Shown: positions 1 to 64,000 of the stretch, one piece after another | Layout: the number at the start of each line of letters is the position of its first letter | Numbering within the stretch: position 1 is the stretch's first letter | DNA from: Desertivirga xinjiangensis | GTDB lineage: Bacteria; Bacteroidota; Bacteroidia; Sphingobacteriales; Sphingobacteriaceae | Direction: 5' to 3' | Length of the DNA: 64,000 bases | Assembly: GCF_024436435.1 (NCBI RefSeq) | Contig: NZ_JAFMZP010000008.1 | Location: 124,001 to 188,000, forward strand | The notes under the pieces: generated by a model | What the model saw: only the letters and a program-made list of their open reading frames with translations | Told to the model about the DNA's origin: nothing | Databases searched by the model: none | Position numbers and translations under genes: made by a program

Positions 1-48
1 GGAAAGTACGGAACTATCGACTATTCAATTGCAACAGCAGCGGTATAA
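1..48 (+). CDS. possible C-terminal tail of an upstream gene (partial)
   Basis: Frame 1 is open from the window edge to a TAA at 46-48 and encodes 15 residues ending YSIATAAV. A strong rho-independent terminator starts 30 bp later, which fits the end of a rightward gene here. The other two forward frames stop inside or after that terminator, so they fit less well. Nothing in the 15 residues identifies a family. This is a guess from position only. Confidence 0.25.
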   Translation, partial: GKYGTIDYSIATAAV

Positions 49-77
49 GCCGGCTGTTCAATTTACTGGCAAGCATA

Positions 78-112
78 AGCCTGTAGGTACCCCTGGCCTG
101 CAGGCTTTTTTT
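78..112 (+). terminator. rho-independent terminator
   Basis: A 10-bp stem (AGCCTGTAGG at 78-87 with CCTGCAGGCT at 97-106, one G-T pair) is followed directly by a run of seven T. It ends whatever gene enters from the left and separates it from the oxidoreductase gene at 236. Confidence 0.75.
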
Positions 113-235
113 GTGAACTGTTGCAGACCAGAGCCAAACCATGCTTGACTTTTATCAAGTGTATTTCTTAATCGACCTCAATGTGCAGCCCCTGCCACCG
201 CTCTACCTTTGAGTATCAACAAAAAAGAAGAAAAC

Positions 236-838
236 ATGAAAACAACATTCGGAATTATCGGAGCAGGAAACATAGGAAAAACAGTAGCTGCTCATTTACT
301 TAAAGCTGGACATTCAGTAATACTAAGCAATAGCAGAGATCCTGAATCATTGTCGGGAACCATTGCTGAATTGGGCGCTGGAGCTAAAGCCGGAACCAGC
401 AAGGAAGCCGCAGAAGCAGACATTGTATTACTAGCCCTGCCCTGGTCGCAACTGTCGACACTGAGCAATTTAACCGACTGGACAAATCGCATCGTGATTG
501 ATGCTACCAATCATTTCATAACCTACGCACCCGAGTTTCGGCTTGCCGACTTAGGAGGCCGCGCATCATCCGAAGTGGTTGCAGATTTTGTTCCGGGTGC
601 GAAGGTGGTGAAGGCCTTTAACACATTATACTTCAAGATACTTGAAAAGGATCCGGCAGAGGCAAACGGCCGGCGGGTGATCTTCATCTCCGGCAACGAA
701 CCTGCGGCTAAACAGAGCGTGTCAGATGCTATCCAGTCTACCGGTTTCGCAGTGGTGGATTTAGGTGACTTAGCCACTGCCAGCAAATTGCAAGAACCCA
801 AAGGAGCACTAGCAACGCTGAACCTCATCAAGAACTAA
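236..838 (+). CDS. NAD(P)-binding oxidoreductase, F420-dependent NADP reductase-like (COG2085)
   Basis: The 200-residue product is a Rossmann-fold dehydrogenase. The dinucleotide motif GIIGAGNIGKTVA sits at the extreme N-terminus (about residues 5-17), and a second conserved stretch VKAFNTLYF lies near residue 130. Both are typical of the NADPH-dependent F420 reductase/COG2085 family, which moves hydride between NAD(P)H and a small substrate or cofactor. Bacteroidota generally lack F420, so the true substrate is unknown. I chose the ATG at 236 because it is preceded by an A/G-rich stretch (AAAGAAGAAAA) and puts the GxGxxG motif at the usual distance from the start; a TTG at 209 would add nine residues unlike the family. 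A DoxX gene follows 51 bp downstream, probably in the same transcript, since no terminator intervenes. Confidence 0.85.
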   Translation: MKTTFGIIGAGNIGKTVAAHLLKAGHSVILSNSRDPESLSGTIAELGAGAKAGTSKEAAEADIVLLALPWSQLSTLSNLTDWTNRIVIDATNHFITYAPEFRLADLGGRASSEVVADFVPGAKVVKAFNTLYFKILEKDPAEANGRRVIFISGNEPAAKQSVSDAIQSTGFAVVDLGDLATASKLQEPKGALATLNLIKN

Positions 839-889
839 CAAGAAACCATTCAACAACAAATTATTCATTCACATTTTAAACTCACGATC

Positions 890-1303
890 ATGAACTATTT
901 AAATTTCACAGCCCGCGTATTTTTCTCACTTATGTTTCTAATCTCAGGATTTTCTCACTTTTCAGCGCAAACAATAGCGTATGCTGCAAGCACGGGCCTG
1001 CCTTTTGCCAACTTGCTTGTACCTGCTTCAGGACTGCTGGCCATTGCAGGAGCGGTATCCATTATCACGGGCTACAAAGCCAAAATCGGTGCGCTGCTTA
1101 TCGTTCTCTTTCTTGTTCCAATTACGCTCACCATGCACCAGTTTTGGAAAGAGACAGACCCGATGCTTTATCAGATGCAGTTTATCAACTTTATGAAAAA
1201 TGTGTCAATACTCGGAGGAGCGCTGCTGGTAGTTGCACCTAAAGTTGGTAGCTTCAGCACCATCATTAAGAGCAATAGGTTTAAAGCAACAGAACTGGCT
1301 TAA
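890..1303 (+). CDS. DoxX family membrane protein
   Basis: The 137-residue protein has four predicted membrane segments in the DoxX layout: about residues 6-24, 40-60 (LLVPASGLLAIAGAVSII), 67-85 and 105-122. The first helix carries the conserved pattern RVFFSLMFLISGFSHF, and the second ends in the G-K-I/L-G turn typical of the family. DoxX proteins are small inner-membrane proteins linked to quinone redox chemistry and oxidative stress; the precise role here cannot be read from sequence. The gene follows the NAD(P)-binding oxidoreductase with no terminator between them, and a strong terminator closes the unit 20 bp after the stop. The two probably form a small redox-stress operon. Confidence 0.88.
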   Translation: MNYLNFTARVFFSLMFLISGFSHFSAQTIAYAASTGLPFANLLVPASGLLAIAGAVSIITGYKAKIGALLIVLFLVPITLTMHQFWKETDPMLYQMQFINFMKNVSILGGALLVVAPKVGSFSTIIKSNRFKATELA

Positions 1304-1323
1304 GAGCAGCAACTATAGTAGGA

Positions 1324-1354
1324 AAAAGCCGTCCCGAAGAGGAGACGGCTTTTT
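1324..1354 (+). terminator. rho-independent terminator after the DoxX gene
   Basis: AAAAGCCGTC (1324-1333) pairs with GACGGCTTTT (1344-1353) across a ten-base loop, with T after and A before. It could act on both strands, but only a rightward gene abuts it. Confidence 0.85.
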
Positions 1355-1875
1355 CTGTTCTTCAGCTACTTTTTGTATAGGTATTCAGATCGCTTCTCCA
1401 GTTTACAAAGAAGACTGCAACTTCTTATTTGCCTGGTACATTGACAGACGCGGGTGAAAGAACTCCGCTAATAACTAGAGCAGGCAAGAGTTTGTTAAGC
1501 GTTTCTCCTTCCTAATCAGGAATCCTATGAGGAAGTGCCACTGATGAATAAGCACTTAAATCAAAGAAAAGAACGCCTGCGGAGGAAGAAAACTTCATAT
1601 GGGATTTTGTTTAACATGATCACTACCTGGCAAGCAGACGGCTGCTAATCAGGAGAAGGATTTTGGCTTAAATTATAATTGATAGTGGCAAGTCGGAAGA
1701 AAATCATAAATATCCTGGGCGTCTCAGTACAAGGAAGACTAATAATTTTTGCTCCTCGCCACACGTCCAGAGCCTGATAAATTTAGGAAGTATGTATGTG
1801 GCAGTTTGCGCGGACAAGTCATTGAAGCGCTGTAAAAGCTCTGGCATTTACAACCAACCTAAAGGCATTTGCCCG
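1355..1875. other. intergenic region without a recognisable gene
   Basis: No convincing coding frame. The 74-codon frame at 1233-1457 runs across the terminator and is not credible. The only structure seen is a 7-bp inverted repeat (CCAGAGC at 1767-1773, GCTCTGG at 1838-1844), which may be chance. The stretch next to the azoreductase remnant may be decayed sequence. Confidence 0.4.
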
Positions 1876-1901
1876 CAAAAAAAGCCTTCTCACGAAGGCT
1901 T
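1876..1901 (-). terminator. rho-independent terminator of the azoreductase remnant
   Basis: On the minus strand AAGCCTTC (1901-1894) pairs with GAAGGCTT (1889-1882) over a 4-nt loop and is followed by a T-run (complement of 1877-1884). It lies 29 bp beyond the stop of the remnant at 1930, so the transcription unit survived the deletion inside the gene. Confidence 0.75.
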
Positions 1902-1929
1902 AAAAACATTTTCAGAACGTTAAGGCAAG

Positions 1930-2112
1930 CTACAGCACAATACTGGCAATGCCATCTTCAAGTGCCTTCTCTTTCACATCAGAAAGCGCAAAGCCTTCTG
2001 CATCAACCCCCGGATCATTCTGTTTAATTTTGGTAATGATTGCGTTAGCCAGTTTGATGCTATTTGATTCCGAACCCCTGGGGCTTGAAATGATGTTTAG
2101 AATTCTTGCCAT
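1930..2112 (-). pseudogene. azoreductase (FMN-dependent NADH-azoreductase type) remnant with in-frame internal deletion
   Basis: The frame encodes 60 residues against about 200 in the family. Residues 1-36 (starting MARILNIISSPRGSES) match the N-terminus of FMN-dependent NADH-azoreductases: the first beta strand, the SSPRG phosphate-binding loop and the first helix. Residues 38-60 (AEGFALSDVKEKALED and on to ASIVL) look like the family's C-terminus, which in E. coli AzoR reads AEGIA, then a helix, then IDSIV. The flavodoxin core between them, some 140 codons, is missing, and the join is in frame. ATG, stop and terminator are intact, so a 60-residue peptide could still be made, but it cannot bind FMN normally. 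It is most likely a dead gene. The alternative is an unrelated small protein, which I think less likely given both ends match. Confidence 0.6.
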
Positions 2113-2230
2113 TGTAATTTGTTTGTTGTTTGAACCTGATATAAAAGTACCAGCATGGCAAGACCTTAAAATTGAGCTTTCTTAAGAAAGGAACTTGATT
2201 TTTGTCAAGCACTGCTTTCCAGTTTTGGGC

Positions 2231-2265
2231 AAAAAGTAAAGCTTCCGATTGCGAAATCGAAAGCT
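2231..2265 (-). terminator. rho-independent terminator of the SdiA-regulated-type gene
   Basis: Minus strand: AGCTTTCGAT (2265-2256) pairs with ATCGGAAGCT (2249-2240) with one G-T pair and a 6-nt loop, followed by TTTACTTTTT. It lies about 45 bp after the stop at 2311. Confidence 0.65.
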
Positions 2266-2310
2266 GTCGGAGAGAAAAAGTGAATTGCGAGATAATCTCT
2301 GCTATCAGAA

Positions 2311-3125
2311 TTAACTTTTAAAGTTGAAAACGAGGATTTCTGCTGGCTTACTTTTTGCCCCTTCATTCGATATGTACATTCTGTCCGATTGGTCGAATAC
2401 AATTCCTTCAGGTTTAGCAAATTGGTTCTTGTCTAACTGAACGGTTTTCTTTAACTGCAGTCTGTGGTCAAGAACAAGCAACATGCTATTAGCGGCAGAA
2501 TGAATATACCATTCATCACTAGCAATTCTTTTGGTAATTGCGGAAGGTTGGAAGCTACTGATCTTCTTTTTTGACACCTCATTGATTTGAAATGTTGATA
2601 TTAGAAATATCTCATCGAGAACAAGGTTGTAATGCTTGTCGTAGTTCAAGATGAAGCCAGTGAGATTTCCCGAGTCGCCCTCAGTTTCTTAGCCAATACG
2701 AATATTTTTTTCTTCTTCCTGTCCGCATACAGGCCTTCGTACTCCCCTGCAGGTAACAGCCCTTTTTGCTTTATTGCACCCGGTCTTCCTGCTTGTACGG
2801 TGAAAACCGCTCCGTCACTGCGCAACACAAATACTGCGCCTTGGACTGCCGCCACATCTTCATAGTCCCCCTTACCAGCGAAACGCTGCTCGGTAAGTCG
2901 AGTTGAACTGAGATCGTAAGTAAATAATATGCCTGCCTCGTCCTGTACTGCAAACAACTTGTTCTCCGCATGCTGTGGGGAAAAGGAAATCCCGGAAATT
3001 TCATGTAACTTGTCTGGTAGTTCGTGTCTAAATTCACTCTTTATAAGATCAGGGAGAGCCGTCATTGCAGTCAACGTCAATAACCCGGCAGCCACTACGA
3101 CTGGATAATAACCTAGCTTTTTCAT
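2311..3125 (-). pseudogene. SdiA-regulated-type beta-propeller protein, broken by a single-base frameshift
   Basis: Two minus-strand frames make one protein of about 271 residues. The first (start ATG at 3125) has a hydrophobic N-terminal segment (YYPVVVAAGLLTLTAMTA) and then LHEISGISFSPQ, FAVQDEAGILF and GDYEDVA. This is the signature of the SdiA-regulated family, six-bladed propellers of unknown function exported to the cell envelope. That frame hits a stop at 2646. The continuation (DSGNLTGFILNYDKHYNL, then PSAITKR and PEGIVFDQSDRMYISNEG) is in the neighbouring frame and ends at 2311. One base appears to be missing near 2686-2692, in the stretch read as GCTAAGAAACTGAGG on the minus strand. 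The rest of both halves looks intact, so the lesion is recent or an assembly error. Confidence 0.7.
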
Positions 3126-3567
3126 GTTGGTCTTCTATTATAAGGCAGTCGCGCCTCCATCAATAATGAATTCACCTTCTCATGAGCTAAGTAAAAAGAA
3201 ACTAACCTCCAGAAGCGGCTTTCTTGAAGGGCTGAGCACCTGCAATTTTCAAAAATTGTTCTATTGGTTGCTATTTTCTCTATCTTTATTATGAACATTT
3301 GCAGCACAAAGACTGCCTTCTGGTGAACATTTGGTGAACAGGCCAAAAAGCGGATCAGGGCACTAATCCCAGAAATGTGCAAATTCTTACCAGGGGCGAC
3401 GGAAATTACGTGCCTTCTAATATTATTCATGGCTGTGTCGTCAAAGTGCCTGTATCTTAATCTATTCCTTAATAGATTTGAAGTTTTTCATAACAAAACT
3501 GATGAATTTTTCATTTTTTTATGCCTTATGGTAATCCTTTGTTAACTATCGCGTAACAGCGCAGCAG
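3126..3567. other. intergenic region, divergent promoters only
   Basis: Lies between the SdiA-regulated-type gene (minus) and the phosphoesterase operon (plus). A 102-codon minus frame at 3122-3430 has no family-like features and overlaps the promoter region of the minus gene. I see no coding potential or repeats. Confidence 0.5.
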
Positions 3568-3575
3568 TACTTTTG
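3568..3575 (+). promoter_or_regulatory. -7 element of the SusCD operon promoter
   Basis: TACTTTTG is an exact match to the Bacteroidota -7 consensus TAnnTTTG. It lies 20 bp before the ATG at 3596, giving a leader of roughly 15 nt. A clear -33 TTG at 19 bp spacing is not present; the nearest TTTG is 26 bp upstream. Confidence 0.45.
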
Positions 3576-3595
3576 CGGTATCAAACAACACGTAT

Positions 3596-5182
3596 ATGAA
3601 GATACTTTTATCAGTTTTAATTGGCCTTTTTGTCGGTTCGGAAGGGTTCGCGCAAACGAAAGCAAAAGGGTATGTTTTTGAAGATATAAACGCAAATAGT
3701 AAGAAGGAGTACAAAGAAAAGGGCATAGCCGGAGTAGCGGTTAGTAATGGCGTAAATGTTGTACAGACAGACAGCAAAGGGTACTATGAACTGCCGGTAG
3801 GCAAGGATAATATTTTATTTGTGATCAAACCTACAGGTTATCGGGTGCCTGTGAATGCAGCAAACCAACCGGCATTTTATTATATACATAAGCCACTAGG
3901 TTCGCCGGCCGGCTTTAAATACAAAGGATCGGAGCCTACAGGAAAGTTGCCCAAATCAGTTGATTTTGCCTTAATCCCTTACGAGGAGTCAACAAAATTT
4001 ACCTCACTTTTATTCGGTGATCCGCAGGCGTATACGCTGCAAGAGGTCGACTATTTTGCTAAGGGTGTAGTTGCCGAGTTAAAAGGCATAAAAAATATCG
4101 CTTTTGGTTTAAGTCTTGGTGACCTGGTTGGTGATAACCTCGGACTTCATAGCCCGTATATCAAGGCGGTTAGTGAGGTAGGAGTTCCCTGGTATAACCT
4201 GATCGGTAACCACGATATGAATTATGACGCGAAAACAGATTCGCTGTCTGATGAGACCTACGAAAGAAATTTCGGTCCCGCAAACTATTCTTTCAACTAT
4301 GGCAACGCGCACTTTGTCGTATTAGATGATATCCTTTATCCAGACCCGCGCGACGGGAAGAGCTACTGGGGCGGATTCAGAAAAGATCAGCTCGATTTCC
4401 TTGAAAATGACCTTAAGCTTGTCAGCAAAGATAAATTGGTCGTCCTGGCATTTCACATTCCGTTATTCATAGAAGAAGAAGAAAACAGCCCTTTCAGAAA
4501 AGAAGACAGACAACGTTTTTTTGACCTCTTAAAAGACTATCCAAACACCTTATCCATGTCTGCCCACACGCATCTACAGCGACATAATTTTTATGGTAAA
4601 GCAGACGGCTGGCATCAGGAAAAACCGCATCATGAGTATAATGCCGGAACAACCTCTGGTGATTGGTACTCGGGTGAATTCAACGAACAAGGTGTTCCTG
4701 CTTCAACTATGAGAGACGGTACGCCAAAGGGTTATGCATTCTTGACAATCGATAACAATAAGTATAAGATTGACTACAAGGTTGCTGGTAAATCCAAGGA
4801 ATACCAGATTGAAATATTCAGCCCGAAAGTAGTCGCAAGCGGTAGAAATACAAGTGCACAAGTGTTTGCTAACTTTTTCATGGGAGCTGAAGGCGATAAA
4901 GTAGAATATCGCATTGATGATAGCAAGTGGTCACCTATGACTTATGTTGAGGATGCAGATCCGTCTTATATGACAAAAGTATACAAATGGGATCTGGCAG
5001 ATCAGTTATTGCGGGGTCGCAGACCGTCCAATGGTGTAGAAAGCACGCACCTATGGAGAGGAAGCATCCCAGCGCGTAAGCTTAAGGCAGGTACCCACAA
5101 AATCCAGGTACGGGCAACGGATATGTTCGGTAATGTATTTACTCAAGAACAATCCTTTAATGTAGAGGAACCAGCAAAATAG
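3596..5182 (+). CDS. secreted calcineurin-like phosphoesterase with N- and C-terminal accessory domains
   Basis: A 528-residue exported metallophosphoesterase. A signal peptide (residues 1-19, cleaved after FAQ) is followed by a beta domain (about 24-128, the MetallophosN type with the KGYYELP turn), the catalytic domain (about 135-395) and a C-terminal beta domain (about 400-525). The dinuclear metal-site motifs are complete: GDPQ 141-144, GDLVGD 175-180, GNHD 204-207, H287 in AFHIP, and AHTH 323-326. Such enzymes hydrolyse phosphomono- or diesters; the substrate is unknown. It is the first gene of a five-gene operon with a TIG/NHL lipoprotein, SusC, SusD and a DUF lipoprotein (gaps of 36, 18, 19 and 22 bp). 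This suggests it acts in the periplasm or at the surface on a phosphorylated ligand brought in by the SusCD pair. Confidence 0.9.
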   Translation: MKILLSVLIGLFVGSEGFAQTKAKGYVFEDINANSKKEYKEKGIAGVAVSNGVNVVQTDSKGYYELPVGKDNILFVIKPTGYRVPVNAANQPAFYYIHKPLGSPAGFKYKGSEPTGKLPKSVDFALIPYEESTKFTSLLFGDPQAYTLQEVDYFAKGVVAELKGIKNIAFGLSLGDLVGDNLGLHSPYIKAVSEVGVPWYNLIGNHDMNYDAKTDSLSDETYERNFGPANYSFNYGNAHFVVLDDILYPDPRDGKSYWGGFRKDQLDFLENDLKLVSKDKLVVLAFHIPLFIEEEENSPFRKEDRQRFFDLLKDYPNTLSMSAHTHLQRHNFYGKADGWHQEKPHHEYNAGTTSGDWYSGEFNEQGVPASTMRDGTPKGYAFLTIDNNKYKIDYKVAGKSKEYQIEIFSPKVVASGRNTSAQVFANFFMGAEGDKVEYRIDDSKWSPMTYVEDADPSYMTKVYKWDLADQLLRGRRPSNGVESTHLWRGSIPARKLKAGTHKIQVRATDMFGNVFTQEQSFNVEEPAK

Positions 5183-5218
5183 CCTAGCGGGACTTTATCC
5201 TAATCTAAATTTTTTAAA

Positions 5219-6571
5219 ATGAAAAATCAGCAAAAATTTGTTGACAGGACCCTTATTGCCCTGTTTTCGATATGCTTTGTTTCTCTTTCAATCTTATCTT
5301 GTAAGACGGAAAAGGAACAACCAGGTAAAAAATACGATGCGTCAAAACCAGTAGTTCTAAAATCTTTCTATCCGAACGAAGGTGGAGCCAGAGATAAAAT
5401 TCTTCTGGACGGTGAGAACTTTGGTACTGATCCAGATAAAATAAAAGTTTATTTTAACAAGGCTAAAGCTTCAGTTGTCTCCTCAAGCGGGGATAGGATC
5501 TATGCCATCATACCCAGGCTTCCAGGAGCTAACCCGCGTATTTCCGTGGTGGTAGGAAAAGACTCCGTTACTTATGAGAATGTTTTCGCTTACCATACGC
5601 AAGCTCAGGTGAGCACAGTTACCGGCAATGGCCAGCAAGCTTTTAAGCCAGGTAAGTTGTCCGAGGCAGAAGTTTATGGAAAATACCTGGAGCTAGACTC
5701 GGAGGGTAACATCTTTATGTCCTGGCGCGATGGAGGTACGTTCGGAGTAGCTAGAATTAATGAGCGGGAAAATATAGTTACGCCTCTGATCGAATCGCCC
5801 GCCACAGGTCGTATTTTATACGCAAACGGTCTTACCGTCGATCGGGCAAGTGGTATGCTTACTGCGGCTCACGAGTCTACCAAGGAAGTGATCTTCACGT
5901 TCGACCCTCGCGAGGCTTGGTATCCAAGGCAGCGGAATGTAAAGTACTCGCCATCGGATTTGAGTTCAATCATAGATGCTGACCGATACAAAAACTTCGT
6001 AACCTTCTGTCCGTACGACGGCCATCTTTATACCAGATACCGTGACGGAAAGATTGCAAAAATAAATCCTGAAACCATGGAGGCTAAAATTGTACACCAA
6101 GGCCCGTATGGTTCTCAATATGGTCAGGCAATCAACCCGGCTAAGCCATGGCTTCTGTACATCACGCTGCATTCCAATGCGCGACCAACAGAATTCAGAC
6201 AAGGTATCTCTGTTTTGGATCTTCGTGATCCAAACGGCTCGGGAGGATTTAAAAGACTTAATGCACCTGGCGGTAGCGGATTTCGCGACGGGCCTCTGGC
6301 TGACGCTTTATTCAACTATCCGAAGGATATCAAGTTCGACAATGATGGAAACATGTTTGTGGCCGACTATGGCAACCACTGTATCCGTATGGTATCGGCT
6401 GATAACATCGTAACAACAGTAGCCGGTCAGCCAGGCACCGCTGGTTACAAAGATGGCGGACCAGTCGAATCGCTGTTCAACGAACCTTGGGGGGTGGCAG
6501 TCAACGAGCAAGGTGATATCTATATCGCCGACTGGAGCAATGCTCGTATACGCAAACTAGTTATTGAATAA
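5219..6571 (+). CDS. IPT/TIG and NHL-repeat lipoprotein of the SusCD operon
   Basis: The 450-residue product has a lipoprotein signal (SILSC, acylated Cys at about residue 28). An IPT/TIG immunoglobulin-like domain follows (about 45-125: VLKSFYPNEGG, ILLDGENFGTDPDKIKVYF). Then comes a beta-propeller, with at least two clear NHL repeats near the C-terminus (YPKDIKFDNDGNMFVADYGN and EPWGVAVNEQGDIYIADWSN). The propeller probably binds ligand at the cell surface. Genes of this architecture commonly sit in Bacteroidota polysaccharide utilisation loci as accessory glycan-binding proteins. It lies 36 bp after the phosphoesterase and 18 bp before susC, so it is co-transcribed. No catalytic residues are apparent. 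Confidence 0.85.
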   Translation: MKNQQKFVDRTLIALFSICFVSLSILSCKTEKEQPGKKYDASKPVVLKSFYPNEGGARDKILLDGENFGTDPDKIKVYFNKAKASVVSSSGDRIYAIIPRLPGANPRISVVVGKDSVTYENVFAYHTQAQVSTVTGNGQQAFKPGKLSEAEVYGKYLELDSEGNIFMSWRDGGTFGVARINERENIVTPLIESPATGRILYANGLTVDRASGMLTAAHESTKEVIFTFDPREAWYPRQRNVKYSPSDLSSIIDADRYKNFVTFCPYDGHLYTRYRDGKIAKINPETMEAKIVHQGPYGSQYGQAINPAKPWLLYITLHSNARPTEFRQGISVLDLRDPNGSGGFKRLNAPGGSGFRDGPLADALFNYPKDIKFDNDGNMFVADYGNHCIRMVSADNIVTTVAGQPGTAGYKDGGPVESLFNEPWGVAVNEQGDIYIADWSNARIRKLVIE

Positions 6572-6589
6572 TAAATCTATATATCTAAA

Positions 6590-9500
6590 ATGAAGTTCAT
6601 TCGGATTATGTGCATGCTGTTTTTGTGCCTGTCGGTCAAAACAACAATTGCACAGGCAGTGAAAGAGTTAACGATTTCGGGTACAGTTGTAGACAAGTCA
6701 AATATACCCCTTCCAAGCGTATCTGTTTATGTAAAAGACAAACCATCTATAGGTACGTCTACAAACAGCGACGGTAAATTCAGTATTAAAGCAATATATG
6801 GCGATAAAGTTGTTTTTAGCTTTGTCGGCTTTAACCCCACAGAACATGTTGTTATTGAATCTAACAACAATTTAAAGATCACCCTTGCCGAAAGTTCCAC
6901 AACCATGGACGAGGTCGTCATCGTAGGACTTGGAAATGTACAACGAAAAATCAGTTCCGTAGGTGCCATAACAACCGTAGATGTAAAAGATCTGCAGTCT
7001 CCTGCACCTTCGGTCGCCAACCTGCTTGGCGGACGTGCTGCGGGTGTGATCTCAAGACTAAGCAGCGGTGAACCGGGTAAAAATATTTCCGAGTTTTGGG
7101 TACGTGGTATCGGAACCTTTGGTGCCAATAGCACAGCCCTTGTACTTATCGACGGTTTGGAGGGCGATCTAAACACCATCGATCCGGCCGATATAGAAAG
7201 CTTCTCAATCTTAAAGGATGCATCCGCTACTGCTGTTTATGGTGTTCGCGGAGCTAATGGGGTTGTCTTGGTTACAACAAAGCGTGGGCAAGTTGACCGC
7301 ATCCAGATCACTGCACGTGCCAATACAACCTTATCACATCTTAATCGTTTACCCAAATATTTGCGTGCCTACGACTATGCACTACTTGCTAATGAGGCAA
7401 CTTCGGTCAGAGGCCAGAGCCCACTGTATAATCAAACGGAGATGGGCATCATCCGCGACGGTCTGGATCCTGATATGTATCCGGATGTGGACTGGCAGGA
7501 TGAAATCCTCAACAAAACCTCATGGCGCCAGGGTTACTATTTGAGTGCCCGCGGTGGGTCCGAAGTAGCGCGCTACTTTCTTAGTTTGGGCGGCAAATCC
7601 GAGAGCGCAGCCTATAAAGTTGACAAAGGCAGTGTATACAGTTCTAACGTTGGTTTTGACACGTACAATTACCGGATCAACCTGGACGTAAACCTAACCA
7701 AGAGTACTAAGGTATTTCTGGGTGCAGACGGATTCTTGTCCAAATTGGATCAACCGGGATTGGCAAATACGGACTATATCTGGGGCGCGCAGTCACGACT
7801 CACACCATTGGCTGTTCCAACGCAATATTCTAATGGTATGCTTCCGGGCTTAGGCGGCGAAGACCGCTCATCTCCTTATGTGATGATCAATCGTACAGGC
7901 CGCGCATCAGATCAGCTTTTCAAAGGAAAAACAACCCTCGCCCTAAACCAGGACCTCTCAAAGGTGCTAGACGGACTTAAATTCCGGGTTCAGGGTGCCT
8001 ACGATGTACATAGTTACTTTGAAGAGCGCCGGAGAGTCCAACCAGCACTCTACAGGGCACTAAGCCGTACCTACAATGGCTCATTGGTTATGCAGGAGAC
8101 GGTGCAGGAACAAAAAGCAAGCTACTCTAGGACTACACGTCAGTACCGAAAATACTTTCTGGAATCAGTGATCAACTATGATCAGGTTTTCGGTACAGAT
8201 CACCGCACCTCAGCATTGGTTTATTATTACATGAGTGATGCTAAAGATACCAGAGACGCAACTAGCAACCTCGAGGCCATCCCATTGCGCTATCAGGGTG
8301 TATCCAGCAGGCTGACTTACGGTTTCCGGGATACTTATCTATTGGATGTGAACTTTGGATACACTGGTTCAGAAAACTTCCAGCCAGGAAGACAGTACGG
8401 TTTTTTCCCCTCTGTAGCGCTGGGTTGGGTACCTACTGGTTATGATTTCATAAAGGAGAAAGCTCCTTGGCTTAATTATTTGAAGATCAGAGCTTCATAT
8501 GGTACTGTTGGAAATGACCGGATTACCAGTATCCGTTTCCCTTATCTGACGAAAGTAAATCAGGGCAGAGATGATGTATGGGGCGTTCCCGGTATTGAAA
8601 TAATCAAAGAAACACGAATTGGGGCTGATAATCTGGCTTGGGAGAAAGCTATAAAATCAAACCTGGGCGTTGAGGGAAAGTTATTTAATAATAAGATCGA
8701 CTTTGTGGTTGATATCTTCAAGGACCAACGAAATGGTATTTTTCAACAGCGGGTACAGGTGCCTGAGTATGTAGGTGTAATATCTAACCCCTTCGCTAAC
8801 GTAGGCCGTATGAAAAGTTCCGGACTTGATGGTAATATCAGTTACACAACCAATGTAACAAACGACATTGGTTTCACTTTAAGAGGTAACTACACCTACT
8901 CTAAGAATGTTGTGCAGAACTGGGAGCAAGCCTACCTGGAATATCCATACCTTGAGTACAACGGTTTCCCATACAATTCGATACGTGGTTACCAGGCACT
9001 TGGACTATTCAAGGACGCAGACGATATCAAGTACAGTCCAAAGCAGACTTTTGGCGACGTGCTGCCCGGAGATATCAAGTATAAGGACGTGAACGGTGAC
9101 GGTACTATCGATAAGTTGGATATGGTTCCCCTAACGCATAGCAATTACCCATTATCTATGTTTGGCTTTGGCGGAGAGTTCCGCTACAAAAAACTGACGT
9201 TAGGTGTGCTATTCAAGGGAACAGGGAAAACATCTTTCTTCTATGTTGGTCAGGAGATGGAGGTTGATAATGAAAAAAAACCTAATGGTATGGGTTATAT
9301 GCCTTTCTTCGAAGGTAACCTGGGTAACGTACTCAACATGGCTGCAGACCCGAAAAATCGTTGGATACCCAGGGATTACGCAATAGCTAATGGTATTGAT
9401 CCCTCATTGGCAGAAAATCCGAACGCTCGTTTCCCACGCTTACAGTACGGAAATAATGCGAATAATAGCCAGGTTTCAACATTCTGGCAAGCAGACGCGA

Positions 9501-9715
9501 GCTATATCCGTCTGGAAGAAGTTACGTTGAACTACAACATTAAACCTTCTTTCCTGAAACGGATCGGTGTTTCTTCTATGGACCTTCAGTTCGTAGGTAG
9601 CAATTTATATATCTGGGATAAAGTCAAAATTTTTGATCCGGAGCAAGCTGCCTGGAACGGACGTAAGTATCCAATACCGTCTACCTATTCATTTCAGGTA
9701 TACGTGAACTTTTAA
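6590..9715 (+). CDS. susC: SusC/RagA-type TonB-dependent outer-membrane transporter
   Basis: A 1041-residue outer-membrane receptor. After a signal peptide (cleaved near residue 22, TIAQA) comes a carboxypeptidase-regulatory-like domain (about 27-105, LTISGTVVDKSNIPLPSVSV), then the plug (about 108-235, with DEVVIVG and the SusC-type block ILKDASATAVYGVRGANG followed by VVLVTTKRG). A long beta-barrel ends in the aromatic YSFQVYVNF. SusC proteins import oligosaccharides or other large nutrients using TonB energy, capped by the SusD lipoprotein encoded next. No sigma/anti-sigma pair or hybrid two-component regulator adjoins the operon, so the inducing signal is not visible here. Confidence 0.95.
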   Translation: MKFIRIMCMLFLCLSVKTTIAQAVKELTISGTVVDKSNIPLPSVSVYVKDKPSIGTSTNSDGKFSIKAIYGDKVVFSFVGFNPTEHVVIESNNNLKITLAESSTTMDEVVIVGLGNVQRKISSVGAITTVDVKDLQSPAPSVANLLGGRAAGVISRLSSGEPGKNISEFWVRGIGTFGANSTALVLIDGLEGDLNTIDPADIESFSILKDASATAVYGVRGANGVVLVTTKRGQVDRIQITARANTTLSHLNRLPKYLRAYDYALLANEATSVRGQSPLYNQTEMGIIRDGLDPDMYPDVDWQDEILNKTSWRQGYYLSARGGSEVARYFLSLGGKSESAAYKVDKGSVYSSNVGFDTYNYRINLDVNLTKSTKVFLGADGFLSKLDQPGLANTDYIWGAQSRLTPLAVPTQYSNGMLPGLGGEDRSSPYVMINRTGRASDQLFKGKTTLALNQDLSKVLDGLKFRVQGAYDVHSYFEERRRVQPALYRALSRTYNGSLVMQETVQEQKASYSRTTRQYRKYFLESVINYDQVFGTDHRTSALVYYYMSDAKDTRDATSNLEAIPLRYQGVSSRLTYGFRDTYLLDVNFGYTGSENFQPGRQYGFFPSVALGWVPTGYDFIKEKAPWLNYLKIRASYGTVGNDRITSIRFPYLTKVNQGRDDVWGVPGIEIIKETRIGADNLAWEKAIKSNLGVEGKLFNNKIDFVVDIFKDQRNGIFQQRVQVPEYVGVISNPFANVGRMKSSGLDGNISYTTNVTNDIGFTLRGNYTYSKNVVQNWEQAYLEYPYLEYNGFPYNSIRGYQALGLFKDADDIKYSPKQTFGDVLPGDIKYKDVNGDGTIDKLDMVPLTHSNYPLSMFGFGGEFRYKKLTLGVLFKGTGKTSFFYVGQEMEVDNEKKPNGMGYMPFFEGNLGNVLNMAADPKNRWIPRDYAIANGIDPSLAENPNARFPRLQYGNNANNSQVSTFWQADASYIRLEEVTLNYNIKPSFLKRIGVSSMDLQFVGSNLYIWDKVKIFDPEQAAWNGRKYPIPSTYSFQVYVNF

Positions 9716-9734
9716 TGCGTTTATAATTCAAGAC

Positions 9735-11759
9735 ATGAAAACGTCAATCATAACGAAAATAGCAAGAGTAGCCATCGTCATCCAGATGATTGTTATGGTC
9801 TCATCTTGTAAAAAAGATTATTTAAATATCGACAATTATTTCGACGACGAATTTAACATCGATTCAGCTTTTGCTAATCCTCGTAACATCGAAGCTTATA
9901 TGTGGGGCGCCGCGGCAATGTTTCCAGACGAGTCAAACACCATTCGTTTCGGTTACACACCTGGTCCGATGGCTACTGATGAAGGTTTAAACGGACTTAC
10001 AGGCGGGGGGGCAAGCAACGTCTATTATGGGATGGATTTTGCTACAGGGCGTATCTCTCCAGATTTCTTCGGAGATAGCAACCCTAACCTAAATCAATGG
10101 GGTGTATACTACAAGATCATTCGAAAGTGTAACAGTATCTTGCAAAACTTAGATCGCCCGAGAGGCTTTACAACCGCAGACCGCCTCCGTATAGAAGGCT
10201 ACACCCGTTTTATCCGAGCTTATGCGTATTATAATATCCTGGTAGATTATGGTCCAGCGATCCTGCTTAATGATGAGGTGGTAAATACAAACGAACCCAT
10301 TGAATATTATGATCGTGCCAGAGCTACCTACGATGAAACAATGGATTATACTTGCACTGAGTTTGAAAAGGCAGCAGTGCTTCTTCCAAAAGAAGTGTCA
10401 TTGCTAGACTTTGGCCGGCCTTCAAAGGGTGCTGCTTTTGCTTTAGTTGCCCGCCTGCGTCTTATTCATGCAAGTCCGCTGTTCAACGGTGGTCCAGCTG
10501 CTAGTTCTTATTTCGGTAACTGGAAACGGAAGACAGACAATGTAAACTATGTATCACAGCAGTACGATGAATCAAGATGGGCTGTGGCTGCGGCTGCAGC
10601 AAAGCGTGTAATGGACATGAACCAATACAGGCTATACACTGTACCGAGCGATGATAACACACCTTCACTTCCAGTAGGCGTTACCTCAGATCCAAACTTT
10701 TATGGTACTTATCCCGATGGCGCCGCGGGAATCGACGCGCTGAAATCTTATTCTGATATCTTCACCGGCGAAGCAGTTGCTGAGATTAATAAGGAAATTA
10801 TCTGGGGTAGAAACACAAACTACCTGGTATCCACTATCAGTCAAGGTTCAATGCCTCCATCTTTAGGTGGCTGGGGCCGCTTCTGCGTTACACAGAAAGT
10901 AGTCGATGCTTATCTGATGGACGACGGACGGACGAAAGAAGAGGCTTCCGCTGACGGATATTATTCCGAGACTGGATTCACTGATAAGCCTAGAAACTTC
11001 TCAGGATATCCGCTCAATTCGGGTGTATACAAAATGTATGCTAACCGCGAGATGCGCTTTTATGCATCGATTGGGTTTAACGAGGCAGTTTGGCAAGCAC
11101 AATCTAGCAGCTCGCTAAACAGTCATACTGCAAAGTACTATTTTCAGGATGCAGACGGTAGAGGTGGGGTAACAGCAACATCGCCGAACTATCCGATTAC
11201 TGGCTATGTAATCAAAAAATATAACCACCCGATGGATGCGTTTCAGGGTACAGGTGCCCGACATATCAAAAAGGCTTACTCTATTATTCGCTATGCAGAA
11301 ATCCTGTTATCCTACACAGAGGCGCTTAACAAGTTAACTGGTAGCCACACAGTAACACTGGGAGACCAGCAATACACTGTTTCACGTGATGTTGACCAGA
11401 TGAAAGGGGCGTTCAATCTGGTACGTTACAGAGCGGGTCTTCCGGGGCTTAACACAACGCAGTTAAGTAGCGCTACTCAAGTTCAGAAAGAGATTGAGCG
11501 CGAACGTATGGTAGAACTGCTATGGGAAAACAGACGTTATTACGATGTTCGCCGCTGGGGCATTTACGAGGAAACTGAGCGTGAGCCAATCCGTGGAATG
11601 AACCCTGACGGAGCTACCAAGGAGGATTACTACCAGCGAGTTATTCCTGGAACGTCCTCCTTCATGTCTCGCGTAGTTAATAAGAAGTTAGTGTTTATGC
11701 CCTTACCACGCGTGGAACTGAGAAGATTGCCGTCTGTGGATCAGAATCCGGGTTATTAG
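9735..11759 (+). CDS. susD: SusD/RagB-type surface nutrient-binding lipoprotein
   Basis: A 674-residue lipoprotein (signal ending VSSCKKD). It shows the SusD fold: N-terminal TPR-like helices (IIRKCNSILQNLDR, GYTRFIRAYAYYNIL) and the C-terminal block RYAEILLSYTEALNKL followed by RERMVELLWENRRYYDVRRWG. It is longer than average for SusD (usually 500-600). The extra length lies in loops of the middle region, where ligand binding usually takes place. It forms the lid of the SusC transporter encoded 19 bp upstream. The binding specificity cannot be predicted from the sequence. Confidence 0.93.
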   Translation: MKTSIITKIARVAIVIQMIVMVSSCKKDYLNIDNYFDDEFNIDSAFANPRNIEAYMWGAAAMFPDESNTIRFGYTPGPMATDEGLNGLTGGGASNVYYGMDFATGRISPDFFGDSNPNLNQWGVYYKIIRKCNSILQNLDRPRGFTTADRLRIEGYTRFIRAYAYYNILVDYGPAILLNDEVVNTNEPIEYYDRARATYDETMDYTCTEFEKAAVLLPKEVSLLDFGRPSKGAAFALVARLRLIHASPLFNGGPAASSYFGNWKRKTDNVNYVSQQYDESRWAVAAAAAKRVMDMNQYRLYTVPSDDNTPSLPVGVTSDPNFYGTYPDGAAGIDALKSYSDIFTGEAVAEINKEIIWGRNTNYLVSTISQGSMPPSLGGWGRFCVTQKVVDAYLMDDGRTKEEASADGYYSETGFTDKPRNFSGYPLNSGVYKMYANREMRFYASIGFNEAVWQAQSSSSLNSHTAKYYFQDADGRGGVTATSPNYPITGYVIKKYNHPMDAFQGTGARHIKKAYSIIRYAEILLSYTEALNKLTGSHTVTLGDQQYTVSRDVDQMKGAFNLVRYRAGLPGLNTTQLSSATQVQKEIERERMVELLWENRRYYDVRRWGIYEETEREPIRGMNPDGATKEDYYQRVIPGTSSFMSRVVNKKLVFMPLPRVELRRLPSVDQNPGY

Positions 11760-11781
11760 GTTAAATGATTAAAAGAATAAG

Positions 11782-12678
11782 ATGAAACGAAGTTATATAA
11801 CGATGTTGGCATTGGCTGCAGTGCTGTCATCGTGCAAAGACAACGAAGTATTTGAGCAGGAGATGTATAAAAACGAAGTTGCGCTAATTAGCAGCAGCTA
11901 CTATAATACCTTCCAGGAGATTGTGCCCCTCACCGGTGAGGAGGTAACGGGATATATTGCGGCTTCAGCTGGTGGGACATATGCACCAACAGAAGATATG
12001 GTTATCCACTTAGAGGAAGACGATGAACAGTTGGACGTCTACAACAGATCTCTTTTTGATGCTGATGAAAGATTATATGCTAAACTTTTGCCTAAAGACA
12101 GGTATGTGATCGAAGATTATAGGATCGTGGTCAAGGCGGGTCAGCGTACAGGGCGCACAATGGTAAAATTAAACCCTGAGGGATTATCTCCGGATTCAAC
12201 CTACTTTATCGAATTGAAGGCAAGGGATATGTCTGGCGTTGAAATTAATTCAAAGAAAAACTCTATTCTCTATCAAGTACTCATTAAGAATGATTACGCC
12301 TCTCAGGCAGATAACACTTTCTATGCGATGACAGGACTTGTCGATGAAAGAATCACGGCAGGCAATAAAAAGCTGTTTCCCTTATCGCGCAACAGCGTGA
12401 AGATGGTTGCCGGCACTGAGTCGTTTGAAAGTGATGCTGATCATATCAACAAGACATCGATTATCCTAGAGGTTGGTGCAGACAACAAAGTGACAATTAA
12501 ACCTTATAAAGACATCGTAGTAAGACAAATAGACGGAAACGATCGGTATCCGAACGTTTTCCGTGTAGAGGAATCTTTTGGTCGGAAGTTCAATGTGTTT
12601 TCAATATCATATGAATATGTGATCAATGGTTCGACACATACTATGCAGGAAGAACTCCGTATTCAAGTCAACAAATAA
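11782..12678 (+). CDS. DUF1735/DUF4361-type surface lipoprotein, SusE position
   Basis: The 298-residue product begins with a short lipoprotein signal (LSSCKDN). An N-terminal Ig-like region of about 130 residues resembles DUF1735 (BT_3987-like), containing LLPKDRYVIEDYRIVVKAGQ and LSPDSTYFIELKA. A C-terminal domain resembles DUF4361. Proteins of this layout are accessory ligand-binding lipoproteins encoded right after susD in Bacteroidota uptake operons. It is the last gene of the operon: a terminator begins 7 bp after its stop. The family names are recalled from sequence pattern, and the ligand is unknown. Confidence 0.75.
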   Translation: MKRSYITMLALAAVLSSCKDNEVFEQEMYKNEVALISSSYYNTFQEIVPLTGEEVTGYIAASAGGTYAPTEDMVIHLEEDDEQLDVYNRSLFDADERLYAKLLPKDRYVIEDYRIVVKAGQRTGRTMVKLNPEGLSPDSTYFIELKARDMSGVEINSKKNSILYQVLIKNDYASQADNTFYAMTGLVDERITAGNKKLFPLSRNSVKMVAGTESFESDADHINKTSIILEVGADNKVTIKPYKDIVVRQIDGNDRYPNVFRVEESFGRKFNVFSISYEYVINGSTHTMQEELRIQVNK

Positions 12679-12685
12679 AGTATAT

Positions 12686-12720
12686 AAAAGGAGTAGGAAA
12701 CACAGTTTTCCACTCCTTTT
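12686..12720 (+). terminator. terminator of the SusCD operon
   Basis: AAAAGGAGT (12686-12694) pairs with ACTCCTTTT (12712-12720), and the inner GGAAA pairs with TTTCC, giving a stem of about 14 bp with one bulge. It starts 7 bp after the last gene of the operon. Confidence 0.8.
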
Positions 12721-12823
12721 CTGTACCTTAAAGGTGTACGCGCAGATTGTCACGACATAGATCTGCAGCACACTAAGTGATAACTGAAAACAGTTACTGA
12801 GCCCTCGCCTAAACATAGAAGTC

Positions 12824-12856
12824 ATACCCAGCTTTGCCGCTGGGTATAACTTTTTT
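12824..12856 (+). terminator. second hairpin with T-run, overlapping the end of the convergent PepSY gene
   Basis: ATACCCAGC (12824-12832) pairs perfectly with GCTGGGTAT (12839-12847), then AAC and six T (12851-12856). The T-run orientation fits a back-up terminator for the rightward SusCD operon. The last two T are part of the stop codon of the leftward PepSY gene. Confidence 0.6.
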
Positions 12857-14072
12857 AAGCAGCAGTAATATGTCCAGTCCTTGAATTTTTTCCGGTTTTC
12901 TTTTTACCCCATTTGCGATTGTACCAGATGATCGTACCCGTCACCGGCAAACCAGCGCCAATGATGCTGGCGATGAATGCCAGTATTTTACTGGGCAATC
13001 CGAGTATCTGCCCGGTGTGGATGTCGAAATCCATCCGGAATATCTTTTCGCCCAAGGAAAGCTCCTGATAACGCAGCCCATCCTGCGTGTGCAGCCTGAG
13101 CGGTTTGAGCGAGAACTGATCGTAGTAGTACTGCGCACGGTTATAGATGAGTGTGCCATCTCCAAAAAATGCAGAGGCATGATATGTCTGCCGGGCCTGC
13201 TCAGGGACATTGATCACCACCCGGGCATAGTCCGGATGCCTTCTCTGAATGTCTAACCAGACTAGATCTTCCTTACTTTTAATTACCGGTTTTAAGCTTA
13301 GAAGCGTATCCGACAAGGGGCCTCGTTCGACGGTCCGTTCATACCTTTTCCAGGTGAGGATCTTATATACCCCGTCAGCAAACCAATGGAAAGAGTATGT
13401 AATGCCTGTAATGGTCAGCAGCAGAACAAACAGCAGGGAGTAAAATCCTAGCACGTTATGAAGATCGATATTCAAGCGCTTCCATTTAGCGTTGCATTTG
13501 ATTTTGAAACTCTTTTCACGAGTTTTCCGCGTCCACTTCTTCGGCCACCACCAGATCAGGCCAGTGATCAGCGTAATGACAAAAATGATGCAGCCGGTGC
13601 CTACCAGCGGGCTGCCAATCTTCTGCGGCAGCCAGAAAAACCGGTGACCCGCCCGTATGAAAATGAAAAATTTTTCTGCGGGCGAGGGTTCCCTTTTCTC
13701 ATGCAGCACTTCGCCGGTGTAGGGGTTGAGGTAGAGCAGGGCAAATTTTTGCGGCGGCAGGCCAAACCTCAGGATGGCAGACTTGCCCTTACCGTAGGTG
13801 ATACTGCCAAATACCGCCCCGGTATCTTTCTTCGCACTCAGGTATGCTTTTCCCTGCTCCGCCAGCTCCGAGGGCTGGAGGAAAGCCTGTTGCTTTTCCT
13901 CCACCCGCTGGTACGCGTCCGTAAAATAATATACTTCGTAACGGAACACCCACAGCGCACCGGTCAAACATACGACAAATACAATGATGCCCGAGATCAG
14001 ACCGAGCCAGAGGTGCAGCCACTCCGATATTCTGCGAAAAGTGGACTTTCTGCGTGCGGCGATGGTGCTCAT
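12855..14072 (-). CDS. PepSY-associated TM protein, partner of a siderophore receptor
   Basis: A 405-residue inner-membrane protein of the PepSY-TM family. It has four main membrane segments: LWLGLISGIIVFVVCLTGAL near residue 30, one near 150-175, one near 215-235 and a last one near 375. The family motif DFDIHTGQILGLPSKIL precedes the last. Such proteins are often encoded beside TonB-dependent siderophore receptors and are thought to reduce or process ferric siderophores in the periplasm. I chose the ATG at 14072; a TTG at 14078 would make it overlap the stop of the receptor gene (14075). Either way the two are translationally coupled. The base composition is noticeably richer in G+C than in the neighbouring genes. 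Confidence 0.85.
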   Translation of the reverse strand: MSTIAARRKSTFRRISEWLHLWLGLISGIIVFVVCLTGALWVFRYEVYYFTDAYQRVEEKQQAFLQPSELAEQGKAYLSAKKDTGAVFGSITYGKGKSAILRFGLPPQKFALLYLNPYTGEVLHEKREPSPAEKFFIFIRAGHRFFWLPQKIGSPLVGTGCIIFVITLITGLIWWWPKKWTRKTREKSFKIKCNAKWKRLNIDLHNVLGFYSLLFVLLLTITGITYSFHWFADGVYKILTWKRYERTVERGPLSDTLLSLKPVIKSKEDLVWLDIQRRHPDYARVVINVPEQARQTYHASAFFGDGTLIYNRAQYYYDQFSLKPLRLHTQDGLRYQELSLGEKIFRMDFDIHTGQILGLPSKILAFIASIIGAGLPVTGTIIWYNRKWGKKKTGKNSRTGHITAA

Positions 14073-14074
14073 CG

Positions 14075-16432
14075 TCAAAATTTAAACGTGACGCTTCCCA
14101 GATACTGGCTTCTGGTTTCCGCAATCCCCCAGTTGCTCCAATATTTCACATCGCCTACATTGTTGCCCTTCAAACCAATACGCCACTTGGGCTGATCATA
14201 GAAGATGGTGGCGCTGACCAAGGTGTAGCCTGGTAGGGTGATGGTGTTGGCTGCATCAAAATAGCTGCTGGATACATGATTGGCGCCAATACCCAGTCCG
14301 AAGTTGCGCAGCAACGTCTGCATAAACTTGTAGCTCACCCAGAGATTGGCATACTTGTCAGGCACCTGGGCCTGCCTTTTTCCGATGGCTGCTGGTGCAG
14401 CCTTAAGTATTTTGTAATCGTTGGTGGCGAAACCGGCAATGATGTTAAGCCCCGCTACCGGGTTCGTGATCAGCTCCGCTTCGAAACCATTACTTTTTGA
14501 GGTCGCGTCCTGGATGGTGATCCCATTGTCAATGCGGGTGTCTTTGCTGATCCCAATGTCGTAATAGCTAAAGGTAGCGTTCAGTTTTTTGTCAAACAGC
14601 TCGAACTTCGCGCCGCCTTCCCACTGATTGGCTTGGCGCGGCTTAAACACGTCTATAATATCTGAGCCCGGGCGGGTAACCGGCGCCACATTCTGGAACC
14701 CGTTCATATAGTTACCGAACAGGGACACCTTATCCTTAACTACCTGATAGACCAAGCCCAATTTCGGTGAATAGGCGGTCTGTTCGTAGGCGGTCGTCTC
14801 GTTGAGCACGCCATTTGAGAGCGTCGGTCCGTTGGTGAAACGATCGGCACGCAAACTGAGCATCGCCGACAGGCGGTCTGTGACGTTAAATACATCTGAT
14901 ACATAGACGCTCACCGCCGATTGGGTAGATTCGGTATTGCTTTGGTTCGTGGCGGCCATTAGCGCATTTACCTTTTCCAGGTTGATGGCCGGAATCGGTT
15001 TGCCGCTGTTTGGATAGATCTTGTCATAAATACCAGTCGCCGTAAACCGCAGGAAGCTGCGGAAATTATAGAAGTTGACGCCGACTACGGCCCGGTTTCG
15101 GAAATTGCCGATGTTAATATCACCGGTAAAATTCTGTTGGAGGTTTAGTGAAGTAAATACCCGGGGACCGTAGCTGGAGATCGACCGGTTGAAAAATATG
15201 CCCTCGGCATCGGTGTTCCATTGCGGGTAGATCTGATGGCTGTGATCTATCTGGTTTTCGCCATAGGCGACGTTCGTGGAAGACGACCACTGATCGGAGA
15301 TCTTGTACCGAGCTTCGCCTAGAACGTTGGTGGCCGAAAGTTCCGCGTCCAGGTTGGCGCCACTAAGCGACTCGTTAAAGTCAATCGGTATATCCCTGAA
15401 GCTGGTCAGCCCCGGCACATTCTGCAGATTCTGATGGTAAGCAACCGTGGTACGGTTGGTCTTATTAAGTTCCGCTTCCAGGGTGAAGGTCAGCCGGTCG
15501 CTCGCCTTGTACAAGAACGTCGGAGCAAACGTGATCATGCGCTTATACCCAAAATTCTGAAAGGAATTTTCACGGTGCGTCGCTGCGTTAATGCGCAGGA
15601 GCGCGGTTTTGTCGCTGTTCAGGGAGGTGTTTACATCGGCTGTTATGCGACTCAATTCGTATTTGCCGAGTGTGACGCTTACTTCACCGCCCAGGGATTC
15701 GTAAGGTTTTTTAGTCACCTGGTTAATCAGACCTCCGAAGCTGACGATACTACTTCCGAACAACGTACCTGAAGGGCCTTTGATCACTTCCACCCGTTCG
15801 AGGTTGATTGGATCCGACTGGTAGGACTGGACGGCCATGCCATTACGTACGGTCGTGGTGGCAGTAAAGCCTCGGAAGGTACCGCCGGTACCGCCTGCCG
15901 GATTGTTATTGGGTACAACGCCTGGGACGTTCCGTAGTGACTCTTTAAAATCGACCACAATTTGCTCGGTCAGCAACTCCTGAGGAACAGCGGTGTATAC
16001 CTGCGGATTTTCCAGATTTTTTAACGGCAAACGTGCAACGAAATCGCTCTTTTTAATTGCGAACTTGTTAGTTTTGATACCGTTGACCACGACTTCTTGC
16101 AACTTCTCGTTGTTTTCGTTGAGCATGAAATTGGCTACAGCAACTTCACCTGCCCGTACTTCAACTACCTTGCTCTGGCTGGCAAACCCAACCATTTTAG
16201 CCGTTAAAGTATACGTACCTGGAGCGACACGGTTGAGCTGATAAGAGCCTTTTTGATTAACAGAAATGTTTTTTTTGCTGCCATTGAGGCTGATAGTCAC
16301 AAATTCGGCGGGCTTACCGTCTGAGGTTTTTACCGTTCCTTTAATGGTACCGGTTTGGGCATAGGCAATCGCACTGGCGATAAAAAAAATAAAAATTAAT
16401 AAAAATTTCTTAGTAAATACTAAAGCATACAT
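14075..16432 (-). CDS. TonB-dependent siderophore receptor
   Basis: The 785-residue receptor has a signal peptide (ending AIAYAQ) and a carboxypeptidase-regulatory-like domain (about 27-105). The plug (about 130-250) carries VPGVVPNNNPAGGTGG and RVEVIKGPSGTLFG, and a 22-strand type barrel ends in YLGSVTFKF. The plug and barrel resemble the ferric-siderophore class (FhuE/FoxA-like) rather than SusC. It would import an Fe(III)-siderophore across the outer membrane. The PepSY protein follows with only a 2-bp gap. By eye the G+C content is about 50 percent against roughly 40-44 in surrounding genes, which suggests acquisition from another lineage. A degraded receptor fragment lies 375 bp upstream. 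Confidence 0.92.
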   Translation of the reverse strand: MYALVFTKKFLLIFIFFIASAIAYAQTGTIKGTVKTSDGKPAEFVTISLNGSKKNISVNQKGSYQLNRVAPGTYTLTAKMVGFASQSKVVEVRAGEVAVANFMLNENNEKLQEVVVNGIKTNKFAIKKSDFVARLPLKNLENPQVYTAVPQELLTEQIVVDFKESLRNVPGVVPNNNPAGGTGGTFRGFTATTTVRNGMAVQSYQSDPINLERVEVIKGPSGTLFGSSIVSFGGLINQVTKKPYESLGGEVSVTLGKYELSRITADVNTSLNSDKTALLRINAATHRENSFQNFGYKRMITFAPTFLYKASDRLTFTLEAELNKTNRTTVAYHQNLQNVPGLTSFRDIPIDFNESLSGANLDAELSATNVLGEARYKISDQWSSSTNVAYGENQIDHSHQIYPQWNTDAEGIFFNRSISSYGPRVFTSLNLQQNFTGDINIGNFRNRAVVGVNFYNFRSFLRFTATGIYDKIYPNSGKPIPAINLEKVNALMAATNQSNTESTQSAVSVYVSDVFNVTDRLSAMLSLRADRFTNGPTLSNGVLNETTAYEQTAYSPKLGLVYQVVKDKVSLFGNYMNGFQNVAPVTRPGSDIIDVFKPRQANQWEGGAKFELFDKKLNATFSYYDIGISKDTRIDNGITIQDATSKSNGFEAELITNPVAGLNIIAGFATNDYKILKAAPAAIGKRQAQVPDKYANLWVSYKFMQTLLRNFGLGIGANHVSSSYFDAANTITLPGYTLVSATIFYDQPKWRIGLKGNNVGDVKYWSNWGIAETRSQYLGSVTFKF

Positions 16433-16806
16433 CTTTGTTCAAATGTTTAATGGGTTGAAGAATCTGTTTACATTGAGCCGGTGGGATGTTTGGCGACGGA
16501 CCACTGGCTTTTGTCTTTTTTGGAATTATTTCATGTTTTCTATAATTTTTGTTGCAAATAAAACACTAATTTAGATTAATTACAAATAACATTATAGGGG
16601 CCTGCCCAAATACATCGCCTTTAGCTAATCTCGCCTAGCATCGGCAATGGCAACTGTTTTAACTACCTAACTCTCCTGGAAGTGCGAAATATTTAAGGAA
16701 TGGTGGTGACTTTCCAGTTCCAAATATAATTAGAGGTTGGTTCTGAAGAGTATAAGATTCATTTTAACCGGATTTTTTGGGCTTGCCAGTTCCGGGATTT
16801 CATCAA
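16433..16806. other. upstream region of the siderophore receptor
   Basis: A/T-rich region with no gene. An imperfect inverted repeat, ATTTAGA-TTAAT-TACAAAT, lies at about 16569-16587. It resembles metal-regulator boxes seen before iron genes in Bacteroidota, but matches only five of seven positions between its arms. No Fur box of the classic form was found. Confidence 0.3.
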
Positions 16807-17031
16807 TTATTGCTGTTCCATCAAAAAAAACGTAAAGGTTTCTCCTCGGATACAGGATGAATAGGTTCCTTGAGCAATGCCGCTGTTTCTCCCTTCATAC
16901 TCGATGAGAGATAGATCGCTGCTCACCGTATAGGTTTTGTAGCTCGACTTGTTGTAAGCCAGGCTAAGCCCCAGCCGCTCCCCGGCATATTGTAAACCGG
17001 CGTTAATCAGGTAGGGTGTTTGCCCGTACAT
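16807..17031 (-). pseudogene. C-terminal fragment of a TonB-dependent/outer-membrane barrel protein
   Basis: The 74-codon frame opens with MYGQTPYLINAGLQYAGERL, which matches the near-C-terminal strand of Bacteroidota outer-membrane beta-barrel receptors (commonly GQSPYLINAGLQY). The next piece, TYTVSSDLSLIEYEGRN, fits the strand and turn that follow. Upstream codons on the minus strand give no receptor-like sequence, and the end is aberrant. This is a left-over end of an older receptor beside the intact siderophore receptor, perhaps a scar of the event that placed the receptor/PepSY pair here. Confidence 0.6.
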
Positions 17032-17100
17032 TGGCGTGCTTTAACTTCGCAAGTTCGAGGTATACTGGTGATTAGGAGCCTACTAAAAATTACACTCTAT

Positions 17101-17144
17101 AAAAAAAGCCCCCGGTTCGCGATTTCGTAAATCGGGGGCTTTTT
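17101..17144 (-). terminator. rho-independent terminator
   Basis: AAAAAGCCCCCG (17103-17114) and CGGGGGCTTTTT (17133-17144) form a 12-bp stem, with A- and T-runs on both sides, so it can work in either direction. It lies 107 bp past the end of the leftward small gene at 17252. Confidence 0.75.
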
Positions 17145-17251
17145 GTTTTGTGTTCTGTCGGCAATGCGGAAATCCAATATTGAATTTGCCGGGAAATGGA
17201 GGTATTATACGATTAAGATGCGATACCGATGAAACGCCAGTCCCTACTTCC

Positions 17252-17482
17252 TTATAAATTATTCACTTCGAAAGCTCCGTAACAAACCATTTTGGCGTTG
17301 TGAGCTACTGTTAGGTTCAACTTCATCTTTTCAATCAGTGTTTTTGCCTCGGTGATATTCCGGTGCAGATCATTAATACCTCTGATTTCAATGCCTTTGG
17401 CTAATAGCTTGAATTTATTAGGCTCATATTTGTCAATGAACTTCTGCAGGTCTGCACTGATCTCTGGTTGTGTTGTTTTCAT
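17252..17482 (-). CDS. small hypothetical protein, 76 residues
   Basis: I do not recognise a family. The 76-residue product is soluble, mixed alpha/beta in character and charged: FIDKYEPNKFKLLAKGIEI, then a helix INDLHRNITEAKTLIEKMK, and a C-terminal strand KMVCYGAFEV. Composition and codon use look coding, the ATG at 17482 is clear, and a good terminator follows downstream. It stands alone between the receptor fragment and the divergent LruC genes. It may be a cytosolic protein; no export signal or membrane segment is present. Confidence 0.6.
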   Translation of the reverse strand: MKTTQPEISADLQKFIDKYEPNKFKLLAKGIEIRGINDLHRNITEAKTLIEKMKLNLTVAHNAKMVCYGAFEVNNL

Positions 17483-17649
17483 TTCAAATTAATCTTGCTA
17501 GTTTGACAAAACAAGACAAATCGTTTTAACTTATTGCTGTGTTTGTGTTATGTTAAGGTATCTCTTCCTTAAAAAATACAAAACACATAACCTTGCTGCC
17601 CGCTTTCCCGTACATCTCCCCGAAAGGGAATAGTCCCTTGATTTTGTGT

Positions 17650-19845
17650 ATGAATGGAAAAATTTTACTCTCTTCTTTTGCAGCTTGCTGTTTAATGTTT
17701 TATTCCTGTAAAAAAGATCAGACAATTTCGGCTGATACGAGTCTTTCGGAAATCAAAGTGCCAGACGGGTTTACATGGGAGTCGTCCAGGGATATCAGTT
17801 TTAAGGTAACTATCGCTGACAATCGATTCCAGGAGGATATTCATGTTATTGCTATTTATTCGGCAGATGGTGGGCTGATTACCAAAGGGGCAGCTTCCCT
17901 GACTAAACCTTTTGAAAGTAAGGCTTATGTTCCTGGAACGGTAAACGAGGTGTATGTCGTCAGAACGGCTCCCGACAATTCATCAACTTCCCAGAAAGTG
18001 CGGTTAAACAGTGACAGGGTTACATTGACTTTAAGCGCACCTCTTGTTCAGGCAGTAAGCTCTTTGAACAATACCCTCAATGCTGCCACTGGCAGTCCCG
18101 ACTGCACTACTGGCTGTACGCAGACTGTAACCTTAACTAAAAACTATGAAACCGTTTCAGTATCGGAAGGAAAGACTGTTTGTGTAAATGGTAGTAATAA
18201 GTCTTTCGATGTCCAGTTCGGTTCGGGAGGCGGAACCTTAAGAATTTGTGGCGCAAATCTTACCGTTCTGGAATTAGCGAATAATAGGATTAATGATCCC
18301 TCGGCTATCATAATTACAGCGGAGGCAAGTGTTGTAATTGATGAGAAGAAGTCAACTAACTTTAATCAGAATAATAATACTCTTGAAAATTATGGGCAGC
18401 TCACTATTGAAGGGGGGATAAACCTGGCCGGTAAATTAAAGAACAACGGTGTATTGACGGTTAATGGCGAGTATAGTACCGAAACACAAACCAGTCCTGT
18501 TACCGAACATACCAATAACGGGACGCTAATAGTCAACGGACTATTAGATGTAGGGTCTAATAGTCTCTTTTACAATAACGGCTCTGTAAGAACCACGGAT
18601 TTAAGATTGTTCAACCACGCAACATTTGTCAATAATTGCAAGTTGTTGGTGACCAACGAATATGACCATAGTACCTTAATGAAAAATTATGGCTATATAA
18701 AAGTGGAAAAAGAAGTATTTGTTAATGGATCCTCGGAGCTGGCCCTTTACAATGGGTCGATGATAAGCACCAGAGATATCAAAATAAACGGAACGATTAA
18801 AGGATACGATGCAGGCTCTTTATTTAAAGTGAGCAATGAAACAGAACTGACTGGTGCAGGAGAGCTTGCCGGTAATTTCAGTTATTGTGATGCTAACGGC
18901 CTTGAAAAAAACAATGGAACCATTGAACATACCGTATCTCTGAATTGCAACTTATATATTCCTGTGTCTGGTTGTAATGCAGAGGGTAATGGAAGTGCTC
19001 CTGTTAAGGATACTGATGGGGACGGGGTGCTGGATAATATTGACGATTATCCTCACGACGCTACCAGGGCGTTCAATAATTATTATCCTTCTGGGGGAGT
19101 TGACGACGGGGCGACGGTTCTTTTTGAGGACATGTGGCCGGTGAAGGGTGATTACGACATGAATGATGTGGTAATGTCTTACCAGCTGAAGGTGATTACC
19201 AATGCTGCCAACAAGGTGGTTGAGCTTAGTGGTACTTATAATTTGAATGCACGTGGCGGAGTGTTTGAAAACGGATTTGGAATAGAGTTCCCCGTGAGCC
19301 GCAGCCTGGTAAGCAATGTTAAAGGTGCTGTTCTTGAGGAAGGTCAGGATAAAGCAGTGCTTATTTTGTTTATGAATATGCAAAATGAGCTGATGTACAT
19401 GAATACCCGCCCGGCAGATCCTTTTTCTCCGGTAAAAACTTATACTATCAGTTTTTCAGTATCAAACGGTCCGTCTTTAAATGAATTTGGTCTTGGAGAA
19501 TATAATCCCTTCATCTGGGATAGGGGAAAAGGGCGGTCGTATGAGGTTCATCTGCCCGGACATGCGCCAACCAGTCTCGGAGATCCAAAGCTTTTCGGTT
19601 CTGGCCATGATGCAAGTAATCCAGCTAAAGGGCAGTATTACGTTACAGCAGAAGGTTTTCCCTGGGCTATCAGTGTTCCAATGAAAAATCTTCCCTATCC
19701 TCTTGAAGGAAAGGATATTGGCACTGCCTATTTGAAATTGTCACAGTGGGTAGTATCTGGAGGTGTTAACTTCAATGACTGGTATAGTAATCGCGCTTCC
19801 GGCTACCGGAATGATAGTAATTTTTACAAAACAGGGGATAAGTAA
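17650..19845 (+). CDS. LruC-domain lipoprotein, copy 1
   Basis: 731 residues. A lipoprotein signal (LMFYSCKKD, Cys near residue 20) is followed by a beta-sandwich (about 30-120, with VPDGFTWESSRDISFKV). A repetitive region (about 150-430) has recurring short motifs such as LENYGQLTIEGG, LKNNGVLTVNGEY and TNNGTLIVNG, suggesting a right-handed beta-helix. A thrombospondin-3-type calcium loop DTDGDGVLDNIDDYPHD comes next, and a C-terminal LruC/DUF4842 domain (FEDMWPVKGDYDMNDVVMSY). I chose the ATG at 17650 because it places the signal peptide at the N-terminus. An AAGGGA/TCCCTT hairpin lies just before it (17624-17639). Function of LruC proteins is unknown; this one is probably surface-exposed and Ca-stabilised. 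Confidence 0.88.
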   Translation: MNGKILLSSFAACCLMFYSCKKDQTISADTSLSEIKVPDGFTWESSRDISFKVTIADNRFQEDIHVIAIYSADGGLITKGAASLTKPFESKAYVPGTVNEVYVVRTAPDNSSTSQKVRLNSDRVTLTLSAPLVQAVSSLNNTLNAATGSPDCTTGCTQTVTLTKNYETVSVSEGKTVCVNGSNKSFDVQFGSGGGTLRICGANLTVLELANNRINDPSAIIITAEASVVIDEKKSTNFNQNNNTLENYGQLTIEGGINLAGKLKNNGVLTVNGEYSTETQTSPVTEHTNNGTLIVNGLLDVGSNSLFYNNGSVRTTDLRLFNHATFVNNCKLLVTNEYDHSTLMKNYGYIKVEKEVFVNGSSELALYNGSMISTRDIKINGTIKGYDAGSLFKVSNETELTGAGELAGNFSYCDANGLEKNNGTIEHTVSLNCNLYIPVSGCNAEGNGSAPVKDTDGDGVLDNIDDYPHDATRAFNNYYPSGGVDDGATVLFEDMWPVKGDYDMNDVVMSYQLKVITNAANKVVELSGTYNLNARGGVFENGFGIEFPVSRSLVSNVKGAVLEEGQDKAVLILFMNMQNELMYMNTRPADPFSPVKTYTISFSVSNGPSLNEFGLGEYNPFIWDRGKGRSYEVHLPGHAPTSLGDPKLFGSGHDASNPAKGQYYVTAEGFPWAISVPMKNLPYPLEGKDIGTAYLKLSQWVVSGGVNFNDWYSNRASGYRNDSNFYKTGDK

Positions 19846-19974
19846 CAGTTCTGGGGTTTATTTTACCCGAAAAGGGGAAATGTGGCTCCTTATATGGGCG
19901 ATTCCGAGTTGGTGTTGATTTTACTTGGGCAGGATATAGTGTTTTGTTCTGCAATATATCCTGCACAAGCCTGT

Positions 19975-19991
19975 ATGGCATGCTCATTGAA
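19975..19991 (+). promoter_or_regulatory. box shared upstream of LruC copies 2 and 3 (first occurrence)
   Basis: ATGGCATGCTCATTGAA lies 55 bp before the ATG of copy 2. The same box with one change (C for A) lies 53 bp before the ATG of copy 3 at 22420. It contains the palindrome GCATGC. It may be a shared operator or part of the duplicated promoter. Confidence 0.35.
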
Positions 19992-20029
19992 AACAGGGAG
20001 AGAGTTGTTTAGTGCAACTGATGAGATAT

Positions 20030-22231
20030 ATGAAAACAAAAATTTTACTAAGTTTATTATTGGTATCCTCTCTCGGGATTTATTCCTGTAAAAAAGATGG
20101 GCAGATTGATGGTCTGGCTGGCGTAGTCAAACTTGCCGACGTGAATGTGCCTGATGGGTTCACCTGGGAGTCATCCAGGGATATCAACTTTAAGATAGCT
20201 ATTGCTGACAATCGTTTCCAGGATAATATTCATGTGATTGCCATTTATTCGGCAGATGGCGGGCTGATTACCAAAGGAGCGGCTTCCCTTACTAAACCTT
20301 TTGAGAGCAAGGCTTATGTTCCGCGAACAGTGAGCGAGGTATTTGTGGTCAAAACGGCTCCCGACAACTCATCCACTTCTCAAAAAATCCGGTTAGATGG
20401 TGATAAAGTCACATTGACCTTAAGTGCACCTCTTGTTCAAGCCGTAAGTTCGGTCAACAGTGCTTTTAATACTTCTTCTGATAGTCCCGATTGTACTACA
20501 GGCTGTTCCGAGACGATAACCTTGACTACAAACTCGCAAACGGTTTCCGTATCTGGTGGAAAAACTATCTGTGTGAATGGCAGCAATAAGTCTTTTGATG
20601 TTCAGTTTGGTTCGGGAGGCGGAACTTTAAGGATCTGTGGTACTAATCTTACCATCCAGGAATTAGCGAATAACAGGATCAATGATCCAATGGCAATCAT
20701 CATAACTGCTGATGCCAGTGTTACCTTTGATGAGAAAAGGGCGACAAACTTTAATCAGAATAACAATACGCTGGAAAATTATGGACACCTTACTATTGAA
20801 GGTGGGATAAATCTTGCCGGTAAATTAAAAAACTTTGGTGTGTTGACTGTCAATGGCGAGTATAGTACGGAAACACAAACCAGTCCTGTTACAGAACATA
20901 CCAACAATGGGACACTGATAGTCAATGGCCAGTTAGACGTAGGGTCTAATAGTTTCTTTTACAATAACGGGTCTGTTAAAGCGACCGATTTAAGGGTTTT
21001 TAACCACGCAACATTTATCAATAATTGCAAGTTGTTAGTAACAAACGAATATGATCATAGTACTTTGATGAAGAACTATGGTTATATCAAAGTCGACGGA
21101 GAAATATTTGTTAACGGATCGTCTGAACTGGCCCTTTACGGTGGGTCGATGATAAGCACCAGGGACATCAAAATAAACGGAACTATCAAAGGGTACGATT
21201 CGGGCTCCTTATTTAAAGTAAGTAATGAAACAGAACTGACCGGCGCCGGGACGCTGACCGGTAATTTCAGTTATTGTGATGCTAACGGGCTTGAAAAAAA
21301 CAATGGAACCATTGAACATACCGTATCTCTGAATTGCAACTTATATATTCCTGTGTCTGGTTGTAATGCAGAGGGTAATGGAAGTGCTCCTGTTAAGGAT
21401 ACTGATGGGGACGGGGTGCTGGATAATATTGACGATTATCCACATGATGCTACTAAAGCGTTTAATAACTATTATCCCGGGGGGGGAGTTGACGACGGCG
21501 CAACGATTCTTTTTGAGGATATGTGGCCGGTGAAGGGTGATTATGACATGAATGATATAGTAATGTCTTACCAGTTAAAGGTGGTTACCAATGCTGCCAA
21601 CAAGGTGGTCGAGCTTAGTGGTTCGTATAGCTTAAATGCCCGCGGGGGGATTTTTGAAAATGGCTTCGGCATAGAGTTTCCAATAAACCGCAGTTTAGTA
21701 AGTAATGTTAAAGGCGCTATACTGGAAGAAGGTCAGGATAAAGCAGTGCTTATTTTGTTCACCAATATGCAAAACGAGTTGCCGTACATGAATACGCGCG
21801 CAACAGATCCTTTCTCTCCTGCAAAAACGTATATGATCAGTTTCTCCGTAACTAATGGTCCTTCTTTAAGTGAATTCGGCCTCGGAGAATATAATCCCTT
21901 TATCTGGAATAGAGGAAAAGGGCGGTCTTATGAAGTTCATCTACCCGGACATATGCCAACAAGTCTGGGAGATCCGAAGCTTTTCGGTTCTGGTCATGAT
22001 GCAAGCAATCCATCAAAAGGTATGTATTACGTTACATCTGAGGGTTTTCCCTGGGCTATCAGCGTTCCGGTGAAAAATCTTTCTTATCCTCTTGAAGGGA
22101 TGGACATCGGCACTGCCTATTTAAAATTGTCACAGTGGGTTATGTCTGGCGGTGTTAACTTCAATGACTGGTATAGCAATCGCACTTCCGGCTACCGGAA
22201 TGAGAATAACTTTTATAAAGCAGGGGAATAA
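20030..22231 (+). CDS. LruC-domain lipoprotein, copy 2
   Basis: 733 residues, very close to copy 1 over its whole length: same signal type (GIYSCKKD), same VPDGFTWESSRD sandwich, same putative beta-helix, same DTDGDGVLDNIDDYPHD calcium loop and C-terminal LruC domain. A 152-bp stretch at 21290-21441 is identical to 18901-19052 in copy 1, while the flanks differ at many silent positions. I chose the ATG at 20030 by analogy with copy 3 (MKKKFLLS); in-frame GTG at 20012 and ATG at 20021 are alternatives. It is followed by a strong terminator. The three copies probably arose by tandem duplication and may serve as variable surface proteins. Confidence 0.88.
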   Translation: MKTKILLSLLLVSSLGIYSCKKDGQIDGLAGVVKLADVNVPDGFTWESSRDINFKIAIADNRFQDNIHVIAIYSADGGLITKGAASLTKPFESKAYVPRTVSEVFVVKTAPDNSSTSQKIRLDGDKVTLTLSAPLVQAVSSVNSAFNTSSDSPDCTTGCSETITLTTNSQTVSVSGGKTICVNGSNKSFDVQFGSGGGTLRICGTNLTIQELANNRINDPMAIIITADASVTFDEKRATNFNQNNNTLENYGHLTIEGGINLAGKLKNFGVLTVNGEYSTETQTSPVTEHTNNGTLIVNGQLDVGSNSFFYNNGSVKATDLRVFNHATFINNCKLLVTNEYDHSTLMKNYGYIKVDGEIFVNGSSELALYGGSMISTRDIKINGTIKGYDSGSLFKVSNETELTGAGTLTGNFSYCDANGLEKNNGTIEHTVSLNCNLYIPVSGCNAEGNGSAPVKDTDGDGVLDNIDDYPHDATKAFNNYYPGGGVDDGATILFEDMWPVKGDYDMNDIVMSYQLKVVTNAANKVVELSGSYSLNARGGIFENGFGIEFPINRSLVSNVKGAILEEGQDKAVLILFTNMQNELPYMNTRATDPFSPAKTYMISFSVTNGPSLSEFGLGEYNPFIWNRGKGRSYEVHLPGHMPTSLGDPKLFGSGHDASNPSKGMYYVTSEGFPWAISVPVKNLSYPLEGMDIGTAYLKLSQWVMSGGVNFNDWYSNRTSGYRNENNFYKAGE

Positions 22232-22280
22232 ATAGTCGCTCAGGGGCTTAGTTTCCCCGAAACGGGGAAGTGTTATTTTA

Positions 22281-22328
22281 AAATTGGGGAAATTTAAGCA
22301 CAGGCTGTAATTTCCCCAATTTGTTTTT
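22281..22328 (+). terminator. terminator after LruC copy 2
   Basis: A perfect 14-bp stem, AAATTGGGGAAATT (22281-22294) with AATTTCCCCAATTT (22309-22322), is followed by GTTTTT. A shorter hairpin (TTCCCCG-AAA-CGGGGAA) precedes it just after the stop codon, so copy 3 has its own promoter. Confidence 0.85.
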
Positions 22329-22419
22329 GCGAAGCGAGTATTGCATTAAATTCAGGTTTAAGTCGCTGTAAACAAGCTATTGTGGTTGCTTTCCGCTTAT
22401 TATATATACACGAATCCCA

Positions 22420-22436
22420 ATGGCATGCTCCTTGAA
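22420..22436 (+). promoter_or_regulatory. box shared upstream of LruC copies 2 and 3 (second occurrence)
   Basis: ATGGCATGCTCCTTGAA, 53 bp before the copy 3 ATG, matches 16 of 17 bases of the box at 19975. The region between the two terminated genes is otherwise diverged, so the conservation points to function. Confidence 0.35.
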
Positions 22437-22472
22437 CCAGGAGGGGTGTTGTTTCAGAACAATTGACGATAT

Positions 22473-24671
22473 ATGAAAAAAAAGTTTCTACTAAGTTTAT
22501 TATTCATTTCTACCCTGGCTATTTATTCTTGTAAAAAAGATGGGCAGTCAGACGGGCAACTGAATGTTGACAAGCTCACGGATGTTAAAGTCCCGGATGG
22601 CTTTACATGGGAGTCTTCAAGGGATGTTACTTTCGACGTTTCAGTTACCGATGTACGCTTTTCTGATGCTATACACCAGGTTGCGATTTATGGTACTGAC
22701 GGCACTCTTTATTCGAAGGGGTCCGCTACTTTAAGCGCTCCTTTTAAAACTAAAGTTTATCTCCCCTCTACAATTGAGGAAGTTTTTGTTGTGAAGACTG
22801 CTCCTGATAATTCAAGCGTTTCTCAGAAGGTGCAGGTGAGGAGCTCCTATATAGCGTTGTCTTTAGGCGCTTCTCTCAAGCTTGAAGGCCTTTCAGCGGT
22901 AAATACATCAGGGACGTCTGCAATTAGCCCTGACTGTACATCAGGTTGCAATCAAAGTATATTACTTACTCAAAATTGGCAGAATGTTAGTGTTTCAAAT
23001 GGTCAAACCGTTTGTCTTACAGGTTCTAATAAAATATTTAACGTAGAATTAGGAAGTGGTGGCGGTACGCTTAAGATTTGCGGAACAGGATTAACTGTTC
23101 AAAACTTAAACAAAAACTCCGGAACGTCTGCTGTGGAGATTATTGTATCGGCAGGCAGTAATGTGTCGTTCTCTAATCTCGATCTTGACAGATCAAGTCA
23201 CGTGTTAAAGAACTATGGAACGGTTACTTTTTCTGGAAATCTGGCGTGTTCAGGCAAAGTAAATAATTACGGAGCTTTAACGGTTAATGGCGATTACAAC
23301 ATTAATTCCGGAAACGTTTCGGGGCATACCAACGACGGTGTACTAACTGTTGGTGGTACAATGAATGTGAACAGTACCACTTCTTATACAAATAACGCCT
23401 CTGCGACCATAAAGAAGCTTCAGGTAAATAGCAATGGTGTTTTCAATAATAACTGTAAGCTAATCGTTGTTACCAATACAATAATAGATAAGACATTAAA
23501 CAACTATGGTTATGTTTCGGTAGGTACAAGTACTCAAATAAATGCCAATGCTAAGATCAATCTCTACAGCGGTGCATTATTCGTAACTAAAGATCTGGAA
23601 AAGATCGGTGGTCATTTTGTAGGTAATGCAGGTACTTCTCTGGTTAATATAACGGGAACAATTGATAACAATTTGATTCTTGATGCCAACCAAACATCAA
23701 ATGGTCAGAAATTTATAGGTCCGTTGCAGGTATGTTACAAATCAACGCTTACTGAAAGATTATTTAAAGAGGGGGCAGTCCAGGGATGTGACCTTTATAT
23801 TGCACCTACAGGTTGTACTCCGGGCAACGGCGAAAGCCAGGTTGCTGATTCAGATGGTGATGGCGTGTCCGATAATCTGGATGATTATCCAAATGATCCC
23901 GAAAAAGCCTATGACAATTATTATCCTGGGCCAGGTTCAAATGCAGGAGCTACAGTAGCGTTTGAGGATCAGTGGCCAGTAAAAGGCGATTACGACATGA
24001 ACGACGTGGTTATGTCTTACCAGTTAAAGGTGGTTACTGATGCACAGAATAAAGTAGTGGAAGTAGCAGGTACATATAACCTTCAGGCGCGTGGTGGTAT
24101 TTTCCATAATGGTTTCGGCATAGAGTTCCCTGTGAGCCGCTCATCTGTTAGCGATGTAATCGGAGGTACCCTTGAAGAAGGTCAACAGAAAGCAGTAATT
24201 ATCCTCTTTGATAACATGCATGCTGAGATGTATTCTTATAATACTCGTAAGGAAGAGGCGGTGTTGCCAGCAAAGTCATACCCAATTAGTTTTAAAGTTA
24301 GTAATGGTCCGCTTTTGGCTGATTTTGGATTGAGTGAATACAATCCATTTATCTGGAATAAAGTTGCAGGCCGCGGTTATGAGATCCATTTACCTGGTAG
24401 AAAGCCAACTTCTCTTGCCGATGTAAGCTTATTCGGAACAGGAGATGATAATTCAAGTGTAGCTGCTGGCAGATATTATATCAGCCCGGATGGCTATCCA
24501 TGGGCGATAAGTATCCCTGTTAAGGAGTTCAATTATCCGGTAGAAGGTAAGGATATTGTTAAAGCTTACTTAAGACTTCCAATGTGGATCTCTTCAGGCG
24601 GAAGTAGTTATACGGACTGGTATTCTAATACCGGAAGCGGTTACCGGAACACTTCTAACCTGTTTAAATAG
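22473..24671 (+). CDS. LruC-domain lipoprotein, copy 3 (diverged)
   Basis: 732 residues with the same architecture as copies 1 and 2. It has a lipoprotein signal (AIYSCKKDG), the VPDGFTWESSRDVTF sandwich, a repetitive putative beta-helix (HVLKNYGTVTFSG, VNNYGALTVNGDY), a calcium loop DSDGDGVSDNLDDYPND and the LruC/DUF4842 domain (FEDQWPVKGDYDMNDVVMSY). It is much more diverged than copies 1 and 2 are from each other, above all in the central repeat region, which suggests that this part is under diversifying pressure while the C-terminal domain is conserved. A terminator lies 28 bp after the stop and closes the array. Confidence 0.88.
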   Translation: MKKKFLLSLLFISTLAIYSCKKDGQSDGQLNVDKLTDVKVPDGFTWESSRDVTFDVSVTDVRFSDAIHQVAIYGTDGTLYSKGSATLSAPFKTKVYLPSTIEEVFVVKTAPDNSSVSQKVQVRSSYIALSLGASLKLEGLSAVNTSGTSAISPDCTSGCNQSILLTQNWQNVSVSNGQTVCLTGSNKIFNVELGSGGGTLKICGTGLTVQNLNKNSGTSAVEIIVSAGSNVSFSNLDLDRSSHVLKNYGTVTFSGNLACSGKVNNYGALTVNGDYNINSGNVSGHTNDGVLTVGGTMNVNSTTSYTNNASATIKKLQVNSNGVFNNNCKLIVVTNTIIDKTLNNYGYVSVGTSTQINANAKINLYSGALFVTKDLEKIGGHFVGNAGTSLVNITGTIDNNLILDANQTSNGQKFIGPLQVCYKSTLTERLFKEGAVQGCDLYIAPTGCTPGNGESQVADSDGDGVSDNLDDYPNDPEKAYDNYYPGPGSNAGATVAFEDQWPVKGDYDMNDVVMSYQLKVVTDAQNKVVEVAGTYNLQARGGIFHNGFGIEFPVSRSSVSDVIGGTLEEGQQKAVIILFDNMHAEMYSYNTRKEEAVLPAKSYPISFKVSNGPLLADFGLSEYNPFIWNKVAGRGYEIHLPGRKPTSLADVSLFGTGDDNSSVAAGRYYISPDGYPWAISIPVKEFNYPVEGKDIVKAYLRLPMWISSGGSSYTDWYSNTGSGYRNTSNLFK

Positions 24672-24698
24672 AATTATTATCTAAATTATATCTCTCTT

Positions 24699-24726
24699 AA
24701 AGGCCGGCTTTCACCGGCCTTTTTTT
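24699..24726 (+). terminator. terminator after LruC copy 3
   Basis: AAAGGCCGG (24699-24707) pairs with CCGGCCTTT (24714-24722) over a 6-nt loop, followed by more T. Confidence 0.85.
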
Positions 24727-24743
24727 GTAAGTTCTGTTGAATA

Positions 24744-25595
24744 TTATTCAACTACAGCTGAATCGCAGATATAGGTGGGAACTATGCCAGTGGCATTGAT
24801 CCTGGTTATTGCATCTCCGGGAAGGGTGTTGCCGCTTAACACCAATATGGTATCGAAGCCGAATTTATTTCCGCCTAGAATATCGGTATGCAGCGTATCG
24901 CCAACCATTACAATATCTTTTTTTACAATCGGTCTGCGCTCCCGAATAAGATCATAAGCAAACATAAACATCTGAGAATCGGGTTTGCCAAAACGGATGA
25001 ATTTACGGCCGACTATGGTTTCGATCATGCTGGCTATTCCACCCGCGGCAATGGATACCTCATTTTTTGTAACCGGATAAGAAAAGTCAGTGTTGGCAAC
25101 AATTACCGGTATTGGTCGCTTCCTGATGAGGTTTACCGCTGTGTTTAAGTCTTTAAACCAGTCGAAACCTTCATCGTCCAGAAATACCAGGGCACTCACC
25201 TTGTCTATGTTGCTTTCATCGATACTGCTGACGGGCAGGGTATGAAGATCGGAGTCGTCTATGTAATGGGCTGAATTCGGAGTCCCAAGATAAGCTACAA
25301 TGCCTTCATGCACTTTGAGATCGAGGTACTCTTTTGCAAGCATCCCGGAAGATACGATCCTGTCGGCAGTAACCGCATAAAGACCTGCCCTGTGGTAGGA
25401 TTCTGCAAGTTGAACCGGACTCCTGGAAGCGTCGTTTGTTACAATGTAAAATTCTTTATTTTGAGCCTCGAGATACTCAAATGTGTTTTCGATTCCAGGT
25501 ACAAGGCCTTTATAATTTTTTAAAACCCCGAAAGCATCGAAGAAAACTATTTTATACTGGTCAATTACTGATCTGAAATCTGAGAGTTGTATCAT
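24744..25595 (-). CDS. HAD-IIA family phosphatase
   Basis: 283 residues with the NagD-like HAD-IIA fold. Motif I reads FFDAFGVL with D20 as the nucleophile; the usual second Asp is replaced by Phe at position 22, as in the DxFGV subgroup. Motif II is the TND (ITNDAS-type, VTNDASRSP) and motif III is GDTLHTDILGG near residue 233. Such enzymes hydrolyse small phosphate esters in the cytosol. It is the last gene of a three-gene operon, 29 bp after a kinase-like gene. Loss of the acid/base Asp in motif I may slow turnover or restrict the substrate. A kinase and phosphatase side by side suggests that a phosphorylated metabolite is made and removed within one pathway. Confidence 0.82.
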   Translation of the reverse strand: MIQLSDFRSVIDQYKIVFFDAFGVLKNYKGLVPGIENTFEYLEAQNKEFYIVTNDASRSPVQLAESYHRAGLYAVTADRIVSSGMLAKEYLDLKVHEGIVAYLGTPNSAHYIDDSDLHTLPVSSIDESNIDKVSALVFLDDEGFDWFKDLNTAVNLIRKRPIPVIVANTDFSYPVTKNEVSIAAGGIASMIETIVGRKFIRFGKPDSQMFMFAYDLIRERRPIVKKDIVMVGDTLHTDILGGNKFGFDTILVLSGNTLPGDAITRINATGIVPTYICDSAVVE

Positions 25596-25624
25596 TCTTT
25601 ATAAATATAACAGGAAATTATTTC

Positions 25625-26659
25625 TTACTTGAGCTTTAAGGCGTTCAATATCTTTTTCGCATCAAAATCCCTGTCGATCGACGGAAGATAGATATCAAAT
25701 GCTTCAGCCTGAAGTTTTTTGGCGTATTGTTCGTTAAAGAAGTAAGTCCCATCTTTAATAACGTAGTTAAGAATGAAAAAACGATACACTTCCTTTAAAA
25801 AGCGAATCTCGTTGGAACTTAGGGGATTCACTTTGTGGTACTCCTGGAGGAAGATCAGGAAGCGTTCTTCCATCATAGGACTTATCACATAACTGAAGAC
25901 GGTACGGTCGCCGATATCAGAAACTACCCTGCTGAAGAAATAGAAGTCCATCATGCGGGTACTCATCCGGAACCAGTCATAGTCCCAGCGCGAATAAAGT
26001 TTTAAACCGGGGGTGACGGAGAAGTTCCCGATGTTCCAGTCGATGAAGACAGGTATAGATTCAAAAGCGTCGGCTTTACATTTCAGGCGGTTCACCAGAA
26101 ATTGATCGCAATGGTGCCTTAGGACTTCTTTTTGCTGCTCGTCGAATTCCTTCTGTGTTTTCCTGCTAAGCTGTTTTAACAGGACATTGACGTCTGTACG
26201 TAGTGTTTTCGATGATTTGGGTAGGTTCTTAACTTTCGAACAGGCTCTGTGAAAGCGGCCGATCTGTTCGCCCAGTTTGCGGATCTGGTTTTCGTCGAGA
26301 CGACGGGGAAGGCGTTGCTGTACCCTTACAGGGTTGTAGAATATTACCCAGGCGTCTGTCTTTGCTTTTTTATAGTGGTATGTAAAAACCCTGTTGTTCT
26401 TTAACAGTGATTTTGCAAGCACATTTTCGAAGGGATAGAGTAAGTTGTTGGCTAAAGAATGAATGATGCGGTGATCTTCCTTAAAGTGTTCATACTTGCC
26501 AAAATAGGATAGTTTAGCAATTACAATATCATCATCATCAAAAGTTACCCTGAAAACATGATTGGTTGAAACCATCGCGCTGATATCCTCAATTTTACGG
26601 ATGATTTTTGTTGGGTCGTATTCCTTCCAGGCTTTTTTAATAATAAGTGAATAATCCAT
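25625..26659 (-). CDS. APH/choline-kinase-fold phosphotransferase
   Basis: 344 residues from the ATG at 26659, only 1 nt after the stop of the upstream ligase gene, which fixes the start. The catalytic loop reads FIDWNIGNF (D207, N212), equivalent to HxDxxxxN. The metal-binding DxD follows as YSRWDYDW (D226, D228). The N-terminal lobe has VFRVTF and IVIAKLSYF, where K49 is the likely ATP lysine. This is the fold of aminoglycoside, choline, ethanolamine and homoserine kinases. No antibiotic-specific features are seen, so a small-metabolite kinase is more likely than a resistance enzyme. It lies between a glutamine-synthetase-like ligase and a HAD phosphatase in one operon. Confidence 0.75.
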   Translation of the reverse strand: MDYSLIIKKAWKEYDPTKIIRKIEDISAMVSTNHVFRVTFDDDDIVIAKLSYFGKYEHFKEDHRIIHSLANNLLYPFENVLAKSLLKNNRVFTYHYKKAKTDAWVIFYNPVRVQQRLPRRLDENQIRKLGEQIGRFHRACSKVKNLPKSSKTLRTDVNVLLKQLSRKTQKEFDEQQKEVLRHHCDQFLVNRLKCKADAFESIPVFIDWNIGNFSVTPGLKLYSRWDYDWFRMSTRMMDFYFFSRVVSDIGDRTVFSYVISPMMEERFLIFLQEYHKVNPLSSNEIRFLKEVYRFFILNYVIKDGTYFFNEQYAKKLQAEAFDIYLPSIDRDFDAKKILNALKLK

Positions 26660-26660
26660 T

Positions 26661-28019
26661 TTAAATGATCTCAAAATATCTTTTTAGTTCCCAGTCGCTT
26701 ACCTGTTTTGAGAATTTTTTCCACTCCCAGATACGAGTGCTGGTGAAGTGTTGAACAAACTCATCCCCAAAAAGATCCTTTGCCAGTGATGATTCCTGCA
26801 TGATCAGCGACGATTCGTACAGGTTTGATGAAAGCCGGGCACTCGACTTATTTTCATAGGCATTGCCTGCTGTTGAGGCAATATCGAGTTTCAGCTTATG
26901 TTTAATGCCGTACAGTCCTGAAGCCAAGGCTGCGGAAATTGCCAGATAAGGATTTGTATCTGATCCGGGAATCCTGGTTTCGAGGCGGGTATACTGATGT
27001 GAGGTATTGATCACACGTAGTGCCGTGGTTCTGTTTTCGATGCCCCAGGTAACGGTAGTTGGAGCCCAGGCACCTTCAACGAGGCGCTTATAACTATTGA
27101 TGGTTGGAGCATACATAGGCAAAATATGGGGTAGGCAATATAGCTGACCAGCCAGGTAGTGCTTCATCAGTTCAGACATCTTATCGGGCTGATGCGGGTC
27201 ATAAAAGAGGTTTGCTGACTGCTCTTTATTCCATAAGCTCTGATGTACATGGCCGCTGCAGCCAGGTAATTCCTCATTCCATTTCGCCATGAAAGAGGCC
27301 AGGATCCCATGTTTGTAAGCAATCTCTTTCACTGCGGTTTTGAGTAGTATTGCTTTGTCTGCAGCCTTCAATACTTCATCATGCGTAATTGCTGCTTCGT
27401 ACACGCCGGGACCAGTTTCGGTATGCAGGCCCTCCAAGCCTATATTGAAATCTGCCAGGCGGTTAAAGAGATCATTATTAAAGTCGTTATAAAGAGAAGG
27501 GCGAAGTATGGAATAGCCGAACATGCCAGGCGTAATCGGCTGGAGATTGCTAAAATTTTTTTGCTGCAGACTGTCGGGTGTTTCTCTGAAATTGAACCAT
27601 TCAAATTCCTGGGCAAACTCGGCATGGTAGCCAAGGTTATCACAGTCTTTTATAATGCGTTTTAGCAAGCTTCGGGGACAAGCAGGAAGATCGTTTCCAT
27701 CGGCTTTACTAAAGTCAGCCAGGAAGAACGGTAAATTATCCTGCCATGAAATAAGGCGGAAAGTTTCAGGATCGATACGGCAAAGCTGATCGGGAAAGCC
27801 GGTTTGCCAACCAGTTACTTCAACGTTTGGATATAGCTCATCAGCGCTATCCCAGCCAAAAATCACATCGCAAAACCCATAGCCGCTTTCAAGTCCGTCA
27901 AGAAACTTTTGGCTGCTTATTATTTTGCCGCGTAAAATACCATCTATATCTGCAAACGCAAACTTTATTTTTGCTATATTATTTTCCTTTAAATACCTGA
28001 TGATCTCTTGCTTATCCAT
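26661..28019 (-). CDS. glutamine-synthetase-like gamma-glutamyl ligase (PuuA/GlnA-homologue type)
   Basis: 452 residues of the type I glutamine synthetase superfamily. It has the N-terminal beta-grasp (IKFAFADIDGILRGKII) and a catalytic domain with all expected active-site elements: the E-x-E pair in FAQEFEWF, ETGPGVYE, GCSGHVHQSL, NSYKRL, IENRTTALRV and LETRIPGSDTNPYL. The true glutamine synthetase of the genome is a different type II enzyme 730 bp away. The absence of the adenylylation-type C-terminus and the short variable loops also point to a gamma-glutamyl-amine ligase such as gamma-glutamylputrescine or gamma-glutamylethanolamide synthetase. It heads an operon with a kinase and a phosphatase, and a gamma-glutamylcyclotransferase gene is divergent at 62 bp. 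Substrate not determined. Confidence 0.85.
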   Translation of the reverse strand: MDKQEIIRYLKENNIAKIKFAFADIDGILRGKIISSQKFLDGLESGYGFCDVIFGWDSADELYPNVEVTGWQTGFPDQLCRIDPETFRLISWQDNLPFFLADFSKADGNDLPACPRSLLKRIIKDCDNLGYHAEFAQEFEWFNFRETPDSLQQKNFSNLQPITPGMFGYSILRPSLYNDFNNDLFNRLADFNIGLEGLHTETGPGVYEAAITHDEVLKAADKAILLKTAVKEIAYKHGILASFMAKWNEELPGCSGHVHQSLWNKEQSANLFYDPHQPDKMSELMKHYLAGQLYCLPHILPMYAPTINSYKRLVEGAWAPTTVTWGIENRTTALRVINTSHQYTRLETRIPGSDTNPYLAISAALASGLYGIKHKLKLDIASTAGNAYENKSSARLSSNLYESSLIMQESSLAKDLFGDEFVQHFTSTRIWEWKKFSKQVSDWELKRYFEII

Positions 28020-28081
28020 TAGTGTCGTGTTTTACGTGCTTAAGGTCATTTAAAAGATAAATATAAACGATTTTAGCTCTT

Positions 28082-28510
28082 ATGGAACATACAAATCAAT
28101 TGCTTTTTATTTATGGCACCCTGCTGCAAGTGGGGAACGAATTCGCCGAATATCTAAGGGCAAACAGCACCGTCATTTCGCGCGGAAAGTTTAAGGGGAG
28201 ATTATATGATCTGGGAAGTTATCCTGCTGCAGTGTATGATAAAAGAACCAATGCTTATGTTTACGGAACCATCGTCAAGATGGAAAAGGTTGACGAGGTG
28301 TTGAAGCATCTCGATTATTATGAGGGAATCGGGCAAACTTACTGCGAATACGAAAGGGTTTTGATTGAAGTGGAGAGTGAGGGGGCTGGTGATCTGGTGA
28401 AAGCATTGTCGTGCTGGGTATATATGTTTAAGCTGTCTGAAAGAGGGCTGAAATTAATCAGTGGCGGGGACTATTTGGAGTATAAGAACGGTTCGAAGAA
28501 CCTACGATAG
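28082..28510 (+). CDS. gamma-glutamylcyclotransferase family protein (AIG2/GGACT-like)
   Basis: 142 residues with the AIG2-like cyclotransferase fold. The substrate loop YGTLL is at residues 11-15, a GRLYDLGSYPAAV block follows at 39-51, and the catalytic glutamate is probably E81 in LDYYEGIG. The GGACT class releases 5-oxoproline from gamma-glutamyl amines; other members act on gamma-glutamyl amino acids. The gene is transcribed away from the gamma-glutamyl-ligase operon from a 62-bp shared intergenic region, so both may respond to one regulator. Ligase and cyclotransferase together would form and cleave the same kind of bond. Confidence 0.85.
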   Translation: MEHTNQLLFIYGTLLQVGNEFAEYLRANSTVISRGKFKGRLYDLGSYPAAVYDKRTNAYVYGTIVKMEKVDEVLKHLDYYEGIGQTYCEYERVLIEVESEGAGDLVKALSCWVYMFKLSERGLKLISGGDYLEYKNGSKNLR

Positions 28511-28512
28511 GG

Positions 28513-28535
28513 CTTCGAGATCACAGATCTCGAAG
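28513..28535. repeat. perfect 10-bp hairpin after the cyclotransferase gene
   Basis: CTTCGAGATC and GATCTCGAAG flank the 3-nt loop ACA, starting 3 bp after the stop codon. No T-run follows, so it is either an RNA-stabilising or factor-dependent 3' end or a protein-binding palindrome. Confidence 0.55.
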
Positions 28536-28577
28536 AGCGGGAATAAGATAATTTCTTTTGATGGAAGCGAATGCTGG

Positions 28578-28680
28578 CCCAGGCGTGCCACGTGTGCCAT
28601 GAATTTCAAATCAACATAAATTCTTCGAAGGGATAGCCCCCCCGGCTTTCCCGCGTGATCCCAGGTGTGCCACGTGTGCT
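28578..28680. repeat. pair of 21-bp direct repeats containing CACGTG
   Basis: The block at 28578-28598 (CCCAGGCGTGCC, then ACGTGTGCC) recurs at 28660-28680 with two C-to-T changes, 82 bp apart. Each contains the palindrome CACGTG. The second copy ends just before the terminator of the type II glutamine synthetase gene. No gene lies here. Confidence 0.55.
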
Positions 28681-28684
28681 TAGA

Positions 28685-28720
28685 AAAAATAAAAAACCCC
28701 TGAATCTCTTCAGGGGTTTT
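28685..28720 (-). terminator. terminator of the type II glutamine synthetase gene
   Basis: AAAACCCCTGAA (28693-28704) and TTCAGGGGTTTT (28709-28720) make a 12-bp stem with a 4-nt loop. On the minus strand it is followed by TTATTTTTTC. It lies 31 bp after the stop. Confidence 0.88.
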
Positions 28721-28750
28721 AAAAATATTATATTCCTATTTGTATCTGTA

Positions 28751-29761
28751 TTAAACAGTAACCGATTTAACAGTTTTGATGATACGTGCTGCTACTTTGT
28801 AAGGATCTGCCGCAGAGTTTGGACGACGATCTTCAAGGTAACCTTTCCATCCCCATTTAGGAACTACAACAGGGATACGGATAGAAGCACCACGGTCAGA
28901 TACTCCATAAGAGAAATCATGGATAGAAGCAGTTTCGTGTTTACCAGTTAAACGTTTGTCGTTGTCAGCTCCGTAAACATCGATGTGCTCTTTTACAACC
29001 GGACGGAACGCTTCGCAAACTTTTGTGAAGATTTCCTGGCTGCCTGCAGTTCTTAGTAAAGTATTTGAGAAGTTTGCGTGCATACCTGAACCATTCCAGT
29101 CTAACTCACCAAGAGGTTTGCAATGCCAGTTGATCGATACTCCGTATTTCTCTCCGATTCTTTCTAATAAATAACGGCCAATCCAGATCTGGTCGCCGGC
29201 TTCTTTAGCACCTTTAGCAAAGATCTGAAATTCCCACTGTCCGGCCGCTACTTCGGCGTTGATACCTTCAACATTTAAACCTGCTTCTAAGCAAACGTCT
29301 AAATGCTCTTCGATAATCTCCCTTCCATATGCGTTTTTAGCGCCAACAGAACAGTAGTAAGGACCTTGTGGAGCAGGGTAACCATTTGCAGGGAAGCCTA
29401 AAGGTTTATTAGTCTCGTTGTCCCAAAGGAAATACTCTTGTTCGAAGCCAAACCAAAAATCATTATCATCATCTTCGATAAGTGCACGGCCATTTGACTC
29501 ATGCGGATTTCCGTCAGCATCAAGTACTTCGCACATTACCAGGTAACCATTTTTTCTTTGAGGGTCAGGGCAAATGAACACTGGTTTTAAAATACAGTCA
29601 GAAGAACCACCTGGTGCCTGCTCGGTTGAAGAACCATCAAAGCTCCAAAGAGGGCAATCCTCTAATTTACCGCTAAAATCTTTTTCAATTTTTGTTTTGC
29701 TACGAAGGCTTTGTGTGGGTTTATAGCCATCAAGCCAGATGTACTCTAATTTTGCCGCCAT
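28751..29761 (-). CDS. glnA: type II glutamine synthetase
   Basis: 336 residues of the short, eukaryote-like GSII class: LEYIWLDGYKPTQSLRSKT at the N-terminus, WSFDGSSTEQAPGGSSDC, the metal-binding FGFEQEYFLW, GINAEVAAGQWEFQIF, WNGSGMHANFS and the C-terminal SIRIPVVVPKWGWKGYLEDR with RRPNSAADPY. It makes glutamine from glutamate, ammonia and ATP in the cytosol and is the probable main ammonium-assimilating enzyme. A strong promoter precedes it and a strong terminator follows, so it is a single-gene unit. It is unrelated in class to the ligase-like gene 730 bp downstream, though both belong to the same superfamily. Confidence 0.96.
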   Translation of the reverse strand: MAAKLEYIWLDGYKPTQSLRSKTKIEKDFSGKLEDCPLWSFDGSSTEQAPGGSSDCILKPVFICPDPQRKNGYLVMCEVLDADGNPHESNGRALIEDDDNDFWFGFEQEYFLWDNETNKPLGFPANGYPAPQGPYYCSVGAKNAYGREIIEEHLDVCLEAGLNVEGINAEVAAGQWEFQIFAKGAKEAGDQIWIGRYLLERIGEKYGVSINWHCKPLGELDWNGSGMHANFSNTLLRTAGSQEIFTKVCEAFRPVVKEHIDVYGADNDKRLTGKHETASIHDFSYGVSDRGASIRIPVVVPKWGWKGYLEDRRPNSAADPYKVAARIIKTVKSVTV

Positions 29762-29788
29762 TTTTTATTTGTTTGCTCTAATTTGATT

Positions 29789-29818
29789 CAAAAATATTGT
29801 ATTGAATTTTGATTTCAA
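29789..29818 (-). promoter_or_regulatory. promoter of the type II glutamine synthetase gene
   Basis: On the minus strand TTG (29818-29816), 19 bp, then TATTTTTG (29796-29789) is a full match to the Bacteroidota promoter (TTG-N19-TAnnTTTG). It lies about 28 bp before the ATG at 29761. Short repeats of TTGAAAT/ATTTCAAAAT further upstream (about 29850-29890) may bind a nitrogen regulator. Confidence 0.65.
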
Positions 29819-30058
29819 TGGAAATACGTCACGAATTTATGTGTTTTGTTTTAAATATTTCAAAATATTTCAATAAAATTCATTTTTTCAGGTAAATATT
29901 ACAATAACTTACAAATAAAGCAGGATCTAAGAGGCGTTTTCTCAATGGCTTTCAAGGTTGGTGACAAAGCAGGCAAATTATCTTGTAAGACAGGAAGGTA
30001 TAAAAAAAGCCTTCGTGAGGGTAAACTCACATACGGAGGATGTAAATGGGTTGAAAGC
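29819..30058. other. intergenic region before the palindromic element
   Basis: A/T-rich sequence upstream of glnA, then a stretch beginning near 29945 that can be read as about 40 codons (MAFKVGDKAGKLSCKTGRY) before running into the palindromic element. I cannot tell whether this is a dead small gene. GCTTTCAAGG here (29948-29957) is mirrored as CCTTGAAAGC just outside the element's other end (30246-30255). Confidence 0.35.
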
Positions 30059-30247
30059 GGATCAAGCTTAAAAGTTGGGGGCCTTCCTTGCTTCGTCATC
30101 CTGAACTTGTTTCAGGATCTCCTGCTTAAGCATTTCCTTTATAGTCCAAGAGATGCCGAAATGAGTTGAAATGAGTTTGGCATGACGACCGTTTCAAAAA
30201 GTTGGCATTAATGCGCTTAGCCGCCCCCCAACCTTTCCACTTGATCC
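30059..30247. repeat. MITE-like palindromic element, copy A
   Basis: A 189-bp element with imperfect terminal inverted repeats: GGATCAAGCTTAAAAGTTGG at the left, and the reverse complement of GGATCAAGTGGAAAGGTTGG at the right. Inside is a nested palindrome CGTCATCCTGAACTTGTTTC, mirrored by GGCATGACG near 30180. The same element occurs inverted at 54461-54651. It encodes nothing credible and could fold into a long hairpin. Confidence 0.7.
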
Positions 30248-30284
30248 TTGAAAGCTTGTCGCCTTGTAGAAACAGGTGACTTCA

Positions 30285-30316
30285 TAAAAAACAAGGTTGC
30301 AGGGATGCTGCAACCT
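30285..30316 (-). terminator. terminator of the gene at 30353
   Basis: Minus strand: AGGTTGCAG (30316-30308) pairs with CTGCAACCT (30302-30294), followed by TGTTTTTTAT. Confidence 0.75.
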
Positions 30317-30352
30317 GTAGTGAAACGGTTTAGGGAAATATCGGGAGAAACT

Positions 30353-31069
30353 CTAGCTGAAGAAATCAGTAGTTAAGATTTGAAAATATTGGGGGCTTGA
30401 TGGTGTTAAAGCACCTTCTATATATAGCTTTACGTCTTTTGCAATATCTATCAAACCTGTGCCAGGAGTATATAGAATTATATTTCTATTACGTCTTGCT
30501 GTGTTCAGCGCGGCTTCTGCAAGTTTAATACTTGTGTTTTTTGTTTTAAGGTTCTCGAAAATGATGTTTAAGGAAGTAATCAGTAATTTTTGGTCTGGTG
30601 TATTGCAAATGGAATTTTCCGATATAAGAGATATGAGTTGCGACAAACTTTCCAACCTTTTTTCATAAGATGGAGAAGATAAAGGAATGTTAAACTTCAT
30701 TTTTTCCCTGGTGACTGCAAAGTCTGTCAGCACTCTTTGACCCTTCAAGTCTTTAACCAGCGAATCAATAGAACTAGCGCCCTCCTCATCTATAAAAGCT
30801 TCCCGGCGTAAACTAAGGATCCTGTTGGCTAAAGGTTCAAGACCTTCCCAGGCTTTTTCCCGCGCATCTACTGTTGCTGCATATACACGCAAGGCAAGGG
30901 TAACACCCTGTAGCGATGATTTTGCCTGTGCATAAAGGTGTTTAAGGTTTTTTAAACTTAAGTCTGCTCTGGGGGGATTGTAATTGTCGCCGAGAACCTC
31001 AATGCTTATTAAAAGGCTGCCAAAATTGCCTACGTTTTTACCATGTCCGCTTTCCGATAGTAATGCCAT
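30353..31069 (-). CDS. uncharacterised Bacteroidota protein, helical, 238 residues
   Basis: No named family recognised. The pattern (SGHGKNVGNFGSLLISI, then a YNP turn, VDAREKAWEGLEPLANRIL, and near the C-terminus NIILYTPGTGLIDIAKDVKLYI followed by SPQYFQIL) resembles an uncharacterised Bacteroidota group that I recall only by pattern. Those proteins share the GHxKNVxNF opening, repeated long helices, and the N-TGLVD-A-K-YI ending. The protein is probably an all-helical bundle; no signal peptide, membrane segment or catalytic motif is visible. It has its own terminator. An unrelated small gene precedes it by 183 bp on the same strand. Confidence 0.7.
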   Translation of the reverse strand: MALLSESGHGKNVGNFGSLLISIEVLGDNYNPPRADLSLKNLKHLYAQAKSSLQGVTLALRVYAATVDAREKAWEGLEPLANRILSLRREAFIDEEGASSIDSLVKDLKGQRVLTDFAVTREKMKFNIPLSSPSYEKRLESLSQLISLISENSICNTPDQKLLITSLNIIFENLKTKNTSIKLAEAALNTARRNRNIILYTPGTGLIDIAKDVKLYIEGALTPSSPQYFQILTTDFFS

Positions 31070-31252
31070 TCCTGATCGATTTTTTTCAGGATAAAATTAA
31101 AATCAATTACAAGTGGCGGCAATTGGGTAAATCACCCTATTTTTTTGCAGAATTTACGCAAGTATCTCCCTCCTGCACATAAAAAACGTCGCTTAAGTTG
31201 TTTTTTTTTCGTGCAGTTTATGGTTTTTTCAAAAGAAGAGAATGCAGCAGAT

Positions 31253-31585
31253 CTACCTTTTCTTTCGTCCTGCCCCTTTTTGCCTGCCTCTGGTGTCTAA
31301 GGTGAGGCTTTCGGAGGCAGCCTTGAACTGCATGTTAAGTACGTATACAGCTTCCATCAGTTTTTCAAGATCCTCTAAGAAATGTTTAAGTTCTTCCGCA
31401 TCAATTACAGTAAAATGGCGGGGTTCAACCTGATGCTTTTTTAAGAACATCCGGCATGTAGCCAAGTCCCAATTTTCAGGAAAGTCCTGAAGTACAGAAA
31501 TAGGGTCATTTAATTCTTTCCAGGTAAGGTGATACGGATAGTCTTCGCTGCCAAGCCGACTAAGCATGTCTAAAGTGATTTCCAT
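31253..31585 (-). CDS. hypothetical protein, 110 residues
   Basis: I do not recognise it. The sequence starts MEITLDMLSRLGSEDYPYHL and has an acidic central helix (IDAEELKHFLEDLEKLMEAV). The tail is strongly basic (GRQKGAGRKKR), which could bind nucleic acid. The clear ATG at 31585 and coding-like composition favour a real gene. It is divergent from the HTH regulator at 31697 with 111 bp between them, and lies on the same strand as the helical protein at 30353. Nothing else suggests a role. Confidence 0.5.
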   Translation of the reverse strand: MEITLDMLSRLGSEDYPYHLTWKELNDPISVLQDFPENWDLATCRMFLKKHQVEPRHFTVIDAEELKHFLEDLEKLMEAVYVLNMQFKAASESLTLDTRGRQKGAGRKKR

Positions 31586-31696
31586 AATTTTGAGGAGATT
31601 TAACGACTCTCCGAAACAATATTAAACATAATTGTATAAAAATGCAATGAAAAACGTAGATGTTAATATACATATGCGTGTATTAATTTGGTGTGA

Positions 31697-32074
31697 TTGA
31701 AAGAGACTAGCAAAAACATACATAGGGGCAGCGTTTTGGGAAAAGCTGTTCAGCAAAGTGAGCTGAGTAAGACAGTTATTGCAAAAAAGGCTGGTTATAA
31801 CCGCACTTCATTGTACAACCATATCAAACTGGAAGATCTGTCTTTTGAGATCCTGGAGAAGTATGGAAAGGCGCTTGGCTACGATTTTACACAAGTGTTT
31901 CCGGAGATGATCAGGTATATCTCTTTTGAGGATGCAAAAGCGGATTATAATGAATCGCTGACGTTCGATCAGCTTTTAAAACAGCGTGATAGCTGGCGGG
32001 ATAAGTATTATGATCTGCTTGAAAAATACAACCGGGTGATTGAAGAGAAGCTGGCGTTGAATCAGTCTAAATGA
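31697..32074 (+). CDS. HTH transcriptional regulator with C-terminal helix, paralogue of 58408
   Basis: 125 residues. The helix-turn-helix lies at about 23-48 (LSKTVIAKKAGYNRTSLYNH), and a C-terminal amphipathic helix contains WRDKYYDLLEKYNRVIEEK. It shares order and motifs with the product of the gene at 58408 (HHGQVMEKAV, VARKAGISRRTLYNW, TKYIDLLEKYNALI), so the two are paralogues. The only upstream in-frame start is TTG at 31697, and it is needed to include the HRGSVLGKAV segment that the paralogue also has; an in-frame stop lies just before it. An imperfect inverted repeat (TTAATATACA at 31663-31672, TGTATTAA at 31679-31686) close to the start may be an autoregulatory site. Confidence 0.75.
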   Translation: MKETSKNIHRGSVLGKAVQQSELSKTVIAKKAGYNRTSLYNHIKLEDLSFEILEKYGKALGYDFTQVFPEMIRYISFEDAKADYNESLTFDQLLKQRDSWRDKYYDLLEKYNRVIEEKLALNQSK

Positions 32075-32148
32075 GATTAGTAGATTCTTGACAAACGTTT
32101 TACACCAAAAAGAAATCTTTTTAAGTGTTTGGGGCTTTACTTTGATGT

Positions 32149-33165
32149 ATGGATAATTCAACAGTAAGAAGCTCCCAAAATATACCTTTATCTGTTTTAG
32201 ACCTGGTACCTGTTCTGAGCGGAAGGGGAATCTCAGATTCATTTAAGAGCAGCCTGCAGCTGGCTCAGCACGCTGAGCGCCTTGGATATAAGCGTTACTG
32301 GCTGGCCGAGCATCATAATATGCCCGGGATAGCAAGTTCAGCTACCCCGGTGCTTATTGGCTACATTGCCCAGGGTACTTCTTCAATCCGGGTGGGATCT
32401 GGGGGGGTAATGTTACCAAATCATGCTCCGCTCATCGTTGCTGAACAATTCGGAACACTGGCGAGCCTGTATCCTGGACGCATCGACCTTGGCCTTGGCC
32501 GGGCGCCTGGAACTGACCAGCTGACAGCAATGGCCCTCCGGCGTCATTTAAGCGGCAGTGTTGAAGACTTCCCACAAAACGTTCAGGAATTAAGGACATA
32601 TCTATCTGCACAGAATAGCAGTGCGAAGGTGCGGGCGGTTCAGGCTGAAGGCGTTGACTTACCGGTTTGGCTGCTTGGCTCAAGTACTTATAGTGCTCAA
32701 CTTGCCGCCCTGCTGGGATTGCCCTTTGCTTTTGCCAGTCATTTCGCGCCTGCGATGCTCCATGCATCTTTGAATTTATATCGAAGCAACTTTAGGCCGT
32801 CTAACGACCTTTCAGCCCCTTATGTTATGGCTGGAATTAATGTCATAGCTGCCGATAGCGATGAGGAAGCCCGTTATCTTGCGAGTTCATTATACCTGTC
32901 TTTCCTAAATGTTATTAAAGGAAGTGCCTTGCCCATGCAACCTCCCGTCAAAAATCTTGATGATTATTGTAGTCCCTCAGAACGCTATGCAGTGGAACAA
33001 ATGCTTAGCTACACTTTCATTGGAAGTCCCGAAACCTTGAGGGGAAAGCTTCAGAATTTTTTACAGCAAACTGGAGTAGATGAACTGATGGTAGTTTCGT
33101 CTATTTATGAGCCTTCAGCCCGGATGTATTCCTACCAGCTTCTTGCTGAATTGGAACTGAGGTAA
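32149..33165 (+). CDS. luciferase-like (LLM class) flavin-dependent monooxygenase
   Basis: 338 residues with the bacterial luciferase TIM-barrel. It shows [69 protein letters not shown] and near the C-terminus [16 protein letters not shown]. These are hallmarks of the MsnO8-type subgroup. Such enzymes use reduced flavin (FMNH2) and O2 to oxidise an organic substrate; the substrate is unknown. It stands alone, 74 bp after the HTH regulator, and may or may not share its transcript. Confidence 0.9.
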
Positions 33166-33278
33166 ACGGGATTTACAACCTGAGAAGGCACTTTACATAT
33201 TTCTGCTCATTCCGGCAATACTAGCATTCAGAGCCGGATATTTATGTAATATAGCTCTATAATCGCTAAAAAGCAGAT

Positions 33279-35487
33279 ATGAGTAAGGCTGATGATTTAT
33301 TAAATTCACTTGATGAGGCTTTGGTTGAAGTAGATCATGATTTGAAAATATTATATCATAACCAAAAGGCAGCGCAAATCCTGCCTTTGAAGGAAAATGA
33401 TGCCTTACTGTATCGAGGGCGAAGAGCTATAACGGAGTTTTTACCTCATCAAACAGTCATAGTATTTAAGCATGCGAAAGAAAAAAGAGAAAGCACCTTC
33501 AGATCTTTTTTTTCTGATCATGTCCAAAAGTGGATCTTGTTTTCGGTTAAGCCTCTTAAAAATTCCTTTTTAGTTGCCTTATATGATCAAAGCAGGGCCG
33601 GGGATGAGATTAGAAATACCAGCGATCTGCTTCGGGCTGTATTTCATGCATCCACCTTACCCATCACCGTGTTCAGCAGCGTTCGTAACGATGTCGGAGA
33701 GGTAATCGATTTTGAGTATGTTATGGAAAATGTAGTAGCTGAACAGCTTTGGAAAAATGGCCGCATGGGCGAAAGGTTGCTGTCATTACATCCGTCAATC
33801 CGAACCACCGGAATTATTGATCTGTATAAAGAAGTAGTTGAAACCGGAGAACCACTGGACAAGGAGGTTCATTTTGTGGGAGGTATCCTGAGAGGCTGGT
33901 ATCGTTTAACCGCAGTAAAGTTCGACGACTCTGTAGCGACCACTGTAGAAAATATTTCGGAACGGAAGGAGGCCGAGTACGCTATGCAAAAGAGCCTTCA
34001 TTTACTCTCTAACTCGGAGGCTATTGCAAAAATGGGCAGCTGGGAATATGACCTTGAGACAGAAGTATGGTCATGGTCCAGGGGTATGTACAACATTTTT
34101 GGAATTGTTGAAGGCACTGAAGTTTATCCTGATAAGTATCTTAACCTGATCGTACCGGAACAGCGCGACATTGCTAAGCGAATAATTACCTGTATTAAAA
34201 GTACATGCGAGTCATTCGATGAAATAGTGGATATACAAGTAGGCGGAGGTTTGAAAGTTATTCACCTGAAGGGTTTTCCATTATTTGGAAGCGATGGCCG
34301 GGTGGAGAAAATGATTGGGATTGATATGGATATCACTGAAACGAAACTGACTGAAAATGAACTAAAAAGGCAAAAATTTTTCGTACAGCAGATCACTCAG
34401 GGCTACTCCGGATATCATTTCCATTTTCGACTTGGAAAAACTATCTTATGTATATATTAATAAAGAGCTCCACCCAATTTTAGGATATTCTTCGCGACAA
34501 ATTAAGGCGATGGACTATATGGAGTCGCAAAAGCTTATTTGTGTGGACGATCTCCCATCCATTGAGGAATACCTCCGCAGCTTCCAGGAAAGTGGTAATG
34601 AAGATGTGAGAGAAGTTGAGTTCAGGGTTAAGAATATTCATGGCCAGTGGTGGTGGGTTAAGGCCAGAGGAAAGGTGTTTAAAAGGAATGCTGGTGGAAA
34701 AGTTACTCAGATAATCTCCATTATACAGGATTGGAGTCAGAAGAAGGAAGCAGAAGAGAAAAAGCAGGAAAATGAATTCATGCAGGCCTTGCTTCAAAAA
34801 AAGGATGAGTTTATGAGTGTTGCAAGCCATGAATTAAAAACTCCAATTACTACTATTAAGGCATCTCTGCAGGTATTACAGCGTCAGGTGGAAAGGCAGG
34901 TAGATGAGAGCATCTTGCTTGTCTTCATAAAAAGAGCAATTCTACAAATCAATAAACTGAGTACCCTGATAGGTGATTTGATGGATAACACCAAAATACA
35001 ATCGGGCAAACTTCGGTTGGACATCAGTTCCTGCACCATGGACGAAATTATTGCCGATAGTATCTTGCATGGCTTTAACCTGGAAAATATTATAATAGAA
35101 AATACAGTGACAGAGCCTGTAGAGGTTGACAGGATACGGATAGAACAGGTGCTGACCAATTATATCAGCAATGCTATTAAATATTCTCCAGGCTCGGATA
35201 AAATACTTTTAAGGGTGAATACGGAAGGAGATTCTGTTAAGGTGTCCGTGCGCGATTTTGGAATTGGTATTGCCAGGGAGAAGACCCCTTATGTATTTGA
35301 CCGTTTTTTCAGAGTAAATGAGGCTTCGACCCAGTTCTCAGGCCTGGGTTTGGGTTTGTATATTTCTGCTGAAATAATAAATCTTCATCAAGGAAGATAT
35401 GGAGTAGAAAGTGAAGAAGGGAAAGGTTCCACATTCTGGTTTTCAGTTCCATTTAAGCACCAGCCAACAAATGAATCAAGTATGTAG
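33279..35487 (+). pseudogene. multi-PAS sensor histidine kinase split by a single-base frameshift
   Basis: Two overlapping frames make one kinase of about 736 residues. Part 1 (33279-34460) has PAS domains including LDEALVEVDHDLKILYHN and MGSWEYDLETEVWSWS, the last followed by a PAC motif (MIGIDMDITETKL). Part 2 (in the next frame, with its first ATG at 34432) carries another PAS (YVYINKELHPILGYSSRQI), HisKA (ASHELKTPITTIKASLQV) and HATPase_c (NYISNAIKYSPGSDK, FGIGIAREK, GLGLGLYIS). In the second frame the join reads DIISIFDLEKLSYVY, so one base, probably a C in the short run at 34406-34409, is missing. Both halves are otherwise intact, so the lesion is recent or an assembly artefact. No membrane segment is seen, so the kinase is cytosolic. 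Confidence 0.8.
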
Positions 35488-35496
35488 TGTTCAAGT

Positions 35497-36513
35497 TTAT
35501 TTTGGATATGCATTACTTTTCTTTTGAAAGCTGTAAATGAGATAAAATAAAGCTGGTAGTATAAAGACACTTCCTGCCAATAGAGCTATCCCTAGGGCCT
35601 CAATAGTCTTTTCATGGCCTGCATGTTCCATTAGGGATAAGTGTCCACCGTTTTTAAACAGAACGATATTAGGGAAATGTCTGAAGGTGGTCGTCAAAAG
35701 AATCATAGTAACTTGAAATCCTGCTAAGATTCGCAGGATTTGCGTTTTTCCTTTCAACAGGAGCACCCACAGGAGGATCAAAGATAGTGTTGCCGCGGTA
35801 ATGCAGATGATGCCTGTTATGTTACCAAACACCCAGTCTATTAAAGGAATTTTTTCAATGAAGGCTGCAATAAAAACAAGCGCTCCGCAAATCACGGCGG
35901 CAATATTAAATACCAATGCCTTGCGTATAAAGCGCTTTTTGTCGGATTCGTTAGTGGTTTCGCCGATAATATAGATGGCTGCAAGGAAGCCGCAAATGGC
36001 GACAGTGAAGAGCCCCACTGTAAACGAAAACCAATTTAGCCAGCTGAAAACATAAGCCGACAGAAAATCAGGGGCATGCGGGTCTATATGGCCCGATACG
36101 GCGCTTCCGGCAATAATGCCGAGAAAAAGTGGTGTCACAAAGCTAGAATAAACGAAGATCCTATTATAGAGATGCTGCATATCGTCTACTACAGCATCGT
36201 AATGCCGGAATGTAAAAGCCGTACCTCTGGCTATGATGCCGAGCAGCATGACTGTTAAGGGGATATGCAGGTAAACAGACATAGTTGAATAAATTACAGG
36301 GAATCCCACAAAAAGGATAACGATGGCGATAATAAGCCACATATGATTTGCCTCCCAGATTGGGCCGATCGCCTGGTATAGTGTTTTCCTGGTTTGTTTT
36401 TTATTGGCCTCGGAAGTAAAAAGTTCAATGATCCCAGCGCCGAAATCGGCCCCTCCCATTAGCAGGTATAAAAGGATGGCTGTCCAAAGGAATATAATTA
36501 CCACATACAACAT
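35497..36513 (-). CDS. cydB: cytochrome bd oxidase subunit II
   Basis: 338 residues with about nine membrane helices, starting MLYVVIIFLWTAILLYLLMG followed by GADFGAGIIELF. Other conserved blocks are AIGPIWEANHMWLI and RGTAFTFRHYD. With CydA it forms the cytochrome bd quinol oxidase, which reduces O2 at high affinity in the inner membrane. The ATG at 36513 lies 1 nt after the cydA stop (36515), so the start and the coupling are clear; a longer reading to 36564 would overlap cydA. The convergent histidine kinase gene ends 9 bp away. No small CydX-like frame was found after it. Confidence 0.95.
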   Translation of the reverse strand: MLYVVIIFLWTAILLYLLMGGADFGAGIIELFTSEANKKQTRKTLYQAIGPIWEANHMWLIIAIVILFVGFPVIYSTMSVYLHIPLTVMLLGIIARGTAFTFRHYDAVVDDMQHLYNRIFVYSSFVTPLFLGIIAGSAVSGHIDPHAPDFLSAYVFSWLNWFSFTVGLFTVAICGFLAAIYIIGETTNESDKKRFIRKALVFNIAAVICGALVFIAAFIEKIPLIDWVFGNITGIICITAATLSLILLWVLLLKGKTQILRILAGFQVTMILLTTTFRHFPNIVLFKNGGHLSLMEHAGHEKTIEALGIALLAGSVFILPALFYLIYSFQKKSNAYPK

Positions 36514-36514
36514 G

Positions 36515-37849
36515 TTAGTCTCTTTTGGGTTTAACATCTGCAGGAAGGTCGTAGAGCTGACCAACCATATTAATTTGCCTGTAAAGCATAAAAATCACAA
36601 TCGCTGCCAGTGAAACGTATACAGCAGTAAAGAGATAAAAAGAATAGGCGATCCCCGGCATAGGTGTTACGGCATCGGCTGTTCGCATCACACCATGTAT
36701 GATCCATGGTTGACGGCCTACTTCGGTTACTGTCCAGCCGGCTTCGACAGCAATGAATCCCATAGGAGTAGCAGCAACAAAGAATTTTAGGAGCCACTTG
36801 CTGTTTTGCCAGTGCTTTTTCTTCCATAAGGCTATGAAATATAAAATAGCGAGCACCATCATTATCATCCCCAGGCCTACCATGATCTGGAAAGCATAAT
36901 GGGTAATGGCGACGGGCGGCTGATCTTCAGCGGGAATGCTGTCTAAGCCTTTTACTTCGGCGTTGGTATCACCGTGTGCCATAAAGCTCAATAATCCGGG
37001 TATTTTAATAGCATAATCTACTGTTTTAGTTTCCGGGTTGGGTACTCCACCCACGATCAGGGCAGCATTCTTCTCCGTATGGAAGTGTGCTTCCATTGCC
37101 GCAAGTTTTGCGGGCTGGCGCTGAGCAACGTCTTTTGCAGATATATCCCCGCTAAGAGGCTGGAAGATTGCAGCCACTGCTCCAAAAACAGCGGCAATTT
37201 TAAACGATTTCTTATGGAATTGTATGTTCTTTCCTTTAAGGATCATGAGGGCATGAATGCCAGCCACTGCAAAGCCAGTGGCTACAAAAGCTGCAATAGA
37301 CATATGCAGTGCCTGTGAAAACCATGCATCATTGAACATAGCTGCCATCGGATCGATATTGAGGTATTGCCCGTTTACATAATCAAAACCAGCCGGACTG
37401 TTCATCCAGGCGTTTGCTGCTACTACAAGGATGCCGGATACTAGTCCGCTAATGCCGACAATTACTCCGGTGAACCAGTGAAACCAGGGGTTAAACCGGT
37501 TCCATCCGTAGAGGAAAAAACCGAGGGCAATTGCTTCGATGAAGAAAGCTGTTCCTTCCAGGGAAAAGGGCATCCCAAAGATAGGCCCGGCATGTTTCAT
37601 AAATCCCGGCCAGAGTAAGCCCAATTCGAAGGATAAAACAGTACCGGAAACAGCGCCAGTAGCGAAAAATATGGCAACTCCTTTGCTCCAGGCCTTAGTG
37701 ATATTCTTATAGAGGACGTCGTTAGTTTTAAGCCAGTAATAATGTGCAACCGCCATAAAAAACGGCATTACCATCCCAATACAAGAAAAAACAATGTGAA
37801 AACCCAGAGAAAGGGCCATCTGTGAGCGGGCTGCTAGAAAATCATCCAT
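36515..37849 (-). CDS. cydA: cytochrome bd oxidase subunit I
   Basis: 444 residues, shorter than E. coli CydA (about 520), because the periplasmic Q-loop is of the short type. Haem and quinol motifs are present: H18 in LGFHIVFSCIGM, FELGLLWPGFM, FSLEGTAFFIEA, QALHMSIAAF (the second haem histidine) and VTEVGRQPWIIHGVMRT. It is the catalytic subunit of the bd quinol oxidase for microaerobic respiration. A -7 element lies upstream at 37879-37886. An AraC-family gene is divergent 231 bp away, and could be the regulator, though nothing proves this. Confidence 0.95.
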   Translation of the reverse strand: MDDFLAARSQMALSLGFHIVFSCIGMVMPFFMAVAHYYWLKTNDVLYKNITKAWSKGVAIFFATGAVSGTVLSFELGLLWPGFMKHAGPIFGMPFSLEGTAFFIEAIALGFFLYGWNRFNPWFHWFTGVIVGISGLVSGILVVAANAWMNSPAGFDYVNGQYLNIDPMAAMFNDAWFSQALHMSIAAFVATGFAVAGIHALMILKGKNIQFHKKSFKIAAVFGAVAAIFQPLSGDISAKDVAQRQPAKLAAMEAHFHTEKNAALIVGGVPNPETKTVDYAIKIPGLLSFMAHGDTNAEVKGLDSIPAEDQPPVAITHYAFQIMVGLGMIMMVLAILYFIALWKKKHWQNSKWLLKFFVAATPMGFIAVEAGWTVTEVGRQPWIIHGVMRTADAVTPMPGIAYSFYLFTAVYVSLAAIVIFMLYRQINMVGQLYDLPADVKPKRD

Positions 37850-37878
37850 ACAAATGAATATTAAAGATGCATTGGGGT

Positions 37879-37886
37879 CAAAGCTA
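37879..37886 (-). promoter_or_regulatory. -7 element of the cydAB promoter
   Basis: TAGCTTTG on the minus strand matches TAnnTTTG exactly, 30 bp before the cydA ATG. No TTG is found at the expected -33 distance, so it may need an activator. Confidence 0.4.
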
Positions 37887-38080
37887 AGTCTTGACAGCCT
37901 AATTAGCCATCTTTTATAGGGTTAATTGAAAATTAAAATCATTCTAATTTGTATCTTTTTTTTGAAATATGGAGATCTGTTGGCGTAAAACTTGCAGAAC
38001 TAAACAGGATAAGTAAAAAGTACCACAAATGCGATGAATGATACCACTTCAAACAAGTGTTATGCTTTACTTTTGCAGAG

Positions 38081-38980
38081 ATGAACAACGTTCCCGTATA
38101 TGATATCGGATCACTTTCAGAATTTCGAAGTCAGGATATTTTGATCAGCAGGTTTGCGCCGTATCTGAAAAATCATCATAAGTTGAGATTGCCACACAGG
38201 CACAACTTTTACCATATGGTTTTGTTCACAGATGGCGGCGGAGAACATACTATTGACTTTGAAAAGTTTAAAGTAAATCCCTTTCAGATTTATTTTATGG
38301 TGCCAGGGCAAGTTCATAGCTGGGATTTTGAGGGGAATGTTGATGGTTATGTGATTAATTTCTCTCCATCCTTTTTTCAGTCATTTTTATTGCGGCCTGA
38401 TTATTTGGAAGGCTTTGGTTTTTTCCAGGGGATCACTTCAGAATCTGTCATCGAAATTCCTGAAGTTTTACAAACAAAACTTACCGGACTTTTTGAAGAC
38501 ATGCTGAATGTAAAGCAGCACGCAGGGAAGTTTGAACTGGACAATATTCGCCTGCTGATTTTACAACTTTTTATTCTGGTGAATGAATTAAGCGTTGAAG
38601 AAGGAGCTAAAGCGCTGTCTTCTTATAACGTTATGTTGCTGAAGAACTTTCAAAGACTTATAGAGAAAAACTTTACCGAGCTAAGATTTCCAAAGGAGTA
38701 TGCTGAATTGCTGTATATTACTCCTAATCATCTAAATGCCATCTGCAATGAGATGCTGGGGCTTTCAGCGGGCGAACTGATCAGAAACCGCGTGTTGCTT
38801 GAAGCTAAAAGGCTGCTGGTGAATCTGGACCTTTCAGTATCCGGGATAGCTTACCAGCTTAACTTCAACGATAACTCTTATTTCACTAAATTTTTTAAAA
38901 AGCAGGTGGGTATAACACCTGATGAGTTCAGACGACAGGTGTTTAAAAATAACAGACATGAAAAGTATAAAAATAGATAA
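38081..38980 (+). CDS. AraC family transcriptional regulator
   Basis: 299 residues from the ATG at 38081. The N-terminal half is a cupin sensor domain (HRHNFYHMVLFTDGGGEHTIDF, MVPGQVHSW). The C-terminal half has two helix-turn-helix units, with TPNHLNAICNEMLGLSAGEL and the AraC signature LSVSGIAYQLNFNDNSYFTK followed by FFKKQVGITPDEFRR. The ligand is unknown. A GTG at 38057 could extend it by eight residues, but a perfect -7 element (TACTTTTG, 38068-38075) lies between them, so the ATG is preferred and the transcript may be nearly leaderless. The DUF983 gene overlaps its last 23 bp. Confidence 0.9.
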   Translation: MNNVPVYDIGSLSEFRSQDILISRFAPYLKNHHKLRLPHRHNFYHMVLFTDGGGEHTIDFEKFKVNPFQIYFMVPGQVHSWDFEGNVDGYVINFSPSFFQSFLLRPDYLEGFGFFQGITSESVIEIPEVLQTKLTGLFEDMLNVKQHAGKFELDNIRLLILQLFILVNELSVEEGAKALSSYNVMLLKNFQRLIEKNFTELRFPKEYAELLYITPNHLNAICNEMLGLSAGELIRNRVLLEAKRLLVNLDLSVSGIAYQLNFNDNSYFTKFFKKQVGITPDEFRRQVFKNNRHEKYKNR

Positions 38981-39371
38981 CAATAGATCGGAAACGCCGG
39001 TTCTTTATGCGGCACTACATGCAAAATGCCCTCGCTGCAGAAGAGGCAATATGTTCGATGGCCCAATGTATGGACTGAAGTTCCAGAAAATGAATGTGAG
39101 TTGCCCTCATTGTGGTTTAAGATTTGAACGGGAGCCAGGATATTTTTATGTATCGATGTTTATAAGCTATGCTATGAGCGTTGCTGAAACTATCGCCGTT
39201 GCCGTGTTAACGTATCTGTTCACAAATAATCTGGAAGATCCTTTATTATATATTGCAACGATCTTTCCGGCAGTATTTCTGCTATCACCTTTTAACTACA
39301 GATATTCGAGGGTGGCACTGTTATACTGGCTGACTCCTGGATTGCACTATGATCCTGAAAAGGATAAATAG
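38958..39371 (+). CDS. DUF983 family zinc-ribbon membrane protein
   Basis: 137 residues from the ATG at 38958, inside the end of the araC gene (23-bp overlap). It has the DUF983 pattern: a zinc-ribbon-like pair of CxxC motifs (CPRCRRGNMF and CPHCGLRFEREPGYFY), then two membrane segments (about 65-90 and 93-112), with YVSMFISYAM and a short C-terminal tail ending in LTPGLHYDPEKD. The function of DUF983 is unknown; members are found beside respiratory or membrane genes. Overlap with the regulator suggests translational coupling. The nearest terminator is 160 bp downstream but may belong to a separate short transcript. Confidence 0.88.
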   Translation: MKSIKIDNNRSETPVLYAALHAKCPRCRRGNMFDGPMYGLKFQKMNVSCPHCGLRFEREPGYFYVSMFISYAMSVAETIAVAVLTYLFTNNLEDPLLYIATIFPAVFLLSPFNYRYSRVALLYWLTPGLHYDPEKDK

Positions 39372-39475
39372 TTTTATTATTCAAATAATTGAAAGCTTAT
39401 TTGTGTGGTTGTTTTTGTAAAATTTTAATTATTGCTTGTTTTGTTTGAAATTATCACAATATTTTATTTTTTGTT

Positions 39476-39504
39476 TTGAAATTTTGATACTTTATTTACA
39501 TTTG
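39476..39504 (+). promoter_or_regulatory. promoter before a terminator hairpin
   Basis: TTG (39476-39478), 18 bp, then TACATTTG (39497-39504, exact -7 consensus). Transcription would start near 39511 and meet the terminator at 39530 after about 20 nt. Confidence 0.5.
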
Positions 39505-39529
39505 TGTCAGGTTTATAATTGGTTAGTTT

Positions 39530-39570
39530 AAAAGGTCTTCATCCTCCCCGTTTGAAGACCTTTTTATTTT
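39530..39570 (+). terminator. terminator between DUF983 and alkC, possibly of a short RNA or an attenuator
   Basis: AAAAGGTCTTCA (39530-39541) pairs with TGAAGACCTTTT (39553-39564) over an 11-nt loop, then T, A and further T. It ends 60 bp before the alkC start. Confidence 0.75.
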
Positions 39571-39631
39571 TACAGGATGTAAAATGATATGCTGACATAC
39601 TGTTGTCACTATTACCTCTGACTTTTGATGA

Positions 39632-40738
39632 ATGGCTGAATTACTCAAGAATATATATAATACACGGTTTTTTGATACGTTGACAGGAGCACTAGAACAA
39701 AGCTTGGCCGAGTTCGACAAGATGTTGTTTATGGCATGTGTTTATGATGAATTGTGGGAGGATAGGGAATTAAAACAACGAATGAAACATATTGCATCCG
39801 TGCTGGAGTCTTTCCTTCAAAATGACTATGAACATAAAATAAGGGCAGTGTTTAACATTATAGCTGCATTGCGCAGTTCGGGCGTACAGGAAAACAGCCT
39901 TGAGTACATGTTTCTCCCGGAGTTTATAGAGATGTATGGGCTCGACCATTTCGAAGTTTCTATGGAAGCCATCGAACTGGTTACTCAGTTTACCAGCTGT
40001 GAGTTTGATATCCGACCATATATAAAAAGATACCCTGCAGAAGTAATGGACCGGATGCAACAATGGTCCCTGCACCCGAGTCACCTGGTGCGAAGGTTTG
40101 CAAGTGAAGGCTGCAGGCCGAGGCTTCCCTGGGCTATGGCTCTTCCAGATTTAAAGACAGATCCTTCTCCGATACTTCCGATATTGGAAAATCTGAAAAC
40201 TGACCCGTCTGAATTTGTAAGAAGAAGTGTTGCCAATAACCTGAACGATATCGCTAAAGACCATCCCGATACTGTCATTGCTATCGCCCGTAAGTGGAAA
40301 GGATCAAGCCTAGAAACTGACCGACTAATAAAACATGGTTGCCGTAGTTTGTTAAAACAGGCTCATGCTGATACCCTGGATCTATTTGGCTTGTCTGGTA
40401 CGGTAAAATGCTCAGTACAAAATTTGAAGATAAACCGTCAAACCATCAAAGAGGGTGATCATCTTGAATTTTCGTTTGAATTGCTGCATGCCGAAAGCTC
40501 AGCGCTTAAGTTAAGGGTTGAATACGCCATTTACTATATGAAAGCAAACGGTAAACCAGCCAGAAAACTATTCAAAATCACTGAGAATACTTATCAAGGC
40601 GAATCTGTTTACCGCTTTATTCGCAGGCAATCTTTTAAAAATATGACCACCAGGAAGCACTATCCCGGTAACCACAAAGTGGCTGTAGTTATTAACGGGA
40701 ATGAGCTCGCTGAACATAATTTTACACTAGAAAGCTAG
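39632..40738 (+). CDS. alkC: AlkC-type DNA alkylation repair glycosylase
   Basis: 368 residues of the HEAT-repeat AlkC/AlkD family. Typical blocks are the N-terminal ELKQRMKHIASVL, EMYGLDHFEVSMEAIELVTQ, LVRRFASEGCRPRLPWAMAL and EFVRRSVANNLNDIAKDHPD. The C-terminal 110 residues (FGLSGTVKCSVQNLKINRQT onward) form a beta domain like the Ig-like domain of AlkC. AlkC enzymes excise alkylated bases, mainly 3-methyl-type adducts, from DNA. The stop codon overlaps that of the convergent ldh gene (shared CTAG). A promoter-plus-terminator structure upstream (39476-39570) may attenuate its expression. No ada-type gene is nearby. Confidence 0.88.
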   Translation: MAELLKNIYNTRFFDTLTGALEQSLAEFDKMLFMACVYDELWEDRELKQRMKHIASVLESFLQNDYEHKIRAVFNIIAALRSSGVQENSLEYMFLPEFIEMYGLDHFEVSMEAIELVTQFTSCEFDIRPYIKRYPAEVMDRMQQWSLHPSHLVRRFASEGCRPRLPWAMALPDLKTDPSPILPILENLKTDPSEFVRRSVANNLNDIAKDHPDTVIAIARKWKGSSLETDRLIKHGCRSLLKQAHADTLDLFGLSGTVKCSVQNLKINRQTIKEGDHLEFSFELLHAESSALKLRVEYAIYYMKANGKPARKLFKITENTYQGESVYRFIRRQSFKNMTTRKHYPGNHKVAVVINGNELAEHNFTLES

Positions 40739-41661
40739 AGCTCAATAGAACTGATAAGCTCTTTTAGCTTTTGAGCTGATGAATTTAACAGCTTTTTCTC
40801 TTGTTCATTGATGTTGAGAGGCAACACTTCGCGGATGCCGTTATGATCAATCACGCAAGGAACCCCCAGGTAGACGTCTGAAATTCCGTGATAATCTGTT
40901 AGCATAGTGGAAACATTTAAAATTGCTGCTTCGTTCCTCAAAATGGCAGTACAAATGCGGTCAAGCGCTAAAGCGATAGCATAATAAGTGGCGCCCTTCG
41001 ATTTGATGATCTGATAAGCTGCGTTTTTTGTGTTATTAAAGATCTCTTCTTTTTCAGAATCATCAAGCTGAAGTTCTGTGCCGGCGATATTTGCCAGGCT
41101 CCAAAGTGCCAGTTCAGAGTCGCCATGCTCTCCGACGATATGTGCATGTACGCTACGAGCATCAATTTGCAGTTTTTCGCCTATTAAGTAGCGCAGGCGG
41201 GCGCTGTCAAGCAAAGTGCCTGAGCCAATCACGCGATGTGCGGGCCAGCCAGATTTTTTCCAGGTGAAGTAAGCCATGATATCTACTGGATTTGAAGCGA
41301 TCAGGAGGATACCGTCCTTGTTATATTTCAGTACTTCGGAAGTAATGCTTTCGTAAATGGATACATTGCGTTTTAGCAGATCTATTCTTGACTCGCCTTC
41401 TTTTTGAGCGGCGCCTGCAGTTATAATGATGATATCGGCTTCCCTGCAGTCTTCGTAAGTGCCGGCCCAGACTTTGGTTTTACTTAAGAAGGGCAATCCG
41501 TGATTCATATCCAGAGCGTCGCCAATGGCTTTTTCTTTATTGGCATCAATCAGGACCAGTTCATCCATACCGTGCCGGAGGAGCAGGGTGTAAGCAGTGG
41601 TAGATCCTACGGCGCCAACGCCGATAACTACAATACGGGTTTTTTTAGAGTTTGGGTGCAT
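40735..41661 (-). CDS. ldh: L-lactate dehydrogenase
   Basis: 308 residues of the LDH/MDH family. It has the NAD motif VVIGVGAVGSTTAYTLL, the substrate loop GAAQKEGESRIDLLKRN in which Q rather than R indicates lactate over malate, SNPVDIMAY, and the catalytic histidine in HIVGEHGDSE. It interconverts pyruvate and L-lactate with NAD(H) in the cytosol. No allosteric fructose-bisphosphate site can be judged by eye. It is a single gene, convergent with alkC, whose stop overlaps its own. It fits microaerobic metabolism along with the nearby cydAB genes, though the two are not linked in an operon. Confidence 0.93.
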   Translation of the reverse strand: MHPNSKKTRIVVIGVGAVGSTTAYTLLLRHGMDELVLIDANKEKAIGDALDMNHGLPFLSKTKVWAGTYEDCREADIIIITAGAAQKEGESRIDLLKRNVSIYESITSEVLKYNKDGILLIASNPVDIMAYFTWKKSGWPAHRVIGSGTLLDSARLRYLIGEKLQIDARSVHAHIVGEHGDSELALWSLANIAGTELQLDDSEKEEIFNNTKNAAYQIIKSKGATYYAIALALDRICTAILRNEAAILNVSTMLTDYHGISDVYLGVPCVIDHNGIREVLPLNINEQEKKLLNSSAQKLKELISSIEL

Positions 41662-41736
41662 AATTTAAGTTAAGATTCAGAGAGAACAGTTTGTTTTGTT
41701 TTCTGTTGAAGATCATTTTTGAATTTATGGCCCTCT

Positions 41737-43581
41737 TTATTGCATAAGCAAGAGATTGCTTAGCTTTTCCTGCAGGTCTTTCGGATTAAATGGTTTTGGC
41801 AAATAATCGTTCATGCCAGCTTTTCTTACTTTACTATTAATATCTTCAGATACAGAAGCTGATAAGGCAATGATATGAACAGACGATTTCTCTTTATCGG
41901 GCAACTGTCTGATTTGTCGGCTGGCTTCATAACCATCCATTTCAGGCATATGTAAATCCATTAATACCAGGTGAAAATTGTTCGACTTTACCATTTCGAG
42001 AACTTCGATCCCATTTTGAGCAATCGCAGCGGGCTGGATGTTCCAGGCCATAAATAGCTTTTTAATCACCATCACATTAATAGGGTTATCCTCAGCCACT
42101 AATATTTTAAGCTCACCTAAGCTTGTTCTTTTGTTTAATATTTTATTCCCAATTGCAGGGGCAGGGATAATGTCTCCATCTGTATCGCTGCAGGAAAACT
42201 TTATATTAAAAAAGAACTCGGTGCCGGTGCCTCTCTCCGATATCAGATTTATCTGGCTACCCAGCTTTTCCAGTATACCCTTTACAATAGCAAGTCCCAG
42301 TCCGGTACCCCCAAATTTCCTGTTGGTACTTTTTGATGCCTGGGTAAATGGTTCAAATATTGCCTTTTGGTGATCTTGAGGTATTCCGATGCCGGTATCT
42401 TTTACGGAAACTCTCACATCCATTATGTGGTCTGAATGTTCAATTACCTCCGCCTTGATTTCAACATTCCCCTCGTCAGTAAATTTAATAGCATTATTAG
42501 TTAGGTTAATTAGAACCTGTGTTAAACGGGTAGGGTCACCATAGACCATCTTGTTATAAAGTAAAGGGTCAATATCCAGGTTTAATTGGATCCCCTTTTT
42601 TTGAGCACTGAGCCGTAGCCCTGCAGAGATATTTTGAAGCAACAGATAGAGATTGAAAGGTATGTCTTCCATTTCGAATTTGCCTGAATTCAATTTATTA
42701 AAATCCAGAATGTCATTTATGAGAGTCAGAAGGTTTTCCGCCGAAAACTTTAGGATCCGCATGTTTTCTTCCTGATCCTCGCGGGGAGAATTAAGCAATA
42801 ACACGTTAGACAGTCCGATTACGCCGTTTAAAGGAGTTCTCAGCTCATGCGACATAGTGGAAAGGAAATCCATTTTAGCGCGGGAAGACCTTTGTGCTTC
42901 TTCCATACTTTGCTGCAGGCGCTGATTAAGCAGTTTGAGATTCAGACCAGCTTCTGTAAGCTTTACAATGTTGAGATTGAATGCTTTAAAGAAGTGGTAA
43001 TGTAGATAGATGATAAGTCCAAAATTATAAGTTACCACAAATAAATAAGCCGGCAGGTTTATTTTTTGTGGACTGACATTCAGTGAAAAGTATTGCTGTC
43101 CATCAAACACCGTGTATATAATGACGGGAAGGATATTTACCGTTCCATAAAACACACCCCATTTGAGACCATGTGCATAGAAGGAGTATACAATAATGAT
43201 AAAAATAAACTGAATGGTGGGCAGGTTGATGCCCTGGACATAAAAAACCAGGTTTGACCAGATCAACAGAGTTAGCAGTGCGATAGCTGTATGTGATACG
43301 CCGCGCCATACATTCCATTTTAATACCACAAAAATGAGACCCAATCCCACTGTAAAGACGACGAGGGACCTCAGAAATTGCAGTCGAGGTCCATAGAAAA
43401 AATAAATAGGAATTGTGAAAGCGCAAAAAACCAGATTAACTGCAAGTCCAAGAACTAACATTTTAACCCTTGCCTGGTTAATGGGATCACTCTCCAGGCG
43501 CTCAATTTTCTCAAGGATCTTGTTGTAGACCCTTTTCAGTAGATTGCTCAAACACACTAAGCAAATATACGGTTTGCGCAA
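41737..43581 (-). CDS. membrane hybrid sensor histidine kinase with receiver domain
   Basis: 614 residues. The order is six membrane segments (about 40-200), a coiled coil, HisKA (H245 in STMSHELRTPLNGVIGL), HATPase_c (LINLTNNAIKFTDEG, DTGIGIPQD, GTGLGLAIVKGIL) and a C-terminal receiver domain (KILVAEDNPINVMV, phospho-Asp in LVLMDLHMPEMDGYE, final KPF). The membrane part is a sensor of 7TM/MASE-like type without a periplasmic loop of note, so it may sense within the membrane. The start is uncertain: a TTG at 43581 gives this length, TTG at 43551 is an alternative, and the first ATG is 40 codons in. No cognate regulator gene adjoins. Confidence 0.88.
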   Translation of the reverse strand: MRKPYICLVCLSNLLKRVYNKILEKIERLESDPINQARVKMLVLGLAVNLVFCAFTIPIYFFYGPRLQFLRSLVVFTVGLGLIFVVLKWNVWRGVSHTAIALLTLLIWSNLVFYVQGINLPTIQFIFIIIVYSFYAHGLKWGVFYGTVNILPVIIYTVFDGQQYFSLNVSPQKINLPAYLFVVTYNFGLIIYLHYHFFKAFNLNIVKLTEAGLNLKLLNQRLQQSMEEAQRSSRAKMDFLSTMSHELRTPLNGVIGLSNVLLLNSPREDQEENMRILKFSAENLLTLINDILDFNKLNSGKFEMEDIPFNLYLLLQNISAGLRLSAQKKGIQLNLDIDPLLYNKMVYGDPTRLTQVLINLTNNAIKFTDEGNVEIKAEVIEHSDHIMDVRVSVKDTGIGIPQDHQKAIFEPFTQASKSTNRKFGGTGLGLAIVKGILEKLGSQINLISERGTGTEFFFNIKFSCSDTDGDIIPAPAIGNKILNKRTSLGELKILVAEDNPINVMVIKKLFMAWNIQPAAIAQNGIEVLEMVKSNNFHLVLMDLHMPEMDGYEASRQIRQLPDKEKSSVHIIALSASVSEDINSKVRKAGMNDYLPKPFNPKDLQEKLSNLLLMQ

Positions 43582-43721
43582 AATATTTTATCCACAGCTT
43601 TGTTTTATGTTGCTGATTATCTAAGCTTTCTTATCGCTTTGCGAGATCCCAAAACACTTCTTAAAAGCCGTTGTCAGGTGAGCCTGGTATTTAGAGCAAA
43701 ATTGTTATTCTTCTTATCCTG

Positions 43722-44462
43722 GTGCAGCTTTATGGCCGCAAGAAGCTCAAAGCCGAACTTGAAGAGGTTGAAGGACCACTTTTTAAGGAAGCGGCTTTTG
43801 AGGGTTTCAGGAATAGAATATCCGGGTTGTTCGGCATCGATAACTATATCTTTGGACTACACCTGCGATCTCTACCAAAAGCAGTTACGCCCTATATCGT
43901 TGAAGAGCGGCAGTTAAATGTTGCTCAGATGGATGTTTTTTCCAGGCTGATGATGGATAGGGTAATATTTCTCGGTTCGGCTGTGGATGATGTAACCGCC
44001 AATATTATACAGGCCCAGCTTCTATTCTTGCAATCTATTGATGCCAGACGTGACATCCAATTGTATGTAAACTCTCCTGGTGGATCAGTGTACGCAGGTT
44101 TGGGCATCTATGATACGATGCAATATATAAGTCCGGACGTTGCTACCATTTGTACCGGTATGGCACTGTCTTTCGGGGCAGTGCTATTATGTGCAGGTGC
44201 AGCAGGAAAAAGAGTCGCTTTGCCACATTCCAGAATCATGTTGCATCAGCCACATGGCGGGGCACAAGGCCAGGCTTCAGATATGGAGATTGCTATTAAG
44301 GAATATCTTAAGCTTAAACAGGAATTATATGAAATCATTGCCAGGCATAGTGGTCAGGATTACCAGAGGGTACATGACGTATCCGACAGAGATTACTGGA
44401 TGATTGCATCGGAGGCTAAGGAGTTCGGGATCATTGATGAGGTATTAGGGATTGGGGCCTAA
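43722..44462 (+). CDS. clpP: ClpP-type protease, variant paralogue
   Basis: 246 residues of the ClpP serine peptidase family. The triad is preserved: Ser in ICTGMALSFGAVLL, His in MLHQPHGGAQGQASD, Asp in DRDYWMIASEA. The body matches Bacteroidota ClpP closely (EERQLNVAQMDVFSRLMMDR, LYVNSPGGSVYAGLGIYDTM). The otherwise near-universal GMAASMGA reads GMALSFGA, and HQPLGG reads HQPHGG. The N-terminus is unusual: about 40 residues with a GTG start (43722) precede the family core, and no trigger factor, clpX or lon gene is nearby as in the main clpP locus. It is probably a second ClpP with a different partner or substrate. Confidence 0.88.
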   Translation: MQLYGRKKLKAELEEVEGPLFKEAAFEGFRNRISGLFGIDNYIFGLHLRSLPKAVTPYIVEERQLNVAQMDVFSRLMMDRVIFLGSAVDDVTANIIQAQLLFLQSIDARRDIQLYVNSPGGSVYAGLGIYDTMQYISPDVATICTGMALSFGAVLLCAGAAGKRVALPHSRIMLHQPHGGAQGQASDMEIAIKEYLKLKQELYEIIARHSGQDYQRVHDVSDRDYWMIASEAKEFGIIDEVLGIGA

Positions 44463-44672
44463 GTTAAGTTTGTTTAAATCATCCTGACAGTCAACAGGTG
44501 ACAGGCGTTTATTTATGATGTCAATGCATTTGGTTTCACTGTTATACCAGAACTGGTTATTACCCGGAAATGCTTCATTGTGTCCTTTAGTAATTTCTTC
44601 ATCCATGGCCTCGTACGAGTAGTATTTCTTAAAGTGTCTGTTCTTTCCGTGTCGTTTGAATAATATAAACAT
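44445..44672 (-). CDS. hypothetical protein, 75 residues
   Basis: I do not recognise it. The frame begins at a clear ATG (44672) and overlaps the last 18 bp of the convergent clpP gene. The N-terminus is basic and aromatic (FKRHGKNRHFKKYYSYEAMD), the centre acidic and Asn-rich (AFPGNNQFWYNSETK), and the tail is ordinary. No signal peptide or membrane segment. The composition looks like protein rather than antisense, but without relatives to compare the call is modest. It could interact with the ClpP-type protease, as small neighbours sometimes do; this is speculation. Confidence 0.45.
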   Translation of the reverse strand: MFILFKRHGKNRHFKKYYSYEAMDEEITKGHNEAFPGNNQFWYNSETKCIDIINKRLSPVDCQDDLNKLNLGPNP

Positions 44673-44824
44673 TTATTAGTAACACCATTTAGTTCATTTA
44701 GTGCTCTTTATTTTGTAAATAGATTTCAGGCTCAAAAATTGGGATACAAATGTTTTATGTGAACTAGGCTGGCAGGAAGATTGTTAAGAATAAGCAGATC
44801 TACATTTAATAAATATTATCTGCT

Positions 44825-45616
44825 ATGAACAACGAAAAATATGCCCTGATCACAGGAGCAACCAGCGGTATAGGATACGAGCTGGCCAAGTTATTTGCAA
44901 AGGACCACTATAATTTAATTATTGTGGCCCGCGACGAGAACGAGTTGTCTACAACTGCGTCCAAACTTAAACAGGAATTTAACATCAGCGTAGAGACTAT
45001 TTCAAAGGACCTTTTTAAAAAAGAAAGTCCGTTCGAGGTATATGACGAAGTAAAATTAAAGGGAATTGAGATAGATGTACTGGTGAATGACGCTGGCCAC
45101 GGATATTACGGCCAGTTCCTTGATACCGATATTGGTACAGAACTGGACATTATACAATTAAATATTGGGGCATACGTTGTTTTGACCAAATGTTTCCTAA
45201 AGGACATGGTCGCCCGTGGCGAAGGCAAAATCCTGAATGTCGGATCGATCGCGGGTGAAGCACCTGGTCCATGGCAATCGGTTTATCACGGAACTAAAGC
45301 TTTCGTAAATTCCTGGAGTGCAGCTATACAGCATGAGGTTAAAGACAAAGGAGTAAGTGTGACCTGTTTATTACCCGGAGCTACAGATACCGACTTTTTC
45401 AGGAAAGCTGAAATGGAGGAATCTAAGATTGTTCAGGAAAACGATCTGGACGATCCGGCCGGTGTGGCTAGAGACGGATATGAGGGCTTAATGGCTGGAA
45501 AGCCAAAAGTGATCTCAGGCTTAAAAAATAAAATGCAGGTTGGAATGGGAAATATTCTGCCGGATAGTGTTGCAGCAGCACAGATGTCGAAACAGCAGGA
45601 ACCGGTCAGGAAATAA
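44825..45616 (+). CDS. short-chain dehydrogenase/reductase (SDR)
   Basis: 263 residues of the classical SDR family: cofactor motif TGATSGIG (residues 11-18), VNDAG in place of NNAG, catalytic Ser in NVGSIAG and the YxxxK pair in YHGTK. The arginine at the end of the second strand (IIVARDENEL) suggests a preference for NADP(H). The substrate is unknown. A 7-bp inverted repeat (AGCAGAT at 44793, ATCTGCT at 44818) brackets the region right before the ATG. A strong terminator begins 4 bp after the stop. Confidence 0.9.
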   Translation: MNNEKYALITGATSGIGYELAKLFAKDHYNLIIVARDENELSTTASKLKQEFNISVETISKDLFKKESPFEVYDEVKLKGIEIDVLVNDAGHGYYGQFLDTDIGTELDIIQLNIGAYVVLTKCFLKDMVARGEGKILNVGSIAGEAPGPWQSVYHGTKAFVNSWSAAIQHEVKDKGVSVTCLLPGATDTDFFRKAEMEESKIVQENDLDDPAGVARDGYEGLMAGKPKVISGLKNKMQVGMGNILPDSVAAAQMSKQQEPVRK

Positions 45617-45619
45617 AAT

Positions 45620-45650
45620 AAAAAAGATCCCTTTGGGGATCTTTTTTATT
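45620..45650. terminator. bidirectional terminator between convergent genes
   Basis: AAAAAAGATCCC (45620-45631) and GGGATCTTTTTT (45636-45647) form a perfect 12-bp stem with the loop TTTG. It serves the SDR gene on the plus strand and, at its right edge, touches the stop of the leftward gene ending at 45646. Confidence 0.9.
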
Positions 45651-45891
45651 GTTGCTTAAGTACAAGTTGTTTCGTCTGGCTGCTTTTTTCCACCCTCACT
45701 ACCACCTCCTTATCCCTGAGATCGAGCGTATCCGCTATACGCAGTATTTGGGCCTCAATTTTACTGAATACCGAGTCAAAAGGTTTTTTATCATCGGGCA
45801 CTTGAATCACAATGACGCCGTCCTGGAAATCAACGTCGTAATCGGCAAAAGTTAAGACTATTTCATTATAATACTGATAAACGATATCCAT
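45646..45891 (-). CDS. hypothetical protein, 81 residues
   Basis: No family recognised. The ATG at 45891 gives an 81-residue soluble alpha/beta protein: MDIVYQYYNEIVLTFADYDV, then strands (GVIVIQVPDD), a helix (FDSVFSKIEAQILRIADTL), a strand (EVVVRVEK), and a basic tail. A longer reading from 45912 is possible but less likely. Predicted cytosolic. It is transcribed towards the bidirectional terminator and may share its transcript with the tiny gene upstream (45927-46022) and the CDF exporter beyond that. Its function is unknown. Confidence 0.6.
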   Translation of the reverse strand: MDIVYQYYNEIVLTFADYDVDFQDGVIVIQVPDDKKPFDSVFSKIEAQILRIADTLDLRDKEVVVRVEKSSQTKQLVLKQQ

Positions 45892-45926
45892 GGAAGGTTT
45901 TTTGTCCCGCAAATATAAGCGATCCC

Positions 45927-46022
45927 TTATTTAATAGCTTCGGTGTTTAACTTTTTAATGAGGTCTGCCTCATCCTGGCGATATGGAGAACCGTCTTTTT
46001 TAAAGATTCTGTAAGCTTCCAT
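45927..46022 (-). CDS. small ORF, 31 residues
   Basis: A complete 32-codon frame (ATG at 46022, TAA at 45927) fills the gap between the CDF exporter (ends 46046) and the hypothetical gene starting at 45891. The peptide begins MEAYRIFKKDGSPYRQDEAD and ends in a short Lys/Asn helix; it is charged and soluble. The reading frame is tightly packed, 23 bp from the upstream stop and 35 bp to the downstream ATG, which supports a real gene in a small operon. No family is recognised. Confidence 0.4.
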   Translation of the reverse strand: MEAYRIFKKDGSPYRQDEADLIKKLNTEAIK

Positions 46023-46045
46023 GAGACTAGAAGTTTTATCATCAG

Positions 46046-46978
46046 TCAGCAATTAGCCAAACTGCAAGGCGCGTCGCTCGTTTCAATTTGCAAGGTCGGG
46101 TGATTTATTGAATACTGGTCCATGATTTTTTCAATCTTGTCTCTAAGCTCACGTTGATTTGAGATGTTTTCTTTTTCGACTACAACATGAACTGTACTGA
46201 TGCTATAAGTCCCATCTAAAGTCCATACATGGACATCATGAACATTTTTTACTCCCTTAATTTCCATTATATCTTTTGTCAGCTGGGCAATATTTACATT
46301 TTCCGGAACTGCCTGCAGAAAGATCCTGGAGGTTTGGATAAGGTTTTTTATGGCATTGAATAAGATGAATAGGGCGATGCCGATGGAGAGAAGAGGGTCT
46401 ATCCAGAACCACTTGGTGAAATAAATGATTATTGATCCGACGAGGACTGCCGCCCAGCCTAATCCGTCTTCTAACATATGAAGCATAAGAGCCTGGCTAT
46501 TTTGACTGTGACTATGACTGTGATGTGAATGATTATGCACATGAACATGCTGACTGTGATCAGTATTTCCATGGTTCTTTATTTTTAGAAAAGCCAAACC
46601 ATTCACAACAATACCAAGCACTGCTAACCATAACATACCAAGGCTGTTTACTTCATGCGGATTTGAGAGTGCAGAAACGGCTTTGATTAGCATGATCACC
46701 GAGCCACCAATCAAAAGAACAGAAAGGACAAAAGCGGATAAAAGGGAGAATCGCTTGTATCCGTAAGAATAGTTTTTTGTTCTCTTTTTTACAGAGAGTT
46801 TTTCTAATAAAACACCGGAGCCAATCGCAACAGTATCTCCCAGGTCGTGTATCGCATCAGTTAGGATCGCGGTGGAATTAGTATATAGTCCTCCAGCGAT
46901 TTCGATAAGAGAGAAAACTGCATTTAGCCAGAAAGCGGTAGTAAGTCCGGATTGTATACTTGAATGATTGTGAGGCAT
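46046..46978 (-). CDS. cation diffusion facilitator (CDF) zinc/divalent-metal exporter
   Basis: 310 residues with six membrane segments and a His-rich cytosolic loop (HSQHVHVHNHSHHSHSHS, about residues 140-160). Metal-site motifs are DAIHDLGD in helix 2 and HMLEDGLGW in helix 5, which fit the Zn-type HxxxD/DxxxD arrangement. The C-terminal cytosolic domain (VKNVHDVHVWTLDGTYSISTVH) is typical of CzcD/ZitB. It exports Zn(II), perhaps also Co(II) or Cd(II), by proton exchange. Two small hypothetical genes follow on the same strand. No metal-responsive regulator is adjacent. Confidence 0.9.
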   Translation of the reverse strand: MPHNHSSIQSGLTTAFWLNAVFSLIEIAGGLYTNSTAILTDAIHDLGDTVAIGSGVLLEKLSVKKRTKNYSYGYKRFSLLSAFVLSVLLIGGSVIMLIKAVSALSNPHEVNSLGMLWLAVLGIVVNGLAFLKIKNHGNTDHSQHVHVHNHSHHSHSHSQNSQALMLHMLEDGLGWAAVLVGSIIIYFTKWFWIDPLLSIGIALFILFNAIKNLIQTSRIFLQAVPENVNIAQLTKDIMEIKGVKNVHDVHVWTLDGTYSISTVHVVVEKENISNQRELRDKIEKIMDQYSINHPTLQIETSDAPCSLANC

Positions 46979-47245
46979 GCTGAAACATTATATAACAAAA
47001 ATACTGCAATTACAATGCAATACTATTCCAATGTTCACAACATTTAATGTTTTTTAATTGATGACACTTAAAGAAGTAGAAGATTTTTTAAACTATCAGC
47101 GTCATGTAAAATAGCTGAATGTAAATTGCTTTAAAGGAGATTGTTCCATAATGCAGCCAAAGTATCGTGATTAAAAGTCGGACATCTCGTTCATGTCCTG
47201 ATGAGTCAATGACTAACATTTGAAACAATCTCCCTTGGTACGTTC

Positions 47246-49237
47246 TTAGTTTAGCGCAAACTTCTCCCAACCGCCAATAGTGGTTCTGTTACATTTCATC
47301 ACAGATTCTCCATTTTCTGAAGAAATGTATTTACCATTATTCCCTCTAAGTGAGATTTTTCCATCTGCGCTTACTATCCATTCAAATTTCTCCCAATCAC
47401 TGATGCTGGTTCTGTTACAGGTTATACCTGAAGTTGCCCCATTTTCAGAAGATACATATTTGTTCATGCTTTTTAATGCAATTTTTCCTCCGCCAGCGTC
47501 AACAACTGTAAACGTTTCCCAGGTTGACGCATATGGACGATTACACCACATTGGCTCTTCCCCATTTTCTCCCGACACAAACTGGTTGTTGTAACCTCTC
47601 AATTTAATGTTTTGTCCAATTGGAGCGGTACCGGCCGATATCTGCAAACTGCCGAGTGTGAGCCATCCGTTGATTAGATCACCACTAACGGCAAGTGATA
47701 TACCTGGTTTATTTGCGTTTGTTTTATCAATGATTGCTACCGCCCAGGTATAAGCACCGGCTGGCAGGTCGACCGCTGTAGTGGTGAAATTATAAGTCAC
47801 CGGGTTATCCTTAAGCCATTTCGACGGATCGCTGTTATTATCTATAAATAACTTTTTAACTGCACCCGAAGCATCTACAATAGCAAAAGCGACTCTGTAT
47901 TTATAATTCCATTGAGGAATGTTGTTAGGGCAATATCCCCAGCCCATATTTCTCCAGCGGTGACTCAGGCTAGCTGTTGCCCCGGTCGTAATAAGATTTG
48001 GCAAAGACACTTCGTCAGGATATAAACGGTATCCACCTTCAGTAATAAAACGTTGCACCAGAGGAAAGCTGGTGCCAAACCATGAGGCGGTCTCTGATCC
48101 GGCACGAAAGTCCATCATATTTACGTGTGCTTCAGCCGATCTGTTAAACTCACCTAGTCTTACATCTTCCGGATGCCCCTGTCTGTATTGAGCACCTGAG
48201 TCATTCCAGTATCTATGTGAGCTGACAATCCAACCGCCCTCCATAATAATTGGACGTTTGTAATTCCATGCAGCGGCAAAGGTTTTTTCCCAGCTCTGAT
48301 AATAATCGGTCATTCCAAAAGCGTCATGTCTAAGGCTATATCCTTTGTTAATAGCTTTAACAAGAAGTCTGTCACTGTTTGGATTTACCGCTCCCCAGCT
48401 TGTAGGGTGGCCAATTAGTCTGTGATAATTTATTACCAATGGCACTTTCGTAAAAGTTCTGGTATAAAGACCCATGATCCAGTCTAGAACCTCTTCTTTA
48501 GCTGTCTCTGTTTGGGCAGATGTTAAAGTACCGGGGTCTGCATAAACTACATTATGCGCTTCTCCCCATTTACCCAATCCATAAGCGTCGATAAAAGATG
48601 TGATGGCAGGATCATTGAAATCTTCAGCCAGCTCTTCAATAAACGTAGTATAATATTGTCTGAAAACAGGATCCTGAGGGAAAGGGGTTTTTTGAGCCGG
48701 AACCGCGGGGTTTGACAACCAATAGTCAGCTCCCGCGTCGAACACAAACTGGGGGGTGTTTTCGCCCTGATCGCGTCCATCTACTACGATACGGAAGGCG
48801 ATTGGTAAGCCCCTGGTTTTTGCTCCGTTGATTAATTTACCCATCTGCGAGTTCAAGTCTCTCCATGTATAAACACCTGGACTCGGATTCAAGGATCTCC
48901 AACTTGTGCGGATATAGCAGGCGGAAGCATAATCGATTGCCTTAACGTTCTTACCTAATTCCGGAACGTAATATTCGGAATCCCAATAGGTGTCAGTAGC
49001 GGTCCGGTTCCCATACATCACCCAGCCGTTCAAAGGATTGCGTAATATAGCAGTACTGTTGTATGTGGGTCTTATAACTACAGTACTACTGACGCTGGCC
49101 GTTGTTTTTTTGCTCGCATCATTACTTACCTGGGTTGGAATGGTGTCTTCAAGCTTTTTAGAGCAAGAAATCGAATAAAGGCATACAAATGCCATCAAAC
49201 CGAGCTTGCCTGCCGCCTTACAATTTAGTTTTCTCAT
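47246..49237 (-). CDS. DUF4832-type lipoprotein with C-terminal fascin-like trefoil
   Basis: 663 residues. A lipoprotein signal (LYSISCSKK) is followed by a TIM-barrel-like domain with NPLNGWVMYGNRT, YIRTSWRSLNPSPGVYTW, FIDAYGLGKWGEAHN, GMTDYYQSW and IIMEGGWIVSSH. A beta domain follows (about 420-540). The C-terminus holds three repeats of a fascin/actin-crosslinker type beta-trefoil (NQFVSGENGEEPMWCNRP, NKYVSSENGATSGITCNRTS, GKYISSENGESVMKCNRTT). The first part looks like a DUF4832 protein, a group with a glycoside-hydrolase-like barrel; candidate acids are the E in KWGEAHN and in IMEGGW. The trefoil probably binds carbohydrate. It is an orphan gene without SusCD. Confidence 0.75.
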   Translation of the reverse strand: MRKLNCKAAGKLGLMAFVCLYSISCSKKLEDTIPTQVSNDASKKTTASVSSTVVIRPTYNSTAILRNPLNGWVMYGNRTATDTYWDSEYYVPELGKNVKAIDYASACYIRTSWRSLNPSPGVYTWRDLNSQMGKLINGAKTRGLPIAFRIVVDGRDQGENTPQFVFDAGADYWLSNPAVPAQKTPFPQDPVFRQYYTTFIEELAEDFNDPAITSFIDAYGLGKWGEAHNVVYADPGTLTSAQTETAKEEVLDWIMGLYTRTFTKVPLVINYHRLIGHPTSWGAVNPNSDRLLVKAINKGYSLRHDAFGMTDYYQSWEKTFAAAWNYKRPIIMEGGWIVSSHRYWNDSGAQYRQGHPEDVRLGEFNRSAEAHVNMMDFRAGSETASWFGTSFPLVQRFITEGGYRLYPDEVSLPNLITTGATASLSHRWRNMGWGYCPNNIPQWNYKYRVAFAIVDASGAVKKLFIDNNSDPSKWLKDNPVTYNFTTTAVDLPAGAYTWAVAIIDKTNANKPGISLAVSGDLINGWLTLGSLQISAGTAPIGQNIKLRGYNNQFVSGENGEEPMWCNRPYASTWETFTVVDAGGGKIALKSMNKYVSSENGATSGITCNRTSISDWEKFEWIVSADGKISLRGNNGKYISSENGESVMKCNRTTIGGWEKFALN

Positions 49238-49638
49238 GGTTTAAACAATAAAGTTATTTGGTTTAAAAAATTCTGGTGTGTCAAACATTTCTGCATCCTC
49301 CTTATGTGATACAGCAACATTATCCAGATTATATAATTGGTACTTGTTTCGGGTATTAAAATGAATTAACAACCATCATAGAATCCAAAAAAGATTCAGG
49401 GAAAAATCGTTACTTCAGGTTAAACTGGTTTGTTAATTAAATTGGTTGCAAAGAACATGTCCTTTGGTTACAGCAAAACTAATACAAGCTCCAGGTAGGA
49501 GGGTTCGTTTTTGTTCAGAAATGGTTCAATTTTGTACAAGTAAGAATGTTTTCTATTAATGTATTGGGTTGCAATAAGTTATTTTAAAAAAAAGATACCA
49601 AAGAGAGCGAGGGAAAGCCTCTTCTGGAGTCGGAAGAA
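49238..49638. other. divergent intergenic region
   Basis: Lies between the leftward DUF4832-type gene and the rightward hydroxyacid dehydrogenase. No coding frame is credible. A perfect -7 element, TATCTTTG, lies just past its end at 49639-49646, 44 bp before the dehydrogenase ATG. No large repeat was seen. Confidence 0.5.
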
Positions 49639-49646
49639 TATCTTTG
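49639..49646 (+). promoter_or_regulatory. -7 element of the hydroxyacid dehydrogenase gene
   Basis: TATCTTTG matches TAnnTTTG exactly and lies 44 bp before the ATG at 49690. No TTG is present at the -33 distance. Confidence 0.4.
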
Positions 49647-49689
49647 CGACATTAAACTTATAACCATTGGATTTTTATTTAAGAACTTT

Positions 49690-50667
49690 ATGAAAGTATT
49701 TGTCACTAGAAGGATCACGCATGCAGGGGTTCAATTGATGGAGAAAAAAGGAATAATAGTAACTCAATGGCTTGAAAAACGCGAGTTGGAGGAGGATGAG
49801 CTGATAGCGCATTGCAAACAGCATGATGCACTTGTTATTGCAGGTCCAGCGAAGCTCGGCACTTACTTCCTGAATCAATGCAGGCATTTAAAAGTGATCG
49901 CCATTCATGGTGTTGGATACGATCATGTGGATATTGCTGAAGCGACGAGACTGAATATTCCTGTTGGCAATACACCGGGTGTCGTAAATAATTCAACTGC
50001 TGACACTGCATTTTTGCTGATGCTGGCTGTTTCAAAAAAAGCTGTGTACAATCATAAGCGGATTTTAAACGGTGAGTGGAACTTTTTTGATCCTGCGGTT
50101 AACCTTGGGGTTGAACTTAAAGGTAAAACCTTGGGTGTGTTTGGACTTGGGGGTATCGGTACAGAACTAGCGCGGATGTGTTCAGCTGCTTATGACATGA
50201 AGATCATTTATTGCAACAGAAATATTAATAAGAAGGCGGAAGAGGACCTCGCAGCAGTAAAAGTTTCCTTCGATGATCTGCTTGTACAAAGTGATGTGAT
50301 TTCGGTTCATTCCATATTAAGTGATGAAACAAGGGAAGTATTCAACAGGGAGGCTTTTTTGAAAATGAAGCCAAGCTCCATATTTATTAATACTGCCCGT
50401 GGAGGTATCCATAACGAAGCAGATTTGATAGAGGCCTTAGGAAAGAGGACGATCTGGGGGGCGGGTCTGGATGTGACAAACCCTGAGCCTATGCGACCGG
50501 ATAATCCCCTGCTAAACATGGAGTATGCCACTATCCTTCCTCACATTGGGACATCCACAGAGGAAACGAGGCTGAAGATGGTGACCCGGATAGCGGAGAA
50601 CGTTATTGCAGCAATGGAAGGGACGCCAATTCCTTATCCGGTTAACCCGGAAATTTATTCAAGGTGA
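49690..50667 (+). CDS. D-2-hydroxyacid dehydrogenase (glyoxylate/hydroxypyruvate reductase-like)
   Basis: 325 residues of the D-isomer-specific 2-hydroxyacid dehydrogenase family. The substrate domain contains HGVGYDHVDIAEATRLNIPV and GNTPGVVNNSTADTAFLLML. The cofactor motif is GVFGLGGIGTELARM, and the catalytic set is R in INTARGGI, E in TNPEPMRPDNPLL and H in ILPHIGTST. The acid/base pair is intact. It reduces a 2-ketoacid such as glyoxylate or hydroxypyruvate with NAD(P)H, and the sequence does not settle which. It is a single gene with a fitting -7 element upstream, convergent with the PorP/SprF gene. Confidence 0.9.
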   Translation: MKVFVTRRITHAGVQLMEKKGIIVTQWLEKRELEEDELIAHCKQHDALVIAGPAKLGTYFLNQCRHLKVIAIHGVGYDHVDIAEATRLNIPVGNTPGVVNNSTADTAFLLMLAVSKKAVYNHKRILNGEWNFFDPAVNLGVELKGKTLGVFGLGGIGTELARMCSAAYDMKIIYCNRNINKKAEEDLAAVKVSFDDLLVQSDVISVHSILSDETREVFNREAFLKMKPSSIFINTARGGIHNEADLIEALGKRTIWGAGLDVTNPEPMRPDNPLLNMEYATILPHIGTSTEETRLKMVTRIAENVIAAMEGTPIPYPVNPEIYSR

Positions 50668-50718
50668 GGAAGATGGTAAAAATTAAAGTGTTCATTGACA
50701 AAACTCATCTTTAACTTG

Positions 50719-51762
50719 TTACCAATTTCGTTGCGGACATATTACTTTATATGTATTATCCAGAAGAAAGCCAATCACAAACTCATGTGTACCTTTGCTT
50801 GTATTAGCCAGTTCAGAAACTGTAAAATCATATGAATAGCTTAAGTTTACGAAATTGCTAAAATAAAAGCCTGCCAGAGCCGAGAACGAATCTTTATTAC
50901 GATAGCCCCCGCCAAGCCAGAATCTGTCGCGGAAAGATAGTTTCATGTTGAAGTCGATGGCGTTAGAAGTAGCTCTTACTTTTCTTAGTATTACTGATGG
51001 AACAGCAGCGATGTCTTCGGTGGCAAAAAATTTATAACCCGCAGTCATAAAAAAATGTGGGACCTGTTTAAGTCCCGTCGAGGGAGAATCATTGCCAGAG
51101 TTTTGGGGCAACAGCTGCTGCCCGGAAAGCCCGATAAAATATAGCGGGCCATAAAACCATATACCCGCTGCCAGATCGGGCTTTAGTTGCTGTTCTATGT
51201 TATCATCCAGTATAGGATCTGATCTTTCATCATTAAATCTCAGTTTGGATCTGTCAATGGCCATACGTGATATTCCCGCCGCAATACCGACCGAGAGGTT
51301 TGTCTTGGCCGATATTCCCAAATGATAAGCGTAGGTTGCATTGATATCCATCCAATTAATTGGCCCGGCCTTGTCAAACACCCCAAATAGACCAATGCCA
51401 TGATGCGGACTAGATGCTTGATAATTGGGTACATAGCTTCGGCTGAGGGGATTGTTTTCCTGCCCGCCAAAGGAAGTAACTGAGGAACTCATATCGCTTT
51501 TACCGATAGGTCCATGTATCGAAAAATAACTTGTTACTGGTGCCCCTTCAAGTCCTGTCCATTGATTTCTATAACCAGCTTTTACATCTATATAATTTTC
51601 AATGCCTGATATAGCAGGGTTAATCAAATAATTATTGAAGATATATTGAGTGTATTGCGGCTTTTGTTGGGCAAAGGCCGTTAGATTAAGAAGTCCCAGA
51701 AATAAAAGAAAATAAATATTTTTCAACGCTATCGGCAGATTTATAATTCTGGTCAGATGCAA
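50719..51762 (-). CDS. PorP/SprF family outer-membrane protein (type IX secretion-associated)
   Basis: 347 residues: signal peptide (ending NLTAFAQQ), then the PorP/SprF hallmark KPQYTQYIFNNYLINPAISG, GYRNQWTGLEGAPVTSYFSI, and repeated beta strands of an outer-membrane barrel ending near the C-terminus. PorP/SprF proteins act with the type IX secretion system to display or export large adhesins in Bacteroidota. Here no such large adhesin or gliding gene is within the window, so this is an orphan copy. The start is uncertain: TTG codons at 51762 and about 51726 both fit, with no ATG at the N-terminus. Confidence 0.85.
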   Translation of the reverse strand: MHLTRIINLPIALKNIYFLLFLGLLNLTAFAQQKPQYTQYIFNNYLINPAISGIENYIDVKAGYRNQWTGLEGAPVTSYFSIHGPIGKSDMSSSVTSFGGQENNPLSRSYVPNYQASSPHHGIGLFGVFDKAGPINWMDINATYAYHLGISAKTNLSVGIAAGISRMAIDRSKLRFNDERSDPILDDNIEQQLKPDLAAGIWFYGPLYFIGLSGQQLLPQNSGNDSPSTGLKQVPHFFMTAGYKFFATEDIAAVPSVILRKVRATSNAIDFNMKLSFRDRFWLGGGYRNKDSFSALAGFYFSNFVNLSYSYDFTVSELANTSKGTHEFVIGFLLDNTYKVICPQRNW

Positions 51763-51880
51763 TTTAAAAAATATTCAGATAGATTGGAAACGAACGAAAA
51801 TAAATAAAGTGGACTAGTGTGATGTTATTAAATAAAAGTTTATTTTTGTAGTTCTTTATACTGTATTAACTGTTTTAACA

Positions 51881-51912
51881 AAAAACCGCTTCTCTTGCTC
51901 GGGGAGCGGTTT
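51881..51912 (-). terminator. terminator of the GAF-PAS-HisKA gene
   Basis: On the minus strand AAACCGCT (51912-51905) pairs with AGCGGTTT (51890-51883) with extra pairing of CTC/GGG inside, followed by a run of T. On the plus strand the same hairpin is followed by TTTCTTTTG. Confidence 0.7.
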
Positions 51913-51918
51913 CTTTTG

Positions 51919-53040
51919 TTATTCCGTATCGTGAGTTAAATTAATAATTTTACTTATCCTGCTGTCCAGCTGCTTAGCGGATACTTCCAGCAAATGAACG
52001 TATTCTGATCTCGGGCCTTCCTCAGATTTCATCAGATTAATAAGACCTAATATAGAAGCCAGGGGGCCGCGTATTTCATGCGCCTGTACAAAAGCTATCT
52101 CTTTAAGACTTTCATTTTGCTTCTTCATTTTTTCGTAATAGGTCTTTCTCTCGTGTATGTCTATAGCGTGGTATGAGACGCCGATTATTTCCCCATTACC
52201 GGTTTTGGTTGGACTTATAGTAATGCCCCACCATTGAGGATCCAGTGATCCGAAGGTTAAGAAGCAGTCAACATTGATCACTTCACCCGCAAAAGCCAGG
52301 TTGGAAGTATTAATAAAAGCGTCTGCATAATAGGAGGGAATATAATCGAATATCGAATCACCTACTTTCATCCTTTTGTCCGTTACTACTTCATAAAAGT
52401 CTGCCACTCCTTTATTGAAGGCCAGGATTGCAAATTTTCTGCTTACTAGTAAGTGGTGAGTGTTCGAGCTGTCTAATATGGATTTCAACACCACTTTAGT
52501 GGTTTCTATTTCAAATTTTTGCCGTTGAATTTCTTCGATTTTTTGATGGAGTTCTGAGAAACGATATTCCAGTTCAACTAAATGACAAACTTGTTTGGCA
52601 AGCACAACGAGGCTTTGAAGCTGCTCTCCTGAAAGATCCCTGACTTTGGTATCATAAATGCAAAGGGTGCCTACATTATATCCATCGTGACTTTTTAGGT
52701 TTACTGCTGCATATGAACGAAATCCTTCTTTAACAAGCGGTAAAGTATCAATTTTGTCATAGATCAAGAAGTCAGAAATCACAGTGATCGTGTCATTTCT
52801 AATAGCATGACCGCATAGAAAATTGTTATGATCCAGAGCATTATTGGTAAATCCTGTGGCAGCCTTAATCAAAATCTTTTCTTGTTCAACAACGGAAATT
52901 AATGCGGCACTTGCATTACAGATTCGGGCTGCTAGTATTACAATGTCTTGAAGGTCAGTTGCTTTCTTTTTGTAGTGTTTTTTATACCGTTCGACTGCTG
53001 CAAGGCGATGCTCCTCCTCAGTTCCGATTGAATTGTTCAT
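51919..53040 (-). CDS. GAF-PAS-HisKA protein lacking an ATPase domain
   Basis: 373 residues. A GAF domain (about 20-170, with LCGHAIRNDTITVISDF and NVGTLCIYDTKVRDLS), a coiled coil, a PAS domain (about 195-310, with PQWWGITISPTKTGNGEIIG) and a HisKA-like segment VQAHEIRGPLASILGLINLM (His near residue 323). It then ends 50 residues later at a clean stop, before any N-, G1- or G2-box of a HATPase domain. The protein can dimerise and perhaps accept a phosphate, but cannot phosphorylate itself by the usual route. The next gene, divergent at 78 bp, is a single-domain receiver, so the pair may work together. No frameshift is needed to explain the end, since a terminator follows directly. Confidence 0.85.
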   Translation of the reverse strand: MNNSIGTEEEHRLAAVERYKKHYKKKATDLQDIVILAARICNASAALISVVEQEKILIKAATGFTNNALDHNNFLCGHAIRNDTITVISDFLIYDKIDTLPLVKEGFRSYAAVNLKSHDGYNVGTLCIYDTKVRDLSGEQLQSLVVLAKQVCHLVELEYRFSELHQKIEEIQRQKFEIETTKVVLKSILDSSNTHHLLVSRKFAILAFNKGVADFYEVVTDKRMKVGDSIFDYIPSYYADAFINTSNLAFAGEVINVDCFLTFGSLDPQWWGITISPTKTGNGEIIGVSYHAIDIHERKTYYEKMKKQNESLKEIAFVQAHEIRGPLASILGLINLMKSEEGPRSEYVHLLEVSAKQLDSRISKIINLTHDTE

Positions 53041-53118
53041 ATTATTCTTTAACAGATTTTAACGTTAGAGAAACCCAAAATAGGTGTTTTTTTTATACTT
53101 TTAGCGTATTGAACCACA

Positions 53119-53481
53119 ATGGTAAACAGGATTTTAGTAATAGAAGATAATAAGGATATACTTTTGGCTCTTACTGATATTCTGGAATTATTTGGTGGGT
53201 ATGAGGTAACAGGATTGCAGGACGGAGCAGATATTTGGGATGTAATTACCAATGATCCTCCCAGCTTAATCCTAATGGATATTATGCTGGGAGAAAAGGA
53301 TGGACGGCAAATTTGTAATGAAGTTAAGTTAAATAAGGAAACGGCCCACATTCCCGTGATCTTGTTTTCTGCAATGGCGAAATTTGTACAACTCGAAAAT
53401 ACAGTGCATGGACCTGACGAGTTTTTTGAAAAGCCGTTTGACATGTACCAGCTCCTTGAGAAACTTAAAAAGTATATGTAG
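53119..53481 (+). CDS. single-domain response regulator (receiver only)
   Basis: 120 residues of CheY-like receiver: acidic pair ED at 9-10 (ILVIEDNKD), phosphoacceptor D54 in LILMDIMLGEKDG, Ser in FSAMAK, and the final Lys in FEKPFD. There is no output domain, so it must act through protein contact or as a phosphate shuttle. It is divergent from the GAF-PAS-HisKA gene by 78 bp, which suggests it is the partner of that kinase-like protein. It stands alone on the plus strand. Confidence 0.92.
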   Translation: MVNRILVIEDNKDILLALTDILELFGGYEVTGLQDGADIWDVITNDPPSLILMDIMLGEKDGRQICNEVKLNKETAHIPVILFSAMAKFVQLENTVHGPDEFFEKPFDMYQLLEKLKKYM

Positions 53482-53591
53482 ACTTCTCCATAATCTGGCG
53501 GCTGTAATATTTTCCTGGTACTTGCATCTAAATGTTAAAAGCAGTCTGACCGAATTAAATAGCCGGAGCCGCATTTTTCGGCTTTCTGCTA

Positions 53592-54386
53592 TCAGGGAGT
53601 TTCAGATATCCTGGCGAGATCGTTACAGTTGCCATTTCCGAAAAGGATATATCTATACGTGCTGGTCACCCGTTCGAATTTTACTTTGCCACTGCGTGGT
53701 CTGAACTTGTCAGGACACGAGTATTTAATAATATAAGGTGTATGGCTTTCAGCCTGCATCAGGGTTACAGCTCCCTGGCTTTTTAATTCGAAATCGTAAG
53801 ACGCCTCAAGCGTTTCAAATATATCGTCATTTATTATTGTGGGTGTATCTTTACCTTCTTTAAAATAGCTGATACGTTCAATGCTGAAGCGATAGTAATC
53901 ACCATTGTCTGCGGTAAAAGCCCCATCAGGTACTACTAATTTCAATATCGGTTTTTGCTCGAATGTACCTGGCTGGAACACATAGTTTCCAGAAATCTTA
54001 GTTTCTCTGATCCTATAATTTACCGGGCTGATAAAGATGTTTCCCGTAGCTTCCTCATAGGTAAGGATCAGCTTACCTGAGCGTATCGTTTGATCGTCAC
54101 AGGCATTGTTGCTAAATGTGATCTCTACTTTTTCACCCTCAGGCACTTGCTGACGATTTATGATGGCACAAGAAAGGAAATTTCCATCTGTCTGAATTTG
54201 CGGGACATGACGTGCGATAAACTCAAGCTCGTTTATCGCGGTTTCTACCGACAGGAATGCGGTACCAACATACAGATCAGCTCGCTGGGCTGCTTCTTGC
54301 GGAGTTTCTGTCAGATCGTTTTTTTTATTACATGCTAAGCCCAGGGAAATTATTCCGGTTAGTGATATCAGTTTCAACAGCCTCAT
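53592..54386 (-). CDS. hypothetical lipoprotein, 264 residues
   Basis: From the ATG at 54386 the product begins MRLLKLISLTGIISLGLACN, a lipoprotein signal with the acylated Cys at 19. The rest is a mostly beta protein with Cys pairs (FLSCAII, NNACDD, IKYSCPD, NGNCND) and strands such as GKLILTYEEATGNIFISP, ISGNYVFQPGTF and LKLVVPDG. No family is recognised. A longer frame to 54542 exists, but its first 52 codons run through the upstream palindromic repeat and should be discarded. The protein is probably exported to the outer membrane; nothing indicates catalysis. Confidence 0.8.
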   Translation of the reverse strand: MRLLKLISLTGIISLGLACNKKNDLTETPQEAAQRADLYVGTAFLSVETAINELEFIARHVPQIQTDGNFLSCAIINRQQVPEGEKVEITFSNNACDDQTIRSGKLILTYEEATGNIFISPVNYRIRETKISGNYVFQPGTFEQKPILKLVVPDGAFTADNGDYYRFSIERISYFKEGKDTPTIINDDIFETLEASYDFELKSQGAVTLMQAESHTPYIIKYSCPDKFRPRSGKVKFERVTSTYRYILFGNGNCNDLARISETP

Positions 54387-54460
54387 AATCGTAAGTTTTA
54401 TAAAATACGGGCTGATTACTAACAATGCTACAAAAACAGTCAACTTTAAGGTCTGGAAAT

Positions 54461-54651
54461 GGATCAAGTGGAAAAGCTGGGGGCGGCTAAGCGCATTAGT
54501 GCCAAACTTTCTAAAACGTTCGTCATGCCGATCCTGAATCAAGTTCAGGATTCGGCAACTCTTGGCTATAAAGCACCTGCTTAAGCAAGAGGTCCTGAAA
54601 CAAGTTCAGGATGACGAAGGAAAGAACATCCCCCAACCTTTCGCTTGATCC
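54461..54651. repeat. MITE-like palindromic element, copy B (inverted relative to copy A)
   Basis: 191 bp, matching the element at 30059-30247 in the opposite orientation. Ends are GGATCAAGTGGAAAAGCTGG and the reverse complement of GGATCAAGCGAAAGGTTGG. Inside are two copies of a CTGAAC-TTG-TTCAG-type stem, one of which (CCTGAATCAAGTTCAGG) has decayed in copy A. It sits just upstream of the lipoprotein gene at 53592. Confidence 0.7.
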
Positions 54652-54766
54652 CGGAATTGTATGAAAGAATGTTACACTTCTGTTACAGTGAATATTGCTT
54701 TTGTCCTGCTTAGTGGACAGAATACATGGTTGAATCTTTTATTTATGATGGTTTTAACTGTTGGCA

Positions 54767-54774
54767 TACATTTG
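54767..54774 (+). promoter_or_regulatory. -7 element of the small lysine-rich gene
   Basis: TACATTTG matches TAnnTTTG exactly, 36 bp before the ATG at 54810. The -33 site reads TTTATG rather than TTG. Confidence 0.45.
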
Positions 54775-54809
54775 GTATTAAAGCTTACATCATTTAAAAA
54801 GTCATTAAC

Positions 54810-54950
54810 ATGGAACAATTAAATACTAGAACAGCCCTTGAAAAATCCATTGATTTAGAATTATTAGCTATGTTAAAAGCTGATCTCCTAAACTTTAAAA
54901 AGAAAAAAGAGGAGAAGTTAAATAAGAAAGAACAATTAAAAGCCGCATAA
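54810..54950 (+). CDS. small lysine-rich protein, 46 residues
   Basis: A complete 47-codon frame (ATG at 54810, TAA at 54948-54950). The peptide is highly helical: MEQLNTRTALEKSIDLELLA, a leucine-rich stretch, then a run of Lys/Glu residues and a short end LKAA. It could form one amphipathic helix and bind RNA, DNA or a protein partner. A perfect -7 element lies 36 bp upstream and a rho-independent terminator 34 bp downstream, so the gene is a self-contained unit of about 240 nt. No family is recognised. Confidence 0.55.
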   Translation: MEQLNTRTALEKSIDLELLAMLKADLLNFKKKKEEKLNKKEQLKAA

Positions 54951-54983
54951 ACACATATACTTAAATCTACCGAATGAAAATAT

Positions 54984-55020
54984 AAATCCGTCCCATGCCC
55001 GCTACATGAGACGGATTTTT
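54984..55020 (+). terminator. terminator after the small lysine-rich gene
   Basis: AAATCCGTC (54984-54992) with an inner CATG (54994) pairs with CATG (55005) and GACGGATTT (55010-55018), followed by T. It may also cap the leftward REC-Crp gene, whose stop is at 55020. Confidence 0.7.
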
Positions 55021-56084
55021 CATTTTATCTTTTTCAGACCTTCTATCGATAGGATCTTGATAGTATTTCCCTCTTTTTCAATTAAATGTTCTTCCTTAAA
55101 GTCAGTGAGCGTACGACTTACGCTTTCAATGGCTGTACCAACTATCGCTGCCAATCCATCACGTGAAATCTTTATCTTGCACTCCTCCTGCTGGTTCTGA
55201 CAAAACTTTTCTGCCAAAGAGATCAAAGCATCAGCAACCCGCTTCCGCACGGTATTATAGGCAAGTTTTAGCAATTGTTCTTGTTTCTCTTCCAAATTGC
55301 CTGACAGTAATCCGATAAATTTTTTGGCGATTCGGATGTCTTTGAAAAATAACGTATTGAACTCGTTTGCAGGCACCAGATAAAGTTCGGAAGTATCCAA
55401 TGCTTCTGTGTTATCAGAGTATGATCTGTTGAGAAGAACTGCTTCAAAGCCAAAAAAATCCCCTTCAGAATAAATTCCCGTTACTATCTCGCGGCCATCG
55501 GAGTAAATGCGGTATGTCCTTATTTTACCACTTTTAACCAGAAAGATGTTCTGAGGCTGTTCACCCTGAACGTAAACTATTTGTTTTTTCCTGAAAGTGC
55601 GAAGTCTGCTATTTTCCGATTGCTCAACCAGTATATTAGCCGCCCGGGCCTCATCCAGTAAGGTTTCCAGTGAGTTTAAACTCAGGGCGCACTGCAACAG
55701 TCGCTCGCGCTTTTGCAAACGACTGTTGATAGCGCTTACCAGTTCTGTATCGTCGAATGGTTTAATAAGATAATCGTCAGCACCCATGTCCATTCCTTTT
55801 CTAAAATCCGCCCTTCCTGCCTTAGAAGTTAAAAAAATGAAAGGGATGTTGGCTGTGCTTTCATTTCTGTTGAGAATATTTAGAACCTGATAGCCATCCA
55901 GGTCAGGCATCATAATATCGCACAGTATGACGTCGGGGCAATGTATTCTGGCCTGCTGTACTCCGTCCCAGCCACTATTAGCAGTATGGACAATGAAACC
56001 AGATAATTCGATTATTTCTGCTGTAGCTTCAAGTAAGGCATGATTGTCTTCGATAACTAATATGGCCTTTCTTTTTTGGTTCAT
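55020..56084 (-). CDS. response regulator with cNMP-binding and Crp/Fnr DNA-binding domains
   Basis: 354 residues in three parts. Receiver domain (1-125): phosphoacceptor D56 in DVILCDIMMPDLDGY, final Lys in IKPFDD. Cyclic-nucleotide-type sensor (about 150-265): QIVYVQGEQPQNIFLVKSGK and EGDFFGFEAVL. Crp winged helix (about 275-350): KIKISRDGLAAIVGTAIESV with a recognition helix and RTLTDFKEEHLIEKEG. It couples a phosphorelay to a Crp/Fnr output. The four-Cys iron-sulphur pattern of Fnr is absent, so this is not an oxygen sensor by that means. The histidine kinase gene upstream on the same strand is the likely partner. A GTGA-N6-TCAC site lies at 58338. Confidence 0.9.
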   Translation of the reverse strand: MNQKRKAILVIEDNHALLEATAEIIELSGFIVHTANSGWDGVQQARIHCPDVILCDIMMPDLDGYQVLNILNRNESTANIPFIFLTSKAGRADFRKGMDMGADDYLIKPFDDTELVSAINSRLQKRERLLQCALSLNSLETLLDEARAANILVEQSENSRLRTFRKKQIVYVQGEQPQNIFLVKSGKIRTYRIYSDGREIVTGIYSEGDFFGFEAVLLNRSYSDNTEALDTSELYLVPANEFNTLFFKDIRIAKKFIGLLSGNLEEKQEQLLKLAYNTVRKRVADALISLAEKFCQNQQEECKIKISRDGLAAIVGTAIESVSRTLTDFKEEHLIEKEGNTIKILSIEGLKKIK

Positions 56085-56310
56085 CTGAAGTTAGAGATAA
56101 AAAGCCAGGAACTTGAAAGGAATTCGAAGATGCTTAAGCATATATTTTAGAAGAAATTTAGTAAGTGTAGTTTTTCTCGACATATCCGTGCGTGTGAAAT
56201 TATCAGTTATAGGCACCGTTTAATTGTAAAACAGACAAGCTCAAAGAAAAAAATAAATTAGCTATATTGCAATTAAAAGCTGTTTTTCCGTATAAAAAAC
56301 GTAACAATTG

Positions 56311-58122
56311 CTATGCCTCAACATGGGGCGGGCGACGATTTGTAAACTTCACACTAAATTTACTCCCTATTCCCCTTACACTTTCAAAATGGACTGTTCC
56401 ATTTAGTGATTCGGCATATTTTTTAACAATATAAAGTCCTAGGCCCGTTCCAGGTATTCCGGATATATTAGATGCCCGGAAGAAGCGTTTGAATAGATGT
56501 TGCTGATCTTTTTCGGAGATACCGATTCCACTGTCGCTAACGGTAATGCTGTATGTTTGAGTATCTATTGCAGTCTCAATAAGAATGGAGCTATGTTCTG
56601 GTGAATATTTAATAGCGTTTGAAATCAGATTGGTTAGAATTTGCTGGAGAATAAATTCATCAGAAAAAACTTCTTGGTGTCCATGGTGAATATAATTGAG
56701 CACCTGGCCGGTTTTGCAGATTCCTTTAATCTGGCTGCAGATGCTGTCCGTAAAGCTTTGTAGGTTTACAAGCCTTAGGGTGCTTTCAACGGTTTCCTCT
56801 TCAAGTTTTTGTACTGATAAAAATTCGTCAATGATAGCATTCAGATTTTTTGCTTCAAGAATTATTTTTCTGATGTTCCGGTTTCGTTCTTCCTGCTGTT
56901 CGGTAGTCTTAAATTTCCCAATAAGGAATGCAGAGGCAACGATCACACTTAGTGGGGTTTTAAATTCATGCGAGGCCATGGCGAGAAAATTTGATTTCAT
57001 CTCATTGAGTTCTCTTTCTTTTTCCAGTGCTTTGAATATTTCGTTTTCCGCTTTTTTACGGTAAGTATCGTCTCTGGTGATGATTGTAAAACCCGACAAA
57101 CGGCCTTTGCCATCGTAGAGCGCGGTTATCACAGTGTTTGCCCAAAATCTCGAATGGTCTTTTCTCACTCTCCAACCTTCACTTTTGCATTTACCTAACT
57201 TTGCTGCTGTACGCAGATGTAGTTGAGGAATATTGTTCACTACATCTTCGGCGGGATAAAAAACAGAAATATTTTTTCCAAGTATTTCTTCCTCGCGGTA
57301 TCCTTTGATCTGTTGTAAACCGCGATTCCAGTTCAATACCGAACCATTAGTATCAAGTAATGAAATAGAATATTCTGATATATTGTTGATCAGCGCTTTA
57401 TATCGTTCTTCACTTTCAAAGAGACTGTCTTCGGCAATTTTCTTCTTTCTAAAATAATAACCAACTGCAAATACACTGGTTAGGATCAAGATGATGATAC
57501 TAGTGACGAGTCCTCTGAAGATTTTGCCCGATTGGGCGATACTGGCCGAGTTATCCCGTTCTTTTATCCTCAATAAGTTTGTTTCGCTGGTTTGCAGGTC
57601 CAGGATTTGACGGTTGATATTCTCCTGAATGTTTTTTCTGAGCTTAATATTGAGCAATTTGGTGGCGGAAACATCATAGAGAGGTGTACTGCTGAGGAAA
57701 ATTTGGTCGGATAGCTTTATAAGTTTGTGAATATAAAAATCAAGGGAGTCAATGTTGGAGTGCTGCACCTCGTGCATCTTGCATAGTACTTTAAGCGACT
57801 GTAGTTCGGGATAGATCTGGGATTTGGTCCGTTTATATAAGCTGATGTAACTGGTATCTCTTGTCAGGGTAAAAGCACCGCTGCTTATTTGAACGTCTTT
57901 GATGAGAGAGGCCATCTTATTGCTTTTTTCAAGCATGGTTTGTGTGTGGTTGATCCACCGGGAGGTATCTTTCACTACATTATCGTTCCTGTAAGATATA
58001 TAAGATAGCATTATCAGGCTTCCTGTGATCAGGATAAAAAAAGCAGTTAACGATTTCTGAAAAGGTAAACCAGCTATTTTGAATTTTGGAAGTTGAGAAG
58101 AATGAGGTAAAGGTTTATTCAT
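56311..58122 (-). CDS. CHASE3-PAS sensor histidine kinase
   Basis: 603 residues. Two membrane segments (about 22-42 and 207-228) enclose a CHASE3-like helical sensor in the periplasm (LIKDVQISSGAFTLTRDTSY, YPELQSLKVLCKMHEVQHSN). A PAS domain follows in the cytosol (NISEYSISLLDTNGSVLNWN, IKGYREEEILGKNISVF, GFTIITRDDTYRK), then HisKA (MASHEFKTPLSVIVASAF) and HATPase_c (NLISNAIKYSPEHSS, DSGIGISEKD, GTGLGLYIVKKYAE). It senses an unknown ligand and autophosphorylates. The REC-Crp regulator gene is 226 bp downstream on the same strand, and the palindrome at 58338 lies upstream. Confidence 0.92.
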   Translation of the reverse strand: MNKPLPHSSQLPKFKIAGLPFQKSLTAFFILITGSLIMLSYISYRNDNVVKDTSRWINHTQTMLEKSNKMASLIKDVQISSGAFTLTRDTSYISLYKRTKSQIYPELQSLKVLCKMHEVQHSNIDSLDFYIHKLIKLSDQIFLSSTPLYDVSATKLLNIKLRKNIQENINRQILDLQTSETNLLRIKERDNSASIAQSGKIFRGLVTSIIILILTSVFAVGYYFRKKKIAEDSLFESEERYKALINNISEYSISLLDTNGSVLNWNRGLQQIKGYREEEILGKNISVFYPAEDVVNNIPQLHLRTAAKLGKCKSEGWRVRKDHSRFWANTVITALYDGKGRLSGFTIITRDDTYRKKAENEIFKALEKERELNEMKSNFLAMASHEFKTPLSVIVASAFLIGKFKTTEQQEERNRNIRKIILEAKNLNAIIDEFLSVQKLEEETVESTLRLVNLQSFTDSICSQIKGICKTGQVLNYIHHGHQEVFSDEFILQQILTNLISNAIKYSPEHSSILIETAIDTQTYSITVSDSGIGISEKDQQHLFKRFFRASNISGIPGTGLGLYIVKKYAESLNGTVHFESVRGIGSKFSVKFTNRRPPHVEA

Positions 58123-58337
58123 AAAGTCTGGTTATAACTGTCGTCTCATCACTTACAGGGGTGTTGTTTTGAAGATCAAAATTGACCATGCAATCATAAG
58201 CAATTAAAGCTGTGTTTAATAATGCACTTTCGTTTTTATAGTTATAGAAATGATTAATAAAAATATAAATATGTGGCTGTGCTTTTAGTTCACAGTTTTT
58301 GCCCGATACTTTACAATTCGTAGGTTCTCTCCAAACC

Positions 58338-58351
58338 GTGACATATGTCAC
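58338..58351. promoter_or_regulatory. perfect 14-bp palindrome of Crp/Fnr type
   Basis: GTGACATATGTCAC is self-complementary and has the GTGA-N6-TCAC core bound by Crp-type regulators. It lies 57 bp before the HTH gene at 58408 and 216 bp before the CHASE3 kinase gene, in the region between them. A REC-Crp regulator is encoded 2.3 kb away. Confidence 0.5.
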
Positions 58352-58407
58352 TTTTTTGTTTTTCAATACAGCTAGCTTTACATCAGAGGAAATTAAGATA
58401 AACATTT

Positions 58408-58833
58408 ATGGAAAATTACATTGACAACAAAAGAAACACTCAAAAGCACCACGGGCAAGTGATGGAAAAAGCAGTACGAAGAAGTAATATTAGTTTGGCT
58501 GAGGTTGCAAGAAAAGCAGGGATAAGCAGAAGAACCCTTTATAACTGGTTCCTTCAGGAGAAGTTGCCTAATGTAATTATTTCAAAGGTTGAGTTTGTTT
58601 TAAATGCGGATTTTTCAACTGAGATTCCTGATTATATTCCGGTAAGGCCAGCTGAGCACTCTTTCGGGGCGGGCGCCTACACACCTTTAGATGAGCTGCG
58701 AACAAAGTATATTGATCTTCTTGAGAAATATAACGCCTTAATTAGAGAATTTAGTGCTTCAGACCGGGAGTTAACCAAAAACCTACCGCTGATCCGCATG
58801 AATGAATCAGGAAGTATGGGTAAATTTTACTAA
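58408..58833 (+). CDS. HTH transcriptional regulator, paralogue of 31697
   Basis: 141 residues. A helix-turn-helix (about 27-52, SLAEVARKAGISRRTLYNWF) is followed by a linker and a C-terminal helix with LRTKYIDLLEKYNALIREF. The same block order (HxGxVxxKAV, HTH, D-DLLEKYN helix) is found in the 31697 product, so the two form a small paralogous group. A Crp-type palindrome lies 57 bp upstream. A receiver-domain gene follows 55 bp downstream and may be in the same transcript. Its target genes are unknown. Confidence 0.78.
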   Translation: MENYIDNKRNTQKHHGQVMEKAVRRSNISLAEVARKAGISRRTLYNWFLQEKLPNVIISKVEFVLNADFSTEIPDYIPVRPAEHSFGAGAYTPLDELRTKYIDLLEKYNALIREFSASDRELTKNLPLIRMNESGSMGKFY

Positions 58834-58888
58834 TAATTTCCCTGACATCAAAAATAAATGCTGCCAATACTATTGGTAGTATGTACCT

Positions 58889-59341
58889 ATGAAAAAACAC
58901 CAGATGAAGAACAGGGTTCTGATAATTGACGACGATCCTACAGTGCTCGAGATGATGGAGGCTGTGTTAAAGGATGAAAATTTCGAAGTGAAGACGCTCT
59001 CAAACAGCGGGAATGCAGTCGCAGAAGTGATGGTTTTTAAGCCGGATGTACTTCTGCTAGATTACCTGATGGGGGATATAAATGGCGGTGAAATCTGCCA
59101 CCAAATTAAAAGTTCAGCCTTTACAAGCCACATAAAGGTAATTATAATCTCTGCTTATCCCAGGGTTTTTGAGTCTTTAGGGTCGTATGGGTGCGACTTT
59201 TTTATTCCGAAACCCTTTGATCTATGCAATTTCATTGACACCGTTAAAGATTGTTGCAGGCGATATGATGGCTTAGTTGCTCCAAAAAATGAGTTCAGGC
59301 TTGGTGTGCCAGGGCGGACGTTTGCCGGCTGCAATGCCTGA
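58889..59341 (+). CDS. single-domain response regulator (receiver with extended C-terminus)
   Basis: 150 residues. The receiver domain begins near residue 8 (RVLIIDDDPTVLEMME), with phosphoacceptor D58 in VLLLDYLMGDINGGE, Ser in IISAYP and Lys in FIPKPFD. The last 25 residues are extra and rich in Gly and Cys, with no known output fold. It lies 55 bp after the HTH gene. It may act on the kinases in this island. A start ATG at 58904 is a possible alternative. Confidence 0.88.
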   Translation: MKKHQMKNRVLIIDDDPTVLEMMEAVLKDENFEVKTLSNSGNAVAEVMVFKPDVLLLDYLMGDINGGEICHQIKSSAFTSHIKVIIISAYPRVFESLGSYGCDFFIPKPFDLCNFIDTVKDCCRRYDGLVAPKNEFRLGVPGRTFAGCNA

Positions 59342-59371
59342 TATTTTTAGGGAGAAATCCTTTTAAACTAG

Positions 59372-59406
59372 AAAACCTATGAGTTTTACAAATCATAGGT
59401 TTTTTA
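59372..59406 (+). terminator. terminator after the receiver gene
   Basis: AAAACCTATGA (59372-59382) pairs with TCATAGGTTTT (59393-59403) over a 10-nt loop, followed by T. Confidence 0.8.
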
Positions 59407-59426
59407 TGCATCAATTTTTGGATGTA

Positions 59427-59461
59427 ATGAACCTATGATGCCGATACACTCATAGGTTCAT
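59427..59461. repeat. second hairpin with the same stem sequence
   Basis: ATGAACCTATGA (59427-59438) pairs perfectly with TCATAGGTTCAT (59450-59461). The core AACCTATGA/TCATAGGTT is the same as in the preceding terminator. There is no T-run. It ends 10 bp from the stop of the leftward efflux gene. Confidence 0.65.
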
Positions 59462-59470
59462 AAGTTAATA

Positions 59471-60865
59471 CTATTGCTGCCATCCGCCGCCAAGGGAGCG
59501 GTATAAGCTCACAACCGACTGCAACTGCTGTAAGCGGTCGTTCACACTGTTAAGTTGGGCTGATAAATAACTTTGTTGGGCACTGATCACTTCCACATAA
59601 TTAGCTGATCCATATCTTAATAGCTCTTCAGTATATTCGATTGACTTTTGAAGCGAGGCAATCTGTTTCTCACGGCTCGCATTTTTGTCCAGGGAAGTAC
59701 GGTAAGACCACATGGCGTTTGACACTTCCTGCCCAGCCGTTAACAAGCTTCTTTGAAAAGCCAATAGTGCCTCCTGTTGTTGCGCTTTTGCTACTTCCAG
59801 GCGGGTCTTGTTCAGGCGTTTATTAAAGATAGGTTGGGTAAGACTTCCAACTACGCTGGCGAAAACAGAACCCGGGCTGAAGTAATTCTTTAAATCGGTG
59901 TTTGAAAGACCTCCGGAAGCGGTAATGCTCAGACTAGGATAGAAGTATGACCTGGCCGCATTTGTGTTTTCGAAGAAATACCTGTAGTTATATTCAGCTT
60001 GTTGCACGTCAGGCCTGTTGCTCAGCAATTGTGCTGGTATACCTGTAGGTAAAGCAGAAAGTGTATTTTGCTGATCGAGGTTACCCCGGGCTATAGGACC
60101 AGGTGCCCTGCCCAGTAAAGTGCTCAAAGCATTTTCTGTTTCACGGATGCGCTGTTTAAGGTCTGGGATAGTTACTTCTGCTGCATAGCGGTTTGCTTCA
60201 CTCTGAACCACTGCTGCACCAGTGACACGAGCGGCCTCTTTGAGCGTCCGCATAGTTTCCACTGTTGAAACCCAGTTCTGTACGGTTTTCTCAGTAATGG
60301 CCAGTTGCTGGTCTAATGCAAGCAGGAGATAATAGTTGTTTGCAATGTTAGCTATTAAGCCTGTTTGGACTGCGTTTTTATAGGCTTCGCTTTGAAGCAA
60401 TGTGGCTAAGCTTGCGCGTCTGGTGCTTCCCAACCGACCCCAAAGATCAGCCTCCCAGCTTGAAGAAAGACCAGCCTGGTAGATCCGTGTGTTATTTATA
60501 AAATTTCCGCCCTGTGCATCTGAAAGTTTGTTTATCGTAGCTGAAGCAGTTCCGCTTAAAGACGGTAAAAAGGCTGCACGGCTCTGCTTCAGATAAGCTT
60601 CTGACTGCTGGATTCGAGCGTAAGCAATCTGAAGATCCGGGTTCTGCTTAATACCTTCTTCAATCAAGGATTGCAGCTGGGTATCGCCAAATACTTGTTT
60701 CCATGGCAGGTCCGCGATAGTATTTGTATCAGCAGAACTTTGATCTCGGTAAAGTCCCTGAGTATTGACATCAGGTGTTTCATACCTTTTTCTTATGTTA
60801 CAGGAGGCAAAAACTATTGCAATAGTCAAAGCAAATAGAAAATGCCCTTTATATCTGTTATTCAT
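59471..60865 (-). CDS. outer-membrane channel of RND efflux pump (OprM/TolC family, lipoprotein)
   Basis: 464 residues. A lipoprotein signal (VFASCNIRKRYE, Cys at about 22) starts an OEP/NodT-type protein with two long repeats of alpha-helical barrel and beta-barrel segments: PDLQIAYARIQQSEAYLKQS, SWEADLWGRLGSTRRASLAT, LLSNRPDVQQAEYNYRYF and YVEVISAQQSYLSAQLNSVN. It forms the outer-membrane exit duct for the RND pump encoded 12 bp upstream. The substrate is unknown. It is the end of the operon on the minus strand. Confidence 0.93.
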   Translation of the reverse strand: MNNRYKGHFLFALTIAIVFASCNIRKRYETPDVNTQGLYRDQSSADTNTIADLPWKQVFGDTQLQSLIEEGIKQNPDLQIAYARIQQSEAYLKQSRAAFLPSLSGTASATINKLSDAQGGNFINNTRIYQAGLSSSWEADLWGRLGSTRRASLATLLQSEAYKNAVQTGLIANIANNYYLLLALDQQLAITEKTVQNWVSTVETMRTLKEAARVTGAAVVQSEANRYAAEVTIPDLKQRIRETENALSTLLGRAPGPIARGNLDQQNTLSALPTGIPAQLLSNRPDVQQAEYNYRYFFENTNAARSYFYPSLSITASGGLSNTDLKNYFSPGSVFASVVGSLTQPIFNKRLNKTRLEVAKAQQQEALLAFQRSLLTAGQEVSNAMWSYRTSLDKNASREKQIASLQKSIEYTEELLRYGSANYVEVISAQQSYLSAQLNSVNDRLQQLQSVVSLYRSLGGGWQQ

Positions 60866-60877
60866 GTGCGTTTTTAA

Positions 60878-63800
60878 TTAATGATTGTATGCGGGCAATT
60901 CTTCAATAACTGGAGCTTCTTCCGGTTTAACTTCGGCAGCGGGAGGAACAGGAGGACCACTGATCTTTTCCTGCAGTCCCTGAAAAATAACAAATAAAAC
61001 AGGGATAACAAACACACCAAACACAGTTCCGATGAGCATCCCTCCCACAGCTCCGGTACCGATTGAACGATTTCCTGCAGCTCCGGCTCCGGTTGTCATC
61101 ATCAGAGGAACCAGACCGAGGATAAAGGCAAATGAGGTCATGAGGATTGGGCGCAAACGAGCCTGAGCTCCTTCCAAGGCCGCCGTAATAATAGGCATAC
61201 CCTGCCTGCGACGATCGAGCGCAAACTCAACGATCAGGATGGCGTTTTTAGCAAGTAGACCAACCAGCATGATCAGTGTGATCTGCACATAGATGTTGTT
61301 GGTGATGCCGAAGATCTTCGCAAAAATAAAGGCACCAGCCAGACCCATTGGTAAAGACAGCAACACCGCAAAAGGCAAAATATAACTTTCGTATTGTGCA
61401 CTTAAAAGGAAGAACACGAATACCAGAACAAGGATAAAAATGAATACCGTTTGTCCTCCTGCCGAAAGCTCCTCGCGGGTCATTCCTGAAAACTCATACC
61501 CATAACCTGCTGGCAGGGTTTGAGCGGCCACTTCCTGCACAGCTTTGATCGCATCCCCGGAACTGAAACCCGGCTTCGGAGAACCTGTAACCCCAATGGA
61601 GGTAAAGAGGTTAAACCTTGATATAGATTGCGGACCATATACACGTTCCAGAGTAATAAATTCGCTTACCGGCGCCATGACGCCTTTTGGAGTACGTACA
61701 TAGATATTATTCAGGCCCTCAGGATTTGCTCTGAAGTTAGCTTCTGCCTGGAACATAACACGGTACTGTTTACCAAACTGGTTAAAGTTGGAAGCATAAA
61801 CTCCGCCGTAATATCCCTGCATGGTACTTAATACATCGTTTACCGTTAAGCCGGCTTCCTTAACCCTTGCGACGTTAACATCAATCTGGAATTGCGGAAA
61901 GTTAGGGTTGAAGGGAGTAGATGCGTACAATACTTCAGGACGTTGGCTTAATGCACCAAGGAAATCCTGGCTTACCTTATAGAACTTAGCGATGTCTCCG
62001 CCGCTTTTGTCCTGCAGCTGAAACTCAAATCCTCCGGATGTACCAAAACCCTGAATAGTTGGCGGCGAGAAGAAAATTACTTTCGCATCCCTTATTCCCC
62101 CGGTTTTAGCAAACATCTGGCCGATAATGGCCTGAACGTCCTGTCCTTTACCTTTACGATCGGCCCATGGCTTCAAACGCATGATCACCATTCCGTAGTT
62201 ACTGCCGGTACCACTTATCAGGCCACGGCCGGTAATACGCAGAATATGCTCTACTTCAGGAATTGCATCTGCTATCGCAGCGATTTCTTTTGTTACTTCT
62301 TCGGTACGTTCTCGGGAAGCTCCGGGAGGAAGACTAATATCAGACATTACTACACCCATATCTTCGTTAGGAACGAATGCTCCTGGTGTCGTTTTCATCA
62401 AGAAATAAAATAGTCCCCCGAACACAACGATGCTTGCCAGCGCGATCCATTTTCTCCCGATCAGGAAGGATACCGACCTTTTATACTTTTGAGTAGTTAC
62501 CTCAAATGCTGTGTTGAATCCGGTATAAAATCGCTGTAGAAAACTTTGCTTATGATGTTTGTCGTCAGAATGCGGTTTTAAGAAAATTGCACATAAAGCC
62601 GGGCTCAACGTCAAGGCATTCACTGCTGAAAGAATGATCGCAATTGCTAACGTAAGACCAAACTGCTTGTAAAACACACCGGCAGAACCTGTAATGAACG
62701 AAACCGGGACGAATACCGCAGCCATCACCAGGGTGATTGAAACAATTGCACCGGATATTTCACTCATGGCATCAATAGTAGCCGCTCGCGCAGAAGTATA
62801 ACCATGATCCAGCTTGGCGTGTACTGCCTCGACCACTACGATAGCATCATCCACCACAATTCCTATAGCGAGTACCAGAGCAAACAACGTTAAAAGGTTG
62901 ATCGTAAACCCAAACAACTGCAGGAAAAAGAAAGTACCAACGATTGCTACCGGTACGGCGATGGCTGGGATCAGGGTCGATCTGAAATCCTGAAGGAAGA
63001 TAAATACTACAATAAATACCAGTATAAACGCTTCTATCAGGGTATGTATTACTTTTTCGATCGAAGCATCGAGGAAGTCGTTTACGTTTACAATGTTTAC
63101 ATAATCTATTCCCTTTGGAAAGCTGGATCTTGAAGCTTCCAGCACACTCAGGGTTCCATCGATAACGTCTTTTGCATTGGATCCTGCTGTCTGTGCAATG
63201 GCGACACCAATAGATGGCTTGCCATTTGTTTTAGTGGTACTTGCATAGCTCAATGCTCCTAATTCGATACGTGCAATATCTTTCAGACGAAGCACCTGGC
63301 CGTTTCCCCCCGAACGTATAATAATGTCTTCAAACTCTTTTGCGTTCTTAAGGCGGCCTTTATATTTAATTACATATTGAAAAGATTGCGCACCTTCTTC
63401 ACCGAACTGGCCCGGTGCGGCTTCGACGTTCTGTTCAGCAAGAGCTGCATTAATATCCGAGGGCACTAAGCCATAAGAGGCCATAACATCCGGTTTCAAC
63501 CATATACGCATGGAGTAATCCATTTGCCCAAAAACTGTGGCATCACCTACTCCGGGAATACGTTTTATCTGCGGAATCAGGTTGATGCTCGCATAATTCT
63601 GCAAGAAAGTCTGGTCGTAGGCAGGGTCATCACTATAAAGAGTGAAAATAACCAGGTTACTGCTTTGCCTTTTGGTTGTGATTACACCCGCACGGGTAAC
63701 TTCCTGGGGAAGCAAACTGGTTGCACGAGCTACCCGGTTCTGGACGTTTACCGCTGCAAGATCAGGGTCTGTACCCAATTTAAAGTTAACGGTGATAGTT

Positions 63801-64000
63801 GCGCTACCGTCATTTCCGGCCGAGGAAGTCATGTATGTCATGTTTTCCACACCGTTGATCTGCTCTTCGAGGGGTACCACCACACTACTCATTACAACAT
63901 CGGCATTGGCACCCTGGTAAGAGGCCGAAACCTGCACCGTTGGCGGAGCTATGTCAGGATATTGGGAAATGGGCAGACTGGTTAGACCCAAAACGCCTAA
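60878..64000 (-). CDS. RND multidrug efflux permease (HAE1/AcrB family), N-terminus beyond the window
   Basis: At least 1040 residues, continuing off the right edge. The first visible residues (LGLTSLPISQYPDIAPPTVQ) match AcrB from about residue 28, so only about 27 codons are missing. Proton-relay residues are present: the two Asp in IVVDDAIVVVEAV and the Lys in LLAKNAILIVEFALD. GFTINLLTLFALVLAIGIV and FVPVSFITGSAGVFYKQFG are also typical. It exports drugs or other hydrophobic compounds using the proton gradient. The outer-membrane channel gene follows 12 bp downstream, and the membrane-fusion protein gene should lie beyond the window. The C-terminal tail is Pro/Glu-rich. Confidence 0.95.
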   Translation of the reverse strand, partial: LGVLGLTSLPISQYPDIAPPTVQVSASYQGANADVVMSSVVVPLEEQINGVENMTYMTSSAGNDGSATITVNFKLGTDPDLAAVNVQNRVARATSLLPQEVTRAGVITTKRQSSNLVIFTLYSDDPAYDQTFLQNYASINLIPQIKRIPGVGDATVFGQMDYSMRIWLKPDVMASYGLVPSDINAALAEQNVEAAPGQFGEEGAQSFQYVIKYKGRLKNAKEFEDIIIRSGGNGQVLRLKDIARIELGALSYASTTKTNGKPSIGVAIAQTAGSNAKDVIDGTLSVLEASRSSFPKGIDYVNIVNVNDFLDASIEKVIHTLIEAFILVFIVVFIFLQDFRSTLIPAIAVPVAIVGTFFFLQLFGFTINLLTLFALVLAIGIVVDDAIVVVEAVHAKLDHGYTSARAATIDAMSEISGAIVSITLVMAAVFVPVSFITGSAGVFYKQFGLTLAIAIILSAVNALTLSPALCAIFLKPHSDDKHHKQSFLQRFYTGFNTAFEVTTQKYKRSVSFLIGRKWIALASIVVFGGLFYFLMKTTPGAFVPNEDMGVVMSDISLPPGASRERTEEVTKEIAAIADAIPEVEHILRITGRGLISGTGSNYGMVIMRLKPWADRKGKGQDVQAIIGQMFAKTGGIRDAKVIFFSPPTIQGFGTSGGFEFQLQDKSGGDIAKFYKVSQDFLGALSQRPEVLYASTPFNPNFPQFQIDVNVARVKEAGLTVNDVLSTMQGYYGGVYASNFNQFGKQYRVMFQAEANFRANPEGLNNIYVRTPKGVMAPVSEFITLERVYGPQSISRFNLFTSIGVTGSPKPGFSSGDAIKAVQEVAAQTLPAGYGYEFSGMTREELSAGGQTVFIFILVLVFVFFLLSAQYESYILPFAVLLSLPMGLAGAFIFAKIFGITNNIYVQITLIMLVGLLAKNAILIVEFALDRRRQGMPIITAALEGAQARLRPILMTSFAFILGLVPLMMTTGAGAAGNRSIGTGAVGGMLIGTVFGVFVIPVLFVIFQGLQEKISGPPVPPAAEVKPEEAPVIEELPAYNH

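Follow-up and report, generated by a model that had tools for sequence, protein, structure and literature searches.

Does a glutamine synthetase-like ligase that is encoded directly beside a kinase and a phosphatase-like enzyme share a pathway with them, and if so, on which substrate would the three enzymes act? We addressed this question for a locus of Desertivirga xinjiangensis within a stretch of 64,000 nucleotides, here called the window. A sequence-only reading of the locus had proposed that an amine or amino-alcohol is gamma-glutamylated, phosphorylated, dephosphorylated and released as 5-oxoproline by four neighbouring genes, a set for which it knew of no described pathway. Our literature searches likewise gave no description of the set of ligase (GSL), kinase (KIN) and phosphatase-like enzyme (HAD).

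A tight operon and a divergent cyclotransferase-like gene

GSL, KIN and HAD form a tight operon on the minus strand, in which GSL (26661-28019, 452 aa) is the first gene, followed by KIN (25625-26659, 344 aa) and HAD (24744-25595, 283 aa). The coordinates confirm that KIN is coupled to GSL at 1 nt from stop to start, and 29 nt separate KIN from HAD; for KIN we use the ATG at 26659 rather than the upstream TTG at which the mechanical open reading frame begins. The divergent gene GGACT (28082-28510, plus strand, 142 aa), gamma-glutamylcyclotransferase-like and a putative member of the module, lies 62 bp away, as had been described, across an intergenic region (28020-28081) that is the presumed operon start. 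A pattern scan of this gap, run without shuffle control, matched no Bacteroidota-type promoter; one weak sigma-70-type match (28070-28099, minus strand) overlaps its right end, and nothing convincing was seen. GSII (28751-29761, minus strand), a canonical GlnII-like glutamine synthetase that scores 407.5 bits against NF041605 (cut-off 500), is probably a separate transcription unit, with a loose-pattern promoter match at 29789-29818 and a terminator-like hairpin at 28693-28720, both on the minus strand.

GSL matches Gln-synt_C with 310.5 bits in the profile search and scores below the cut-offs for glutamine synthetase (228.2 bits against TIGR00653, glutamine synthetase type I, cut-off 429.15) and for gamma-glutamylputrescine synthetase. 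It had been credited with a full active site. This holds for the residues taken as metal and substrate ligands and fails for the ammonia-specific flap residue Glu327, the position of which is Trp318 in GSL and Trp in 94/94 sequences (residue tables include only open reading frames that pass a length and score filter). In the alignment with the archaeal glutamine synthetase, Asp50 corresponds to Gly55, at a position beside a gap, and Tyr179 to Met166. In the Streptomyces study (PMC6529630), Glu327, Asp50 and Tyr179 are all reported as lost in GlnA4 and PauA7, and the flap residue of PauA7, a known gamma-glutamyl-amine ligase, is Trp. GSL thus carries the bulky nonpolar residue in place of flap Glu327 that characterises ligases of the gamma-glutamylethanolamide type. 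Because the ammonia-specific Glu is replaced, GSL should probably not make glutamine, so that a ligase making only glutamine, the outcome that would have overturned the sequence-only reading, is not what its residues predict. On score and flap residue together, a glutamine synthetase proper was rejected.

KIN stays below the cut-off of every Pfam and NCBIfam model. Its score against Pfam APH (PF01636) is 13.5 bits at a gathering threshold of 23.2, and four of 30 family members match this model at E ≤0.1 (best E 0.0081, an estimated ~16 bits). Sequence comparison with solved structures gave three chance-level matches and nothing more. According to its structure model (pLDDT 85.2), KIN is a kinase of the APH/choline-kinase fold: a fold search returned amicoumacin kinase, YihE and aminopropanol kinase as the top three matches (Z 19.3-19.9 over 292-304 residues; YihE, 1zyl, second with Z 19.5; aminopropanol kinase, 6ef6, Z 19.3), with N-acetylhexosamine kinase (4ocj, Z 18.5) and ethanolamine kinase (2qg7, Z 16.6) further down. 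Identity to the solved chains is 10-15% among the 50 matches listed, and the list singles out no substrate. K49, D207, N212 and D226 are kept in 96/96 sequences; we take Asp207 to be the catalytic residue, Asp226 to bind metal, and Lys49 and Asn212 to be active-site residues of the APH fold. The fold assigned from sequence was thereby confirmed by model and conservation. KIN therefore resembles APH and choline/ethanolamine kinases (PF01636 and relatives) in its predicted fold and these four residues, but differs from them in its sub-threshold Pfam score and in Phe205, which presumably takes the place of the His typical of the catalytic motif. A search for plasmid-borne KIN relatives found none.

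HAD passes the HAD-IIA model TIGR01460 (127.6 bits, cut-off 100.15) and narrowly fails TIGR01459 (HAD-IIA hyp4; 100.5 bits, cut-off 103.75). It is 67% identical to its orthologue 2hx1 from Cytophaga hutchinsonii (Z 39.1), for which the literature we found is structure-methods work and gives no function. The next-best fold match is chronophin (Z 30.5), a phosphatase that acts on proteins too. With the HAD-IIA phosphatases (chronophin, NagD, 2hx1) HAD shares the full-length fold, the Asp nucleophile, the motif III Lys and the motif IV Asp pair, and D20, K204, D233 and D238 are kept in 102/102 sequences. Unlike the usual members, it has Phe or Tyr in place of the general-acid Asp two residues past the nucleophile (motif I, D20-A21-F22-G23) in 102/102 sequences including that of the window (Phe 75, Tyr 27), so that the motif I Phe noticed earlier is real. 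L-2-haloacid dehalogenases likewise have no Asp at this position. Phe or Tyr at the same motif I position also occurs in Roseobacter relatives encoded beside phnDCE-like transporters (L190, L193).

GGACT passes PF06094 (65.9 bits, gathering threshold 22.8) and resembles gamma-glutamylamine cyclotransferases of this family in its YGTL motif and catalytic Glu81, which is kept in 60/60 sequences.

Distribution of the gene set

KIN and HAD occur in exactly the same genomes of the phylum (42 of 395), with matches 8-277 nt apart in 41/42. Since the genomes are the same and the genes adjacent, this pairing is not chance, and KIN–HAD is an obligate pair. GSL, found in 41/395 genomes, is its usual but not constant partner: it is present in 35 of the 42 KIN genomes, in 34 of which 4-653 nt separate it from KIN, a closeness that spans two classes of the phylum. 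Seven of 42 genomes carry KIN–HAD without GSL, as do the five named loci L080, L082, L097, L127 and L134, which have 4-10 kb of upstream sequence; a partial GSL at the contig end of L098 was counted as absent under the score filter. KIN therefore need not act on a GSL product.

The cyclotransferase-like gene is distributed differently from these core genes. GGACT lies near the GSL/KIN locus in 60/80 named loci, and those that carry a genus name are all from Sphingobacteriaceae. GSII, GSL, KIN and HAD are all present in 56 of these loci; the link of GGACT to KIN is seen only in Sphingobacteriaceae and MAGs. Clustering placed no GGACT near KIN in 35 diverse other loci, some of which end at contig ends, at identity and coverage limits that could hide a very divergent GGACT. 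Sequences are 37-49% identical to that of the window (20 sequences), much less conserved than GSL, KIN and HAD. The conserved neighbourhood expected of all four genes was thus recovered for ligase, kinase and HAD, which do co-occur elsewhere, and is weak for the cyclotransferase. PADLOC anti-phage defence models (E 0.001) matched none of GSL, KIN, HAD and GGACT, and a reading as a defence system was rejected on this ground.

Ethanolamine clusters and a candidate phosphorylating route

The six genomes with GSL and no KIN indicate a substrate class, as in 6/6 GSL is part of an ethanolamine cluster, and these clusters are of the gamma-glutamylethanolamide type already described. Examples of this pathway are S. 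coelicolor GlnA4 (PMC6529630) and the Phaeobacter ethanolamine gamma-glutamylase operon (PMC10132767). In the known route, gamma-glutamylethanolamide is oxidised by alcohol and aldehyde dehydrogenases before an amidohydrolase cleaves the product. In the six genomes and in G322, GSL adjoins an ethanolamine permease above the TIGR00908 cut-off and an Fe-alcohol dehydrogenase, the latter in the six 66-78% identical to that of G322; in five of the six and in G322 an aldehyde dehydrogenase lies further on, in most cases together with an amidohydrolase-like gene (open reading frames judged by eye, with family models run for G322 only). The GSL of L162 was missed by the ORF caller, and G493 contributes its context from match coordinates, with its GSL outside the tree and residue tables. 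G322 carries KIN–HAD as well, and its sole GSL lies on another contig, inside the ethanolamine cluster. A tree built from 38 of the 94 sequences places the ethanolamine-cluster GSLs on one side of a branch (96/94) between two KIN-linked groups, and P351 versus V/I is the sole alignment position that separates the two kinds under the criterion used. Trp flap and ethanolamine clusters together support the earlier proposal that GSL acts on an amine or amino-alcohol.

The locus resembles the gamma-glutamylethanolamide pathway (PMC6529630, PMC10132767) in its ligase without flap Glu and in the seven Bacteroidota genomes where orthologues sit with permease and Fe-alcohol dehydrogenase, and differs from it in two respects: (i) a kinase and a HAD-IIA enzyme adjoin or follow GSL in the window and in 34/35 genomes with GSL and KIN, and (ii) the GSL of the window has no neighbouring permease or dehydrogenase. 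It is not part of a cluster of ethanolamine uptake, alcohol/aldehyde dehydrogenase and amidohydrolase genes. The 28 f24 genomes and the genome of the window itself have no permease above the cut-off. Ethanolamine import as a common trait of KIN genomes was rejected, with such a permease in just 9/42: its neighbour is eutBC in G003 (model match) and in G006, G009 and G443 (by eye), a distinct GS-SDR-ALDH-amidotransferase set in G263 and G353, and GSL in G322, with neither a eutBC-type nor a GS-type neighbour recognised in G562 and G385.

The G322-type Fe-alcohol dehydrogenase was not found in 41/42 KIN genomes (best 33%), and because of this absence KIN–HAD looks like another fate of the GSL product, phosphorylation instead of oxidation. 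We infer for the window that GSL would use ATP to couple the glutamate gamma-carboxyl with a short amino-alcohol, of which ethanolamine is the likeliest, yielding gamma-glutamylethanolamide; that KIN would phosphorylate this gamma-glutamyl product at its free hydroxyl; and that HAD, which has no general acid of the usual kind, would process the phosphorylated product with its Asp nucleophile and Mg2+. In Sphingobacteriaceae, GGACT may strip the glutamyl group as 5-oxoproline. The data support the gene set, the obligate KIN–HAD pair, the amine-type build of GSL and the ethanolamine context of its orthologues; the complete phosphorylative route from GSL through KIN to HAD is a tentative proposal. 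Counting against it are the KIN–HAD pairs without GSL, the separate contig of GSL in G322, eutBC in some KIN genomes, the missing permeases, a list of kinase folds that points to no one substrate, the futility of a phosphatase acting after a kinase, the absent general acid of HAD and a GSII at least as constant as GSL. In a variant, HAD would break the activated carbon skeleton of phosphorylated gamma-glutamylethanolamide, so that a two-carbon unit leaves and the nitrogen ends up in glutamine. This would amount to a second route to glutamine that needs no ammonia, and it would explain why the genes are tied to those for glutamine synthetase, yet we regard it as highly improbable.

Alternative readings and implications

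KIN–HAD could instead form a metabolite module of its own, such as a kinase and a phosphatase that act at two sites of the same sugar or amino compound, with GSL and GSII as neighbours that only share nitrogen regulation. The pairing that holds with or without GSL and the N-acetylhexosamine kinase among the fold matches agree with this, as does a Mur-ligase-like gene directly upstream of KIN–HAD in L142. This neighbour, however, was seen once and below NCBIfam cut-offs, on which grounds cell-wall recycling was rejected, and the closeness of GSL to KIN across two classes makes an independent module rather unlikely.

The constancy of GSII bears on a further alternative, in which KIN phosphorylates GSII (perhaps GSL) and HAD removes the phosphate, tuning nitrogen assimilation, with GSL just a frequent neighbour. 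GSII is present in 31/31 KIN genomes among the matches listed, with 19 further GSII genomes in the set of 236, and in 0/20 KIN-less genomes of the window's family. Within one family, however, the whole cluster may come and go as a single unit. It adjoins KIN–HAD in different arrangements, as GSII-[GGACT]-GSL-KIN-HAD (window type), as GSII-KIN-HAD (L165-L168) and as KIN-HAD-GSII followed by a 729-aa open reading frame (L080, L127, L134; GSIII in L127), but in many genomes, e.g. G264 and G263, a long distance separates it from KIN, and it seems to carry its own transcription signals. YihE, which we take to be a protein kinase, and chronophin as leading fold matches would suit protein modification, whereas a phosphoserine phosphatase should require the general acid missing from HAD. 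We consider this regulatory role unlikely, though a serious rival of the phosphorylative route.

The four-step cycle with 5-oxoproline release by GGACT is very unlikely: the conserved catalytic Glu and frequent proximity to GSL speak for it, but GGACT is much less conserved than the core genes and did not cluster near KIN in the 35 diverse other loci. Simple dephosphorylation of the kinase product is doubtful as well, since it would make the cycle futile and as a rule calls for the general acid absent from HAD.

The phosphorylative route thus remains the reading we prefer. The locus ties a kinase family unrecognised by the libraries used and an odd HAD enzyme of solved structure (2hx1) to a gamma-glutamyl-amine ligase, which provides concrete candidate substrates. 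If KIN–HAD acts on GSII, the pair would be a new regulator of nitrogen assimilation; if the phosphorylative route is correct, amine metabolism in some Bacteroidota would include, next to the oxidising branch already known, one that phosphorylates.

Gene layout and conservation of the module

Three genes follow one another on the minus strand of the window: a predicted glutamine synthetase (GS)-like gamma-glutamyl-amine ligase (GSL, 26661..28019, 452 aa), a kinase of the APH/choline-kinase fold (KIN, 25625..26659, 344 aa) after a gap of 1 nt and, after a further 29 nt, a HAD-IIA enzyme (HAD, 24744..25595, 283 aa). A gamma-glutamylcyclotransferase-like gene (GGACT, 28082..28510, plus strand, 142 aa) diverges from GSL at 62 bp, and beyond it lies a GlnII-like glutamine synthetase (GSII, 28751..29761, minus strand, 336 aa). 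ORF reading and family-model scores bear out all coordinates, spacings and family assignments of the sequence-only reading. Named relatives suggest that the window's genome belongs to Sphingobacteriaceae, the family of Mucilaginibacter and Arcticibacter; by KIN, the nearest named relative among the matches listed is Desertivirga arenae (85%). Beside the operon, two long ORFs that resemble each other, lipoprotein-like and of 739 and 732 aa, stand in tandem (window 20012-24671 and upstream), and a gene list suggests a third of similar size.

Searches for KIN gave matches in 55 of the 201 genomes covering the order and in 42 of the 395 covering the phylum. A separate search for HAD returned the identical set of 42/395 phylum genomes, with the two matches 8–277 nt apart in 41 of the 42 and 2.3 kb apart in G443. 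At a threshold of E up to 1e-100, GSL was found in 41 of the 395 phylum genomes, of which 35 are KIN genomes; 6 GSL genomes are without KIN and 7 KIN genomes without GSL, and where both occur they lie 4–653 nt apart in 34 of 35 genomes. A looser GSL profile matched 47 of 247 genomes, 30 of them KIN genomes. Among 80 named KIN loci (the best 80 of 511 confirmed), whose counts are not independent, many loci being from Mucilaginibacter, HAD occurs in 79, the exception being L067 with its prematurely ending contig. GSL was seen in 71 of these loci, GSII in 67, GGACT in 60 and all five genes in 56. Four of the nine loci counted without GSL have at most 1.1 kb upstream, including L098 with a partial copy; GSL is absent despite 4–10 kb upstream in L080, L082, L097, L127 and L134, and inverted in L081. 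The GSL–KIN–HAD module is real, and literature searches on it found no description of this set.

The ligase and its ethanolamine-cluster relatives

GSL scores under the cut-offs of the glutamine synthetase and gamma-glutamylputrescine synthetase models. Its closest solved relatives are 11zs and 5dm3, the latter of which we take to be a Chromohalobacter protein of an ethanolamine cluster. In the alignment, the flap reads AWAP where solved archaeal glutamine synthetases have YEAP, and Trp318 is invariant in 94/94 sequences. The Asp50 and Tyr179 positions align to Gly55 and Met166 of GSL, where the placement of Asp50 is unsure, with a gap adjoining, and the GGY of archaeal glutamine synthetase is in our reading the putative Tyr179 site. 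A passage of PMC6529630 describes GlnA4 and PauA7 as both without Glu327, Asp50 and Tyr179, with Phe and Trp, respectively, in the flap.

GSL genes of the KIN-less genomes (6/6) directly adjoin an ethanolamine permease that exceeds the TIGR00908 cut-off and lie with an Fe-alcohol dehydrogenase, as does that of G322. The ORFs were read in five of the six and in G322, and these also have an aldehyde dehydrogenase and, in most cases, an amidohydrolase-like gene (by sight; models for G322 only). This layout matches the ethanolamine layouts proposed for Streptomyces (PMC6529630) and, on the basis of proteomic data and related operons, for Phaeobacter (PMC10132767). In a tree of 38 GSLs, whose root is not known, the six ethanolamine-cluster GSLs included are set apart by a branch (96/94) that lies between two KIN-linked sets, and a single alignment position separates the two kinds under the criterion used (6 vs 88 rows). 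A common reaction in both settings is thus likely; against this, the ethanolamine permease exceeds the cut-off in just 9 of 42 KIN genomes, in 0 of 28 genomes of group f24 and not in the window's genome.

The genome-wide test of the oxidising set used the Fe-alcohol dehydrogenase alone. The gene occurs at ≥66% in 7 of 48 genomes, namely the six GSL-only genomes and G322 (whose gene was the query), and in none of the other 41 KIN genomes (best match 33%); therefore, GSL goes with either the oxidising set or KIN–HAD in this sample. In G322, the oxidising set stands with GSL, and KIN–HAD lies elsewhere in the genome without GSL. We tentatively favour a module that constitutes a phosphorylating branch of gamma-glutamylethanolamide metabolism. 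KIN–HAD may instead be an independent pathway, which we consider a less probable alternative.

Further ethanolamine-related genes were observed. In L178 the permease adjoins eutB and eutC (model matches), likewise by sight in L177, L179 and L181; these genomes also carry GSL–KIN–HAD, giving two ethanolamine-related systems per genome. GSL-less KIN genomes hold a second gamma-glutamylation-like cluster (L183 6973-12488, L184, L185, L186; models run on L183 only) with a GS-like gene 31–33% identical to GSL, an SDR and an aldehyde dehydrogenase, joined by an amidotransferase-like gene in all save L186 and by an ethanolamine permease in L183 and L184.

The kinase and the HAD enzyme

The AlphaFold2 model of KIN (30 sequences, pLDDT 85.2) has an APH-type fold, with Z 19.3–19.9 to amicoumacin kinase, YihE and aminopropanol kinase and 10–15% identity to solved fold matches (among 50 matches listed). 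The window's KIN falls under the APH gathering score, and of 30 family members just four reach E 0.1 or better against APH. The catalytic residues are invariant in 96/96 sequences, and KIN looks active. A Mur-ligase-like gene (L142 10387-11751; murC and mpl matches below cut-off) lies directly upstream of KIN–HAD in G385.

HAD is 67% identical to 2hx1 of Cytophaga hutchinsonii (Z 39.1), a structure titled 'possible sugar phosphatase' for which a literature search found no functional paper. The nucleophile and the motif II–IV residues checked are invariant save one row at D55, and position +2 to the nucleophile is Phe in 75 and Tyr in 27 of 102 sequences. The predicted site is without the usual general acid; by HAD chemistry, this arrangement fits a good leaving group or else, as haloacid dehalogenases show, attack on a different atom. 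In Loktanella and Sulfitobacter, the last gene of phnDCE-like operons is a distant relative carrying a DAYG motif, a context that hints at phosphorus compounds.

Roseobacter HAD-IIA genes with DAYG as motif I (L190 5977-6816, L193 5896-6801) lie directly after phnDCE-like transporter genes, with TRAP transporter genes nearby. A Paraburkholderia protein (L192 5356-6900) has an N-terminal extension followed by a HAD-IIA part (DAMG motif I), and its gene adjoins one for phosphoserine aminotransferase.

Association with GSII and GGACT

Besides GSL and GSII, the window's genome carries a third GS-domain gene in a 725-residue frame, which by size may be GSIII; in L127, a 729-aa gene adjoining GSII is GSIII by model match. 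GSII was found in 50 of 236 genomes, including 31 with KIN. The remaining 11 genomes of the 42 with KIN are not among the matches and may not all have been drawn in the 236; in two of them (G475 and G529) GSII lies near KIN. Among KIN-less genomes of the window's family, a GSII search gave 0/20, with positive controls from the search of the 236 genomes. GSII adjoins KIN–HAD also in loci without GSL, which together with this distribution is the main evidence for KIN–HAD as a GS-linked regulatory pair; kinship among genomes confounds all these counts. We regard such a pair as slightly less probable still than an independent KIN–HAD pathway. GSII is probably transcribed separately, since a promoter-like match (TTGA-N18-TATTTTTG; loose pattern, no shuffle control) stands upstream and a 12-pair hairpin with a T-rich tail downstream (window 28693-29818).

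The active-site Glu of GGACT, a candidate member of the module, is kept in 60/60 sequences, relatives share just 37–49% identity with the window's GGACT (20 sequences), and every GGACT-bearing locus with a genus name among the best 80 of 511 is from Sphingobacteriaceae. The full scheme of the sequence-only reading, gamma-glutamylation, phosphorylation, dephosphorylation and release as 5-oxoproline by GGACT, is very improbable, as no GGACT-cluster gene lies within eight genes of KIN in 35 diverse loci besides the window, a few of them cut short. A known kind of pathway accounts for the ligase half of the GSL–KIN–HAD module, and the kinase–HAD half is new in this setting.
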